DNA from: Actinokineospora diospyrosa
Lineage (GTDB): Bacteria; Actinomycetota; Actinomycetes; Mycobacteriales; Pseudonocardiaceae
Direction: 5' to 3'
Assembly (NCBI RefSeq): GCF_024171925.1
Contig: NZ_JAMTCO010000001.1
Span: 620,001-684,000 of the forward strand
Length of the DNA stretch: 64,000 nt
The notes below the pieces were generated by a model, which was not told where the DNA came from, did no database searches, and saw nothing but the letters and a program-made list of their open reading frames with translations. Made by a program: the position numbers and the translations under genes. Of this stretch, positions 1-64,000 are shown piece after piece (position 1 is the first letter of the stretch; each line of letters starts with the position of its first letter).

Positions 1-1
1 C

Positions 2-2562
2 TACGGTCCGACTGAGACCACTGTTGGCGTGGCCGCCCTGATCGGTGACACGGCCGTGATCGAACCCGGCCGCGACACCCCGCTCGGCCCGGCGATGCGC
101 AACGCCGTCCTGCACCTGCTCGACGACAACGGCGACCCGGTGCCCGACGGTGAACCCGGCGAGATCACCATCGGCGGCCCGCAGGTCAGCCGCGGTTACC
201 TGGGGATGCCCGGGCGCACCGCCGCCGTCTTCGTGCCCGACCCGTTCAGCGCCCGCCCCGGCGCCCGGCTCTACCGCACCGGTGACCGCGGCGCGCGGCG
301 GCCCGACGGCACCACCGAGTTCCTCGGCCGCACCGATGCCCAGGTCAAGATCCGCGGCTTCCGGGTGGAGCCGGGCGAGGTCGCCGAGGTCCTGCGCGGC
401 CACCCCGCCGTCACCGACGCGGTCGTCGTCCCGTGGCGCGGCGGGCTCGCCGGGTACATCCGCACCCACGAGCCGGTTGAGCCCGACGACGTGCGCGCGC
501 ACGCCGCGGCAACGCTACCCAAGTACCTCGTGCCAGATGCGATCACTGCTCTGGACGCGTTTCCCCTAACGCCTCACGGCAAGCTCGACACAGCACGCTT
601 ACCCGAACCGGTTCTGCCCACTGAAGACACCGGCCCGCGCTCTAGTACCGAAGAGGCCGTGGCTCGGCTGTTCGCGGACCTGCTTGGCCTACCGCAGGTC
701 GGCTCCAACGACGGCTTCTTCGCCCTCGGTGGCCACTCGCTGCTCGTCGCCAAGCTCTTGTCCCGCCTGCGCGCGACGTTCGAAGTGGAGATCCCCGCGA
801 GGCAGATCTTCGAGGCGCCAACTGTCGCCGGGATCGCCGCGCACGTCGACGCCGCCCGTACCCGCGGCGGTGCCCAACTCCCGCCGGTCGCCCGCGCGTC
901 CCGCACCGCGCCGTTGCCCGCCTCGCATGGCCAGCAGCGCCTGTGGTTCCTCAACCAACTCGACCCGACCAGCCCGCTCTACAACACCAACCTCGGCGTC
1001 CGCGCGCTCGGCGAGCTCGACACCGCGGTGCTGCGCGAGTGCGTGCTCGACCTCGTCGCCAGGCACGAGGTGCTGCGCACCCGCCTGGTCGCGGGCCAGG
1101 ACGGCCTGCACCAAGTGGTGGAGCCGAGCCCGGTGGTGCCCTTCGACCACGTCGACCTGTCCGACACACCCGAACGCGACCGCGAGGCCGAGCTCCGGCT
1201 GCTGATCGCGGCCTCGACCGAGCGCCCGTTCGACCTGACCGCCGAGGTTCCGATCCGGGTGCTGACCGTCCGGCTGGCCGACGACGAGCACCTGCTGCTG
1301 CTCACCATGCACCACGTCGCCACCGAGGGGCCGTCGATGCGCATCCTGCATCGTGAACTCGGCGACCTCTATGCCGCTCGAGTCCGGGGTGACCTGCCCG
1401 CGCTGCCCGAACCCGCCGCGCAATACGCGGACTTCGCTGTATGGCAGCGGGATCTCCTTGCCCGCGGCGCCTACGCCCGTCAGCTGGAGTTCTGGCGGGA
1501 ACGTCTGGCAGGCCTACCGGCCCGCGTCGAGCTGCGCACGGATCTAGCGCGCCCCGACGAGATCAGCCCCGCCGGGGACCGGGTCCGGTTCGAGCTGTCC
1601 GCGGACCTGACCGGGCGGCTGCGCGCGCTGGCCGCCGCGGAGGGCGCGACGCTGTTCATGATCCTGCTCGCCGGGTTCCACCTGGTGCTGGCCGAGCGGA
1701 CCGCGCAGCGCGACGTGGCGGTCGGCATCCCGGTCGCGTTCCGGCCCCGCCCGGAGCTGGAGGGCACGGTCGGCTTCTTCGGCAACACGCTGGTCCTGCG
1801 CACCGACGTCGACCGGGGCCTGGGGTTCCGCGCGTTGCTGCGCCAGGTCCGCGCGGTCACCCTCGACGCGATCGCGCACCGGGACCTGCCGTTCGAGGCG
1901 CTGGTCGAGGAGGTCCGGCCGCGGCGCCGGTTCGGCGACACGCCGCTGGTGAACGTGATGATGATGGTCGCCGAGGAGGAGCGGCCGCCGGTCGTGCTCG
2001 ACGAGGTCACCCTGCAGGCCGAGCCGATCGACACCGGCACGGCCAAGGCGGAGCTGGTGGCGCTGTTCGAGGTGGTCGCGGGCGGGCTCACCGGTGAGCT
2101 GGAGTTCCGGACCGACCTGTTCACCACCGAGGGCATCACCCCGCTCGCGGCCCGGTTCGAGCAGGTCTTCACCGAAGTGCTGGCCGACCCGGACGCCCCG
2201 ATCGCCGGGATCGTCAGCGCCGACCCGACGCTGCCGGTCCCCGCCGAGGAGGTCGAGGTGGCGGTCGACGAGGACTACGTCGCGCCCAGGACCGACCTGG
2301 AGGCCGAGCTGCGCGCGCTGTGGATCGACCTGATCGGCAACCCGGACATCGGCGTCACGGACCACTTCTTCGACGTCGGCGGCCACTCGCTGCTCGCGTC
2401 CCGGGTCGTGGCGTGGATCGGGAAGCGGTACGGGGTCACCGTCCCGCTGCGCTGGTGCTTCGACAGCCCCACGGTCGCCGACCTCGCGCTGATCGTGCTG
2501 GTGGGCCAGTTCGCCGCCGACGACGCGGCCGAGGACCTGCTCGCCCAGGTCGAGGCCGACCG

Positions 2563-2566
<4 letters not shown>
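2..2566 (+). CDS. Non-ribosomal peptide synthetase, partial: (A)-PCP-C-PCP
   Basis: The 5' end lies outside the window: the frame is already open at base 2, where it reads the A5 motif YGPTET. What remains is the C-terminal part of an adenylation domain (VKIRGFRVEPGEV and GKLD motifs, residues 1-195), a carrier domain (GGHSLL, Ser near 246), a condensation domain (about 290-720; active site HHVATEG near 436) and a second carrier domain (GGHSLL near 795). The usual HHxxxDG has Glu for Asp. The last module is C-PCP with no A domain, so its carrier must be loaded by another protein, possibly one of the two stand-alone A domains in the window. It acts in the cytosol on carrier-bound aminoacyl thioesters. 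The stop overlaps the next start (ATGA), so it is translationally coupled to the following NRPS. The family call is certain; the substrate is not readable because the pocket is mostly outside the window. Confidence 0.95.
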
Positions 2567-5744
<3,178 letters not shown>

Positions 5745-5748
<4 letters not shown>

Positions 5749-8700
5749 CTGAGTCCGTAGTGGACGCCTATCCGCTGGCCGCACTTCAGGCCGGGATGCT
5801 CTACCACGCCGAGTACCGCGAGGGAACCGCTGCCTACAACGACGTTCTAACGCTGACTCTCGCTGGTCGGTTCGATCGGTCGGCGTTGAGTGACACCCTG
5901 GCTGATCTGGTCGAACGGCATGCCGTGTTGCGGACCTCGTTCGACCTGACTGGGTTCTCTGAGCCGGTTCAGCTGGTACACGCCACCGCTGTTGTGCCGC
6001 TTGAGGTGCTTAATGGTGATGTGCTCGCGTGGCGGGAGCGCGAGCAGTTCCGGCCACATGATCTCGGTGCGGCGCCGCTGTTCCGGGCTACCGTGCATGT
6101 GTTGTCCGACAATGAGTTCTCGTTGTCGTTGAGCTTCCACCACGCGATCCTGGACGGGTGGAGTCTCGCGAGTCTGGTCGCCGAGTTGATCCGCCGGTAC
6201 GCGGCTCGACTCGATGGGGAGGTGCTTCCGGTTGTCGCACCGGTGGACACGTTCCGCGACTTCGTGGCCGCTGAGCGGGCGGCGATCGCCGATCCCCAGG
6301 TCCAGGACTACTGGCGCGGTGTGCTCGACGGCGTCCCGCTGAGCCAGGTCCCCTCGCTGCCCGGCTACCCGACCGACGGACCCCTGGTCAGCGATCGGCA
6401 CGTGATCGAGTTCTCCCCGGACCTGCAAGCCTCGATCGCGGCGGCCGCTGCCGAGCTGCGGACACCGGCGCGCACACTGCTCCTCGCGGTGCACCTGCGC
6501 GTCCTGGGCCTGCTCACCGGGTCCCCCGAGGTCGTCACCGGCATGGTCACCCACGGCCGCCCCGAAACCGAGGGCGGCGCCGAGGTCGCCGGACTGTTCC
6601 TCAATACCGTCCCCCTGCGGGTGCGCGTCGACCAACCGAGCTGGGCCACTCTTGTGTCTGAAGTGGACTCCGCGATGGTCGACCTGGTGCCGCACCGCCG
6701 GTTGCCCCTGTTCGAGATCCAACGCCTCGCCACCCGTTCCCCGGTCTTCGACACCGCCTTCGACTACCACGACTTCCACGTCTCCTCGGCCCCCTCGACG
6801 TCCTCGGTGCGCGTGCTGCGGCAAGCGCACTCCGAAACCACCGACATCCCCTTCACCGCCATCTTCGCCCGCGGCGGCGGCGAGGCCGGACTGACGTTGT
6901 CGTACCACCGGACGCGGTTCCCGGCCTCGCAGATCGAGGCCATTGGTGAGTACTACCTCGCCGCCATTGCCGAACTTGCCGCCGACACGCGGTCGGATCC
7001 GCGCCGCACCGGGCCTCTTGTGCGCCGTGACTTGCCGTCGATCGCTGCCTGGAACGGGACGGCGGTGGATGCGCCAGCTGCGGTGACGCTGCACGGGTTG
7101 GTTGCGCATTGGGCCGCTTTGACGCCGGACGCGGACGCGGTGATCGACGGTGCGCAGCGGCTTACGTTTGATGAGCTTTGGAGGCGTGTGGCTGCGCTGG
7201 CTGAACGGCTGGTCTCGATCGGTGTTGATCGGGAGGTGGTGGTCGCGGTTGGGATTGCGCGCTCTGCTGACGCGCTGGTGGCGATTCTGGCCACGCTCCA
7301 GGCCGGCGGCGCCGTGTTGCCGCTCGACATGGACCATCCGCCGCTTCGGCTGCGGGACTTGATGGCTGACGCGGGTGCCCGTGTTCTGCTCACCGCCACG
7401 TCGGCCGCTACGGCAGCCGTTGATCCGCTGCCCCTGCTTGCTGCTCTCACGGCTGCCTCGTCTGGGGCGCCTATGTCCGCGGTGACTGGGTCGGCTGCAG
7501 CCCCGCTGGCGCCCGCCTCTGCCGCCGGTGTCTTGCTGGACTCGTCTGGGTCCGTTGTAGCGGGTCCGGTCTCTGCTGCTGGTGACTCGATCGGGTCGCC
7601 TTTGCCTGCAGCGGGTGGGCACGGTTGGGACGCTGTTGGCGCGCTGGGCTCGGCCGTTGTGGGTGGAGCGGCTGAGGCCGTCCCGGCTGCGGGTGGGTCG
7701 CTCTCCGGCTCGGTTGGCTTGCCTGCGCTGGCCTCTGGTGTGAGTCGCTCGGCTTCGACCGCGTCCGAGCTATCCGTGTGGTCGAGTTCAGCCGCTGATG
7801 CCCTGCCTGTGCCCGTCCCGGCTGATCCTTCTCCTCTTCCCGCCGATCTCCCCGCACCGCTCGCCGACCTGGGCACTTTCCCCGACGGCGGTCTCTCAAG
7901 GGTCGAAGCTTCACCCGTTCCAGCGACAGAAGTTATCCACATGTCGATCTTCGGGGCGCTTTCCCAAGATCCACTGTCGGTGGAGCCCGGTAGACTGGCA
8001 CCGGGGTCGCCCCCCGGAGAGGGTGGGGGCCGGGCTGGGGTCGGTGGGCGCGCGCGGGGTGGTGGCGGTAGGGCTGCCGGGGGTGTGGTGGGGGATGTCG
8101 GGGGAGTTAGGGCTGCCTTGGGTGGGGATGTGGCGGCGGTGCTGTTCACGTCGGGGTCTACGGGGCGGCCTAAGGGGGTGTTGCTGACGCATCAGGGTGT
8201 TACGCAGTTTTGTGCGTGGCATGGGAAGTACATGGGGCTTACGGGGGCGGACAGGGTTGCGCAGCGGTCGCCGCTTAGTGTGGATGGGACGTTCATTGAG
8301 TTGGCGATGGCGTTGGGGGTTGGGGCTGCTGTCGTTGTTGTGCCTACGGAGGCGGTGATTGATCCGGAGGCGTTTGAGGGGGCCTTCAAGGACATCACGG
8401 CTACGTATTTGGTGCCTAGTTTGCTTGCGCCGTTGGTTGCGGCTGGGGCGGTTGGGCGCACCGGGCTTAAGCATGTGGTTTCGGGTGGGGAGTTGTTGGC
8501 TCGAGCCGTGGTGGAGGGGTTTGGTAGTCAGACCACTGCGACGTTGCACAACATCTATGGGCCTACTGAGCTGGGGATGGCGGCTAGTCAGTGGGTGACA
8601 GACCCGGGGAACCCGGATGGGCCGGTGCCGATCGGGGGGCCTGGGCCGGGGACCGAGCTGCACATCCTGGATGACAAAGGGGAAGTGGCGCCTATAGGCA

Positions 8701-10235
8701 CGCCAGGGGAGGTGTATGCCGGGGGGCCGCAGATCGCGCGGGGGTACTTGGGGAACCCAGGGCTGACGGCGGATCGGTTTGTGCCTAGTCCGTATGGGCC
8801 GCCTGGGGCTCGGCTCTATCGCACGGGGGACCGGGCGCGGTGGTTGCCGGGTGGGGTGTTGGAGTTCGCCGGGCGCCGGGACAACCAGGTCAAGATCAAT
8901 GGGATTCGGGCGGAGTTGGGCGAGATCGAGGTCCGGCTCGCCGAGCATCCACGGGTGCTCCAGGCCGCCGTGGTGCTGCCGCCTGGGCGGGGGCTTACCG
9001 CCTATGTCGTGTGGGCGGGGGAGCAAGAAGGGGCGGTCGCTGATATTCGGGCGTTCTGCGGTGAAAGGTTACCGGCGGCGCTGGTGCCAGGGCGGTATGA
9101 GTTCCTGGACGAGATTCCGGTTCTCGCGAACGGGAAAGCGGATCGGGCGGCGTTACCCGAGGTGACCGGGGGTGGTGCCGATTTCCAGCCACCGAGGGAC
9201 TTTGTGGAGTCTCGGTTGGAGGCGTTGTGGGAAGAGGTATTGGAACTCCCGGCGATCAGCATCAGGGATGACTTCTTTGCGCTGGGTGGTCACTCGTTGC
9301 GCGCGTTGCGGTTGGTCATGCGACTGCGCAAGGACTTCGGTCGCGAAGTGCCGATCGAAACCCTGATGACGCACCCGACGATCGAGCAGCTTGCGGTTTT
9401 GCTTCGTGCCCCGGGGCAAATGGCGCCCACGACACCTGTTGTGCCGCTGCGCAAACAGGGCGGCGACCCGCCGGTGTGGTTCGTGCATGCATTGGGCGGT
9501 CAGGTCTTCCGGTATCGCAAGCTTGCCGGGCTCCTGGGCGACGATCAGCCGTCGTACGGGATTCCAGCACGGGGTTTCGCGGCGGAGGACCTGCCGTTGG
9601 AGTCTGTTGCCGCGATGGTGGACGAGTACGTCGAGCGGATCCTCGCGACGACGCCGGATCAACCCGTTGTGCTTGCGGGGTTCTGCGTTGGTGGGAACCT
9701 GGCGCTCGAGGTCGCTCGGGAGTTGCGGGCTCGGGGCGTCACCGTCCCCTTGGTCGCGGTGTTCTGGTCGCAAGCGGTCGACTCGGTGTCGCCGCACTTG
9801 GCGGATGACACCAGTTTGATGCTCAGCGCGCTCGCCGGGGCGCCGATCGGGATCGACCACGAGACGCTCGCCGCGCTACCGCCGCGGGAACGGCTCGCCG
9901 CGATCGTCGAAGGGGCCGCCGCGGCGGGGGCACTCGACCCGGCGGTGACGGATCTCGACCAGGCCGAGCGCATGCTGCGGGTCTTCCGCGCGAACGCGAA
10001 CGCGCTGCGCGGGTACCGGCACGCGCCCTACGACGGTGATTTCGTGCTGCTCAAGCCCGAGCAGGACGGCGACAACGCGCAGGGCCGGGCGCACGGCTGG
10101 GACGAGGTCATCACCGGCGAGCTCGACGTTGTCGCGGTGCCGGGAAGTCGTTACGACACAGCGGAAGAACCACACGTGCGGGGAACCGCGATGGCGTTTC
10201 GGGAGGTGCTCGACCGTGTCCACTCAGGTCGCTGA
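5745..10235 (+). CDS. Terminal NRPS module C-A-PCP-TE with an insertion in the A domain and a Cys-type thioesterase
   Basis: 1496 residues: C (about 5-440, HHAILDG near 131), A (about 450-1135), PCP (GGHSLR near 1187) and TE (about 1225-1496). Two features are odd. Between the A2 region (ending near 560) and A3 (LFTSGSTGRPKG, near 797) lies about 230 residues of Ala/Ser/Pro/Gly-rich low-complexity sequence, where other A domains have a few tens of residues. The TE nucleophile motif is GFCVGG, with Cys1314 in place of Ser. The pocket read by eye is D-G-I-Y-V-G-I-M-A-K, which I cannot assign. As the only TE in the window it probably releases, and may cyclise, the product. It starts at an ATGA overlap with the preceding NRPS. 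The exporter gene begins inside its last codons. Confidence 0.93.
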
Positions 10236-11481
10236 GCGGGGCTTGTGGCGCAACCGGGACTTCCGGTTGCTGTGGGGCGGGCAGAGCCTGTCCCTGATCG
10301 GATCGCAGATCACGCTGGTGGCCATGCCCCTGGTGGCCGTCACCCTCCTCGCGGCGTCACCGGCGCAGCTTGGGGTGCTCTCGGCGCTGGAACGGCTGCC
10401 GTTCGTGTTGATCCTGTTCGTCGGCGTCTGGGTCGACCGGGTGCGCAGGCGGCCCCTGCTGATCGCGACCGACTTCGCCCGCGGTGCGCTGCTCGCCTCG
10501 GTGCCGGTCCTGTTTCTCACCGACGGGCTGACGCTCGCCTGGTTGTGCGTCGTTGTCGTGCTCGTCGGGATCTGCCAAGTCGTGTTCGACGTCGCCGACC
10601 TCGCCTACCTCCCCTCCCTTGTGGACAAAGACCAGCTGACTGACGCGAACAGCAAGGTCCAGCTGTCGATGTCAGTCGCGCAGGTCGCCGGACCCGGCCT
10701 AGTGGCGTTGCTGCTGGGTTGGTTCTCCGCGGCCGTCGTGATCGTCATCGACACGGTGACCTACCTGGCCTCCGGCATCGCCTGCCTGCTGATCCGGCAC
10801 CGCGAGACCGTTCCCGCCCGGCCCGAGGGCAAGCGCGAGCCGGTCCTGCGGGCGATCCGCGATGGCGTGCGGTTCGTGTGGGGCCAGCCGCTGCTGCGGC
10901 CAACCCTGCTGGCGACGGCGTTCTTCATGTTCTTCTGGACCGGTATCCAGACGCTCTACTACCCCTACGCCTACCGGGAATTGGGCGTGCCCGCGAGCCT
11001 GATCGCGCTGATCCTCGCTGCGGGCGCGCCCGCCGCGATGGTCGGTGCGGCGCTGGGCCCAAAGCTGGTCGACCGGATCGGGCTGGGGCGGATGTTGCTG
11101 ATCTCCGGGATCTTCGGCAACGGCTCGTTCCTGCTGCTGCCACTGGCAACCACGCCGACGTGGCTCGCCGTTGTCGTGCTGGCCTTCGCGCAGTTGCTGT
11201 TCGGCGTCGGCATGCCGCTCGGGGTGATCGTCACCATGACCGTCCGCCAAGCCGTCACCCCGGATCACCTCCAGGGCCGGGTGGCCGCGACCTTCCGAGC
11301 GTTCGGGTTGGGACTGTCCCCTTTGGGTGCACTCGCTGCCGGGTTCGCCGCCGAGCCGCTCGGGATGCGTGCCACGATCGCGGTCTGCGCGGTCGGAATG
11401 CTGATACCGCTGGTGTTCCAGTTCCTCTCCCCGCTGGTGCGGCTGCGTGAGGTGCCGGAGACCGCGCAGGTGCAGGCATGA
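10216..11481 (+). CDS. MFS exporter of the NRPS cluster
   Basis: 421 residues with about 12 hydrophobic segments and the N-terminal pattern LWRNRDFRLLWGGQSLSLIGSQ typical of the EntS-like major facilitator group. The GTG at 10216 is preferred: it begins directly before the conserved N-terminus, whereas the frame's ATG at 10036 would add 60 non-conserved residues inside the TE. It overlaps the NRPS by 20 bases and ends in an ATGA overlap with the PCP-C gene, so it sits mid-operon. The likely role is proton-driven export of the peptide across the cytoplasmic membrane, giving self-protection. The substrate is inferred from context only. Confidence 0.9.
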   Translation: MSTQVAERGLWRNRDFRLLWGGQSLSLIGSQITLVAMPLVAVTLLAASPAQLGVLSALERLPFVLILFVGVWVDRVRRRPLLIATDFARGALLASVPVLFLTDGLTLAWLCVVVVLVGICQVVFDVADLAYLPSLVDKDQLTDANSKVQLSMSVAQVAGPGLVALLLGWFSAAVVIVIDTVTYLASGIACLLIRHRETVPARPEGKREPVLRAIRDGVRFVWGQPLLRPTLLATAFFMFFWTGIQTLYYPYAYRELGVPASLIALILAAGAPAAMVGAALGPKLVDRIGLGRMLLISGIFGNGSFLLLPLATTPTWLAVVVLAFAQLLFGVGMPLGVIVTMTVRQAVTPDHLQGRVAATFRAFGLGLSPLGALAAGFAAEPLGMRATIAVCAVGMLIPLVFQFLSPLVRLREVPETAQVQA

Positions 11482-12983
11482 CCGTGCGCGACGCCCTCGG
11501 CGAGATCTGGGCGGATCTGCTGGGCGTGGCGGAGATCGGCGCGGAAGCGGACTTCTTCGACCTGGGCGGCCACTCGGTCACCGCGACCCGGCTCACCGCC
11601 CGCGTCCGGCAGCGGTTCAACGTCAGCCTCCCGGTGCGGGCCGTGTTCGACCACCGCACCCTCTCCGAGCTGGCCGACCGGATCGACAGTTCCCCTGTCC
11701 TGCCGCCCGAACGGCGGCCGCAGCGGGCGATGTCGGACATCCAACGGCTGCAGTGGTTCGCGGAGACGCTGTCCGACGGGCACTCGCCGTACACGATCCC
11801 GCTCACCCTGCGGATCCGCGGCCGACTGGACACCGCCGCTCTCCGCCGAGCGCTGCGGGATGTGGTGGCCAGGCACGAGGTGCTGCGGACCCGGTTCCCG
11901 GAGCGCGACGGCCTCCCCGTGCCCGAGGTCGATCCGGCGGACCGGTTCGTCGTCGGGATGGTCCGCGGCAGCGCGGACAAGATCGACGGCTGGCTGCGCA
12001 CCCAGGCGCGGTTGCCGTTCCGGCTCGGCGTGGAACTGCCCATCCGGGCCACGATCTGCCGCTTCGCCGCCGACGACCACGTCCTGTCCGTTGTCCTGCA
12101 CCACATCGCGGGCGATGGGTGGTCCCGGCCGCTCCTGCTCGACGATCTGGCCGCCCTGTACGCCTTCCACCGCGGCCACGGGCCCGCCCCCGCACCGCCG
12201 CGCCAGTACACCGAGGTCATCCCCGACGATCCCGGGGAGGCCGACGTGCGCTGGTGGGTGGATCGGTTGCGCGGCGCCCCGAACCGCACGACCTTCGGCG
12301 GCGTCCGGCCCGCCACCCTGTCCGACGCGGGCGACAGCGTCGACCTCCCGGTCGAGGCGCTGTCCGACCGGGTGCGGGCCGCCGGTGCCACGCCCTACGC
12401 CGTGGTCATGGGCGCCCTGATCACGCTCCTGTCCTGGGCCGCGGACGAGACCGACGTCGTGGTCGCGACTTCCGTGGCGGGACGCGACAACCCGGACGCC
12501 GAGTCCGTCATCGGCTGCTTCATCAACACCGTCGCGATCCGAGTTGATGTGGCGGGCGATCCCACGGCGCGGCAGGTGTTCGAGGCGGTCGCGAGCTCCA
12601 CGGTGGACGCATTGGACCACCCTGGGGTGTCTTTCGACCGCATAGTCCGGGAACTCGGCGGTGAGCGCGACCCCGCGTACCGACCGCTGTGCCAGGTCAT
12701 GCTCACCATGCACAACGAACCCGGACCCCGTCCGACCCTGGCCGAGTTGGATGCCGAGTGGGTCGAGGTCGACAACGGCGGCGCTAAGTGTGACGTTTTC
12801 GTCGACCTCATCGACGACGGCGGTCCCCTGCGCGGCCAGCTCACCTACCGAACCCAGCTGTACGACAAGGCGTTCGCGACTGACCTCGCCACCCGCCTGT
12901 GCGCCCTACTCGACTTGATGGCCACCGAACCCAACACCCGGCTCTCGGCCCTACGCCGCCGCTTGGAGGACTCTGATGCCTGA
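11478..12983 (+). CDS. Stand-alone PCP-C didomain NRPS protein
   Basis: 501 residues. A carrier domain occupies about residues 1-75 (GGHS near 30), followed directly by a condensation domain (about 85-495, HHIAGDG near 208; later motifs such as GCFINTVAIR and HPGVSFDRIV are present). There is no adenylation domain. The two following genes encode a Fe(II)/2OG hydroxylase and a free A domain with a valine-type pocket. The simplest reading is that this PCP is charged in trans, the residue is hydroxylated while tethered, and the C domain transfers it onward. It overlaps the exporter stop by ATGA and the hydroxylase start by 8 bases. Domain identity is clear; the trans-loading model is inference. 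Confidence 0.92.
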   Translation: MTVRDALGEIWADLLGVAEIGAEADFFDLGGHSVTATRLTARVRQRFNVSLPVRAVFDHRTLSELADRIDSSPVLPPERRPQRAMSDIQRLQWFAETLSDGHSPYTIPLTLRIRGRLDTAALRRALRDVVARHEVLRTRFPERDGLPVPEVDPADRFVVGMVRGSADKIDGWLRTQARLPFRLGVELPIRATICRFAADDHVLSVVLHHIAGDGWSRPLLLDDLAALYAFHRGHGPAPAPPRQYTEVIPDDPGEADVRWWVDRLRGAPNRTTFGGVRPATLSDAGDSVDLPVEALSDRVRAAGATPYAVVMGALITLLSWAADETDVVVATSVAGRDNPDAESVIGCFINTVAIRVDVAGDPTARQVFEAVASSTVDALDHPGVSFDRIVRELGGERDPAYRPLCQVMLTMHNEPGPRPTLAELDAEWVEVDNGGAKCDVFVDLIDDGGPLRGQLTYRTQLYDKAFATDLATRLCALLDLMATEPNTRLSALRRRLEDSDA

Positions 12984-13884
12984 CCTGCTACGGCATGGCG
13001 GCACCACGCTCGCACTGTATGAAGTGGACACACTGCCGCACGTCGAAACCGCGTTGGCCCAGCACGGAGCCGTCCTGGTCCGCGGCCTCGGGATCACCTC
13101 ACCCGACGGCTTCGGCTCCGTGGTGCGGACATTCGGCGAACCAGCGACCAGCTACCGGGGCGGCAACACTCCCCGAGACGTCGTCGCCAGCGGTGTCTTC
13201 ACCTCCACCGAGTACCCGCCCCGCTACCCGATCTCCCAGCACAACGAACTCTCCTACGCCCAGCAGTGGCCCGATCGCCTGTTCTTCGCCTGCCTCGTGT
13301 CCGCGGAGTCCGGCGGCGCGACCCCGGTCTGCGATGGCCGGGCACTGCTGGCGGACCTCGATCCCGTTGTCCAGCAACGGTTCATCGACCTCGGCGTGGA
13401 GTACCGTCAGCACCTGCACGGCGGGTTTGGTTTCGGGAAGTCCTGGCAGGACACCTTCGAGACCGCCGACCGGGCCGTGGTCGAGCGGTTCCTCACCGCC
13501 TCCGACGCCGAGTTCAGCTGGACCGCAGACGGTGATCTCCGAGTGTCCCAGCGGCGCCCGGCTACCCGGGTCCACCCGCGCACCGGCGAGCAGGTCTGGT
13601 TCAACCAAGCCGAGCAGTGGCACGTGTCGAACCTGCCGGGCGAGGACGCCGACCTGCTGCTGGAAGCCGTTGGGGGCACGGACAACCTGCCGCACAACGC
13701 CTACTACGGCAACGGCGACGCCATCAGCGCGGCCGATCTAGCAGCGGTGCGCGAGACGACCCGGCGGCACACGCTTGCGGTGCCGTGGCAGGCGGGGGAC
13801 CTGTTGATCGTGGACAACATGCTGGTCCAGCACGGCCGCGAGGCCTACACCGGCGACCGGCGCGTACTCGTGGGGATGGTCTGA
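12976..13884 (+). CDS. Fe(II)/2-oxoglutarate-dependent oxygenase, TauD/TfdA family (SyrP-like)
   Basis: 302 residues. The facial triad is visible as His89-x-Glu91 (in QHNELSYA) and His286 (in LVQHGREAY), followed by the 2-oxoglutarate-binding Arg295/296. The HNELSYAQQWP and GGATPVCDGR stretches resemble SyrP and related hydroxylases that beta-hydroxylate amino acids tethered to NRPS carriers. It sits between the PCP-C didomain and the stand-alone A domain, consistent with hydroxylation of the aminoacyl-PCP they form; with a Val-type A domain the product would be 3-hydroxyvaline. A related halogenase is unlikely because the acidic ligand (Glu91) is present. The family is firm; the substrate is inferred. 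Confidence 0.9.
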   Translation: MPDLLRHGGTTLALYEVDTLPHVETALAQHGAVLVRGLGITSPDGFGSVVRTFGEPATSYRGGNTPRDVVASGVFTSTEYPPRYPISQHNELSYAQQWPDRLFFACLVSAESGGATPVCDGRALLADLDPVVQQRFIDLGVEYRQHLHGGFGFGKSWQDTFETADRAVVERFLTASDAEFSWTADGDLRVSQRRPATRVHPRTGEQVWFNQAEQWHVSNLPGEDADLLLEAVGGTDNLPHNAYYGNGDAISAADLAAVRETTRRHTLAVPWQAGDLLIVDNMLVQHGREAYTGDRRVLVGMV

Positions 13885-13885
13885 C

Positions 13886-15331
13886 ATGGCAGGCATCAGC
13901 GCCCGGTTCGAGCGGTGGGCCGCCCGGACCCCGTCGGCCACCGCGGTGGTAGCGGTGGACGGGGAGTTGACCTACGCGCAGCTCGACGCCCGCGCGTCCC
14001 GGTTCGCCGCTCGGTTGACCGAAGCGGGTGTGGCGCCCGGGGATGTGGTCGCCGTGATCATGGACCGGTCGCTCGACCTGGTCGTGGCGCTGCTCGCCGT
14101 CCTCAAAGCGGGTGCCGCGTACCTGCCGCTCGACCCGGCCGACCCCGCGATCCGCCGCGCGGCCATGGTCGCCGACGTCCAACCGGTGCTCGCGGTGTGC
14201 GACGGCCCGGGACTGGCCGTGGCGACCGATCTGCCGAAGGTGAAGTGCGAGCCCGACGGTGACCCGAGTTTGGTCGGCGTGCCCGGCGTGGACGGCGACC
14301 TCGCTTACGTCATGTTCACGTCCGGGTCCACCGGGCGGCCGAAGGCGGTGGTGGTCGGTCAAGACAACGTGCTCAACCTGGTCACTTCGCCGAGCTACGT
14401 CGCGATCACCCCGGCCGACCGGGTCCTGCACTTCGCCCCGGTGGCGTTCGACGCGGCGACCTTCGAGATCTGGGCGCCGTTGCTCAACGGCGCGTGTGTC
14501 GTCATCGGCCCCACTTGGTTGTTGTCCGCTGGCGACATCGCGGACTTCATGCGGGACAACGGGATCACCATCGCTTGGTTGACCGCTGCCCTCTTCCACC
14601 GGCAGGTCGACGAGGCACCGACGGCGTTCGATGGACTGCACACCGTGATCGCGGGCGGTCAAGTGCTGTCGGTCCCACACGTGCTGGCGCTGCGGTCGAA
14701 GGTGCCGGACTGCCGGATCGTCAACGGATACGGCCCGACCGAGTGCACCACGTTCAGCACGTACCACCTCGTCGACGGCCCGGTGACGACGTCGGTCCCC
14801 ATCGGCGCCGCCATCCAGGGGGCCACCGCGCACGTGCTCGACGTGCACGGCAACCCGGCCACGGAGGGGGAGCTGCATATTGGTGGCGCGGGTGTCACCC
14901 GGGGTTACTGGCGTCGCCCGGGGCTCACCGCCGAGCGCTTCGTGCCGGACCCGTCCGTGCCGGGTGGACGCCTGTACCGCACCGGGGACGTGGTCCGCGT
15001 GACCGGTGGCGTCCTGGAGTTCCTCGGCCGCGACGACGACCAGTTCAAGTTGCGCGGGCACCGGATCGAGCCCGGCGAGATCGAGAACGTGCTCGTCGCG
15101 CACCCCGGGGTCCGGCAGGCGGCGGTGGTCGTCGACCGCGCCGGGGTCGAACCGCGCCTGGTCGCGCACGTCGTCGCCTCGGGTCCGCTCAACACCCGTG
15201 AACTGCGGCGATTCGCCCTGGCCCGGCTGCCCAAGCACATGGTGCCGACCGTGTTCCTGCCGCGCGCCGAGCTGCCCATCACCCGCAACGGCAAGACCGA
15301 CCGCGACGCGCTCTCTACAGTGGACCCATGA
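13886..15331 (+). CDS. Stand-alone NRPS adenylation domain, predicted Val-activating
   Basis: 481 residues containing only an A domain: TSGSTGRPKAV near 146, FDAATFEIW near 188, YGPTECT near 283, FKLRGHRIEPGE near 390 and NGKTDR near the C-terminus carrying the catalytic Lys. No carrier domain follows. Specificity positions read by eye give D-A-F-W-I-G-G-T-F-K, identical to a published valine code. The ATG is one base after the hydroxylase stop. It probably charges the PCP of the PCP-C didomain, and perhaps the A-less second carrier of the first NRPS, in trans. An MbtH-like partner is encoded in the minus arm. Val is inferred from the pocket and has not been tested. Confidence 0.93.
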   Translation: MAGISARFERWAARTPSATAVVAVDGELTYAQLDARASRFAARLTEAGVAPGDVVAVIMDRSLDLVVALLAVLKAGAAYLPLDPADPAIRRAAMVADVQPVLAVCDGPGLAVATDLPKVKCEPDGDPSLVGVPGVDGDLAYVMFTSGSTGRPKAVVVGQDNVLNLVTSPSYVAITPADRVLHFAPVAFDAATFEIWAPLLNGACVVIGPTWLLSAGDIADFMRDNGITIAWLTAALFHRQVDEAPTAFDGLHTVIAGGQVLSVPHVLALRSKVPDCRIVNGYGPTECTTFSTYHLVDGPVTTSVPIGAAIQGATAHVLDVHGNPATEGELHIGGAGVTRGYWRRPGLTAERFVPDPSVPGGRLYRTGDVVRVTGGVLEFLGRDDDQFKLRGHRIEPGEIENVLVAHPGVRQAAVVVDRAGVEPRLVAHVVASGPLNTRELRRFALARLPKHMVPTVFLPRAELPITRNGKTDRDALSTVDP

Positions 15332-15855
15332 CCGACACCCCGTGGGAACCCCCTCTGGCGGGTACCGAGGCCGAGCACCTCATCGGCTCCCTCGACCGCC
15401 TGCGCGCCACGTTCCGCTGGAAGGCCGACGGGCTTGACGCCGACGGCCTGTCCGCCCGGGTCGGCGCGTCCACCCTGACCATCGGCACCCTGCTGCGCCA
15501 CTTGGCCGTCGTCGAGGACCACATCTTCAGCGTCCGGCTCTCCGGCACCGACTGGGACGGTGACCCGTACTGGGGATTCGGGCCCACCGACGCCACCCCG
15601 GCGGAGCACTACGCGCAGTGGGACCAGGCGGTCGAGCGGGCCCGCGGCCGCCTCACCGCCGCCCTCGCCGACGGCGGCCTCGACCAGCTCGCCCACCTCT
15701 CCGACGAGCACGGCACCCACGTCAGCCTCCGCCGCCTGGTCTGCGACCTCATCGAGGAGTACGGCAGGCACACCGGCCACGCCGACCTGATCCGCGAAGC
15801 CATCGACGGCCGCGTCGGCGAGGACCCACCCCCGGGCTGGCGACCGGAGTCCTGA
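15328..15855 (+). CDS. DUF664/DinB-family protein
   Basis: 175 residues of the DinB-like four-helix metalloenzyme superfamily, DUF664 branch: the LLRHLAVVEDHIF segment near residue 60 and RRLVCDLIEEYGRHTGHADLIREAIDG near the C-terminus carry the histidines expected to bind a divalent metal. Some relatives are mycothiol-dependent S-transferases; others have no known role. Its ATG overlaps the stop of the Val A domain (ATGA), so it is translated with the NRPS operon. That could mean a tailoring or self-protection role, or simply read-through into a neighbouring gene. The family is confident, the function unknown. Confidence 0.85.
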   Translation: MTDTPWEPPLAGTEAEHLIGSLDRLRATFRWKADGLDADGLSARVGASTLTIGTLLRHLAVVEDHIFSVRLSGTDWDGDPYWGFGPTDATPAEHYAQWDQAVERARGRLTAALADGGLDQLAHLSDEHGTHVSLRRLVCDLIEEYGRHTGHADLIREAIDGRVGEDPPPGWRPES

Positions 15856-15856
15856 C

Positions 15857-16333
15857 GTGCTGGTCTTCCTCGACGTCGACGGCCCGCTCAACCCGTTCGC
15901 CGCCGATGAGAAGCCACCGGGGTTCGTCGAGCACCGCTTCCGGCTCCGGGGGTGGAGCCGCAAGCACCCGCTGCGGATGTGGCTCAACCCCGCGCACGGG
16001 CCCGCTCTGCTCGCGGCGGGCGACGTGCAGCTGGTCTGGGCGACCACCTGGAACCACCAGGCCAACACCCTGGTCGCCCCGGCGATCGGGCTGCCCGCGC
16101 TGCCGGTGGTCGATTGCGCGAACACCGGGCCGGGGTGGAAGTTCGACGCTGTGGCGCGTTATGCGTACGGGCGGCCGCTCGTGTGGTTTGACGACGACTT
16201 CGGGCTGTACCCGGCGGCGCGGGAGGGCTTCCTGGCGCGGCGGGAGGGGCTTGTGACGGAGTTGGTCTCGGTCGATCCGCGCACGGGGATCACGGACGCC
16301 CATCTGGCGACATTGCGGGAGTGCGTCCGGTAG
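15857..16333 (+). CDS. HAD-like hydrolase domain protein
   Basis: 158 residues starting at a GTG one base after the DUF664 stop. The N-terminus FLDVDGPLNPF matches HAD motif I (DxDGxxN), VWATTWNHQANT could supply motif II (Thr), and VWFDDDFG near residue 110 resembles motif IV (DD). There is no obvious cap domain. Similar small proteins are annotated in actinobacteria as hypothetical or HAD-like. It is the last gene of the plus arm and is followed immediately by a hairpin terminator. A role in the biosynthetic pathway is not supported beyond position. Confidence 0.75.
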   Translation: MLVFLDVDGPLNPFAADEKPPGFVEHRFRLRGWSRKHPLRMWLNPAHGPALLAAGDVQLVWATTWNHQANTLVAPAIGLPALPVVDCANTGPGWKFDAVARYAYGRPLVWFDDDFGLYPAAREGFLARREGLVTELVSVDPRTGITDAHLATLRECVR

Positions 16334-16337
16334 CAGC

Positions 16338-16367
16338 GGGCTCGGCCGACGCTGGTCGGCCGAGCCC
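16338..16367. terminator. Bidirectional hairpin terminator between the convergent NRPS arms
   Basis: A perfect 13-bp inverted repeat (GGGCTCGGCCGAC, 4-base loop GCTG, then its complement) fills the 40-base gap between the plus-arm stop at 16333 and the minus-arm stop at 16374. GC-rich hairpins without a U-tract are common terminators in actinobacteria. Confidence 0.85.
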
Positions 16368-16373
16368 GGGAGG

Positions 16374-16928
16374 CTACGCGAGCTCCAACCGCAAGGCGGT
16401 GGTCATGCGGGCCACCTGTTCGCCCAAGGCATCAAGTTGACCAGCCGCCTCCTGCACGGCCGTTGGCGTGGTGGTGTTGATCGTGACCCCCAGCGGGGTC
16501 GGCCAGCCGCGGAGGGCGTGGGTTATGGAGCGGAGGGCGGTGAGGGTCGACCCGAGGGCTTGGGGGCCCGCGGCGGTGACCAGGCAGGCGACCGGTCTCG
16601 AGTCGAAGTACGGGCGGGTGTCGTCGCGGAGGTCTTCCAGGTAGTCGAGGGCGTTCTTGACCAGAGCGGAGACGCCGCCGTGGTAGCCGGGGGTGGCCAA
16701 GACGATGGCGTCGGCGGTGCGGACGGCCTCGATGAGGGCGTGGGCGGTGGGGTGGCGGGTGCTGTCGTCCGGGCGGTAGAGGGGGAGCTCAGCCAGGGCG
16801 GCGCCCCCGAAGATCGACGTGGCGAGGCCGTGGGTGGCCGCTGAGGCCAGCACCCTGGCCAGGGCGCGGTCGGTCGACGAGCCGGGGCGGGGGGTGCCGC
16901 CGATGCCGACGACGAGTGGGGTGGGCAT
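16374..16928 (-). CDS. NADPH-dependent FMN reductase
   Basis: 184 residues with the flavodoxin-like NAD(P)H:FMN reductase pattern: GIGGTPRPGSSTDRAL at the N-terminus (phosphate-binding loop), ATPGYHGGVSALVKNALDYLEDL near residue 80, and the GPQALGSTLTALR segment. It supplies reduced flavin using NADPH. It starts 3 bases after the stop of the upstream NRPS on the same strand, making it the last gene of the minus biosynthetic operon. The luciferase-like monooxygenase in that operon needs FMNH2, so this reductase is a natural partner. An independent quinone or azo reductase role is the alternative. Confidence 0.88.
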   Translation of the reverse strand: MPTPLVVGIGGTPRPGSSTDRALARVLASAATHGLATSIFGGAALAELPLYRPDDSTRHPTAHALIEAVRTADAIVLATPGYHGGVSALVKNALDYLEDLRDDTRPYFDSRPVACLVTAAGPQALGSTLTALRSITHALRGWPTPLGVTINTTTPTAVQEAAGQLDALGEQVARMTTALRLELA

Positions 16929-16931
16929 GGG

Positions 16932-23034
<6,103 letters not shown>

Positions 23035-23038
<4 letters not shown>

Positions 23039-23214
23039 CGCGCACCGCCGCGCAGGCTCAACGGCCGCATGTCGGTCCACAGCTCGTCGATCCGGCGCAG
23101 GCACGCCTCCTCCTCGGCCGGGTCGCCCACCGGGGCCCAGCCCGGCGGCACCGGCCGCGCGGACGGCCAGATCGAGTACTGCTCCTCGTGGTTGACCACC
23201 ACCAGGTAGGTCAT
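23035..23214 (-). CDS. MbtH-like protein
   Basis: 59 residues carrying the family signature: NHEEQYSIWPSARPVPPGW, then an acidic stretch, CLRRIDELWTDMRPLSLR. MbtH-like proteins bind A domains and are often required for their solubility and activity. The ATG overlaps the monooxygenase stop (ATGA) and its stop overlaps the GTG of the Thr NRPS. It is the only MbtH homologue seen, so it may serve several A domains of the cluster. Confidence 0.95.
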
Positions 23215-24263
23215 CGCGACACCCCCAGATCGGCACCGCTGAGCTCGCGCAGGCGGTTGAGGTACTTGAACCCGGCGATCACGTCGTCGGTCGGCAGGCC
23301 GAAGTCGACCAGGCAGGCGAGTTCGTCCACCCCGAGCGCGGCCAGCCGCTCGACCGTCCGCACGGCCCGGTCCAGCGACCCGAGCAGGCCGCCGTTGTCG
23401 TAGTAGCGGGTGAAGGAGCGCTCCAGCAGGAACTGGATGTCCTTCTCCCGCAACGTCGCCGGGTCGATCTTGCGAGCGCCCTTCTCCAGGGAACCCAGCA
23501 GCAGGCCGAGCGAACTGCGCAGGTACCCGTGCAGCGGCGGTCGGACGGTCTCGCGGATCAGGTCGTCGTCCTCGCCGAGGAAGGCGTGCACCATCAGCAC
23601 GACGTGCCCGGGGTGACCCGCCTCGCGCGCCGCGGCCCGGTACTCGGCGATCCGCTCGCCCAGCTGCTCCGGTTCCTGCCCCAGCAGGTGGGTCAACAGG
23701 CCCGCGCCGATCCGGCCCGCCGAGCGGAAGGTCTCCACATCGCCGCCGCTGGTGATCCACACCGGCAGCTCGGGGCGCACCGGCTCCGGGTGCGCGCGCA
23801 CCGCCGTCTCCCGGCCCGCGCCGTCGAGCGCGGTGATCTCCGCGCCGCGCCACAGCTGCCGGACCTGCTCGACCTGCTCGAACATCAGCGACCGGCGGTC
23901 GGCGTAGTTCTCCGGCCGCAGCACGAAGTCGCGGGCGTGCCAGCCGCTGGCGAAGGAGATGCCCACCCGGCCGCCGGAGATGTTGTCCACAACGGACCAC
24001 TCCTCGGCGATGCGCAGCGGGTGGTGCAGCGGGGCGACCACGCTGCCCGCCCGCACCTGCACCCGCGAGGTGACCGCGGCGATCGCGGCCCCGGTGACCG
24101 ACGGGTTCGGGTAGGTGCCGCCGAACTCGTGGAAGTGCCGCTCCGGGGTCCACACCGCGGTGAACCCGTGCTCGTCGGCGAACCGCGCGCCCGCCATGAG
24201 CAGCCGGTACCGGTCGGTCACGCTCCCGTTGTCGTTGCCGAAGTAGAAGAAGCTGAAGTCCAT
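23211..24263 (-). CDS. Luciferase-like flavin-dependent monooxygenase (natural-product LLM type)
   Basis: 350 residues. The N-terminus MDFSFFYFGND and the motifs GFTAVWTPERHFHEFGG, NPSV, VAPLHHPLRIAEEWSVVDNISGGRVGISFASGWH and LPVWITSGG are those of the bacterial-luciferase-like family found embedded in or beside NRPS/PKS modules (the MupA/MSMEG-type natural product LLM group). Such enzymes use FMNH2 and O2 for hydroxylation, N-oxidation or Baeyer-Villiger chemistry on carrier-bound intermediates. The ATG lies inside the last 46 bases of the upstream A-domain gene; the stop overlaps MbtH. The FMN reductase at the end of this operon is a likely supplier of FMNH2. The exact reaction is unknown. 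Confidence 0.92.
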   Translation of the reverse strand: MDFSFFYFGNDNGSVTDRYRLLMAGARFADEHGFTAVWTPERHFHEFGGTYPNPSVTGAAIAAVTSRVQVRAGSVVAPLHHPLRIAEEWSVVDNISGGRVGISFASGWHARDFVLRPENYADRRSLMFEQVEQVRQLWRGAEITALDGAGRETAVRAHPEPVRPELPVWITSGGDVETFRSAGRIGAGLLTHLLGQEPEQLGERIAEYRAAAREAGHPGHVVLMVHAFLGEDDDLIRETVRPPLHGYLRSSLGLLLGSLEKGARKIDPATLREKDIQFLLERSFTRYYDNGGLLGSLDRAVRTVERLAALGVDELACLVDFGLPTDDVIAGFKYLNRLRELSGADLGVSR

Positions 24264-25747
24264 GGTTCTCCTCGGACGAGATCGCGCAGCGCGCGCCGGT
24301 CGGTCTTTCCGTTGGGGGTGCGGGGGAATTCCTCGAGCGGGTGGAACCGGCGCGGGATCATGTGGATCGGCAGGTCCGCGCGCAACTCCCGGAGCACGGC
24401 GTCCGGGTCGACCGGGCCACCGGTGTGGCAGGCGACGAGTTCCAGGTCGGTCGCGCCGGGCACCGCGAGCACGACGACCTCGCCGATGCCCGCCCGGCCG
24501 CGCAGGGCGCCCTCGATCTCGCCGAGCTCCACCCGGTAGCCGCGCACCTTCACCTGGTCGTCGAGCCTGCCCAGGTGCACCAGTTCGCCGTTCTCAAGCC
24601 GAACCCGGTCGCCGGTGCGGTAGTAGTGCTCGGCGCTCAGCGGCCCACCGGTGTGCGCCGCGCCGTCCCCGGTGACGAACCGGCCCGCGTCGTCGGCGGA
24701 CTCCAGGTAGCCCTCGAAGCGTTGCGCGCCGCGGACAACCAGCTCGCCGTCGGTGGCGGGCGCGCCGTCCTCGTCGAGCAGCAGCCAGTCCAGGCCGGGG
24801 TGCACCGCGCCGATCGGCACCGTGCCGTTCCCGGTCACCGGCCAGGAGTCCACATGCGACGGGAGCCGGTAGTCCGAACACGCCACCGTGAGCTCGGTCG
24901 GGCCGTACACGTTGGTGATCCGCGCGTTCGGCGTCACCGCCAGCCAGGCCCGCGCCTGGTCGAGGGTGAGCGGCTCACCGATGAACAGGCTGTGCCGCAC
25001 GGAGGGCACCGACCCGGTCAACTTGCCGAGCCGGGCGCTCACCGACACCACCGACGGCACCGAGAACCAGTGCGTGATCTCGTTGCGCACCAAGTAGTCC
25101 ACCGGGCTGAGCAGCTCGACCCGGTTCGGCACCACCACCGCGGCCCCCGCGGCCCAGGTGACGAACAGGTCGAACACCGACGGGTCGAAGGTCAGGTCGA
25201 ACGAGTGCGACACCCGGTCGCCCGGCCGCAGGTCGAACCGCTCCACCGCGTAGGAGATGTAGGCGTCGAGGTTGCGGTTGCTGATCGGCACGCCCTTGGG
25301 ACGCCCCGTCGAGCCGGAGGTGAACAGGATGTAGGCCAGCTCGTCCGGCCCGGTGCGGACAACCGGCGCGGCGCCGCCGTCGGTCGGTTCGATGACCAGC
25401 GACGGCGCGCCCAGGTCGGGTTCGCCGGTCACCGGGTCGATCAGCACCAGGTCCGCGCCCGCCGCGGCCAGCACGGACTTGTTGCGCGCCAACGGGAACC
25501 TCGGGTTGAGCGGGATCACCGCCGCGCCGAGGTGCAGGGCAGCCAGGTAGCCGGTGTAGGCGGTGAGGCTGCGCATGCCGTGCAGCGCGATCCGCCGCGG
25601 TGCCCCGGTCCGGCTGATCCTCTCGGCCAGACCCGCCGCGGCCCGCGCCAGGTCCCGGTAGCTGTGCTCGACCCCGTCGACCACGATCGCGGGGCGGTCC
25701 GGGTGCCGCCCGGCCGAGTCGGTGAACCACTCGTACAGCGAGCGCAC
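24218..25747 (-). CDS. Stand-alone adenylation domain protein, substrate unassigned
   Basis: 509 residues comprising one A domain: FTSGSTGRPKGVP near 160, YGPTELTVAC near 285, VKVRGYRVELGEIE near 425 and TPNGKTDRRAL near 475. The core motif is of the FDLTFDPSVFDLF type seen in free-standing A domains related to DltA/LnmQ-like enzymes rather than in modular NRPS. Pocket positions read by eye (D-P-F-F-F-G-V-V-A-K) match no code I know. The GTG at 25747 starts one base after the preceding stop. A likely acceptor is the free PCP that opens this operon. It may load the starter or an unusual amino acid; not determined. Confidence 0.9.
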   Translation of the reverse strand: MRSLYEWFTDSAGRHPDRPAIVVDGVEHSYRDLARAAAGLAERISRTGAPRRIALHGMRSLTAYTGYLAALHLGAAVIPLNPRFPLARNKSVLAAAGADLVLIDPVTGEPDLGAPSLVIEPTDGGAAPVVRTGPDELAYILFTSGSTGRPKGVPISNRNLDAYISYAVERFDLRPGDRVSHSFDLTFDPSVFDLFVTWAAGAAVVVPNRVELLSPVDYLVRNEITHWFSVPSVVSVSARLGKLTGSVPSVRHSLFIGEPLTLDQARAWLAVTPNARITNVYGPTELTVACSDYRLPSHVDSWPVTGNGTVPIGAVHPGLDWLLLDEDGAPATDGELVVRGAQRFEGYLESADDAGRFVTGDGAAHTGGPLSAEHYYRTGDRVRLENGELVHLGRLDDQVKVRGYRVELGEIEGALRGRAGIGEVVVLAVPGATDLELVACHTGGPVDPDAVLRELRADLPIHMIPRRFHPLEEFPRTPNGKTDRRALRDLVRGEPWTSASSTSATTTGA

Positions 25748-25748
25748 C

Positions 25749-26705
25749 TCACACCTCCCACAGGGTCGCCGACCACGCAGCGGTGGGGCTGTTGTTGATG
25801 ACGACGACGAGATCGCCTCGGCCGACGTCGCCGGTCGCGAGCAGGGCCTGGAAGTTGAGCACCACGTCCATCGCACCGATGTGGCCGTAGTCGACCAGGT
25901 GGCGCTCGCACACCGGGTGGATCGGCAGTCCCAACAGCGTCGAGTAGAACTTGAACGCGTTCGCGGTGACGTTCTGCATGATCGTCGCGGCCACGTCGGC
26001 CCGGCTCGCGCCGACCTCGGTCAGCACCTCGTCGACCATCCGGTTGAGCCTGCCGCGGCTCTCCATCGCCAGTTCGAACTTGTAGCGGTCCGGGTCGGCG
26101 CACACCTCGCGCCACTCGTACCAGGGCGCCTGCTTGTAGTCCACGGCGAACAGGTCGTGGAACCGCCCGTCGGACTCCACCCGGTGCGCGCGCAGCACCG
26201 GTCGCCCGCCGCGCACCAGGCTCATCGCGTAGCCGCCGTCACCGATCACCGACACCGGCGGCCGGATCCGGTCGACCCCGGTCGGTCTGCTGCCGAACGC
26301 CACGACCACCGACTCGCGGCCGGGGTCGGCGATCAGCAACTCCTTGGCCAGACCCCACGCCGCCGACGAGCCGGTGCAGCCGAGGCCGTCGACGGTGAAG
26401 GCGAACGCGCCGTCCAGCTTCGCCTCGTGCTGCACCCGGCTCACGTCCGAGCCCAGCAGCACGTCCGGTGACCGCGGGCCGACCAGCAGCAGCACGTCCG
26501 CGCTCGCGCCCAAGCCGAGGCAGGCCCGCGCGGCGAGGTCGGCGTGGGTGAGGTCGGCGAACTCGCCGACGGTGTCGATGCCGCACGAGGTCGCGAACGC
26601 GGCCTCCTCGGCGCCCAGCATCCCGAACTCCGGCAGGTCCGCCACCGGCACCAGGACCTCGGGCAACACGCAGTGGATCGCGCCGATCCCGATCTCCGCG
26701 CTCAC
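25749..26705 (-). CDS. KASIII-like (FabH-fold) enzyme with altered catalytic residues
   Basis: 318 residues with the thiolase fold pattern of 3-oxoacyl-ACP synthase III: nucleophile Cys110 in VDGLGCTGSS, ISDGGYA-like GDGGYA near 156, and a C-terminal QNVTANAF and YGHIGAMD pair. In FabH these two positions are HQAN and GNTSAA, so His appears to be replaced in the first and gained in the second (His275). Such variants often act as acyltransferases or in non-decarboxylative condensations. The GTG at 26705 overlaps the KS-reductase stop (GTGA). Its place between the KS-ACP-R-ACP protein and the stand-alone A domain suggests it makes or transfers the starter acyl unit. The fold is sure, the reaction inferred. 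Confidence 0.85.
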   Translation of the reverse strand: MSAEIGIGAIHCVLPEVLVPVADLPEFGMLGAEEAAFATSCGIDTVGEFADLTHADLAARACLGLGASADVLLLVGPRSPDVLLGSDVSRVQHEAKLDGAFAFTVDGLGCTGSSAAWGLAKELLIADPGRESVVVAFGSRPTGVDRIRPPVSVIGDGGYAMSLVRGGRPVLRAHRVESDGRFHDLFAVDYKQAPWYEWREVCADPDRYKFELAMESRGRLNRMVDEVLTEVGASRADVAATIMQNVTANAFKFYSTLLGLPIHPVCERHLVDYGHIGAMDVVLNFQALLATGDVGRGDLVVVINNSPTAAWSATLWEV

Positions 26706-29700
26706 GCGGGCACCTCCTCGCGCAGCTTGCGCACCAGCGCGGCCGCGGTGCGCACGGTCCGGAAGTTCTCCCGGTCCAGGTCCTCGCCCGAGACCCGCAC
26801 CCCGTAGGCGGTCTCGATGTGCACCACCACGTCCAGCGACAGCAGCGAGGACATCACTCCGCGGTCGAACAGGTCGGTGTCCACGGTGATCGGCTCCTCG
26901 GCCAGGCTGGTGATCACCCCGAGCAGGTCACCCAGCACGGCGTCATCACCATCGGTCCCCGCCTCAACGTCCACAGTGGACACTCCGTCCAGGTGGACGG
27001 GTGGTGGGGCGAGATCGGTGAAGCGGGCCTCGTGCTCGGCGAGGAAGCGCAGTCCGCGGTCGAGCACGTCGCCGGTCGGTTCGGGGGAGAGCCCGGTCGC
27101 CGCCAACCACGGCTGCCACGCGGCCGCCTCGACGTCGTCCTCGTTGAGGTCGTTGGCCTCCAGGTCGTAGAGGGCGGCCGCGGTGGACAGCAGGGCGCTG
27201 CCGGTGGCCACCGCCCGCTCGGCCAGTTGCCGCTTCCACTCGCCCAGCTCCATCGGCTTGGTCGCCCGGCCCGCGTCGGCGAGCGCGGTGAACAGCCGCC
27301 GCTGCCGCGGTGAGCGCGGCGCGACCAAGTGGTAGGCCCGGCCGACCGACACCTCCGACAGGGACAGCTCGGCGATCGCCCTGGTCACCACGTCGATCGG
27401 CGCCATCGGCAGGATCCGGTCGTCCACCGGGTGCGCGCCCAGCACCAGCCCGGCCCCCAGGATCGGCCAGATCAGGTCGCTGGCGTTGCAGGCGCCGGTG
27501 CTGGTCGAGCCGAGGATGAACCCGGGCCGGAACACCCGCACCCGCATCCCGTCGCGCTCGGCCCGCTCCAGCAGCCGCTCGCCGACCCACTTGCTGGTGC
27601 CGTACCCGCCCTGCTTGGGGTCCAGCGGCTGGTCCCGGGTCTCCAGGTGCAGCCGGTCGGACCCGAGGGCGTAGTGCGTCGCGGCGAGCGTGGAGACGAA
27701 CCCGATGTCGCGGATCCCGTGCCCGCGCATCCACCGCACCAGGTCCAGCATCGGCAGCACGTTGTCCTCGCGCAGCACCCGGTACGGCTCGGTGAAGATC
27801 ACCCGCGCCGCGCCGTGCACCACCCGGCCGACCCGCGCCACCAACTCACCGCCGCGGTAGCCGTCGCCGAGCGTCCCGAAGTCGGCCAGGTCACCCGGGA
27901 CGACGTGCACCCGGTCGCGGTCGGGCGTGGGCAGGGCGTACTTGGCCGCGCTCGCGCGCAACCGCTCCCAGCCCTCGTCCTCGGTCTTGGCCCGCACCAG
28001 GCAATACACCCGGCCGGTGCTCGCCAGCAGCAACTCGTGCAGCAGGAAGGACCCGACGAACCCGGTGGCGCCGGTGAGCAGCAGGTCCGGTCGCGGGTGG
28101 TCCGGCTCGGCGGCCAACTCGCCCAGGGGCAGTGCGAGGTCGGCGTCGATCAGGGCGGCGTCGGTCTGCTCGCTCTCGCCCGCGCCGCCCGCTGTGAGGG
28201 TCCGCACGATCTCGGCGACCCGGCGCACAGTGGCCTGGCTGCCGCCCGCGCGGTGCAGGTTGACCAGCACGCCGTGGCGCTGCTGCACGGCGAGCACCAT
28301 GCCCACCGACATCAGCGAGGTCCCGCCGAGCGCGCCGAACTCGTCGTCGAGGCCCACGGTCGGCACCCCGAACACCTCGCGCCACACGTCGAGCAGGTCA
28401 GCCTCCACCGGGTCGCCGGTCTCGGTGACCCGCGCGGCGGCGGGCTTGGGCGCCTCGGCCGCGGGCGCGACTCCGCCGTCGGCCAGGGTGGTGATCCGGT
28501 CCAACGCCCAGTAGCGCTTGCGGACCATCGGGTAGCCGGGCAGTACGACCCGCCTGCCGGTGTCACCGGCGATGGCGGACCAGTCGACGTCCACGCCGAA
28601 CAACCACGCCGCGGTGACCAGTTCGTCCACCGCGTCCTCGGTCGCGGGCAGGGCGAGCGCGTGTCCGTTGGCCTTGGTGATGGGGTTGGGGTAGCCGATG
28701 AACGCGGTGAAACCGTTGGCGGGAGCGACTTCTGGGTCGCCGTGGAGCACCTCCGGCGCACTCCGGAAGGCGATTGCCAGTCGTGCCAACAGGTCTGCGG
28801 GCAGGTCGACACCCTCGGGTGCGACCACGGCCACCCGGACCCCGGCGGTCGCGCGCTGGGTGCGCACCAGGGGCGGGCGCGGCAACCGCAGCGCGGCGGC
28901 GAGCCTGCCAGGCTCCGCGGTCACGACCCGCCGCTCGTCGAACGACGCGCGGCCGACCCGCAGCGTGTGGGCGACGTCGCCGACGGGCAACCCGCCCTCG
29001 GCGAGGACATCGGCCAGCCGCTTGCTCATCGCGTCCAGCTCGGTGCGGGTCCGCGCCGAGAGCACCAGCCGCACCCGGTCGGTCGCCGGGGCCGAGGGGC
29101 GGGTCGGCGCGGGCGGCGGGCCGAGCACGACAACGGCGTTGGTGCCGCCGAAGCCCATCGAATTCACCAGGGCGTGCGGGTCCGGTGCCGCGGTCCCCGG
29201 CTCCGCCGAGAGGTGGAACGGGCTCTCGGCGAGCAGACCCGGGTGCCGGGGCGTCTCGAACAGCGGGTGCGGCGGCAGCGCGCCGGTGCGCACCACCTCG
29301 ACCGCCTTGATCAACCCCGCGATGCCCGCCGCCGGACCGGTGTGGCCGATGTTCGCCTTGACCGAGCCGAGCCGGGCGAACCCGGTGCGCGAGGTGCTCG
29401 CCCGGGTGCCCTCGATGAGGCCGCGCAGCTCGATCTGGTCGCCGAGCGCGGTTCCGGTGCCGTGCGCCTCCACGTAGGCGAGCTGGTCGGCGGACACCCC
29501 GGCCACCGACAACGCCGCCGACACCACCGAGGCCACACCGCCGGGACTCGGCGCGGTGAACCCGGGCCGGTCCGCGCCGTCGTTGCCGACCGCGCTGCCC
29601 TTGACCACGGCCAGCACCGGGTCACCGTCGGCGAGCGCGTCCCCCAGCCTGCGCAGCGCCACCACCCCGACGCCGGAGCTGAACACCGTGCCGGTGGAAC

Positions 29701-30403
29701 TGGCGTCGAACGCGCGGCAGTACCCGTCGCGGGAGAGCACCCCGCCCGGCTCGTACCGGTACCCCACCATGGGGTCCAGCACGGTCGCGCCGCCCGCCAG
29801 CGCGATGTCGGTCTCGCCGGACAGCAGGCTCAGCACCGCCAGGTGCACCGCGTACAGCGCCGACGAGCACGCCGTCTGCACCCCGACGGTCGGTCCGCGC
29901 AGCCCGAGCTTGTAGCCGACCCGGGCGGTCAGGAAGTCCCCGAGCCCACCCAGGTGCAGCGCCATGTCGTCGAAGGCGGCCAGCCACCCGTCGCGCCCGG
30001 CCTTCGCCGCGAGCAGCGCCGCCGAGTACGGCGTGGTGTGGCAGCCCGCGAACACCCCGGTGACCGGGCCACCCGGTCGGCTCGGCTGACCGGCCGCCTC
30101 CAGCGCCTCGTGGCAGACCTCCAGGAACAGCCGTTGCTGCGGGTCGATCGTCTCGGCCTCGGCGGGGGAGTAGCCGAAGAACTCGGCGGCGAAGTCCGCG
30201 GCCGAGGGCAACCGGGCCGCCACCGGCACGAAGTCCGCGGTCCGCTCGGCCGCCCGGATCCCCGCCGCGGCCAGGGCCTGCTCGTCCACCTCGCGCATCG
30301 CGACCGCGGCCGCGGCGATGTTGGCCCAGAAGGTGGTGGCGTCCGGGGCGTCGGGGAACCGGGCGCCGACGCCGATCACCGCGATGTCGGTCGGCGCGCT
30401 CAT
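26702..30403 (-). CDS. AT-less polyketide synthase KS-ACP-thioester reductase-ACP
   Basis: 1233 residues. KS: about 5-430 with Cys179 (TACSSA), His314 (EAHGTGT) and His354 (NIGH). Residues 440-640 are a linker ending in LPGYPMVRKRYW, the usual post-AT linker, but no AT GHSxG motif is present. ACP1: about 665-740, Ser696 in GGTSLMS. Thioester reductase: about 770-1110, GATGFVG near 778 and Tyr934/Lys938 in YGTSKWVGE, which would release or reduce the acyl-ACP with NADPH to an aldehyde or alcohol. A DltC-like second ACP follows (about 1155-1230, DLFDRGVMSSL; Ser in SSL). A carrier after a reductive release domain is unusual. The ATG at 30403 overlaps the upstream PCP stop. An external acyltransferase, not seen in the window, would be needed for extender loading. 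Confidence 0.92.
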   Translation of the reverse strand: MSAPTDIAVIGVGARFPDAPDATTFWANIAAAAVAMREVDEQALAAAGIRAAERTADFVPVAARLPSAADFAAEFFGYSPAEAETIDPQQRLFLEVCHEALEAAGQPSRPGGPVTGVFAGCHTTPYSAALLAAKAGRDGWLAAFDDMALHLGGLGDFLTARVGYKLGLRGPTVGVQTACSSALYAVHLAVLSLLSGETDIALAGGATVLDPMVGYRYEPGGVLSRDGYCRAFDASSTGTVFSSGVGVVALRRLGDALADGDPVLAVVKGSAVGNDGADRPGFTAPSPGGVASVVSAALSVAGVSADQLAYVEAHGTGTALGDQIELRGLIEGTRASTSRTGFARLGSVKANIGHTGPAAGIAGLIKAVEVVRTGALPPHPLFETPRHPGLLAESPFHLSAEPGTAAPDPHALVNSMGFGGTNAVVVLGPPPAPTRPSAPATDRVRLVLSARTRTELDAMSKRLADVLAEGGLPVGDVAHTLRVGRASFDERRVVTAEPGRLAAALRLPRPPLVRTQRATAGVRVAVVAPEGVDLPADLLARLAIAFRSAPEVLHGDPEVAPANGFTAFIGYPNPITKANGHALALPATEDAVDELVTAAWLFGVDVDWSAIAGDTGRRVVLPGYPMVRKRYWALDRITTLADGGVAPAAEAPKPAAARVTETGDPVEADLLDVWREVFGVPTVGLDDEFGALGGTSLMSVGMVLAVQQRHGVLVNLHRAGGSQATVRRVAEIVRTLTAGGAGESEQTDAALIDADLALPLGELAAEPDHPRPDLLLTGATGFVGSFLLHELLLASTGRVYCLVRAKTEDEGWERLRASAAKYALPTPDRDRVHVVPGDLADFGTLGDGYRGGELVARVGRVVHGAARVIFTEPYRVLREDNVLPMLDLVRWMRGHGIRDIGFVSTLAATHYALGSDRLHLETRDQPLDPKQGGYGTSKWVGERLLERAERDGMRVRVFRPGFILGSTSTGACNASDLIWPILGAGLVLGAHPVDDRILPMAPIDVVTRAIAELSLSEVSVGRAYHLVAPRSPRQRRLFTALADAGRATKPMELGEWKRQLAERAVATGSALLSTAAALYDLEANDLNEDDVEAAAWQPWLAATGLSPEPTGDVLDRGLRFLAEHEARFTDLAPPPVHLDGVSTVDVEAGTDGDDAVLGDLLGVITSLAEEPITVDTDLFDRGVMSSLLSLDVVVHIETAYGVRVSGEDLDRENFRTVRTAAALVRKLREEVPA

Positions 30404-30726
30404 GCCCCGCCCTCCCGACCCGCGCGGCCGAGCAGCCTGCCCCGGTCGGCCACCGGGCGGGGCGCCTGCCGCGCCGCCGACCCGGCCGCCGGGTCCAGAA
30501 AGCGCGCCTGGGCGCGCACCGTCGGGTGCTCGAACAATTCCGCGGCGTCGATGTCGCGCGCGTAGCGCCGGTTGATCCGCTCCACCAGCACGATAAACAG
30601 CAGGGAATCGCCGCCTGCTTCGAAGAAATTCACGTCGTCGCCGACATCGGCGCTGTCGAGCACATCCGACCAAATCCGCCGGACTTCGTCGTGCGCGGTC
30701 AGGGTTGAAGTCGATCCGTTATCCAA
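30400..30726 (-). CDS. Stand-alone peptidyl/acyl carrier protein
   Basis: 108 residues from a TTG start; the phosphopantetheine site is AGGDSLLF (Ser41). A TTG at 30726 is chosen because AGGAG lies six bases upstream of it; an ATG at 30777 in the same frame has no comparable ribosome-binding site and would add 17 non-conserved residues. A charged tail (RPVADRGRLLGRAGREGG) follows the four-helix domain. It is the first gene of the minus operon and its stop overlaps the KS start by ATGA. It may be loaded by the stand-alone A domain three genes downstream and feed the KS. The partners are inferred. Confidence 0.88.
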   Translation of the reverse strand: MDNGSTSTLTAHDEVRRIWSDVLDSADVGDDVNFFEAGGDSLLFIVLVERINRRYARDIDAAELFEHPTVRAQARFLDPAAGSAARQAPRPVADRGRLLGRAGREGGA

Positions 30727-30804
30727 GGCTGACTCCTGGTGACGAACTCGGGCAGGGGATATCCGATCGAGTAGCAAGTCTGTTCGACCGGGTTGGAAGA
30801 CAAC

Positions 30805-30820
30805 CTTGAGGAAAACTTGA
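30805..30820 (-). promoter_or_regulatory. Candidate SARP-type direct repeat upstream of the minus operon
   Basis: On the minus strand TCAAG occurs twice with starts 11 bases apart (TCAAG-TTTTCC-TCAAG), 80-95 bases upstream of the PCP start. SARP activators bind short direct repeats spaced 11 or 22 bases next to a -10 box. Only two units are visible and no clear -10 was identified, so this is a candidate. Confidence 0.35.
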
Positions 30821-30948
30821 CACGATCAAACAACGTTTAGCGACGCTCCGCACCGGGGTGCCGACGTCCCCGAGACCGCTCGGCGGAGTGGGCTGTTCAG
30901 CGGTATGCGTGGCCGGAGCTGGTGTGATTCAGCACCGGTGCGGTTTGT

Positions 30949-30976
30949 TTGACAAGCGCGGATGGTTGGGTATTTT
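30949..30976 (+). promoter_or_regulatory. Candidate sigma-70-type promoter facing the SARP gene
   Basis: TTGACA at 30949-30954 and TATTTT at 30971-30976 are separated by 16 bases, a close match to vegetative promoter spacing and unusual in such GC-rich DNA. It would give a leader of about 310 bases before the SARP start. Confidence 0.45.
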
Positions 30977-31293
30977 TCACCAGCACCGAATTCGCAGGTC
31001 TGGAGGCGGAGCGCCGGTCCACTTCGCGGTGGCGCGGCCGCCCGGCCCGAGAATCCCTCGACAACCGGCAGATCGGCGCGTGCCGCATCCGGGGGAACAT
31101 CACCCTGGTGGAGTAATGGGATCGCTTGCCATGCCGAGCGGCGGGTGTCGACAAGACGTCTGACCAGTCCTGATTCACGTCAATGCCGCCATAGGGCGGG
31201 TCCGCGGGGAAAGCCCGCGGAACAAGGATCGGTCCGATTTGCCGCGCTTCTGGTTGACTGGGCCGCGCGACAACGGAGTACCGGGGGGATCAA

Positions 31294-33231
31294 GTGGAGT
31301 TCAACCTCTTAGGACCGGTGGAATGCCGGTCCGGTGAACAGCGCGTCGATCTAGGACCTGCCCGCCAGCGCGGCGTGCTCGCCGCCCTGCTCTACGAACC
31401 CGGTCGGGTCGTCCCGACCGAACAGCTCATCGATCGCGTGTGGGGTGAGGACCGGCCACGGGGGGTGCGCAACGTCCTCTACACCTACCTCACCCGCCTG
31501 CGCCGCGCACTGCGCCAAGCGGGCCCGGCGGTCTCCCCGCGCCGCGAGTCCGGCGGGTACCTGCTCGACGTGCCGGAGCGCGACATCGACCTGCACCGGT
31601 TCACCGCCATGGTGCGCGCGGCCCGGGTCCCCGACCTCGCCCAGGAGCGGCGCGCGGAACTGCTGCGCTCGGCGCTGGACCTGTGGCGCGGCACCCCGCT
31701 GGAGAACGTGGCGGGCGCCTGGGCCGACCGGGTCCGCACCAGCCTGGGCCACCAGCGGGTCAGCGCGGCGGTGGAGCTCGCCGAGATCAACCTGCGCCGC
31801 GGCCGCGGCCGCGACGTCGTGCAGGACATGACCGAACTGCTGCCCGCGCACCCGCTGGCCGAACCCCTGGTCGGCGCCATGATCAAGGCGTTGGCCGCGG
31901 AGGGCAGGCAGGCCGAGGCGCTCGACGTCTACCAGAGCGCCCGGGTGCGCATCGCCGACGCGCTCGGCGTCGAACCGGCCGCGGAGCTGCAGGAGCTGCA
32001 CCTGTCGCTGCTGCGGTCGCGACCACCGCGCCCGAGCGGGCCCACCGCGGCGTCGGCGCGGTCCAGGTGCCCGCGTCCGGCGCAGCTGCCCGCGGCGATG
32101 GGCCCGTTCGTCGGGCGGCTCGAAGCGTTGCGGGGCTTGGACTCCGTGCTGCCGGACCAGCCCGGGGCGGCCGTCGCCGTGCTCACCGGGATGGCCGGGG
32201 TCGGCAAGTCGGCGTTGGCCACCCGGTGGGCGCACTCGGTGCGGCACCTGTTCCCCGACGGCCAGCTCTACGCCGACCTGGGCGCGCACACCGGCGCCCC
32301 CGCCGACGTCGTCGGCGTGCTGACCGCTTTCCTGCGCGCGTTGGGCATCCCGGACAACTGGATCCCGACCGGGCTCCCGGAGGTGGCCGCCCTGTACCGC
32401 ACCGCGCTGGCCGACCGCCGGATCCTCGTCCTGCTCGACGACGTGCCCGACTCCGAGCTGGTGCGGCCGTTCGTGCCGGGCGGCCAGGTGTGCGCGGTGG
32501 TCGCCACCAGCCGCAACCGGCTCGACGGCCTGTGCGCCCGCGACGGCGCCGTCCGGCTGACCCTGGGGCCGCTGGACCACTACGAGGCGACCGAACTGCT
32601 CAGCAGGCTGATCGGCCCGGTCGCCGAGCGCGACACCGCGGCGCTGACCGACCTGGCCCGCCTGTGCGACGGGCTGCCGCTGGCGTTGCGCTGCGCGGCG
32701 AGCCGCGTCTCGGCCAACCCGCGTCGCGCGCTGGCCGACCACGTGCGCGAGTTGCGCGCGGGCAACCTGCTCGACCTGCTCGCCCTGGACGAGGCGCACG
32801 CGGGGATCCGCGCGGAGTTCCGGCGCTCCTACGACCTGCTCGCCCCGCTGGAGCAGCACACCTTCCGGCTGCTCGGCTGCGCGGGCCCGGTCGGCCTCAC
32901 CGCGCGCGAACTCGCCGAACCGTTGCGCGCCAACGCTTTGGTGGCGGCCAGGTGCGCGGACCGGTTGGCGGCGGCCAACCTCGTGGAGGTGACCGCGGCA
33001 GGCCGGTACCGGTGCCGGGCGCTGCTGGCCGAGTTCGCCGAGGAGCTCGCCGATCACGCCTCCTTGGCCAGGACGGGCACCAGTGAGGTCGGCTCGGGTT
33101 CGGGCATCCGGAAGGCCCGCACCGCGGGGACCGCCGTCACCCCGACGCAGGCGAGCGCGACCAGTCCCGCGGCGACGAACAGCGGGGTGGCGCTGCCCCA
33201 CGCCGAGGCGACCACGGGCGCCATCGCGTAG
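31294..33231 (+). CDS. SARP-family transcriptional activator with BTAD and NB-ARC domains, unusual C-terminus
   Basis: 645 residues. The N-terminal winged helix (residues 1-95, GPARQRGVLAALL...LIDRVWGE...YLTRLRRAL) and BTAD (about 100-245) define a Streptomyces antibiotic regulatory protein. An NB-ARC ATPase follows (GMAGVGKSAL P-loop near 300, LVLLDDVPD near 387). AfsR-type relatives continue with a TPR domain of several hundred residues; here the recognisable sequence ends near residue 585 (LLAEFAEELADHA) and the last 60 residues are low-complexity Ala/Thr/Ser encoded antisense to the 3' end of the exporter gene. The GTG at 31294 precedes the conserved MEFNLLGPVE-type start. It is the probable pathway activator of the adjacent cluster. 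Confidence 0.9.
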   Translation: MEFNLLGPVECRSGEQRVDLGPARQRGVLAALLYEPGRVVPTEQLIDRVWGEDRPRGVRNVLYTYLTRLRRALRQAGPAVSPRRESGGYLLDVPERDIDLHRFTAMVRAARVPDLAQERRAELLRSALDLWRGTPLENVAGAWADRVRTSLGHQRVSAAVELAEINLRRGRGRDVVQDMTELLPAHPLAEPLVGAMIKALAAEGRQAEALDVYQSARVRIADALGVEPAAELQELHLSLLRSRPPRPSGPTAASARSRCPRPAQLPAAMGPFVGRLEALRGLDSVLPDQPGAAVAVLTGMAGVGKSALATRWAHSVRHLFPDGQLYADLGAHTGAPADVVGVLTAFLRALGIPDNWIPTGLPEVAALYRTALADRRILVLLDDVPDSELVRPFVPGGQVCAVVATSRNRLDGLCARDGAVRLTLGPLDHYEATELLSRLIGPVAERDTAALTDLARLCDGLPLALRCAASRVSANPRRALADHVRELRAGNLLDLLALDEAHAGIRAEFRRSYDLLAPLEQHTFRLLGCAGPVGLTARELAEPLRANALVAARCADRLAAANLVEVTAAGRYRCRALLAEFAEELADHASLARTGTSEVGSGSGIRKARTAGTAVTPTQASATSPAATNSGVALPHAEATTGAIA

Positions 33232-34295
33232 CCCAGCGGTTGGGCGGCGAGGGAGAACAGCCAGTCGTAGGAGGAGACCCGGGCCAGCACCGGCCCGGGT
33301 ACCGCCGACTGCAGCACGGTCTCCCAGGTCGGGTTCAGGTAGCCGAGCATGCCGATCGCGACGAAGTAGGACACCAGCAGCCACGGCACCGGGGCGGTGA
33401 CGGCCAGCAGCACCAACGGGATCGTGTAGGTCAGCAGCATGAGGTTGGTGACCAGCACCGGGTTGCGCGGCCGGTACCGGCCCGCCGCGAGGGAACCGAC
33501 CAGCAGCCCGAGCCCACCGGCCTGCAGCACGCCGACCCACACCTGCTCGCCGCCGAGTTCGCGCACCGCCAGCAGCGGCCCGAGGGTGAGCAGCACGCCC
33601 GCGGCGAAGTTCCACACCGCGTGCACCACCAGCGTCGACCACAGCCAGCCGCGCGAGGCGACCTCGCGCCACCCGGTCGTCAGGTCCCGCCGCAGCGACG
33701 ACCGCGGCTGACCGTCGTTGATCCGGCGCACCCGCAGCCCGGCCAGCAACGCCGCGCTGAGCGCGAACGCCGCCGAGTCCAGCACGAACACCCAGCCCGC
33801 GCCGACGGTGAAGATCAGCAGCCCGGCGAGCGCGGGCCCGGCGAGCTGCGCGACGCTCTTGGACACCCCCATCAACGAGTTCGCCCGCTGCCGCTGCTCC
33901 GCGCTCACCACCCCCGCCACCAGCGGCGACACCGTCGGCATCGCGCACGCCGACGCCGCCCCGGCCAGCGCCTGCGACAGCGCGATCACCAGGATCCGCG
34001 GGTCACCGCTGATGATCTCGACCGCGACGACGGCCTGGGTCGCGCACCGGACCAGGTCCGCGACCAGCGCCACCAACCGGGGCTGCAGCCGGTCGGCCAG
34101 CACGCCGCCGAGCGGGAGCAGCACCAGCTTGGGCACCAGCGCGCACACCAACACCGTCGCCAGCGCCCCCGCCGACCCCGTGGCCAGCACGATCGCCAAG
34201 CTCAACGCCGCGGGGACCAGCGCGTCGCTGATCGTGGAGAGACTGCGCCCCACGAACAACCGGCGGAAGTCGCGTTCACGCAAGGGGTGGGCCAT
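33054..34295 (-). CDS. MFS transporter
   Basis: 413 residues, about 12 membrane segments; LRERDFRRLFVGRSLSTISDALVPAAL at the N-terminus and the GVLADRLQPR loop typify the major facilitator drug-efflux group. The ATG at 34295 is preferred over 34331 because it directly precedes the conserved start and leaves the operator region free. It converges with, and overlaps by 178 bases, the SARP frame. It is divergent from a MarR regulator with a palindrome between them, the usual layout of a repressor-controlled efflux pump. Export of the NRPS product or resistance to another compound are both possible. Confidence 0.88.
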   Translation of the reverse strand: MAHPLRERDFRRLFVGRSLSTISDALVPAALSLAIVLATGSAGALATVLVCALVPKLVLLPLGGVLADRLQPRLVALVADLVRCATQAVVAVEIISGDPRILVIALSQALAGAASACAMPTVSPLVAGVVSAEQRQRANSLMGVSKSVAQLAGPALAGLLIFTVGAGWVFVLDSAAFALSAALLAGLRVRRINDGQPRSSLRRDLTTGWREVASRGWLWSTLVVHAVWNFAAGVLLTLGPLLAVRELGGEQVWVGVLQAGGLGLLVGSLAAGRYRPRNPVLVTNLMLLTYTIPLVLLAVTAPVPWLLVSYFVAIGMLGYLNPTWETVLQSAVPGPVLARVSSYDWLFSLAAQPLGYAMAPVVASAWGSATPLFVAAGLVALACVGVTAVPAVRAFRMPEPEPTSLVPVLAKEA

Positions 34296-34308
34296 GCGCC
34301 CATAGTAT

Positions 34309-34320
34309 TTCGGTACCGAA
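34309..34320. promoter_or_regulatory. Palindromic operator between the MFS and MarR genes
   Basis: A perfect 12-bp palindrome TTCGGTACCGAA lies in the 70-base gap between the divergent MFS (start 34295) and MarR (start 34366) genes, flanked by ATAGTAT and CTAT. MarR proteins bind such dyads and usually repress both genes. The sequence is seen directly; the binding is inference. Confidence 0.6.
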
Positions 34321-34365
34321 CTATTCGGCAACTAACTACCGGGTTCCCGACGTAAGCTCTGCCCC

Positions 34366-34857
34366 ATGACCCAAGACGCGGTGGACGCCCACCTCACCCG
34401 GTGGCGAGCCGTCCTCCCGGACCTCGACCCCGACGTCGAGGCCGTGGTCACCCGCATGGAACACCTGGTCCGCCACCTGCGCCGGGTCAAGGAGCGCACC
34501 CTGGCCGAGTACCGCTTCGCCCCCTACGAGTACGCAACCCTGCACGCTTTGGCTGGTCGCGGCGGCAACGCGACGCCGTCTGAGTTGACTGCGGACCTGA
34601 CGATCTCGGCCGCGGCCATGACGGGGCGGCTGGATGCGCTGGAGCAGCGCGGGTATGTCCGGCGAACGCACTCGGCCGCCGATCGACGGCGGGTGGACGT
34701 GGAGCTGACGGAATCGGGACGCGCGGCGTGGGTGTCGGCGCTGAACGTGCAGGGGGTGGAGGAGCAGCGGATCTTGGGGGTGTTGTCGGAGGGGGAACTG
34801 GTGGACTTGGCGAACACGTTGCGGCGGGTGTTGTTGGTGGCGGAGGCGGGGGAGTAG
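34366..34857 (+). CDS. MarR-family transcriptional regulator
   Basis: 163 residues with the winged-helix core TPSELTADLTISAAAMTGRLDALEQRGYVRRTHSAADRRRVDVELTESG (residues about 67-115), which contains the recognition helix and the DRR wing of MarR proteins. It is divergent from the MFS gene with a palindrome in between, so it likely represses both until a ligand (drug or pathway product) binds. The ATG at 34366 is the first in frame and fits the usual length of the family. Confidence 0.92.
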   Translation: MTQDAVDAHLTRWRAVLPDLDPDVEAVVTRMEHLVRHLRRVKERTLAEYRFAPYEYATLHALAGRGGNATPSELTADLTISAAAMTGRLDALEQRGYVRRTHSAADRRRVDVELTESGRAAWVSALNVQGVEEQRILGVLSEGELVDLANTLRRVLLVAEAGE

Positions 34858-35349
34858 CTGGCGGGGCTTGTGCGGGGTACTGGGGTTTCGGGGTTGAGCG
34901 GCTGGTTGCTCGGCTGGGACTGGTTGTGGCGAACCCGGACTGGTCGAAGCTGTTTGTCCACAATGGTTTCAGCTGTCCACAGGGAACCTTCGGTGTCACC
35001 GTCTTGTCGGTCCTCCTCGGTAGGCTGTGTATTGGGGGCTTCTCGATCAGTTGATCTTTCGCGTGGGCTGGTTGGCTTGGCTCGCCGAGGTGGTGGTCCG
35101 CGCGACTGTCCACAACGCCCGCGGCTGTCCACAGGGTGCTGGTTGATGCTCCCGTTGTGTTGGTGTGCGTCGGTAGGCTGTGTATTTGGGGGCTTTCGAT
35201 CAGGTTGATCTTGACGCATGCCCGGGCTGGGAGTGCGGGGCAAGGGATTGGGTCGGCCTCGTCGCCTGGCGGCGAGCTCGGCGACCCGGGGATCGGACGC
35301 CTCGTTGCCTGGCGGCAACATCGGGCCCGATCCGCGACAATGCGTAAAA

Positions 35350-35495
35350 GCTCGATGGGGTGGACCTGTTTTGTGCGGGGCCCCTGCGACACCCGTGGCA
35401 GGACCGCAAAGCAGGGGCCGAAAAGACTGGCCCTGTCCGCTACCGACGCTACGGGTGCCGTCCCCCCCACACAAAACAGGTCCACCCCATCGAGC
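35350..35495. repeat. MITE-like element copy A with 26-bp perfect terminal inverted repeats
   Basis: Bases 35350-35375 are the exact reverse complement of 35470-35495 (the arm begins GCTCGATGGGGTGGACCTGT). The 94-base interior has nested dyads, for example GGCCCCTGC/GCAGGGGCC and ACACCCGT/ACGGGTG. The interior is also conserved in copy B, arguing for a defined element rather than a chance hairpin. Confidence 0.85.
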
Positions 35496-35496
35496 A

Positions 35497-35675
35497 TTTG
35501 GCACCAGCGAGTCCGACTGTCCAGGCGCTGGGAAAGTGGGCTGGGGCGGACCTGACGGGGCGCGAGATGGCACTGCAGGGTCTGAGTGTCCAGGCGCTGA
35601 GTAGGTGGGTTGGGGCGGACCTGACGGGGGGCGAGTTGGCACCGACGGGTCCGAGTGTCCAGGGGCTGGTGTGGC
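35497..35675 (+). repeat. 69-bp tandem repeat array A
   Basis: Units beginning TGTCCAGG start at 35518, 35587 and 35656, a constant 69-base period, with a partial unit before. Each has a GGGGCGGACCTGACGGGG core and a GGCACC...GGGTC(C/T)GAG end. Confidence 0.8.
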
Positions 35676-35916
35676 GGGCGGTTGTCCACAACATGTTCTA
35701 GTGTCCACAAGCCATGATCGCTGCCGTGGTTCTGTCGGGCTTCCTCGTTAGGCTGTATATCGGGGGCTTCTCGACTAGTTGATCTTTGGTGTGTGGCTGG
35801 AATGGGCCTGAGGCTTAGAGCGTTCAGCTGTAGCCAAAAGTGTGTTGGGGGATAGAGGAGCCACCGGGACGGGCGGAGGGGGTGCCGCGGATCCCGGTGG
35901 CAGGTAAGAGGGGGAA

Positions 35917-36300
35917 TCAGTCCACGGGTAGGACGTGGTGGAGTTGTTGGCAGCCTTCGATGGGGACGCAGCCTTCGCCTTCGAAGACGAGTCGGCTGGG
36001 GTCGGTGATCAGGTCTGTTTCCAGGGCGAGTTTGAAGCCCGCGATGCTGGCCGCGGCTCGCATGGTGGGGTGGTCGGCGTTGACCGTGTACTGGAAGAGG
36101 CGGATGCCGACGGCGTAGGCGGTGATGAGGGCGGTGATGCTGTCGCCGGTGGAGATCTGGGCGTCGATCTTGAAGGCGCCCATGAAGGTGAAGCTGTGGT
36201 CCTGGGTGTTGCGGGCGGAGGGGTGGATCAGGGTCTCGGGCAGCGTCCTCGCGGACAGCGTCAACGCGGCGTTCGCACTCGAGAGGTTGGTGGCCGACAT
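35917..36300 (-). CDS. Small hypothetical protein
   Basis: 127 residues. The ATG at 36300 has an AGGAGG ribosome-binding site five bases upstream, which supports a real gene. The sequence ([43 protein letters not shown]...) is of mixed polarity, without a signal peptide, membrane segment or a motif I recognise; a beta-rich soluble fold is my guess. It is divergent from the response regulator and lies directly inside arm A of the inverted repeat. Function unknown. Confidence 0.7.
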
Positions 36301-36612
36301 GATTCCTCCTGCGCTGAATGGGGTCCCCCGACCGGACGGATACCGTCACACCGAGTCTCATCACCGCGGGCGTTTCCCTCAATGGCACTCGCTCGACCGG
36401 GGAACCACTACCCACCTGTGGGTGACCCCGACCGGCGCCGGCAGCTGGTCTCCGCGCACAGGACAGTCCACATCGCACTCGACCGGGTCCGGTCAACCCC
36501 CCGCAAGCCCGGTCTTCGCCGACACCGGGTGGGTGCGCCGGGCCGCGATCACCGGGGACCGCGATCACCCGGGGGCGTGGGCAGGGCGGTCGCGGTGTGC
36601 GACCGTAGAGCG
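36301..36612. promoter_or_regulatory. Divergent intergenic region upstream of the response regulator
   Basis: 312 bases between the small hypothetical gene and the response regulator. A near-perfect direct repeat, GCGATCACCGGGG at 36545 and GCGATCACCCGGGG at 36561, lies 40-70 bases upstream of the regulator start and could be a binding site for it. Nothing else was recognised. Confidence 0.4.
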
Positions 36613-37302
36613 GTGCACCTGGTGATCGTCGACGACGAGGCGGCTGTGCGGGACTCGCTCTCGCGGACCCTGCGGTTCGAGGGGTACACGGTCTCGACCG
36701 CGGCCGACGGGGCGGCCGCGCTGGGGGTGATCCGCGGCGAGCGGCCGGACGGGGTGATCCTGGACGTGATGATGCCGGTGCTCGGCGGCCTGGACGCGTG
36801 CCGGGTGCTGCGCGCCGAGGGCAACTACGTGCCGATCCTCATGCTCACCGCGCGCACCGGGGTCGACGACCGGGTGGCCGGGTTGGAGGCGGGCGCCGAC
36901 GATTACCTGGTCAAGCCGTTCGCGCTGCAAGAGCTGCTGGCCAGGGTGCGGGCCCTGCTGCGCCGCGCCGAGTACCACGTCGACACCGCCGCGGACACCT
37001 CCCTGCGCTTCGCCGACGTCGTGCTCGACCCGGCCACCCGGGAGGTCAGCCGCGGCGGCCGGTCGCTGCGGCTGACCAGGACCGAGTTCGCGATCCTGGA
37101 GGTCTTCCTGCGCAACCCGCGGGTGGTGCTCACCCGCACCGTCATGTTCGACAACGTCTGGGGCTACGACTTCGGCGCCGCGTCCAACGGCCTCGACGTC
37201 TACGTCGGCTACCTGCGCCGCAAGCTGGAGGCCGAGGGCGAGCCGCGGCTGCTGCACACGGTGCGCGGCGTCGGCTACGTGCTGCGGGAGGACCCGCTGT
37301 GA
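36613..37302 (+). CDS. OmpR-family response regulator (MprA-like)
   Basis: 229 residues. Receiver domain: acidic pair Asp7-Asp8, phospho-acceptor Asp51 in VILDVMMPV, and KPF near 103. The C-terminal winged helix (about 130-227) has [33 protein letters not shown] and [11 protein letters not shown], typical of PhoB/OmpR DNA-binding domains of the MprA/TcrX group. A GTG at 36613 immediately precedes the conserved start; another GTG six codons upstream is possible. The stop overlaps the kinase start (GTGA). The stimulus and regulon are unknown. Confidence 0.93.
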
Positions 37303-38663
37303 CGCTCTCGCTGCGGTCCCGGCTGACCGTGCTCGCCGTCGGCGCGGTCGCCATCGCCGTGCTCGGGGTGGCGCTGACCTCGTGGTTGCTGGTGCGCGGG
37401 AAGCTCAACCGGGACTTCGACGACCGGCTGCAGTCGGCCACCCGCTTCGCCGCGACCGCCCGCACGCCCGCCGTCGCACTCGGGCTGCTCAGCGGCGACG
37501 CCACCCCCCGCGGTCCCCGCCGCGACCCCTACGGCGTGATCGTGCAGTTCCTCGACGTCCAGGGCCAGGTCCAGGGCACCGCGGGTGGCCCGCCGATCCC
37601 GGTCACCAGCCGCGCGGTCCAGGCGCTGTCCGGGGTGGTGCCCAGGGCCAGCGAGGAGGTCCTGCTCAACGACGACCGCTACCGGGTGTTGGCGTTGCCG
37701 CGCAAGGGCGGCGCCGTGCAGGTCGCGATGGACGCCGAGGACGTCGAGCGGACCCTCGCCGAGCTGGGTCTCTGGCACGGCCTGGTCGGGCTCGTCGGTG
37801 TCGCGCTCGCCGCCGTGGCGGGGTGGCTGGTGGCGCGCACCGCGCTGCGCCCGGTCGACGCGCTGACCGCCGCCGCCGAGGAGGTGGCCAGGACGCAGGA
37901 CCTCTCGGCCGGGATCGCCGTGCGCGGCACCGACGAGATCGCCCGGCTCGGTGGCGCGCTCAACGCGATGCTCGCCGCCCTGGCGGGCTCCCGCGAGGCG
38001 CAACGCCGCCTGGTCCAGGACGCCGGGCACGAGCTGCGCACCCCGCTGACCAGCCTGCGCAACAACGTCGAACTGCTCGTGCACGCCGCCGGGAACGCCC
38101 GTGACCTGCCGGAAGAGGACCGCACCCGGCTGCTGGCCGACCTGCGGTCGCAAGCCGAGGAGCTGACCACGCTCATCGGCGAACTCGTCGAGCTGTCCAC
38201 CGGCGACCGCTCCCCGGAGACCGAGGAGCTCGTCGACCTCGCCGACGTGGTCGGTCCGGCGGTGGAGCGGGCGCGCGCCAGGACCTCGCGGGTGCGCTAC
38301 GCCACGGAGTTCGCGCCAGCCGCCGTCCGCGCGCGCCCGGTGTCGCTGGAGCGGGCCGTGCTGAACCTGCTGGAGAACGCCGCCAAGTGGAGCCCCGACG
38401 GCGCCACCGTCACCGCCCGGATCAGCACGGTCGGCGGCTGGGCCAGGGTCGACGTGGACGACGAGGGGCCGGGGATCGCCGAGCACGACTTGCCGCACGT
38501 CTTCGAGCGCTTCTACCGGGCCGAGGCCGCCCGCGCGCTGCCCGGCTCCGGCCTGGGACTCGCCATCGTCGCCCAGGTCGCCGCCCAGCACGGCGGCACC
38601 ACTGACGCGGGCACGGCCCCGACCGGCGGTGCCCGGGTGTCGATCCTGCTGCCGCTTTCTTAA
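37299..38663 (+). CDS. Sensor histidine kinase (MprB-like)
   Basis: 454 residues: a membrane segment (about 9-33), an extracytoplasmic sensor region (34-160), a second membrane segment (161-180), HAMP (about 181-232), a dimerisation domain with His244 in [14 protein letters not shown], and an ATPase domain with [16 protein letters not shown] and GSGLGLAIV. It autophosphorylates and passes the phosphate to Asp51 of the partner regulator encoded just upstream with a GTGA overlap. The HK-RR pair resembles mycobacterial MprAB in layout; the signal is not predictable. Confidence 0.94.
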
Positions 38664-38748
38664 CCAAGCGGGGCCGAGTTCTCATCGAACCTTCATGATC
38701 GTCAGCCACTGTTCCTGGTGTGCTGACCACCCACCTGCCCGCTGACGC

Positions 38749-39600
38749 GTGCGCCGTCCACTGTGGATGTGCGACGTGCTGACGCTGATGGCGGTCTTGT
38801 GCGCTGTGGCCGCGGCGTGTTGCTTCGCCGCAGGTGTTCTAGCGCAACACCGGGCCGTGCGAACCACGGTGCCGATCGGGGCGTTGGGTTGGCGCGCGAT
38901 GGCCGACGTTGTCCGCGCTCCCGGCTGGCTCGGCGGCGTCGGGATTGGCGTTGTCGGCAGTGGGTTGCACATTGTGGCGCTGGCGTTGGCTCCTGTTGCG
39001 ATCGTCCAGCCGATCGGGGTGCTGGGGTTCGTGCTGATCGTGGTGCTCGGCTGGGGCTCGGTCGACGCGCGGACGCGCAACGCGGTGCTGGCGGTCTGCG
39101 CGGGCGTTGGCGGGTTCGTCATCCTCGCGGCCGGTTCCCAGGTGGCCCAGGAGATCCCGGTGTGGCAGGCGCAACTGCTGGTGGGCCTCGCTGTGGTCGT
39201 CGCGCTGCGGGCCAGGGGCGGGTGCACCCGGTTGAGCGCGTCCGCCGCCGTGGTGTCCGGACTCGGCTCGACCGTCGTCCACGTCGCCGCCGGGTACTGG
39301 GGCACCACCGCAGGCCTGCTGCTGGGCGCCCAGGCGATGGGGTTGCTGGTCACCGGCGGCTGGTTGTTGCAACGGGCCTACGCGGGCGGACCGGCCACCG
39401 TCGCCATCGGCACCACCACCATCGTCGACCCCGTCACCGCCGTCACCGTGACCCTCCTGCTGGGCACCGCGCTCCCGAGCGCGAGCACCCTCGCCGCCCA
39501 GGTCGTGCTCGCCCTGGTCGCCGCCGCGGGTGTGCGCGCGCTCGCCGTCCCCGACAGCCACCCCCAAACCACCCGCGACCGCGACGCCGTCGCCGCGTGA
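38749..39600 (+). CDS. DMT-like multi-pass membrane protein
   Basis: 283 residues with about nine to ten hydrophobic helices, including FAAGVLAQHRAV, GLHIVALALAPVAIVQPIGVLGFVLIVVLGW and a C-terminal VDPVTAVTVTLLLGTALP. The pattern (small residues, Ala-Pro-Val in helix 3, two-half repeat) resembles drug/metabolite transporter (EamA/NIPA-like) proteins of actinobacteria. The start may be GTG 38749 or ATG 38767. It is 85 bases downstream of the kinase on the same strand, so it may be regulated by it. Substrate unknown. Confidence 0.75.
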   Translation: MRRPLWMCDVLTLMAVLCAVAAACCFAAGVLAQHRAVRTTVPIGALGWRAMADVVRAPGWLGGVGIGVVGSGLHIVALALAPVAIVQPIGVLGFVLIVVLGWGSVDARTRNAVLAVCAGVGGFVILAAGSQVAQEIPVWQAQLLVGLAVVVALRARGGCTRLSASAAVVSGLGSTVVHVAAGYWGTTAGLLLGAQAMGLLVTGGWLLQRAYAGGPATVAIGTTTIVDPVTAVTVTLLLGTALPSASTLAAQVVLALVAAAGVRALAVPDSHPQTTRDRDAVAA

Positions 39601-39622
39601 TCCCGAAGGAAAGGCGCAGTAG

Positions 39623-40129
39623 ATGACCACACCGCAGGACCCGGACGGCCCACGACCGCAGGTGCCGCCCACCGAGCCCGAGCAGCCCACGGCCCGCCTC
39701 GAGCACCCCGCGGTCGGACAAGAGCCAGCGGCGGAACCCGCCCAGCCGACGGTCGAGCACCCCAGCGCCGAGCAGCCCGAACACCCGGCAGCGGGACCCG
39801 GTGCCGAGCAGCACACGTCCGCGTTCGCCACGCCCGCACCCGCCGTCCCCCGGTCGCGCTGGCGCGGCGCCGGTGCCACCGCGGGCCGGGTCGCCCGCCA
39901 CCGAGCCACCCTCCTGGTAGCCGCACTCCTCATCGGCGGCGTGATCGGCGCCGGGACCATGGCCCTAGTGCAACACGGCGACCGCGACAGCCGCCCCGCC
40001 GTGAGCGATTCCCGCGACCGCGTAGGCCCCGGCGGCCCCCGCGGCCGTACCGAACACCGCCACGGCGACGACCACGACCGCGGCGACCGCAACCGAGGCG
40101 GCGACCGCCAAGGACCCGGGCACGGCTGA
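39623..40129 (+). CDS. Pro/Glu-rich single-pass membrane protein
   Basis: 168 residues. The N-terminal 80 residues are rich in Pro, Glu, Gln and Ala (probably disordered), residues about 92-113 form one membrane helix (ATLLVAALLIGGVIGAGTMALV), and the C-terminus is a charged Arg/Asp/Gly/His tail. The ATG has GAAGGAAAGG upstream and lies 22 bases after the DMT-like gene, so the two are probably co-transcribed. Similar actinobacterial proteins are annotated as hypothetical. A hairpin follows its stop. Confidence 0.7.
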   Translation: MTTPQDPDGPRPQVPPTEPEQPTARLEHPAVGQEPAAEPAQPTVEHPSAEQPEHPAAGPGAEQHTSAFATPAPAVPRSRWRGAGATAGRVARHRATLLVAALLIGGVIGAGTMALVQHGDRDSRPAVSDSRDRVGPGGPRGRTEHRHGDDHDRGDRNRGGDRQGPGHG

Positions 40130-40143
40130 GCCGCCGCCCACCC

Positions 40144-40190
40144 CCGCGGGTCCCCAGGACGTGTCCCCCAGACGTCCAGGGGACCCGCGG
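40144..40190 (+). terminator. Hairpin terminator after the Pro-rich membrane protein gene
   Basis: 40144-40161 and 40173-40190 form an 18-bp stem with a single mismatch (CCGCGGGTCCCC...GGGGACCCGCGG) and an 11-base loop, 14 bases after the stop at 40129. Confidence 0.8.
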
Positions 40191-40499
40191 CTACCCCACC
40201 CCGTCGCCCACGTCTCGCCCCCGCCGCTCGCAGAACCCCGCTGGCGCCAACCCAGCCCCTGGCCCTGCAGAGATCCCGCGCAAGCAAGTTCGCCCCATCG
40301 AGCTCGTCGAACTATTGCGTTCGGAAGTCCACCGCAGCCGAGGGCGAAGCCCGAAATCCTTGCCCCGCAACCCAAACCCCGGCATGCGCAAGATCATCTG
40401 CTCCAAGAGCCCCCGATATACAGCCTACCGAGGGAGCCTGACAGAACCGGGGCAGCGATCATGGCCTGTGGACAACAGAGCACGTTGTGGACAACCACC

Positions 40500-40940
40500 T
40501 GTCAGGCCAGCCAACCCGGCCCCTGGACGCCCGGGACATGCTGGTGCCACCTCCAGTCCTCCGCCAGGTCCAGCCCAACCCACAAATCCAGCCACTGGAC
40601 ACTAAGAACAGTTGGTCCCATCCCAGCCCCCGGACACTCGGCCACCCGGTGCTATCCCAACTGCCGTCAGGTCTGCCCCAGCCCACCTGATCAGCGCCTG
40701 GACACTCGGAACCAACGGTGCCAACTGGCCTTCCGTCAGGTCCGCCTCAGCCCACCTTCTCAGCACCTGGACAGTCTCAGCACCTGGACAGTCGAACCTG
40801 GCGGTGCCACCCGCCCCCCGTCAGGTCCGCCCCAACCCACCTACCCAGCACCTGGACAGTCGGACCCGGCGGTGCCATCCCAGCCCGCTCTCGTCAGCCC
40901 ACCTTCCCAGCGCCTGGACAGTCGGACTCGCTGGTGCCAA
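40500..40940 (-). repeat. ~68-bp tandem repeat array B
   Basis: On the plus strand CCTGGACA-type unit starts are seen at about 40697, 40766, 40783 (a 17-base partial unit), 40851 and 40913, with degenerate units back to about 40510. Units share GGTGCCA and CGTCAGGTCCGCC cores and are the reverse complement of array A units. Confidence 0.75.
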
Positions 40941-40942
40941 GT

Positions 40943-41087
40943 GCTCGATGGGGTGGACCTGTTTTGTGTGGGGGGACGGCACCCGTAGCGTTTCCGCGCG
41001 GCAGGGCCAGTCTTTTGGGCCCCTGCTTTGCGGTCCTGCCACGGGTGTCGTAGGGGCCCCGCACAAAACAGGTCCACCCCATCGAGC
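40943..41087. repeat. MITE-like element copy B with 26-bp perfect terminal inverted repeats
   Basis: The same 26-base arms as copy A lie at 40943-40968 and 41062-41087. Reverse-complementing copy B aligns its interior to copy A with only a few differences, clustered around one internal loop. Confidence 0.85.
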
Positions 41088-41303
41088 AAAGCTCGAAAAT
41101 CGCGGATCGGGCCCGATGTTGCCGCCAGGCAACGAGGCGTCCGATCCCGGGTCGCGATGCCGAAGGCGAGCCGACCCCGAAGCCGACCGCAGAAGCACCA
41201 CGCACCCGCAACCACGCAACCACGCAGTCTCCTCAGAACGACGCCCCCCACGCCGATTGTTGTCGTCAGCGAGCCCCTGCGCGGGCTGACGGAAGGGGCT
41301 TCG

Positions 41304-42926
41304 GTGGGTGAGCACGGAACCGGGCGACCGGTGCGCAACCCGGTCGCGCGTTGGTTGGCCAATCGCAGGGTCGGGACGAAGGTGCTGGGCACCGTCGGGT
41401 TGCTCGCGGTGGTCGCGGCCGGGGTTGGCGTGCTCTCGATCGCGCGGATGGGGTCCATGGACGCCTCCGCCGACAAGCTCTACACGCACGGGCTGCTGCC
41501 GGTCGAGCAGATCTACGAGGTTCGCGTCGACATGGAGAGCACGCGGCGCAATGTGCTCAACCACGCGCTGTCGACCACGCCCGAGACGCTGGCCAAGTAC
41601 GAGCAGGCGCTGCGCGACGACGACGCCGCCTTCACCGAGGACCTCGACGCCTACGCCAAGTACACCGCCGACCCGTCGCTGGTCGAGCAGGTCCGCTCGA
41701 AGTGGGCCGAGTACCAGCGCATCCGCGACGAGCAGGTGCTGCCCGCCGGGCGCGCCCACGACGTGGAGAGGGTCGGTGCACTGCGCGACACGCTGCTGGT
41801 GCCCGCCGCCAAGGCCGCCGAGGACCTGGTGGTCCAGATGGTCACCCGCGAGGTCGCCGCGGCCGAGCAGCGCCGCGAGCAGGTCACCGACGATTACCAG
41901 TCCTCCCGCACCACGATCATCATCGTCCTGGTCGTCGGCATCCTGCTCGCGCTGGGTGTCGGGTACTACGTGGTGCGCGGCATCCTGGGCAGCCTGCGCA
42001 AGGTCGGCACCGCCATCGCCGCGCTGGCCGACAAGGACCTCACCGGGCACGCCGGTCTGCGCGGCCGCGACGAGCTCGCCGTGATGGGCCGCGACCTGGA
42101 CACCGCCATGGGCACCGTCCGCGAGACCGTGTCCGAGCTCGCCGGGACCGCCATCGCGCTGTCCTCGGCGTCGGTGCGGCTGTCGGAGGTCAGCGGCACG
42201 TTGAGCGTCGGGTCGGGGCAGGCCGCCGAGCGCGCCGGGTCCGCGGCCGACACCGCGGGCCGGGTCAGCGAGAGCGTCCGGTCGATGTCGCTGGGCGCCG
42301 AGGAGATGACCGCCTCGATCGCCGAGATCGCCAGCAGCGCGGGCAAGGCGGCCGACGTGGCGCAGCAGTCGCTGGAGGCGGCCACCGACACCGGCAGCCA
42401 GATCGCCGCGCTGGCCCAGGCCAGCGCCGAGATCGGCCAGGTGGTCAAGATGATCAACGACATCGCGGGCCAGACGAACCTGCTGGCGCTCAACGCCACC
42501 ATCGAGGCCGCGCGCGCCGGGGACGCGGGCAAGGGCTTCGCCGTCGTCGCGGGTGAGGTCAAGGACCTGGCCCAGGAGACGGCCAAGGCCACCGGCGACA
42601 TCTCCCGCCGCGTCGAGGCGATCCAGGCGGGCACCGCCGGGGCCGCCCGCTCCGTGCAGCAGATCCAGGACGTCGTCGGCCAGATCACCGACCACTCCAC
42701 CACGGTCGCCTCCGCCGTGGAGCAGCAGTCGGCGACCACCGCCGAGATGAGCCGCGCCATCGCCGAGGCCGCCAAGGGCAGCGGTGAGCTCTCCGCCACC
42801 TTCGGCGCGGTCGCCGAGGTCACCACCGCCACGACCGACAGCGCCCGGGCGAGCCAGACCGCCGCCGACGACCTGTCCACGTTGGCCACCAAGCTCAACG
42901 CCCTAGTCCGCGTCTTCCACTACTGA
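41304..42926 (+). CDS. Methyl-accepting chemotaxis protein
   Basis: 540 residues: a short cytoplasmic N-terminus, a membrane helix (about 22-45), a four-helix ligand domain (about 46-200, beginning [35 protein letters not shown]), a second helix (about 205-228), HAMP (about 229-282) and a cytoplasmic signalling domain with the conserved hairpin tip [41 protein letters not shown]. The GTG at 41304 is chosen for the GGAAGGGG seven bases upstream. It would signal to CheA/CheW, but no che or flagellar genes are in the window, so it may serve another output. Confidence 0.93.
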
Positions 42927-42935
42927 GGCCACCCG

Positions 42936-43214
42936 ATGACCGCCGCCTACGACTTCGCCCGCCCCACCCTCGCCGACGCCGAACGCGCGATCCACCGCCT
43001 CTACCCCAACACCGGCGGCGAGGTCTGGTCCACGCTCCTCGCCCAAACCGCGCTGGCGGGCACCGAGACCGATGACGGGGCGCTGCTGGTGCTCATCGAC
43101 ACCATGGACCGCTCCGACCCGGTCCTGTCCCTGTGCGCCCAGGCACTGCGCATCCGGGTCGACACCCACACCGCCCTCACCGCCGCCCACGCCCTCGTCC
43201 GCGGCGCCGAGTAA
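42936..43214 (+). CDS. Small hypothetical protein downstream of the chemotaxis receptor
   Basis: 92 residues starting nine bases after the receptor stop. Soluble and helical in appearance (PTLADAERAIHRLYPNTGGEVWSTLLAQTAL...), without a motif I recognise. Tight spacing suggests translation with the receptor and possibly a partner role; that is inference only. Confidence 0.65.
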   Translation: MTAAYDFARPTLADAERAIHRLYPNTGGEVWSTLLAQTALAGTETDDGALLVLIDTMDRSDPVLSLCAQALRIRVDTHTALTAAHALVRGAE

Positions 43215-43639
43215 TCGATCACGCCGCGGCCGTACCGCGTTCCGTCGAGCATTTTCGACTTGTCCGCAGCAGTTAGTGGGGACGCGGCACGGGAGAATGT
43301 CCACCGGGAATCGACACCGCCGGTTGGGGTGTTACTGAGACAACAGTCACCGGGTCGGGTGCCGACCCGGAATACAAGATCAATAGTGCCCCGCCGTCGC
43401 CTTTCGCGGCGGCTTGACCTGCGTTGATCTATCCGTCGGCGGGTGCGCACCCCTGGAAAAGCCACCTTTCGGCCGCGCTGGTACCAGTCTTTGGCGCGAT
43501 GGAAGACCTTCTTGTGGGGCACTGCCATAAGTTGCTCCAAACGGTCCACTGGACAATCTTTGTGCCCTCAGCGTCCTTCCCCGGGCGGCATTCGGCGGCT
43601 AGTGTCCTCGCGTCAACGCGCTTTCCTGGGGGTTACACC
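43215..43639. promoter_or_regulatory. Intergenic region upstream of the giant secreted protein
   Basis: 425 bases with no convincing gene. Small dyads are visible (CCGGGTC...GACCCGG near 43350 and CCGCCG...CGGCGG near 43405) and could be terminator or leader structures. No clear promoter boxes were identified. Confidence 0.4.
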
Positions 43640-46600
43640 ATGCGCCGAAGTTCCCGCTTGTCCTCATCCGGTCCGCTGGTACGCGGAGCCGCCTTCGCCG
43701 GGCAGGCGTTGCTCGCCGCCGCGCTGGTGGTGACCGGGTTGTCGGTGCCCGCCACGGCGGCGCCCGCGAAGCAGGCCGCCGCGCCCGCGCCGATGTCGGC
43801 GACCGAGAAGGGGGCCTTCGCCGAGGCCCGGGCGACCGGCAAGCCCGTCGCCGTCGCCGATCAGGTGACCGAGTCGACGCAGGTCCTGGCGAAGCCGGAC
43901 GGGTCGTTCGTCTACGAGTCGAGCGCGGCCCCGCAGCGGGTCAAGCGCGGCGACCGCTGGGTCGGCATCGACCCCGCGCTGCGCACCAACGCCGACGGGT
44001 CGCTCTCACCCGCGGCCACCCCGCTCGACGTGGCGTTCTCCGCTGGTGGGACGGCGCCCTACATCACGCTCAAGTCCGCTGAGGGGCAGGTCGCGCTGCA
44101 CTGGCCGACGCCGCTGCCCGCGCCGCAGGTCGAGGGCTCCAAGGTCACCTACGCGGGCGTGCTGCCCGGCGTCGACCTGGTGCTGACCGCCTCCGCGCTG
44201 AGCTACCAGCAGGTCCTCGTCGTGCACGACGCCGCCGCCGCGGCGAACCCGGCGCTGCGGCAGGTCAAGGTCACCGCGCGCACGACCGGCCTCGAGCTGA
44301 AGACCGGCGCCGACGGCGCCCTCTCGGCCGTCGACAGCGCGGGCAAGACCGTGTTCACCGGCTCCACCCCGACCATGTGGGACTCGAGCAAGCCCACCGC
44401 CACCGACGCCACCCCCACCGCCGCGGACCCCAAGGCGGGCCGGGTCGACAAGGTCGCCGTCAGCTCCCGCGCGATCGCCGTCGAGCAGCCCGCGGCCAAG
44501 GTCGCGGGCAAGGCGGCGGCCGCGAAGCAGGTCATCGTCCGGGCGGCCGAGGTCGCCATCGCGCCGGACATCACGGCGCTGACCAGACCCGGCGTGAAGT
44601 ACCCGGTGTTCGTCGACCCGTCGCTGACCGGCAGCCAGCTCGCCTGGGGTGAGACCACCGCGAACGGCTACAGCTACTTCAACGCCGCGATGGACGCCCA
44701 GGTCGGCCGCTGCTACAACGGTGCGGGCGCTTGCGGCTCGCTGACCACCGCGCGCTCGTTCTTCCGGCTCAACACCGAGCCCATCAAGCCCCGCTCGGGC
44801 TGGGCTGCCGTGGTCTGGACCGCTGGCGTGTACGTGACGCAGACCCACGGCGCGCACGCGTGCACCGCTGAGCCGGTCCGCCTGTGGAGCACCGGGCCGA
44901 TCTTCTCGGGCATGTCCTGGAACAACCCGGGTCTCTCCGGCAACCTGGACACCAAGTCCTCCGCCGCGGGTGACCAGTGCGGTGGCGCGGGTGGCGTCGT
45001 GTTCGACGCGGCGCCGGTCAAGGACTTCGTGCAGACCGCGGCCAACGGCGGGTGGAACGACATCACCGTGGCCCTCGCGGCGCCCGATGAGAACCAGCAG
45101 CTGCAGTGGAAGAAGTTCGCCACCTCCGGTGCCGCCGCGCCGAAGCTGGTCGCCGAGTTCAGCTACCGCCCCAACCAGCCGACCGGCCTGGACATCCCGG
45201 CCGCGGCCAAGTGCACCCCGTACCCGCAGGTCGTCGGCACCTCGACGCCCGCGCTGCAGGCCACCGCGACCGACAACAACAGCCCGACGCTGCCCATCGT
45301 GCTGCGCTACGAGATCTACAACCGCGCCACCAACGCGCTCGTGGTGCACTCCGGTGAGAACCCGGTGATCGCGTCGGGCACGATGGGGTCCTGGTCACCG
45401 CCTGCCCTGCCGGACGGCGACTACCGGTACCAGGTGGGTGCCATCGGGCTGTACCCCGGCTACCCGGCCCGCTACCTCTGGGGGCCCGCGTACTCGTCCG
45501 TCCTCGACTTCAACGTCCGGTCGGCGCCGTTGACGCAGACGCCGACCATCAGGACGAGCTCGGACTACCCCAAGCTCGCTTGGGGAGCACCGTCGAACTC
45601 GCCTGGCTCAGTTATGGTCAACGACCCGGGCAACGCCGAGGTCGAGGGCTTCACCTACACCTTCAACGGCCCCGGCACCGAGGTCATCCCAGGCCCGACC
45701 GACTGTGTCTACGACCGCGTGTTCGGCACTACGGGCGGTTGGGTCTCCGGTAGGTCCAACGTGAACGTGCGCCTGCCCGCGGGTCTTAGCGCCGGCTACC
45801 ACACGATGCACGTCCGCAGCTTCGACCGCGCGCACAAGCTGTCGCCGGAGTCGCAGGCCTACGAGTTCTACGTCGCGCCCGCGGTCGCCTCGCCGTCCAC
45901 GGTGATCGAGGCCGAGACGATGACGATCTCGCAGCCCAATGGCCAGAACTCGACCGTTGGCGTCCAGGCGGACTGCTGTGGCGTCGACTGGTCGGGCACC
46001 GGGCAGGTCCACTTCGTCGGCAACGCGGTGAACCAGACGTTCACCCTGGGCTTCAACGTTGGCGCTGAGCGGGACTACGACCTCGGCGTCGGGATCACGA
46101 AGTCTTACGACTACGGGATCGTGTCCTACAAGATTGACGGACAGTCGGTAGGACAGCCTTCGCCGACAGGGCCTGTTGGCTCCTACGACACGTACGACGT
46201 CGTTGTCCGATATGGACAGGTGTCGCTAGGTACCCGTCGTCTGACGGCTGGGGCGCACACGCTCACCGTCACCATGACCGGTACCAACGCCGCTAGCGTC
46301 GGTAGCCGCTACCACGCTGGTGTGGACTACCTGGTGTTGGCGCCCACCGGTCGTTTCGAGGCCGAGCAGCCCAGCCAGGTCACCGTGACCCAGCCCCCTG
46401 GCCAGACCGTGGCTGTCGGGCGGCAGGACCAGACCGCGGGGACCGCCAGCTGGTCCGAGGGAGCGCAGCTCGCCTTCGACGCCACCGCCAACGGTGCCTC
46501 GGTCGACCTCGCCATCCGCATCCCCACCGAGGCGGACTACGCGCTGGGCATCAACCTCACCACCGGTCCGCAGCAGGGCAACGTGGGCGTCCAGGTGGAC

Positions 46601-49198
46601 GGCGTCGCGGTCGGCAACACCGACGTGGTGCCCCTCAAGGGCTACCAGGCGGCGGCGGGAACCGAGTACTTCCGACTCGGTGGCGCGCACCTGACCGCGG
46701 GCGTCCACACGCTGAAGCTGACGGTGGCGGGCAAGGAGTCCTCGTCCACCGGCTACAAGATCGGCATCGACCACGTCAACGCCGTGGCGTTCGCCAACTC
46801 CACCATCACCGACTTCACCTCGGCGATGAACAACAACGGCATCGCGCCTGATGGCACCGCCGCCGACTTCGACACCAACGGCATCGCGGGCATCTCCGCG
46901 CAAACCCTTGCGGCGGCGGGCATGGCGCCCGGGCAGTCGGTCAACGTCGATGGCGCCACCTTCGTGATGCCCGCTCACCGCGCCGACGGCAACGACAACA
47001 TCATCGCGTTCGGCCAGACGATCTCGCTGCCGGTGGCGCAGCAGGTCAAGGCCAGCGCGGTCGGCTTCCTCGTCGCCGACACCTGCGACCCGGTGTCCGA
47101 GCGCACCGGCTCGGTGACCTACCAGGACAACACCGTCGACAAGCCGCGCTTCCCGTCGGTGCCGGACTGGTTCCAGGGTCCCAGGGAGTCCGCGCAGGTA
47201 GTGCTGCCTTACGTCACGTGGGGCACCTCGACCAACAACGCCTACCAGCCGAAGATCTACGCGGTCTTCATCCCGACCGATCCGACCAAGACGCTTAAGA
47301 ACGTCACGCTGCCCAACTACGGCACCCCGTACCTGCCGGGCTGCGCTGGTAAGTCCGCCCTGCACGTGCTGGCCATGGCTCCGCGCCCGGTCCAGGCCGG
47401 GTGGCTGGGTGCTTGGGCTTCACAGCCGGACACTGTGACTGTGCCGCCGGGTGGGGCGAACTTCGCCAACCAGACCGTGCGTACCGTCGTGCACCCGAGC
47501 CTGACCGGCTCGCAGGTCCGGATCACCCTCTCCAACAACGGCAACCACTCGCCTCTTACCGTCAACAAGGCATCTGTCGGCGCCCAGCAGGGCACCGGAG
47601 TTGACTCTGTCGCGGCGCCGGTCGCGCTCGCCTTCGGTGGCAGCGCCTCGGTGACGATCCCGGCGGGCGGCGAGGTTGTCAGTGACGCGATCGCGTTCCC
47701 GTCGACCTCGGGTGGTTCCGGCAACCTCGTTGTCAGCGTCTACCACTCCGCGGCCGTTAGCAGGGTGCCCGCGCACTCGGCTGCCACTGCTGCTGTGCGG
47801 CTCGGTGCTGGTGACCTCACCACCACCGCCTCCGGTACCGGATTCACCACGACTCTTACCGGTACCTACGTCCTGACCGGTCTTCAGGTCTCCACCTCTG
47901 ACAACTCGCTCGGCACGGTTGTGGTGCTGGGTGACCAGCAGGCCGCCTCGGCCGGTAGTGATGTCAGCGCTGGGCACCGTAAGACGTGGGTGGACAAGCT
48001 GCCTGACGCTTTGAACACGGCAGGCATGCCTTTGCCCGGCAGCATCGTCAACGCCAGCCGCTCTGGGCTGCCGACCGCCGCCTCTTGGCAGATGAACGAG
48101 GCCAGCGGCACTGCGCTGATCGACGCTAACGGGTCGAACCAGGCGACCCTGGTCGGCAGCTACGCCCGTACCGCCGAGCGCGGCGGAGCGGTCGACTTCG
48201 ACGGCAGCACCGGTCACGCCACCGTGCCCGGCAGCCCGATCAACACCACGCAGAGCTACACGGTGTCGGCTTGGGCGAAGCTGGAGTCGACCGCCGCGTC
48301 GGCCACGGTGTTCAGCCGCGGTGACAGCTCTACCGGGTCGCTGCAGTTGCTGTACTCCAAGCCGAACAACGCTTGGGCGCTGACCAACCCCGCGGGCGGT
48401 GCGTCTGCTCTTGTCGTCGGCCCCGCGCCCACGCTCAACGCTTGGACGCACCTGGTCGGCACCTACGACGCGGCGTCCAAGGAGATGAGGCTCTACGTCA
48501 ACGGCGCGCTCGTGGCGTCTGGCTCGAGGAACACCGTGGACGGCGCCGGTCCGTTCGTCATCGGCGCGGGTAAGTCTGCCGGTGGCACCGTGTCCGGTTA
48601 CTTCAACGGGTCCATCAGCGAGGTCCGCGTGTTCCAGAGCGCCGCGGTCGCCAACGACGTCTCCGTGCTGTACCGGGGCAACGCGGTCACCGGTCAGCGG
48701 GCGGGGGTGAACGCGCCGTCGCTGGTCGACGCCGCGACCACCCTGAGCAGGAACGTCTACGACCAGCCGAACCTCCGGACCGTCGTGGTGGCACTCGGCG
48801 CCAACGACGTCTTGGCCGGGCGCAGCAAGACCGACATCCTCGCGGGCTTCCGCCAGGTGATGCACCAGGCCAACGCGGGCGCGTTGCGCAACACCCGACG
48901 CTCCGACGGCGACCTCACCCACGTCATCGTGTCCACCATCCCCGCGCTGGGCTTGGCCGCGAACGACCCCCGGGAGATCGTCCGGCAGCAGGTCAACAAC
49001 GACCTGCTGTTCAACTACACCGACCAGGGTGCTGACGAGATCATCGATATCGCGGGCACCGTCGCCGACCCGAGCAACGCGAATCTGGTGAACCCGAGCT
49101 ACCTGACCGGTGGGGTGCTCAACGACGCGTACTTCACCGCGGTGGCCGACGCCATCGCGATGGCAGCGTCGACCTTCCCGCCGACAGCGCAGTTCTAG
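43640..49198 (+). CDS. Giant secreted multidomain protein: CBM-like modules, SGNH-type domain with inserted LamG
   Basis: 1852 residues. A signal peptide spans about 1-41 (RR...AGQALLAAALVVTGLSVPATAA). Residues 60-600 form the long N-terminal region seen in many actinobacterial surface proteins. Two carbohydrate-binding-like beta-sandwich modules follow (about 754-904 and 906-1053, both beginning with EAE). From about 1254 (GWLGAWASQP) the sequence follows a GDSL/SGNH esterase, with a LamG-like jellyroll (about 1477-1674, WQMNEASGTALID...LYVNGALVASG) inserted in it. The SGNH nucleophile motif reads GDQQ instead of GDSx; GANDV remains; the terminal DxxH is not seen. It is probably a wall- or polysaccharide-binding protein rather than an active esterase. 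The ATG at 43640 was chosen for the signal peptide. Confidence 0.85.
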   Translation: MRRSSRLSSSGPLVRGAAFAGQALLAAALVVTGLSVPATAAPAKQAAAPAPMSATEKGAFAEARATGKPVAVADQVTESTQVLAKPDGSFVYESSAAPQRVKRGDRWVGIDPALRTNADGSLSPAATPLDVAFSAGGTAPYITLKSAEGQVALHWPTPLPAPQVEGSKVTYAGVLPGVDLVLTASALSYQQVLVVHDAAAAANPALRQVKVTARTTGLELKTGADGALSAVDSAGKTVFTGSTPTMWDSSKPTATDATPTAADPKAGRVDKVAVSSRAIAVEQPAAKVAGKAAAAKQVIVRAAEVAIAPDITALTRPGVKYPVFVDPSLTGSQLAWGETTANGYSYFNAAMDAQVGRCYNGAGACGSLTTARSFFRLNTEPIKPRSGWAAVVWTAGVYVTQTHGAHACTAEPVRLWSTGPIFSGMSWNNPGLSGNLDTKSSAAGDQCGGAGGVVFDAAPVKDFVQTAANGGWNDITVALAAPDENQQLQWKKFATSGAAAPKLVAEFSYRPNQPTGLDIPAAAKCTPYPQVVGTSTPALQATATDNNSPTLPIVLRYEIYNRATNALVVHSGENPVIASGTMGSWSPPALPDGDYRYQVGAIGLYPGYPARYLWGPAYSSVLDFNVRSAPLTQTPTIRTSSDYPKLAWGAPSNSPGSVMVNDPGNAEVEGFTYTFNGPGTEVIPGPTDCVYDRVFGTTGGWVSGRSNVNVRLPAGLSAGYHTMHVRSFDRAHKLSPESQAYEFYVAPAVASPSTVIEAETMTISQPNGQNSTVGVQADCCGVDWSGTGQVHFVGNAVNQTFTLGFNVGAERDYDLGVGITKSYDYGIVSYKIDGQSVGQPSPTGPVGSYDTYDVVVRYGQVSLGTRRLTAGAHTLTVTMTGTNAASVGSRYHAGVDYLVLAPTGRFEAEQPSQVTVTQPPGQTVAVGRQDQTAGTASWSEGAQLAFDATANGASVDLAIRIPTEADYALGINLTTGPQQGNVGVQVDGVAVGNTDVVPLKGYQAAAGTEYFRLGGAHLTAGVHTLKLTVAGKESSSTGYKIGIDHVNAVAFANSTITDFTSAMNNNGIAPDGTAADFDTNGIAGISAQTLAAAGMAPGQSVNVDGATFVMPAHRADGNDNIIAFGQTISLPVAQQVKASAVGFLVADTCDPVSERTGSVTYQDNTVDKPRFPSVPDWFQGPRESAQVVLPYVTWGTSTNNAYQPKIYAVFIPTDPTKTLKNVTLPNYGTPYLPGCAGKSALHVLAMAPRPVQAGWLGAWASQPDTVTVPPGGANFANQTVRTVVHPSLTGSQVRITLSNNGNHSPLTVNKASVGAQQGTGVDSVAAPVALAFGGSASVTIPAGGEVVSDAIAFPSTSGGSGNLVVSVYHSAAVSRVPAHSAATAAVRLGAGDLTTTASGTGFTTTLTGTYVLTGLQVSTSDNSLGTVVVLGDQQAASAGSDVSAGHRKTWVDKLPDALNTAGMPLPGSIVNASRSGLPTAASWQMNEASGTALIDANGSNQATLVGSYARTAERGGAVDFDGSTGHATVPGSPINTTQSYTVSAWAKLESTAASATVFSRGDSSTGSLQLLYSKPNNAWALTNPAGGASALVVGPAPTLNAWTHLVGTYDAASKEMRLYVNGALVASGSRNTVDGAGPFVIGAGKSAGGTVSGYFNGSISEVRVFQSAAVANDVSVLYRGNAVTGQRAGVNAPSLVDAATTLSRNVYDQPNLRTVVVALGANDVLAGRSKTDILAGFRQVMHQANAGALRNTRRSDGDLTHVIVSTIPALGLAANDPREIVRQQVNNDLLFNYTDQGADEIIDIAGTVADPSNANLVNPSYLTGGVLNDAYFTAVADAIAMAASTFPPTAQF

Positions 49199-49207
49199 TC
49201 CGCTAGC

Positions 49208-49252
49208 CCCAGTGCCCGCAGTGGTGGTCTTCTCACTACTGCGGGCACTGGG
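49208..49252. terminator. Strong bidirectional hairpin terminator
   Basis: 49208-49226 and 49234-49252 form a 19-bp stem with one G-U pair and a 7-base loop, filling the gap between the convergent stops at 49198 and 49257. Confidence 0.9.
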
Positions 49253-49256
49253 CTGT

Positions 49257-50531
49257 CTAACGCAAGTCTGAGCCCTTCGTCTCCGGCAGGGTAAGGATCA
49301 CCACGAAAGCGATTGCGGCAGCCGCCGCCAGGTACCAGAAGAACACCGTCGAGGCGCCCGCGTCTGCCAAGGCTGTCACCACAAGAGGGGCTGTGCCGCC
49401 GAAGAGGGCGACGGTGAGGTTGTACCAAGCGCCGATGCCGAGGCCGCGTAGCTCGGTAGGGAACAGCTCGCTCATGATGGCTGGCGCGATGGACGTCATC
49501 GCGGTGTAGAAGCCCAAGCCAACGCAGAACACCACGACCAGGTTGCCCAAGCCGGGCCGCACCAATGTGGACAGTGGGTAGCTCAGGATCGCTATGGCCG
49601 CTGCCCAGACCAGCAGCTGCGGCTTGCGCCCGAACCTGTCCGCGATCGCTCCCATCGGGTACTGCAAGACCACGAACAGCGCTGTGCCTATAGACAACGC
49701 AAGGAACACGTCGCTGTCATCGGCCTTCCTCGTGTTGATCGCGAACGGCGTCAGTGCGCTGAAGAACGTGTAGTAGCACAGGGTCGACAACATCGTGAAG
49801 CCGACAAGGTGCCCGACCGCCTTGGGGTGCTCTCTTAGCGTCAACAGCAGCGGGTTGGTCAACCGCCGGGCCTTCTCCTTGTTGTCCTCGAACTGCTCGG
49901 TCTCGTCCAACGCCCGCCGCAAGACAAGCCCGACGAGGCCCAAAGCGCCGCCGACGATGAACGGAATCCGCCAGCCGTAGTCCTGCATGGCCGCCTTGCC
50001 CAACCCGCTGTTGAGGAAGTAGCCCAGCAACGACGCGATCAACACCGCCGACCCGGTCGAGATGTAGAAGAACGCCGAGTACCGCCCCCGCCGATCCGAA
50101 GGCGCGATCTCCGCGAGGTACGCCGACGCGTTAGACACCTCGCCGCCCATGGACAGCCCCTGCGTGATCCGCGCCAGGAGCAGCAAGATCGGCGCCAGCC
50201 ACCCCACCTGGGCGAACGTGGGCAACACCCCGATCGCCAACGACGCCCCCGCCATCGCCACGATCGTCAGGATCATCGCAGGCCGCCGCCCCCGGGTGTC
50301 GGCGAACCTGCCGAGCAGATACCCACCCAGGGGCCGGAAGAAGAACGCCAACGCATAGGTCGCGAACGTGGCGATCAGCGCCTTGCTACCCGGCTCGAAC
50401 AACGCGGTGGCAATGTAGGTACTGAACGTCGCATAGACAGTCCAGTCATACCACTCGACTGCGTTTCCGACGCTGGCGGCGATGAGCTTTCGTACGGGTA
50501 AGCGGTGTTTCTCGGTGACGGCCCCAACCAC
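49257..50531 (-). CDS. MHS-family metabolite:H+ symporter (MFS)
   Basis: 424 residues, 12 membrane segments. ASVGNAVEWYDWTVYATFSTYIA in helix 1, GRFADTRGRRPAM in loop 2-3 and ARITQGLSMGGEVSNASAYLAEIAP are hallmarks of the metabolite:H+ symporter group (KgtP/ProP/ShiA-like), which import dicarboxylates, betaines or aromatic acids. The GTG start is at 50531. It lies 93 bases downstream of the NB-ARC/TPR regulator on the same strand, so they might be co-transcribed. The substrate cannot be told from sequence. Confidence 0.9.
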   Translation of the reverse strand: MVGAVTEKHRLPVRKLIAASVGNAVEWYDWTVYATFSTYIATALFEPGSKALIATFATYALAFFFRPLGGYLLGRFADTRGRRPAMILTIVAMAGASLAIGVLPTFAQVGWLAPILLLLARITQGLSMGGEVSNASAYLAEIAPSDRRGRYSAFFYISTGSAVLIASLLGYFLNSGLGKAAMQDYGWRIPFIVGGALGLVGLVLRRALDETEQFEDNKEKARRLTNPLLLTLREHPKAVGHLVGFTMLSTLCYYTFFSALTPFAINTRKADDSDVFLALSIGTALFVVLQYPMGAIADRFGRKPQLLVWAAAIAILSYPLSTLVRPGLGNLVVVFCVGLGFYTAMTSIAPAIMSELFPTELRGLGIGAWYNLTVALFGGTAPLVVTALADAGASTVFFWYLAAAAAIAFVVILTLPETKGSDLR

Positions 50532-50624
50532 GACCCACCTCCTGGTGCGTGTCTGTCGTTGGACAGTGCCACAGTAGGGGCTAGATGTGTAGGGTTATTT
50601 CCACCTTGCTAAGTGGGTATCCGG

Positions 50625-52709
50625 TTAGGCCAGCTTCCGCTGGATTGTGTCGGTGTCCGGGTCGGCGAGCTTCTCCAGGAGGACTAGCGCGGCCTCCCAG
50701 TGCTCCCGGGCCTCGGCGGGCCTGCCGAGGCCTGCTAGGGCGGCTCCGAGGGCGTCGTGTGTGCGGGCCTCGGTGTGCCAGTCGTCCAGGGATTGGGCTA
50801 GGGGGAGGGCTTGGGTGGCGTAGTCGAAGGCCTTGGTGGGGTCGTCCATGCTGTTGTGGACCCCGCTGAGGGCCGCGTAGACCATCGCCACGTTTCGCTG
50901 GTCGCCGTGCTCCTTGCGGATCTCCAGGGACCGCAGCAGGCTCGCGATGGCGGCGTCGTACTCGCCGAGGCTGTGTTGGGCCGCGCCGAGCAGCCTTAGG
51001 GCCGTGGCCTCGCCGAACGAGTCTCCCTCGGCGATGTGCAGGTCCAGAGCTTCGGTGAGCGTCGTGACGGCTGAGGCGACGTCGCCGAGTAGGTGTTGGA
51101 CGTCGCCTATGTCGCGGAGGGCCCACGCTTGAGCCCAGCGCTCGCCTAGTCCTTGCCAGCCCGCGCGAGCCAGGTCGAAGTGCTCAAGAGCGGTGGCGTA
51201 GTCACGCAATCCCCGGTAGGCGAGCGCGATGCTCGTGTGCAGCCACGCCAGTGCGCTCTGGTTCCCCGTTGCCCGCGCCGCGCGCAAAGCCACCAAGTGG
51301 GTGTCCACCCAGTCGTTCAGCGGACGGCGGACTAGGAACTCGCCGAACATGGTCACCGGCAGCTGCCATGCCAGCGTCAACTCACCCGCGCGCTCGGCTT
51401 GTGCGACCGAGTCCACCAGGTTTGCCCGCTCTTGGTCGCACCAGTGGAGGGCCTCCGCCCTGTCTGCGAACGTCGGTAGTTCTGCCGTTGGGTCGGGCAG
51501 ACCTATGTCGATACGGGTGAAGTTCGGCGCGAACACCCGAGCGGCAGCGTCGGCCACTTGCGCGTACCAGGTGAGCAAACGTCGTAGTGCTTGTGCGTGT
51601 TCTGGGTCTTCGGCGGCTCGTTCGGCGGCGTATACGCGAAGGAGATCGTGGAACCGGTAGCGCTTGGGGGAGTCTTCGCGAACCAGGTGGGCATTTACGA
51701 GCGCGTCCAGCAATCGACGGGTCGTTGCCACGGGGAGATCCACCAGTGCCGCGACAGCACCAACGCTGATGTCTGGTCCCGGGGCTACGCCGAGGAGGCG
51801 GAACAGCCGGGCCGCTTCAGGCTGCAACGTCCGGTAGGACAAGGAGAACACCACGCGCACTGCGGCAGTGGGGTCCTCATCATCGGTGAGAGCGTCTAAG
51901 CGCTCTTGCCGCAACTCCTCGGCGAAGTCGGACAGGCTCAACGACTCGTTCGCGGCGAGCCTGCCGCCGACGATGCGCAATGCCAGAGGCAGGTAGCCAC
52001 AACTGCGCGCCAACTCCGCGGCCGCATCGGGTTCGGCCGCCACTCGGTCGCTGCCCGCGATCCGGGCCAGCACCTCGACTGCCCGCTGCGGGGGCAGCAC
52101 GTCCAAAGCCATCCGTTGAGCCCCCTCCCTGGTCGCCAATCCCGTCAGTCTACTGCGACTGGTGATCAGCACGCGGCACGTAGGCGAGCCGGGCAGCAGC
52201 GGGCGGACCTGCTGCGGGGTGGCCGCGTTGTCCAGGACGATGAGGATTCGCTTGCCATACACCAGGGATCGGTACAGAGCCGCTCGCGGCTCAGTACCCA
52301 CCGGGATGCGTTCGCCAGGTATGTCTAACGACCGCAGAATCTGCTCTAACGCGTCCTCGGCAGGCACAGCGTCGTCGGCATGGTAGCCGCGGAGGTCAAG
52401 GTAGAGGTCTCCGTCAGGAAAGCTGTCCCGTACCTGATGGGCCCAATGCGTTGCCAATGAAGTCTTCCCGACGCCACCGATCCCCACAATCATCGTTGGT
52501 ACAACCGGAGTAGGGCTCTCCAGCCAGTTGCCCAACGACGCCAGGTACTTCTCTCGATCGTTGAAGTGTGCGGTATCTGCCGGTAGCTGCCGGGGGACCG
52601 GCAGTGCTACCTGCGTGGTGGAGAAGTGAACGCCGCCGGCGATAGTGTGCGCCTGGACGACGTTCGATGATGTTGCGGCCAAATGGTTCTGGGTCGGTTC
52701 GTCGGCCAC
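50625..52709 (-). CDS. AfsR-like NB-ARC/TPR regulatory protein without a DNA-binding domain
   Basis: 694 residues. A short N-terminal segment with SSNVVQAHTIAGGVHF, common in actinobacterial NB-ARC proteins, precedes an NB-ARC ATPase (GIGGVGKTSL P-loop near 78, ILIVLDNA near 155, TSRSRL near 182) and a C-terminal TPR region (about 430-690; repeats such as ALEHFDLARAGWQGLGERWAQAW and AIASLLRSLEIRKEHGDQRNVAM). No SARP or HTH domain is visible, so it is a STAND ATPase that probably acts through protein partners. A GTG at 52709 with GAGGGA upstream is preferred to TTG 52733. It is divergent from the lanthipeptide synthetase and could sense its signal. Confidence 0.88.
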   Translation of the reverse strand: MADEPTQNHLAATSSNVVQAHTIAGGVHFSTTQVALPVPRQLPADTAHFNDREKYLASLGNWLESPTPVVPTMIVGIGGVGKTSLATHWAHQVRDSFPDGDLYLDLRGYHADDAVPAEDALEQILRSLDIPGERIPVGTEPRAALYRSLVYGKRILIVLDNAATPQQVRPLLPGSPTCRVLITSRSRLTGLATREGAQRMALDVLPPQRAVEVLARIAGSDRVAAEPDAAAELARSCGYLPLALRIVGGRLAANESLSLSDFAEELRQERLDALTDDEDPTAAVRVVFSLSYRTLQPEAARLFRLLGVAPGPDISVGAVAALVDLPVATTRRLLDALVNAHLVREDSPKRYRFHDLLRVYAAERAAEDPEHAQALRRLLTWYAQVADAAARVFAPNFTRIDIGLPDPTAELPTFADRAEALHWCDQERANLVDSVAQAERAGELTLAWQLPVTMFGEFLVRRPLNDWVDTHLVALRAARATGNQSALAWLHTSIALAYRGLRDYATALEHFDLARAGWQGLGERWAQAWALRDIGDVQHLLGDVASAVTTLTEALDLHIAEGDSFGEATALRLLGAAQHSLGEYDAAIASLLRSLEIRKEHGDQRNVAMVYAALSGVHNSMDDPTKAFDYATQALPLAQSLDDWHTEARTHDALGAALAGLGRPAEAREHWEAALVLLEKLADPDTDTIQRKLA

Positions 52710-52957
52710 GGGTGTCCCTCGGCGGGTGATCAACGGATCGGCAGGCGGCCACTGTAGCGGTCCCGGGCTGGTGGCGGGCGGGATTCACGGCCGGTGGGCG
52801 GGAACTCGCCCGCCGGGCGCCCGCAGCCCGTTCGAGCAATCGGGTCGGGGCCTGTTCACCGGCGGTCACCTCCGGCAATCCTATTGATGGAACCCACTGC
52901 ACCTACCGTGTTATCTAACGGTGAACGGCTTGTTTCAGGGCGGACAAAGGAGTCTAG

Positions 52958-55726
52958 TTGCGAACGGGCCCCTCGTCGGGCCCGAGATCATGGGGGATGG
53001 TCGCGATGACGTTCGAGGACAACGCTTTGCTCGCCGACTGCGCCGCGGCGGTGCTCGCCCGCCACGAGCCGCGGCAATGGCGGCACGCCGTCGACGAGCG
53101 TTGGCACTACGTGCTGCCCGCCGACCACCAGCGTCGTGACCAGGGCTGGAAGTTGCACGTTCCCGCGACTCCGCTGTCGGCGTGCTTAGTGCTGTCCCGC
53201 GCGGTGGAAGTGCTCGCCCGGCACCGGTGCGCGTTCAAGTTCGCCGCCACCCTGCGCCAGTTGCACGAACTCGTTGGCCCCAACGCCGATCGCAACGCGG
53301 CGGGCAAGTTCCTCACCGTGTACCCCAACGACGATGCCCACGCGCGTGCGGTAGCCGAAGATCTCCACGAGGCGACTCTTGGTCTACCGGGCCAATGGAT
53401 CCTCACCGACCGCCGGTTTCGTCCGCATTCCCAGGTCTTCTACCGCTACGGCGGATTCACCCCGCCGATGGTGCTGACCGACGACGGCGAGTACCGCTCC
53501 GTGCTCCGCGCACCGGACGGAACGGTCATTCCGGACCAGCGCGGTGTTGGTCGAGTGGCCCCCTCGTGGGCGGTCGACCCCTTCGTCCACGCGACGGCCG
53601 AACCGTCCACTGTGGCCTCCACCGCCCCCGCGGCCCGCACTGCCCCGTCGGTCTCGGCGCCCCCGTCGGCCTCTGCGGCCACTGCGGCCACTGCGGCTTC
53701 GGCGGTGCTCATCGGCGGCAGGTTCACCGTCCGCACGGCGATCCGGCAGAACAACCGGGGCGGGGTGTACCTGGCCGAGGACCCCGCGGGGACCCGGGTC
53801 GTGCTCAAGCGCTTCCGCGAACACACCGGCGCCACCGTGGACGGCGGCGACTCGCGCACCCGCGCCCGCGCCGAGGCGCGCATGTTGTCGCTGCTCGGCC
53901 CGCAGGGCGCCGCGCCGGAGTTCATCGACATCTTCACCTCCGGCACCGACATCTTCGTGGCCCAGCAGTGGATCGACGGGGTGCCGCTGCGCCGGTTCGT
54001 CGCCCGCGAGCTGCGCCCCAGCGGCACCGCGCTCGCCCTGGACCTGGACCTCGTCGTGGACCTCACCGAGCAGCTGCTCAGGTTGCTCGCGAAGGTCCAC
54101 GCCGCCGGGTACGTGCTCGGTGACCTCACCCCGAACAACGTGCTCGTCACCCAGCAGCGGCGGCTGGTGCTGATCGACCTGGAGTCCGCGCTGCGGCCGG
54201 ACGACATCGCTCCCCGGCTGCTCACGCCCGGCTACGCCGCCCCGGAGGAAGAAGGGCGGGCGAGGATGATCGCCGTGGCGCCCGACCGGGCCACCGACCT
54301 CTACGGCCTCGGCGCGACCCTGTTCCACCTCGCCTCCGGCGCACACCCGCCCGCGTCCAAGGGCGCCCGGGTGCGCGAGATGGTCCGGTCGATGGCACTG
54401 CGCAACCCCGTCGCGGCCAGACTCGCCCCGGTCATCACCGAGCTCCTCGCACCGGAACCCGCGCGACGGCCGGGTATCGAAGACGTTCGCGCGATCCTGG
54501 CCAGGCCGGTACCCGCGCCCGAGGTGCCCGCCCAGCCCGACATCGCCGAGCTCATCGACGGGATGCTCGACGACGTCGTCACCACCGCGGACCCGGCGGG
54601 TGCCTCGATGTGGCGCAACTCGGAAACGGCGAGCCGGTACGACCCGTGCTCTGTGCACGTCGGCGCTCCCGGGGTGATGCTGGTGCTGTGCCAAGCGGCG
54701 CGGGCTGGCTATAGCGAAGTGCTCGACACCATTGACACCGCGGCCCGGTGGACGATGCGCAAGCTGCCCGACGAGCCACGCGTGCTGCCCGGTCTGATGT
54801 TCGGGCGCGCAGGCACCGCCGTCAGCCTCTATGAGGCAGGCGTGGTGTTAGGCGCAGAGGACGTCTCCGCGGCGGGCCTGGACTTAGCGCGGATCCTGCC
54901 CACGCAGTGGCACGTGCCGGACGTCTTCCACGGTGTCGCGGGCGCCGGGCTGGCACTGGTCCGGCTGTGGCGGCACACCGGCGACGACGACCTGCTCGCG
55001 CGGGCCCGCCGGTGCGCGGACGGCCTGCTCGGCAGCGCGACCCAGGACAGCGCCACCGGTGGTCCACAGTGGACCGCGACCGGGAACTTCCTGCTGGCGG
55101 GCACCCGGCACTGGGGCTTCGCGCACGGCACCGCGGGCATCGCCACCTTCCTGCTCGACATCGCCGAGGCCACCGGTGACGACCGCTACCTCGACGTGGC
55201 CCGCGCCGCGGCCGAGTCCCTGGGGCGCGTCGCCATCCTCGACGGCGAGGCCGCGTTCTGGCCCAGCGGTGAGGACGACGAGCACGCCGACACGGTCCGC
55301 CTCACCGGGTTCTGCAGCGGCGCCACCGGCGTCGGCACGTTCCTGCTGCGGCTGCACCAGCTCACCGGCGACCGGGCGGCCCGCGACCTGGCCGAGCGCG
55401 CGGCCACCGCCGTGCACCACGCCAACTGGACGTCCCCGCCGCTGTGGTGCCACGGCCTGGCCACCGACGGCGACTTCCTGCTCGACTGCGCAGGCCTGGC
55501 CGACTTGGCCACCACCCACCGCGACCGGGCGGCCGACACCGCCCGCGTCATCGCCGCCCGCGCCGTGCGCCGCCGCGGCCGCCTGCTCACCCCGGACGAC
55601 ACCGGTGACGTCGTCGCCTCGTTCGCCAACGGGTACGTGGGCGCCCTGTCCTTCCTGCTCCGCCTGCACCACGGCGGCGCCCGTCCCCTCCTGCCCGACT
55701 ACGCCCGAGACGTCGTCTCGGCCTGA
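52958..55726 (+). CDS. Class IV-like lanthipeptide synthetase (lyase-kinase-cyclase)
   Basis: 922 residues from a TTG with GGAG five bases upstream; ATG at 52997 or 53006 are alternatives. The N-terminal 1-205 resembles the phospho-Ser/Thr lyase of LanKC/LanL (GWKLHVPATPLSA, FLTVYPNDD, DRRFRPHSQVFYRYGGF). An Ala/Ser/Pro linker is followed by a kinase (about 245-520; VLKRF Lys285, GDLTPNN near 388, LIDLES). The LanC-like cyclase (about 600-915) keeps the zinc ligands Cys786 (FCSGATG) and Cys831-His832 (WCHGL), which class III enzymes lack; this points to class IV. It would phosphorylate and dehydrate Ser/Thr of the precursor encoded 24 bases downstream and form (methyl)lanthionine rings. Confidence 0.92.
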   Translation: MRTGPSSGPRSWGMVAMTFEDNALLADCAAAVLARHEPRQWRHAVDERWHYVLPADHQRRDQGWKLHVPATPLSACLVLSRAVEVLARHRCAFKFAATLRQLHELVGPNADRNAAGKFLTVYPNDDAHARAVAEDLHEATLGLPGQWILTDRRFRPHSQVFYRYGGFTPPMVLTDDGEYRSVLRAPDGTVIPDQRGVGRVAPSWAVDPFVHATAEPSTVASTAPAARTAPSVSAPPSASAATAATAASAVLIGGRFTVRTAIRQNNRGGVYLAEDPAGTRVVLKRFREHTGATVDGGDSRTRARAEARMLSLLGPQGAAPEFIDIFTSGTDIFVAQQWIDGVPLRRFVARELRPSGTALALDLDLVVDLTEQLLRLLAKVHAAGYVLGDLTPNNVLVTQQRRLVLIDLESALRPDDIAPRLLTPGYAAPEEEGRARMIAVAPDRATDLYGLGATLFHLASGAHPPASKGARVREMVRSMALRNPVAARLAPVITELLAPEPARRPGIEDVRAILARPVPAPEVPAQPDIAELIDGMLDDVVTTADPAGASMWRNSETASRYDPCSVHVGAPGVMLVLCQAARAGYSEVLDTIDTAARWTMRKLPDEPRVLPGLMFGRAGTAVSLYEAGVVLGAEDVSAAGLDLARILPTQWHVPDVFHGVAGAGLALVRLWRHTGDDDLLARARRCADGLLGSATQDSATGGPQWTATGNFLLAGTRHWGFAHGTAGIATFLLDIAEATGDDRYLDVARAAAESLGRVAILDGEAAFWPSGEDDEHADTVRLTGFCSGATGVGTFLLRLHQLTGDRAARDLAERAATAVHHANWTSPPLWCHGLATDGDFLLDCAGLADLATTHRDRAADTARVIAARAVRRRGRLLTPDDTGDVVASFANGYVGALSFLLRLHHGGARPLLPDYARDVVSA

Positions 55727-55750
55727 CCCCAGCGAAGGGAGGTGCCCAGG

Positions 55751-55885
55751 ATGGAACTGACCGTGAACGCGCTCGACCTGCTGCCCGCCGTCGAGCAGAC
55801 CGGCGACGAGCCGCAGCTGCTCTCCAGCTGCTGCAGCCACTGCTTCTCGTCCATGATGCTCGTCACCAACGGCTGCGAGTGGTGA
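55751..55885 (+). CDS. Lanthipeptide precursor peptide
   Basis: 44 residues, ATG preceded by GGGAGG. The N-terminal half (LTVNALDLLPAVEQTGDEPQ) is an acidic, amphipathic leader with an LDLL motif like class III/IV leaders. The C-terminal half is SSCCSHCFSSMMLVTNGCEW: five Ser, one Thr and four Cys in 20 residues, an ideal lanthionine substrate. No Ser-x2-Ser-x3-Cys labionin pattern is present, which agrees with the class IV-type cyclase. It is 24 bases downstream of the synthetase and followed by a hairpin. The leader/core cut is not determined, no protease gene is nearby, and I recognise no known family for this core. Confidence 0.88.
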   Translation: MELTVNALDLLPAVEQTGDEPQLLSSCCSHCFSSMMLVTNGCEW

Positions 55886-55887
55886 CC

Positions 55888-55937
55888 CATGTGATCGGTG
55901 GTCGTGCCCGACAACCGGACCGACCACCGGTCATGTG
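55888..55937 (+). terminator. Hairpin after the precursor peptide gene
   Basis: 55888-55904 pairs along all 17 positions with 55921-55937 when G-U pairs are allowed, with a 16-base loop, two bases after the precursor stop. It may terminate transcription or protect the precursor mRNA. Confidence 0.75.
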
Positions 55938-56021
55938 ACCGTCGGCATACCCGATCCCGGAAATAGTCAAGCGCTCAATCAAGTTCTCCCGAGTGCCATC
56001 CGCGATCGAGGGAGACCTGCC

Positions 56022-56627
56022 ATGACCACCATCCAGACCGCCGCGCTGCGGTTGGCCGAGGACGCCCAGGACCTGCTGTTCCGCCAGGCCCGCACCGCCA
56101 ACGAGTTCGCCGCGGAGCCGGTCACCGAGGAGCAGGTCCAGGCCATCTACGACCTGGTGAAGTGGGCGCCCACCGCCATGAACAGCCAGCCCCTGCGCGT
56201 CGTGCTGGTCCGCACCCCCGCCGCCCGCGCGCGGCTGGCGGACCACCTGTCCGAGGGCAACCGCGCCAAGACCGCCGCCGCCCCGCTCACGGCGATCCTG
56301 GCCGCCGACACCGACTTCCACGAGCACCTCCCCACCACGTTCCCGCACGTCCCCGGCGCCAAGGACTTCTTCGCCGACCCCGCGGCCCGCGCCGAGTCGG
56401 CCCGCTTCAACGCCCTGCTGCAGGCCGGGTACTTCGTCCTGGGCGTGCGCGCCGCCGGTCTGGCCGCGGGCCCGATGACCGGCTTCAACGCCGCGACGCT
56501 GAACGCCGACTTCTTCCCCGACGGCCGCTTGAGTGCCCTGGTGGTGGTCAACATCGGCAACCCCGTCCCCGCCGAGTTCCCCCGCAACCCCCGGCTGTCC
56601 TACGCCGAGGTCGTCCACACCGTCTGA
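56022..56627 (+). CDS. Nitroreductase-family protein (RutE/malonic semialdehyde reductase-like)
   Basis: 201 residues. FRQARTANEFAAEPVTEEQVQAIYDLVKWAPTAMNSQPLRVVLVRT is the FMN-binding start of the nitroreductase family, and GLAAGPMTGFNAATLNADFF matches the RutE/HadB subgroup that reduces malonic semialdehyde or nitro/quinone substrates with NAD(P)H. The ATG at 56022 with GGGAGA upstream is chosen over the frame's earlier start inside the hairpin region. It follows the lanthipeptide precursor on the same strand; tailoring of the peptide is possible, but the subgroup is also a common housekeeping gene. Confidence 0.88.
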   Translation: MTTIQTAALRLAEDAQDLLFRQARTANEFAAEPVTEEQVQAIYDLVKWAPTAMNSQPLRVVLVRTPAARARLADHLSEGNRAKTAAAPLTAILAADTDFHEHLPTTFPHVPGAKDFFADPAARAESARFNALLQAGYFVLGVRAAGLAAGPMTGFNAATLNADFFPDGRLSALVVVNIGNPVPAEFPRNPRLSYAEVVHTV

Positions 56628-56664
56628 CCAGGCCCGGCGAAAGCAGACAAGCCGACAAAGACGA

Positions 56665-56698
56665 AGGGGCCGAGGCGGTCATCCGCCCCGGCCCCTTC
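56665..56698. terminator. Bidirectional hairpin terminator
   Basis: A 15-bp stem with one mismatch (AAGGGGCCGAGGCGG / CCGCCCCGGCCCCTT, loop TCAT) between the convergent nitroreductase and thrS stops; coordinates within one base. Confidence 0.85.
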
Positions 56699-56708
56699 TC
56701 GCGTGCGC

Positions 56709-58763
56709 TTACCCCACGACGAACGTCTCGGCCGACGGCGACCCGTTCTCCCGCCGCGCGATCCAGTCCTCGATCGCCGCCACGGCCAGGTCCACCGGGA
56801 TCCCGTTGAGCTGCGACCCGTCGCGGAACCGGAACGACACCGCGCCGGACTCCACGTCCTTGGCGCCCGCCATCAGCAGGAACGGCACCCGCTGCAGCGT
56901 GTGGTTGCGGATCTTCTTCTGCATCCGGTCGTCCGAGGCGTCCACCTCGACCCGCACCGCCTTCGCCCGCAGCGCCTTCGACACCTGCAGCAGGTGCTCC
57001 ACGTGGTCCTCCGCGATCGGGATCCCGACCACCTGCACCGGGGCCAACCACGCCGGGAAGGCGCCCGCGTAGTGCTCGGTGAGCACGCCGAAGAAGCGCT
57101 CGATGGACCCGAACAGGGCCCGGTGGATCATGACCGGGCGCTGGCGGGTGCCGTCACCGGCGGTGTACTCGAGCTCGAAGCGCTCCGGCAGGTTGAAGTC
57201 GACCTGGATGGTGGACATCTGCCAGGTGCGGCCGAGGGCGTCGCGGGCCTGCACGGAGATCTTGGGACCGTAGAAGGCCGCGCCACCGGGGTCGGGGACC
57301 AGGTCCAGGCCCGAGTCGGTGGCCGCGACCCGCAGCGCCTCGGTCGCCTTCTCCCAGACCTCGTCCGAGCCGACGTACTTCTCCTCGTTGCGGGTCGACA
57401 GCTCCAGGTAGAAGTCGTCGAGGCCGTAGTCGCGCAGCAGGTTCAGCACGAAGGTGAGCAGCGACTTCAGCTCCTCCTGCACCTGGTCGGGGGTGCAGAA
57501 GATGTGCGCGTCGTCCTGCGTCATGCCGCGGACCCGGGTGAGGCCGTGGATGACGCCGGACTTCTCGTAGCGGTAGACCGAGCCGAACTCGAACATCCGC
57601 AGCGGCAGCTCGCGGTACGAGCGGCCGCGCGAGCGGAAGATCAGGTCGTGGAACGGGCAGTTCATCGGCTTGAGGTAGTAGTCCTGGCCGGGCTTGCGGA
57701 CCGTGCCGTCCTCGTTGTACTCCGCGTCCAGGTGCATCGCCGGGTACATGCCGTCGCGGTACCAGTCGAGGTGGCCGGAGGTCTCGAACAGCGTGCCCTT
57801 GGTGATGTGCGGGGAGTAGACGAACTCGTAACCCTCCTCCTCGTGCCTGCGCCGCGAGTAGTCCTCCATCGCGCGCCGCACGATGCCGCCCTTGGGGTGG
57901 AACACCGCCAGGCCGGAGCCGATCTCGTCGGGGAAGCTGAACAGGTCCAGCTCGGTGCCCAGCTTGCGGTGGTCGCGCCGCTCGGCCTCGGCGATGAGCT
58001 CCAGGTGCGCGTCCAGCGCCTCCTGCGACTCCCACGCCGTGCCGTAGATCCGCTGCAGCTGCGGGTTCTTGTCGTTGCCGCGCCAGTACGCCGCCGCGAC
58101 CCTGGTCAGCTTGAACGCCGGGATGTGCTTGGTGGTCGGCACGTGCGGGCCGCGGCACAGGTCGCCCCACACCTGCTCGCCCGAGCGCGGGTCGAGGTTG
58201 TCGTAGATGGTCAGCTCGCCGCCGCCGACCTCCATGATCTCGCCGGTGTCGACGTCGCCCTTGATGTCGACCAGTTCCAGCTTGAACGGCTCGGTGGACA
58301 GCTCGGCCTTGGCGGCGTCGAGCGAGTCGAACACCCGGCGGGAGAACCGCTGCGCGCCCTTGATGATCTGCTTCATGCGCTTCTCCAGCGCCTGCAGGTC
58401 CTCCGGGGTGAACGGGGTGTCCACGGCGAAGTCGTAGTAGAACCCGTCGCGCACCGGCGGGCCGATGCCCAGCTTGGCGTCCGGGAACTGCTGCTGCACC
58501 GCCTGCGCCAGCACGTGCGCGCAGGAGTGCCGGATCACCGACCGGCCGTCGTCGGTGTCCGCGGCGACCGCGGTGACCTCGACGTCGACCTCCGGCGCCC
58601 AGGACAGGTCGCGCAGCCTGCCGTCGGCCTCGCGCACCACCACGACCGCGTCCGGGCCCTTGCCGGGCAGGCCAGCCTCACGGACGGCCGCGCCAGCCGT
58701 AGTGCCCGCCCGCACCACCACGCTCGAGGCGGGTGCGACGGCTGGGGACTGTGGCTGGGACAC
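56709..58763 (-). CDS. thrS: Threonyl-tRNA synthetase
   Basis: 684 residues, full length for ThrRS. A TGS-like N-terminus is followed by the editing domain ([15 protein letters not shown] with HxxxH and the GFYYDF motif), the class II catalytic core (motif 2 around [34 protein letters not shown], zinc-ligand Cys in MNCPFH, motif 3 [15 protein letters not shown]) and the anticodon-binding domain. It charges tRNA-Thr in the cytosol. The GTG at 58763 with GGAG upstream is preferred to the ATG at 58790. In mycobacteria thrS is followed by a HIT gene and pgsA; here a HIT gene lies 2.5 kb away on the other strand. Confidence 0.97.
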
Positions 58764-58877
58764 GGGTGCTCCTCGGTGCTCGGCGGCCACAACGGCTGTG
58801 ACCTCGACACCGGGGATGCTAGCGATCGCCGACCGGCGCCCGCCCGCCGGTTTCCCCCGCCTGTGGACAACTCGCGA

Positions 58878-59516
58878 TCAGGTGCCCAGGATGGTGCGCA
58901 ACCGCTGGATCTCGTCGGTCTGCTCGGCGACGATGTTGTCGGCCATCTCCTGCACGGTGATGTCCGCGCCGTCCTTGCGCACCACGTTCGCCATCTGGAT
59001 CGCGCCCTCGTGGTGGCGGGTCATCAGCCGCACGTAGAGCTCGTCGAACCCGGCCCCGGTCGCGGCCTCGAGCCGCGCCAACTCCTCGGCGGTCGCCATC
59101 CCCGGCATCGGGTGCCCGGAGTGGCCGCTGTGGCCCTGGTGCGCCGGGTCGATCGCGGGCCTGCCGTTGGCGCGCAGCCAGTTGTTCATCGCCCCGATCT
59201 CGGGCCCCTGGGTGTCCGCGATGCGGCTGGCCAGCCCCTTGAGCGAGGTGTTGGCGGCCCGCTGCGGCGCCAGCGCCGACATCTCGATGGCCTGCTGGTG
59301 GTGGGCGATCATCATCTCGGCGTAGCTGAAGTCGGCGGCGTTCGGCGGCACGGCGGGCACACCGGACTCGATCTCCTCCGGCGAGAGGGTGTGGTTGGCC
59401 TCGCCCGGTCGACCCGGCTGGATGACCGGGTTCACCGCAGCGGGGTCGGTCGAACAGCCGCCGATCCCGATCGTGAAGACGACCGCGATGGCCGCCCCAG
59501 CCACCCGCAGCACCAT
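58878..59516 (-). CDS. DUF305 lipoprotein
   Basis: 212 residues. The ATG at 59516 with GAGGGGAG upstream begins a lipoprotein signal ending in the lipobox IGGC. Two halves each contain the DUF305 ferritin-like helix motif: FSYAEMMIAHHQQAIEMSALA and FDELYVRLMTRHHEGAIQMANVV. A His/Gly-rich linker (HQGHSGHSGHPMPGM) between them could bind metal ions such as copper. It should be anchored at the outer face of the membrane. The precise role of DUF305 proteins is unsettled; metal handling is the usual suggestion. Confidence 0.9.
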   Translation of the reverse strand: MVLRVAGAAIAVVFTIGIGGCSTDPAAVNPVIQPGRPGEANHTLSPEEIESGVPAVPPNAADFSYAEMMIAHHQQAIEMSALAPQRAANTSLKGLASRIADTQGPEIGAMNNWLRANGRPAIDPAHQGHSGHSGHPMPGMATAEELARLEAATGAGFDELYVRLMTRHHEGAIQMANVVRKDGADITVQEMADNIVAEQTDEIQRLRTILGT

Positions 59517-59683
59517 GCTCGAACTCCCCTCACCCCGCGTCCGACCGCCGAACGTACCTGACCGGATCGAGTGGCAACAGGGCGTACCCAAATGGTGAAA
59601 AGCAGCAACAAACGGGGCTGGTTGCGATCTTGCGCCCGGGTCATACTGCCGGTTCCAGGGTCTTCACGAGAGGGGTGCGCAGG

Positions 59684-61120
59684 GTGGCTCTTTCCCATCG
59701 CGGCAGGCGCAGGGCGTCGTCGTTCGCGGTCGTCGGGGCGGCGGTGCTGACGATCTCGGCGCTACTGGGGGTGCCCTCGGCCGCGGCGCAGAACCAGTTC
59801 CCGGGGCCGGACGAGATCGTGACCAGCCCGAACGTCAAGCACCTCGCCAACATCCCGGCGACCGCACCGCTCAAGGGCGCGGGCGCCACCGGGTCCGACC
59901 TCGCGTTCACCGGCGACTACGCCATCGCGGGCAACTACCTCGGCTTCACCATCTACGACATCAAGAACCCCAAGGCGCCGACCATCGCCAGCCAGGTGCT
60001 GTGCCCCGGCTCGCAGAACGACGTCTCGGTCAGCGGGAACCTGGTGTTCCTGTCCACCGACTCCAGGCGCAGCGACGACTCCTGCTCCTCGGTCGCCCAG
60101 AACGACGGCACCAAGCCCTACTGGGAGGGCATGAAGATCTTCGACATCAGCGACAAGCGCAACCCGCGCTACATCAAGGCCGTGGAGACCGACTGCGGCT
60201 CGCACACCCACACGCTGGTGCCGGACAAGCGCGGCCGCGACGTCTACATCTACGTCTCCTCCTACGCCCCGGCGAGCAACATCAGCAAGTGCCTGCCGCC
60301 GCACGACAAGATCACCATCATCAAGGTGCCGCTGCGCAACCCGGGCGCGGCCGAGATCGTGGCCACGCCGAACCTGTTCCCCGACGGCGGCAACCCCGGT
60401 CGCGGCAGCTCCGCCGACATCTACGTCCCGTACGTCGTCCCGACCTCGGGCTGCCACGACATCACGGTGTTCCCCTCGAAGAACCTCGCCGCGGGCGCCT
60501 GCATGGGTGACGGCGTGCTGCTCGACATCGCCGACCGGGAGAAGCCGCGGGTGATCAACCGGGTGCAGGACGACGACCACTTCGCGTTCTGGCACTCGGC
60601 GACCTTCAACAACGAGGGCACCAAGGTCATCTTCACCGACGAGCTCGGCGGCGGCGGTGGCGCGACCTGCAACGCCAAGATCGGCCCGACCCGCGGCGCC
60701 AACGGCATCTACGACATCACCGGCCGCGGCGACCAGCGCGCGCTGGAGTTCCGCAGCTTCTACAAGATCGGCCGCTACCAGACCGAGAACGAGAACTGCG
60801 TGGCGCACAACGGGGCCCTGCTGCCGGTGCCCGGTCGCGACATCATGGTCCAGGCCTGGTACTCCGGCGGCATCCAGCTGGTCGACTACACCAACTCCGC
60901 GCAGCCCAAGGAGATCGGCTTCTTCGAGCGCGGTCCGGCGGCCGTACCCGGCGAGGGCGGCGGCGTGTGGTCGGCGTACTACTACAACGGCTACATCTAC
61001 GCGAACGGCCTCGGTAAGGGCTTCGACGTCCTAGAGGTCAACGACCCCGCGACGGACCCGGCCAAGTCTTACCGGTGGACCGAGTTCAACGCTCAGACAC
61101 AGACGACCTACGGCAAGTAG
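59684..61120 (+). CDS. Secreted LVIVD-repeat (beta-propeller-like) protein
   Basis: 478 residues. A signal peptide spans about 1-36 (RRR...VVGAAVLTISALLGVPSAAAQ). Several blades of the LVIVD type are visible, e.g. AIAGNYLGFTIYDIKNPKAPTIASQ, MKIFDISDKRNPRYIKAVE and IQLVDYTNSAQPKEIGFFE. Conserved cysteines probably form disulphides. Such proteins are exported and of unknown function. The GTG at 59684 gives a normal signal peptide; an upstream ATG would add 18 residues. It is divergent from the DUF305 lipoprotein gene. Confidence 0.85.
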   Translation: MALSHRGRRRASSFAVVGAAVLTISALLGVPSAAAQNQFPGPDEIVTSPNVKHLANIPATAPLKGAGATGSDLAFTGDYAIAGNYLGFTIYDIKNPKAPTIASQVLCPGSQNDVSVSGNLVFLSTDSRRSDDSCSSVAQNDGTKPYWEGMKIFDISDKRNPRYIKAVETDCGSHTHTLVPDKRGRDVYIYVSSYAPASNISKCLPPHDKITIIKVPLRNPGAAEIVATPNLFPDGGNPGRGSSADIYVPYVVPTSGCHDITVFPSKNLAAGACMGDGVLLDIADREKPRVINRVQDDDHFAFWHSATFNNEGTKVIFTDELGGGGGATCNAKIGPTRGANGIYDITGRGDQRALEFRSFYKIGRYQTENENCVAHNGALLPVPGRDIMVQAWYSGGIQLVDYTNSAQPKEIGFFERGPAAVPGEGGGVWSAYYYNGYIYANGLGKGFDVLEVNDPATDPAKSYRWTEFNAQTQTTYGK

Positions 61121-61129
61121 CGGTACGGC

Positions 61130-61159
61130 AAGAGGCCCCACCTCCGGGTGGGGCCTCTT
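61130..61159 (+). terminator. Hairpin terminator after the LVIVD protein gene
   Basis: A perfect 13-bp stem (AAGAGGCCCCACC, loop TCCG, complement) ten bases after the stop, followed by GTG rather than a U-tract. Confidence 0.85.
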
Positions 61160-61230
61160 GTGCTGTCGTAGGGGCCCGAGTCCCTGTCCAGGGGCGATGC
61201 GGCGTCAGGGGGCGCCACTAGGATCAGAGC

Positions 61231-61794
61231 ATGGCTGGATCCATCCCCACCGAGGGGCCCGAGTTCGTTCCCCAGGAGGGGGTGGGGATCCCCGATGCCC
61301 TCCAGCGGCTGTGGACCCCCCACCGGATGGCGTACATCAAGGGTGAGAACAAGCCCGAGGGCGACAGCAGCGCGGGCTGCCCCTTCTGCGCCCTCGTCCA
61401 CCTCGACGACGCCGAGGCCCTGGTCATCGCCCGCGGCGAGACGGTGTACGCGGTGCTCAACCTGTACCCGTACAACCCCGGCCACCTCATGGTCGTGCCC
61501 TATAGGCACGTCGCCGACTACACCGACCTGACCCCCGCCGAGACCGACGAGCTGGCCAGGTTCACCCAGCAGGCGATGCGCGTCGCCCGCAAGGTCGCCG
61601 CTCCGCACGGGTTCAACCTCGGCATGAACCAGGGCGTGGTCGCGGGCGCCGGGATCGCCGCCCACCTGCACCAGCACCTGGTGCCGAGGTGGGGCGGGGA
61701 CGCCAACTTCATGCCGGTCATCGGCCACACCAAGGTCCTCCCGCAGTTGCTCGGCGACACCCGCGCCCTGCTCGCCGACGCCTGGGACGACTGA
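61231..61794 (+). CDS. HIT-family nucleotide hydrolase/AP4A phosphorylase-like
   Basis: 187 residues with the histidine triad HLHQHLVPRW near 147 and upstream CPFCALVHLDD (zinc-type Cys pair), LNLYPYNPGHLMVVPYRHVADYTDL. It matches the actinobacterial HIT protein that in mycobacteria acts as an AP4A phosphorylase and sits next to thrS. It would cleave dinucleoside polyphosphates in the cytosol. The ATG at 61231 is the first in frame. Confidence 0.92.
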   Translation: MAGSIPTEGPEFVPQEGVGIPDALQRLWTPHRMAYIKGENKPEGDSSAGCPFCALVHLDDAEALVIARGETVYAVLNLYPYNPGHLMVVPYRHVADYTDLTPAETDELARFTQQAMRVARKVAAPHGFNLGMNQGVVAGAGIAAHLHQHLVPRWGGDANFMPVIGHTKVLPQLLGDTRALLADAWDD

Positions 61795-61828
61795 CCGCGC
61801 CCGACTGGCCACACCCGAGCGACCGCGT

Positions 61829-61868
61829 CGCGCTGGACCCGCCGCGCTGGACCCGCCGCGCTGGACCG
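61829..61868 (+). repeat. 14-bp tandem repeat, nearly three units
   Basis: CGCGCTGGACCCGC is repeated at 61829 and 61843, with a shortened third unit at 61857, in the gap between the HIT gene and the P-loop protein gene. Confidence 0.8.
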
Positions 61869-61931
61869 GGGTCCGGTAACACCGCCCGGCCACCCCGCGA
61901 TCATGTCCGTGATCAACCGGTGGGAGGCGTG

Positions 61932-62885
61932 GTGGACATCTGGCACGCCGCGCGCGCCACCTGGGCGGCCAACGCCGAGCCGCTGCTGGGCAAGCTCGGT
62001 GGCCGCCCGGCCAGCCTGGTGATCAAACGGCGGTACAACTTCCTGGTCCGGCCCGCGGTGGGCATCGCGATCACCGGCATGCGCGGCACCGGCAAGTCCT
62101 TCCTGCACCAGGCGCTGCGGCAGCGGTTCCAGCTGGGCCAACCCGTGCTGGAGGGCGAGAGCGCCGACTACGAGCGCGACCGGTTCGTCACCGCGACCGG
62201 CGGCGGCAAGCGGCACGTCGAGCTGGTCGTGGTCCCGGGCCAGAAGGACTCCGAGCAGGGCAGGCGCACCAGGGACCGCTACTTCGCCAACGGCAACGCG
62301 CCCACCGGCGTCGTGCACGTGGTGTCCTGGGGGTTCAGCAAGATCTGGGACGAGGACCTGCAGCGGGTCGCCATCGCCGAGAGCGCCGCGCTGCCCGCCA
62401 CCGACCCGCGCGCCATGGCGCACCTGCCCGAGCTGGTGGAGCAGGCCCGCGCGCACAACCTGCGCGGCGAGCTGGACGACCTGCGCCAGACCCGGTCCTG
62501 GCTGGAGAGCAGCTGGGAATCCCGCTCCGGGCCGTTGTGGCTGGTCATCGTGCTGGCCATGCCCGACCTGCTGCACCGGAACCTGCCCGACCCGGCCGCG
62601 GCGCGCGCTGCCGACGCGGCGACCCTGGCCGCGGTCGGCGGCCACTACCTGCCCTCGGCCGACCCCGGCCGCGACAGCGAGTTCGCCAGGGAGGTCCGGG
62701 CGCTGGTCAACTTCGTGGGGGAGAACCGCTTCGGCGCGCGGGTGGCGATGATGCCGGTGATCTCGTTCCGCAAGCCGTTCACCGTGGGCGGGGTGGCGAT
62801 ACCGTCGCACGGCGACGACGAGCTGGTGGCGACGCTGATGAGCAGGTTCTCGAACCGGATCGGGGTGTTCTGCGATGGCGGATGA
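61932..62885 (+). CDS. P-loop NTPase (GTPase-like) of unknown role
   Basis: 317 residues. AITGMRGTGKSFL (near 47) is a Walker A loop, and VELVVVPGQKDSEQGRRTRDRYF resembles the DxxGQ switch region of Arf/Mgl-like small GTPases with the Asp replaced; VHVVSWGF and LWLVIVLAMPDLL are hydrophobic strands of the same fold. The G4 NKxD motif is not obvious. GGGAGG four bases before the GTG at 61932 supports that start; GTG 61929 is possible. It overlaps by 11 bases a gene for a two-helix membrane protein, followed by a second membrane protein, so the three probably work together at the membrane. Confidence 0.75.
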   Translation: MDIWHAARATWAANAEPLLGKLGGRPASLVIKRRYNFLVRPAVGIAITGMRGTGKSFLHQALRQRFQLGQPVLEGESADYERDRFVTATGGGKRHVELVVVPGQKDSEQGRRTRDRYFANGNAPTGVVHVVSWGFSKIWDEDLQRVAIAESAALPATDPRAMAHLPELVEQARAHNLRGELDDLRQTRSWLESSWESRSGPLWLVIVLAMPDLLHRNLPDPAAARAADAATLAAVGGHYLPSADPGRDSEFAREVRALVNFVGENRFGARVAMMPVISFRKPFTVGGVAIPSHGDDELVATLMSRFSNRIGVFCDGG

Positions 62886-63312
62886 GTCGACGTGGTCCGC
62901 GGAACCGGGGCGCCTGGGCGCTGAGCTGGAGGACGCCCTCACGCACGCCGAGCACGCCCTCGAAGGGCTCGACCGCGCCGAGAGCCGCATGCAGACCGTG
63001 CGCCTCATCGGGCTGGCACTGATCGTGCTGTTGGCTGCCGCGACCGTGGTGACCTGGGCTTTCGCCCCGGGGAACGTGGCCGCGGGCGTGCTGTTGGCGG
63101 GGTTGGCCGGGATGAGCGCGGTGCTGGTCGCCCGCGACTACGCGCAGACCAAGTCCACCAGGGAGCGGGAGCGGCGCGCGGTGGTGCAGCTCTCGCGGCT
63201 GGCGCGCGACCTGCTGCCGGTGGTCGTCGAGCAGGAGGCCTGGAGCGAGTTGCGGCACGTCACGACCCGGGCCCGGATCGCCCGGTTCCCGATCTCGGAG
63301 CGGTCCAGGTGA
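62875..63312 (+). CDS. Small membrane protein with two helices
   Basis: 145 residues: an acidic N-terminal helix (about 10-38, LGAELEDALTHAEHALEGLDRAESR, possible coiled coil), two adjacent membrane helices (about 43-63 and 68-88), then a basic cytoplasmic helix. It overlaps the P-loop protein gene by 11 bases and the next gene by GTGA, indicating translational coupling. Function unknown. Confidence 0.75.
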   Translation: MADESTWSAEPGRLGAELEDALTHAEHALEGLDRAESRMQTVRLIGLALIVLLAAATVVTWAFAPGNVAAGVLLAGLAGMSAVLVARDYAQTKSTRERERRAVVQLSRLARDLLPVVVEQEAWSELRHVTTRARIARFPISERSR

Positions 63313-63677
63313 GCGCCGAGGCGCCCGGCTGGACCGCGCTCGGCAGGACCGCCGACGCGCTCGCGGTGGCCGCCGCCCTCGGCGGCCTGGTGCTGCTCGG
63401 GTTCAAGGCGGCCGGGATCGACCTGCTGTCCGACCCCGACACGCAGGCGCTGACCTGGACCACCGTCGGCTTCGGCGCGATGGGCGTCGCGACGATGGTC
63501 ACCGCGATCGTGCGGGTGCAGCGCGACGGCGCCGGTTTCGCGGCCGACCGGGGATCGGCGACCCGCTTCCTCTACAGGATTAGCGCGGCCCTGCTGATCC
63601 TCGCCGTGACCACCGGTGGGATCGCGGTGCTGCGCCCGGCCCCCGAGCCGCCCTGCGTGATCGTCGCGGGGACCTGA
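63309..63677 (+). CDS. Small membrane protein with about three helices
   Basis: 122 residues; hydrophobic segments at about 17-36, 49-66 and 91-108. The GTG at 63309 overlaps the preceding stop (GTGA). No motif is recognised. It is the last gene of the three-gene unit and is followed by a hairpin terminator. Confidence 0.72.
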   Translation: MSAEAPGWTALGRTADALAVAAALGGLVLLGFKAAGIDLLSDPDTQALTWTTVGFGAMGVATMVTAIVRVQRDGAGFAADRGSATRFLYRISAALLILAVTTGGIAVLRPAPEPPCVIVAGT

Positions 63678-63679
63678 CA

Positions 63680-63709
63680 CCGGCCCACGCCCGAGGGGGC
63701 GTGGGCCGG
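63680..63709. terminator. Bidirectional hairpin terminator
   Basis: CCGGCCCACGCC at 63680-63691 pairs with GGCGTGGGCCGG at 63698-63709 between the convergent stops at 63677 and 63718. Confidence 0.85.
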
Positions 63710-63717
63710 GACCCGGC

Positions 63718-64000
63718 TCAGCCCTGGCGCAGGACGGCCTCGAGCTCGATGTGGATGGAGATCTTGTCGCCGACCACGGCGATTCCGTTCTGCACGCCCT
63801 CGAAGTTGACGCCGAAGTCGCGGCGGTTGATCTCGGTGGTGCCCGAGAAGCCGACGCGGGTGCCGCCGTAGGGGTCGGGGCCGAAGCCGTTGAGCTCGAA
63901 GCGCAGCGGCACGGTCTTGGTCACGCCCTTGAGCGAGAGCTCGCCGTCGAGCACGTACTCGTCGCCGTCGGCGCGCACGCCGGTGGCGGTGTAGGTCAGC
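63718..64000 (-). CDS. YceI-family protein, partial (C-terminal end)
   Basis: The frame is open through the right edge of the window, so the N-terminus is missing. The visible 94 residues (DGELSLKGVTKTVPLRFELNGFGPDPYGGTRVGFSGTTEINRRDFGVNFEG...GDKISIHIELEAVL) are typical of YceI-like lipocalin-fold proteins, which bind isoprenoid or other amphiphilic ligands. The start cannot be placed. Confidence 0.92.
   Translation of the reverse strand, partial: LTYTATGVRADGDEYVLDGELSLKGVTKTVPLRFELNGFGPDPYGGTRVGFSGTTEINRRDFGVNFEGVQNGIAVVGDKISIHIELEAVLRQG

Follow-up and report, generated by a model that had tools for sequence, protein, structure and literature searches.

The question raised by this locus is whether a 44-codon open reading frame lying directly behind a lanthionine synthetase gene of Actinokineospora diospyrosa encodes the substrate of that enzyme and, if so, what kind of peptide would be formed. 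The window analysed was a stretch of 64,000 nucleotides, taken from a genome of 8.1 Mb. The two genes, lanL and lanA, very probably form a two-gene class IV lanthipeptide operon with a modified peptide as product. Class IV itself is established, whereas the core of the present peptide is apparently uncharacterised.

The synthetase gene and the short gene behind it

An open frame extends over 52958-55726 of the forward strand and codes for 922 residues when it is counted from the TTG at 52958. Pfam analysis of its product revealed a RamC_N (lyase), a Pkinase and a LANC_like domain, in this order and all in one protein. In the numbering that starts at this TTG, the candidate zinc ligands of the cyclase domain are Cys786 (codon 55313..55315, forward strand), located in TGFCSGATG, and the Cys831/His832 pair (codons 55448..55453, forward strand), located in PLWCHGLAT. 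The enzyme was compared with other synthetases in an alignment and a tree of 36 rows, six from the genus and 30 others, from which L093 and L106, placed by their last piece only, were left out. A cysteine occupies position 786 in 33/36 rows and position 831 in 33/36, and position 832 is a histidine in 29/36 and a cysteine in 6/36. These residues make up a predicted C-C-H zinc ligand set that is complete, and the lyase-kinase-LanC protein with intact ligands described by the sequence-only reading is borne out by the domain search, by the residues themselves and by the alignment. The closest solved sequence is 8car_A (E 1e-56, residues 54-908), labelled merely serine/threonine protein kinase; three further structure matches are labelled class III LanKC.

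The translation start was revised by comparison of the six orthologous genes. An in-frame ATG is found 48 bases past the 52958 site in five of the six genomes and 45 bases past it in L041, the equivalent in the window being 53006; at the position corresponding to 52958 an in-frame TTG is absent from all five orthologues, one of which (L039) carries an in-frame GTG there. As an ATG stands at that place in all six within one codon and the orthologues have no TTG at 52958, lanL likely starts at ATG 53006 and extends over 53006..55726 (forward strand, 906 residues). The TTG start of the first reading is therefore unlikely and was dropped; it also overlaps a conserved promoter-like block, TTGTTT-N17-TCTAGT (52930..52958, forward strand), which ends on the first T of the TTG. 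In the alignment of the six upstream regions CTTGT is present in 6/6 and GTCTAG in 4/6, the remaining two showing GTCTAT and GCCTGG. The block may be a promoter; it was not among the entries of a consensus promoter scan.

The stop codon of lanL ends at 55726 and, after a gap of 24 bases, lanA (55751..55885, forward strand) begins with an ATG at 55751. Its 44-residue product, MELTVNALDLLPAVEQTGDEPQLLSSCCSHCFSSMMLVTNGCEW, was divided at an assumed border (24/25) into a putative leader (residues 1-24) with the motif LDLLP and a putative core (residues 25-44, SSCCSHCFSSMMLVTNGCEW). A ribosome-binding site read from the sequence, GGGAGGTG (55737..55744, forward strand), ends six bases 5' of the ATG; at the other five orthologues the site reads AGGAGG in four cases and AAGGTG in one. 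The last 20 residues contain four cysteines, five serines and one threonine, as had been counted before; Ser25-Ser26 precede Cys27-Cys28, and Ser29, Ser33, Ser34 and Thr39 come after them. The gene is followed by a hairpin (55888..55937, forward strand) with a stem of 17 pairs, three of them G-U, a minimum free energy of -34.3 kcal/mol and a z-score of -3.45, one of 200 shuffled sequences folding equally well. It is a possible transcript end, although a T-run is lacking and the terminator scan gave no entry there. A hairpin is predicted behind the lanA genes of all six species and its sequence differs between them, the shuffle test applying to that of the window. The 44-codon frame, its distance from the synthetase, its ribosome-binding site and the 17-bp hairpin thus stand as first described.

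Conservation of lanA and class assignment of the pair

Samples of 297 genomes of the family, 396 of the phylum, 200 and 397 of the order and 394 of the class, which overlap and were drawn from larger groups, were searched. LanA was present in 6/297 family genomes (E <= 0.01), every one in the genus Actinokineospora, and the other 10 of the 16 genus genomes gave no LanA match at E 0.01. The orthologous synthetase was found in the same 6/16 genus genomes, the five others being 66-85% identical to the present one. Among the ten remaining genus genomes, four have distant synthetase matches (30-37% identity) and six have none at E 1e-20. At all six genus loci the lanA frame begins 11 to 41 bases after the lanL stop, so that the small frame proposed as a precursor gene does recur beside every orthologous synthetase of the genus. 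Since both the frame and its adjacency recur in 6/16 genus genomes, the frame is more than a chance one, and the small ORF is a real gene.

Among the six species 35 of the 44 LanA positions are invariant. In the putative core, which follows the pattern SSCCSHCFSS[LM]M[LI][VL]TNGCEW, this holds for 17 of 20 positions, including all four cysteines, the five serines and the threonine. Silent differences in the core exceed the others about twelve-fold per site (pS 0.30 vs pN 0.025), and the corresponding values for the leader are 0.32 and 0.087; all are uncorrected and come from pooling the 15 pairwise comparisons among the six genes. At the nucleotide level, identity with the window reaches 94% for the core, 88% for the leader and 66% for the 60 bases 5' of the gene; behind lanA it falls to 48% and then 38% in two successive 75-base stretches.

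Beyond the genus, profile A1 gave weak matches alone (E 0.003 to 0.1, 23 loci in the 396 phylum and 397 order genomes), and none of these 23 loci had a LanL within its 1.5-kb flanks at E 1e-3. A tblastn search of the plasmid collection found no match to LanA. Genomes passing the LanL thresholds numbered 10/200 in the order and 21/394 in the class, the source genome being counted in both. From outside the genus 32 LanL loci were mined (L075-L107, excluding L081, which belongs to the genus), two of which, L083 and L084, score under the class IV cut-off. A downstream precursor was recognised at eight of them, with nine peptides (L077, L078 with two, L085, L094, L095, L097, L098 and L107) having leaders like xxLQxLP. 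Seven loci (L082, L083, L084 and L099-L102) carry an upstream candidate of another type, and L103 has a candidate with a long leader. In the flanks of the tree-nearest synthetases (L087-L090, L092 and L105) no precursor was recognised. A profile built from the nine peptides, with the present LanA excluded, placed the lanA frame first of the 1523 start/ORF candidates (30-120 aa) in the window; the match is weak (10.8 bits, E 0.041; runner-up 6.4 bits), and the profile is not fully blind, the leader patterns used for picking having been chosen with the present leader in view.

Two other accounts of the locus were weighed against these data. In a class III (LanKC) locus labionin or lanthionine would be made without zinc. 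The three-domain plan is identical in that class, the Pfam RamC_N domain is named for RamC, a class III enzyme, the class III model NF038151 of NCBIfam also matches, and every solved-structure match labelled with a lanthipeptide class is class III. The NF038151 score of 422.3 bits is nevertheless under its cut-off of 575, whereas the class IV model NF038150 gives 858.4 bits against a cut-off of 650, and the C-C-H ligands are present; the core, moreover, lacks SxxSxxxC, the labionin motif. With the class III model under its cut-off and the zinc ligands in place, a class III assignment is disfavoured to the point of being very improbable, and the preference of the sequence-only reading for class IV is upheld. 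The small frame might also be unrelated to the enzyme, a degenerate or orphan synthetase then standing next to a chance ORF. In the flanks examined, 16 of the 32 other LanL loci show no candidate precursor, which leaves room for such a case, but conservation, adjacency and selection on the frame in six species make it scarcely credible here. The class IV reading, with lanA as substrate gene, was retained.

Genomic neighbourhood of lanLA

The gene order in the window is MFS (reverse strand), NB-ARC/TPR (reverse), lanL (forward), lanA (forward), nitroreductase (forward) and thrS (reverse). The AfsR-like NB-ARC/TPR gene (50628..52733, reverse strand) is divergent from lanL, and its product is matched best by the models for AfsR and for HaaT, a protein from a different peptide system, both far under their cut-offs. 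A close orthologue (E 1e-150 or better) is present in 4/16 genus genomes, each of which also has lanLA. As the synthetases of these genomes group on one branch of the tree, the co-occurrence may be a single event. It is possible that this gene regulates lanLA.

The unit formed by the NB-ARC gene, lanL and lanA lies between the MFS and nitroreductase genes in three of the six species (the window, L039 and L040), with extra DNA after lanA of about 1 kb in L039 and 3 kb in L040. In L038 the MFS, NB-ARC, lanL and lanA genes are present and no nitroreductase match occurs within 15 kb. In L041 and L042 lanLA is found near the same nitroreductase/thrS region, where the stretch compared contains neither an MFS nor an NB-ARC match; the gene upstream of the pair encodes an EF-G-like GTPase in L041 and a protein with a Pfam HTH_18 domain in L042. 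Six of the ten lanLA-free genomes (G119, G167, G152, G190, G136 and G100) were compared for an empty site in their thrS/nitroreductase region, and one of them, G167, shows it, with the MFS and nitroreductase genes about 220 bases apart (L116). The five others have no MFS match in the stretch compared and are uninformative on the left border; G190 and G100 also have no nitroreductase match there.

As the MFS gene (49257-50531, reverse strand) adjoins the nitroreductase gene in the lanLA-free genome G167, it seems to be part of the chromosomal backbone, and its candidacy as peptide exporter is unsupported. A survey of the neighbouring genes, out to about 5-8 kb, revealed neither an exporter nor a protease gene conserved with lanLA.

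Proposed product and its relation to known class IV systems

We infer the modification of the peptide, its ring pattern, proteolysis, export and activity in what follows. LanL would bind the N-terminal leader of LanA via the LDLLP motif; its kinase domain would phosphorylate serines and threonine of the core, its lyase domain would eliminate the phosphate, leaving dehydroalanine and dehydrobutyrine, and cysteine thiols would then be added to these dehydrated residues by the zinc-bearing LanC domain. By analogy with VenL of the venezuelin system, phosphorylation, elimination and cyclisation by LanL are the most likely course. With four cysteines, the product would have up to four thioether rings and up to six dehydrations. 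The leader would then be cut by a protease encoded elsewhere, perhaps an M1 peptidase, the family to which AplP belongs; four M1-peptidase matches lie elsewhere in the genome. For SflA, the available part of PMC10885120 describes removal of the leader by an AplP-like metalloprotease encoded outside the cluster.

A close point of comparison is venezuelin (VenL/VenA) of Streptomyces venezuelae. The lyase, kinase and cyclase activities of VenL have been demonstrated in vitro, and the proposed rings are Cys32-Dhb43, Cys34-Dhb39 and Cys45-Dha49 plus a large one from Dhb31 to Cys50, so that three of the four run from a cysteine to a later dehydrated residue (PMC2843593, accessible part). Both systems have a three-domain zinc LanL adjoining its precursor gene and a last cysteine close to the C-terminus, and for the ven cluster, too, no protease is reported in the accessible part of PMC2843593. 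The same text places ABC transporter genes, venTH, at the ven locus, whereas none is conserved here. Similarity to the venezuelin family was also sought through L085, and the first Thr-Cys-x-Cys of its precursor resembles the Ser-Cys-Cys of LanA. The L085 precursor, which we take to be VenA-like, has a core that by eye shows no alignment with the present one, and its LanL sits on a separate branch. The neighbours of lanLA, namely the MFS, NB-ARC/TPR, nitroreductase and thrS genes with no ABC transporter, likewise differ from those of ven. Globisporin (SgbL/SgbA), streptocollin and SflA share the LanL class with the present system (PMC12328550, in part) and are likened to it by class, not by precursor.

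Adjacent cysteines early in the putative core were also found in three of the eight other loci with a recognised downstream precursor, SYMDYAAGCCSFTCGSQSCGATC, SLEPMMCCDTTFTTDRTDGC and ALEPAMCCDTDHTSGQC; the CC motif, though unusual, is not confined to the Actinokineospora peptide. These unnamed precursors (L077, L094 and L095) share an LQxLP leader and, close to the core start, a CC with Ser or Asp as the next residue, and differ in the remaining core. Their synthetases, 36 to 40% identical to the present one, do not form a single clade with it, so the motif may have arisen more than once. When the CC label was placed on the LanL tree, three changes were counted among 20 labelled rows, a value as low being reached in one of 500 shuffles and explicable by near-copies; L102, with CC towards the end of its upstream candidate, was not assigned to any group in this count. 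In the three CC precursors the closest Ser/Thr before the CC lies 6 to 10 residues off, perhaps in the leader. Since their Ser/Thr residues mostly come after the CC, rings running from Cys towards the C-terminus, or cysteines outside thioethers, are likely there.

In LanA, Cys27 and Cys28 are preceded in the putative core by just two serines, which makes it very likely that at least one ring closes forward, as some do in venezuelin, from a cysteine to a dehydrated residue on its C-terminal side. A nested, venezuelin-like ring pattern appears feasible and is held most likely by analogy, and it is equally conceivable that Thr39-Asn-Gly-Cys42 could form a small ordinary ring. The product could instead be partly bridged, with some of Cys27, Cys28 and Cys31 in a disulfide or free. 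The adjacent cysteines in a crowded SSCCSHC have few ordinary N-to-C partners, four cysteines and six Ser/Thr need not react completely, and a class IV product with 2 rings for 3 dehydrations exists (PMC9576775, accessible part). Such incomplete bridging is still rather unlikely, given that ring closure by a LanL from cysteine towards the C-terminus is on record and that cysteine alkylation was not detected in VenL-treated VenA (both PMC2843593, accessible part). Within the fully bridged reading, the core might represent a class IV scaffold of new structure: its 20 residues would fold into a compact globule with four rings, Cys27 and Cys28 would both close forward, and the rings would be nested like those of venezuelin without its sequence, under the control of the locus's own AfsR-like NB-ARC/TPR gene; we put this forward tentatively and consider it somewhat doubtful. 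As an example, rings could link Cys28 with Ser33 or Ser34, Cys27 with Thr39 and either Ser25 or Ser26 with Cys42.

In the titles and abstract openings of the literature searched for Actinokineospora with lanthipeptide or class IV, the peptide was not described, and full-text search with three core fragments, whose reach excludes most subscription papers and supplements, found no paper. The present LanA may well be in the precursor list of the 2020 survey PMC7268733, which in its accessible part gives 401 class IV precursors, 86% of them unannotated. Characterised members numbered two before the two added by PMC9576775 in 2022, and globisporin is further named, and streptocollin cited, in the 2025 review PMC12328550, as far as the accessible parts of both go. 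Refactoring in E. coli gave modified peptides for only 2/7 class IV loci (PMC9576775, accessible part), so that a predicted locus is no guarantee of a product.

Few class IV lanthipeptides have thus been characterised, although 815 loci were listed in 2020 (PMC7268733, accessible part). The lanLA pair is minimal, and lanA is short enough for annotation to overlook it. Its product is most likely a secreted peptide that is strongly constrained within the genus, and the variants from the six species offer a ready test of how a LanL handles adjacent cysteines.

Further LanC-domain genes of the genome

Five further LanC-domain genes were found in the genome of A. diospyrosa, at C4:502173-504515, C9:446393-447529, C27:996-2096, C21:54499-55449 and C1:484113-484892 (C numbers are contigs), and one of them encodes a LanKC/LanL-like frame of 848 aa whose score is below the class IV cut-off.

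Precursor candidates at LanL loci outside the genus

In locus L103 (genome G953), an ORF of 99 aa lies behind the LanL frame and starts at the end of the LanL-like gene (666 bits). Its C-terminal end is rich in Cys, Thr and Ser (MSHCTDTTCWSSDCPGTCYLTIITDSPEPVM) and follows a long leader, presumably Nif11-like, which is unusual for class IV. In L078, a single LanL gene is followed by tandem precursors, 93 and 280 bases past its stop codon, with nearly identical leaders and different cores. The loci L082, L084, L099, L100, L101 and L102 form a deep branch of the LanL tree; here the candidate precursors are located upstream of the synthetase and have leaders of another type, several of them with a PRDAG or IRDAG motif.

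Surroundings of lanL in Actinokineospora

The gene at 50628-52733 (minus strand) encodes an NB-ARC/TPR protein similar to AfsR and, somewhat less, to the HaaT protein of a cyclophane peptide system. At E 1e-150 among 16 genus genomes, it accompanies lanLA in four of the six species carrying the pair and is absent from the remaining 12 genomes. In another lanLA-bearing species (L041), an EF-G-like GTPase gene (10599-12464, plus strand), which we take to be possibly of the ribosomal protection type, is divergent from lanL. In G167, a genus genome devoid of lanLA, MFS and nitroreductase genes lie about 220 bases apart (L116, 7058-9152). This interval is occupied in other species by the NB-ARC gene, lanL and lanA, and the G167 locus is the empty site for these three genes.
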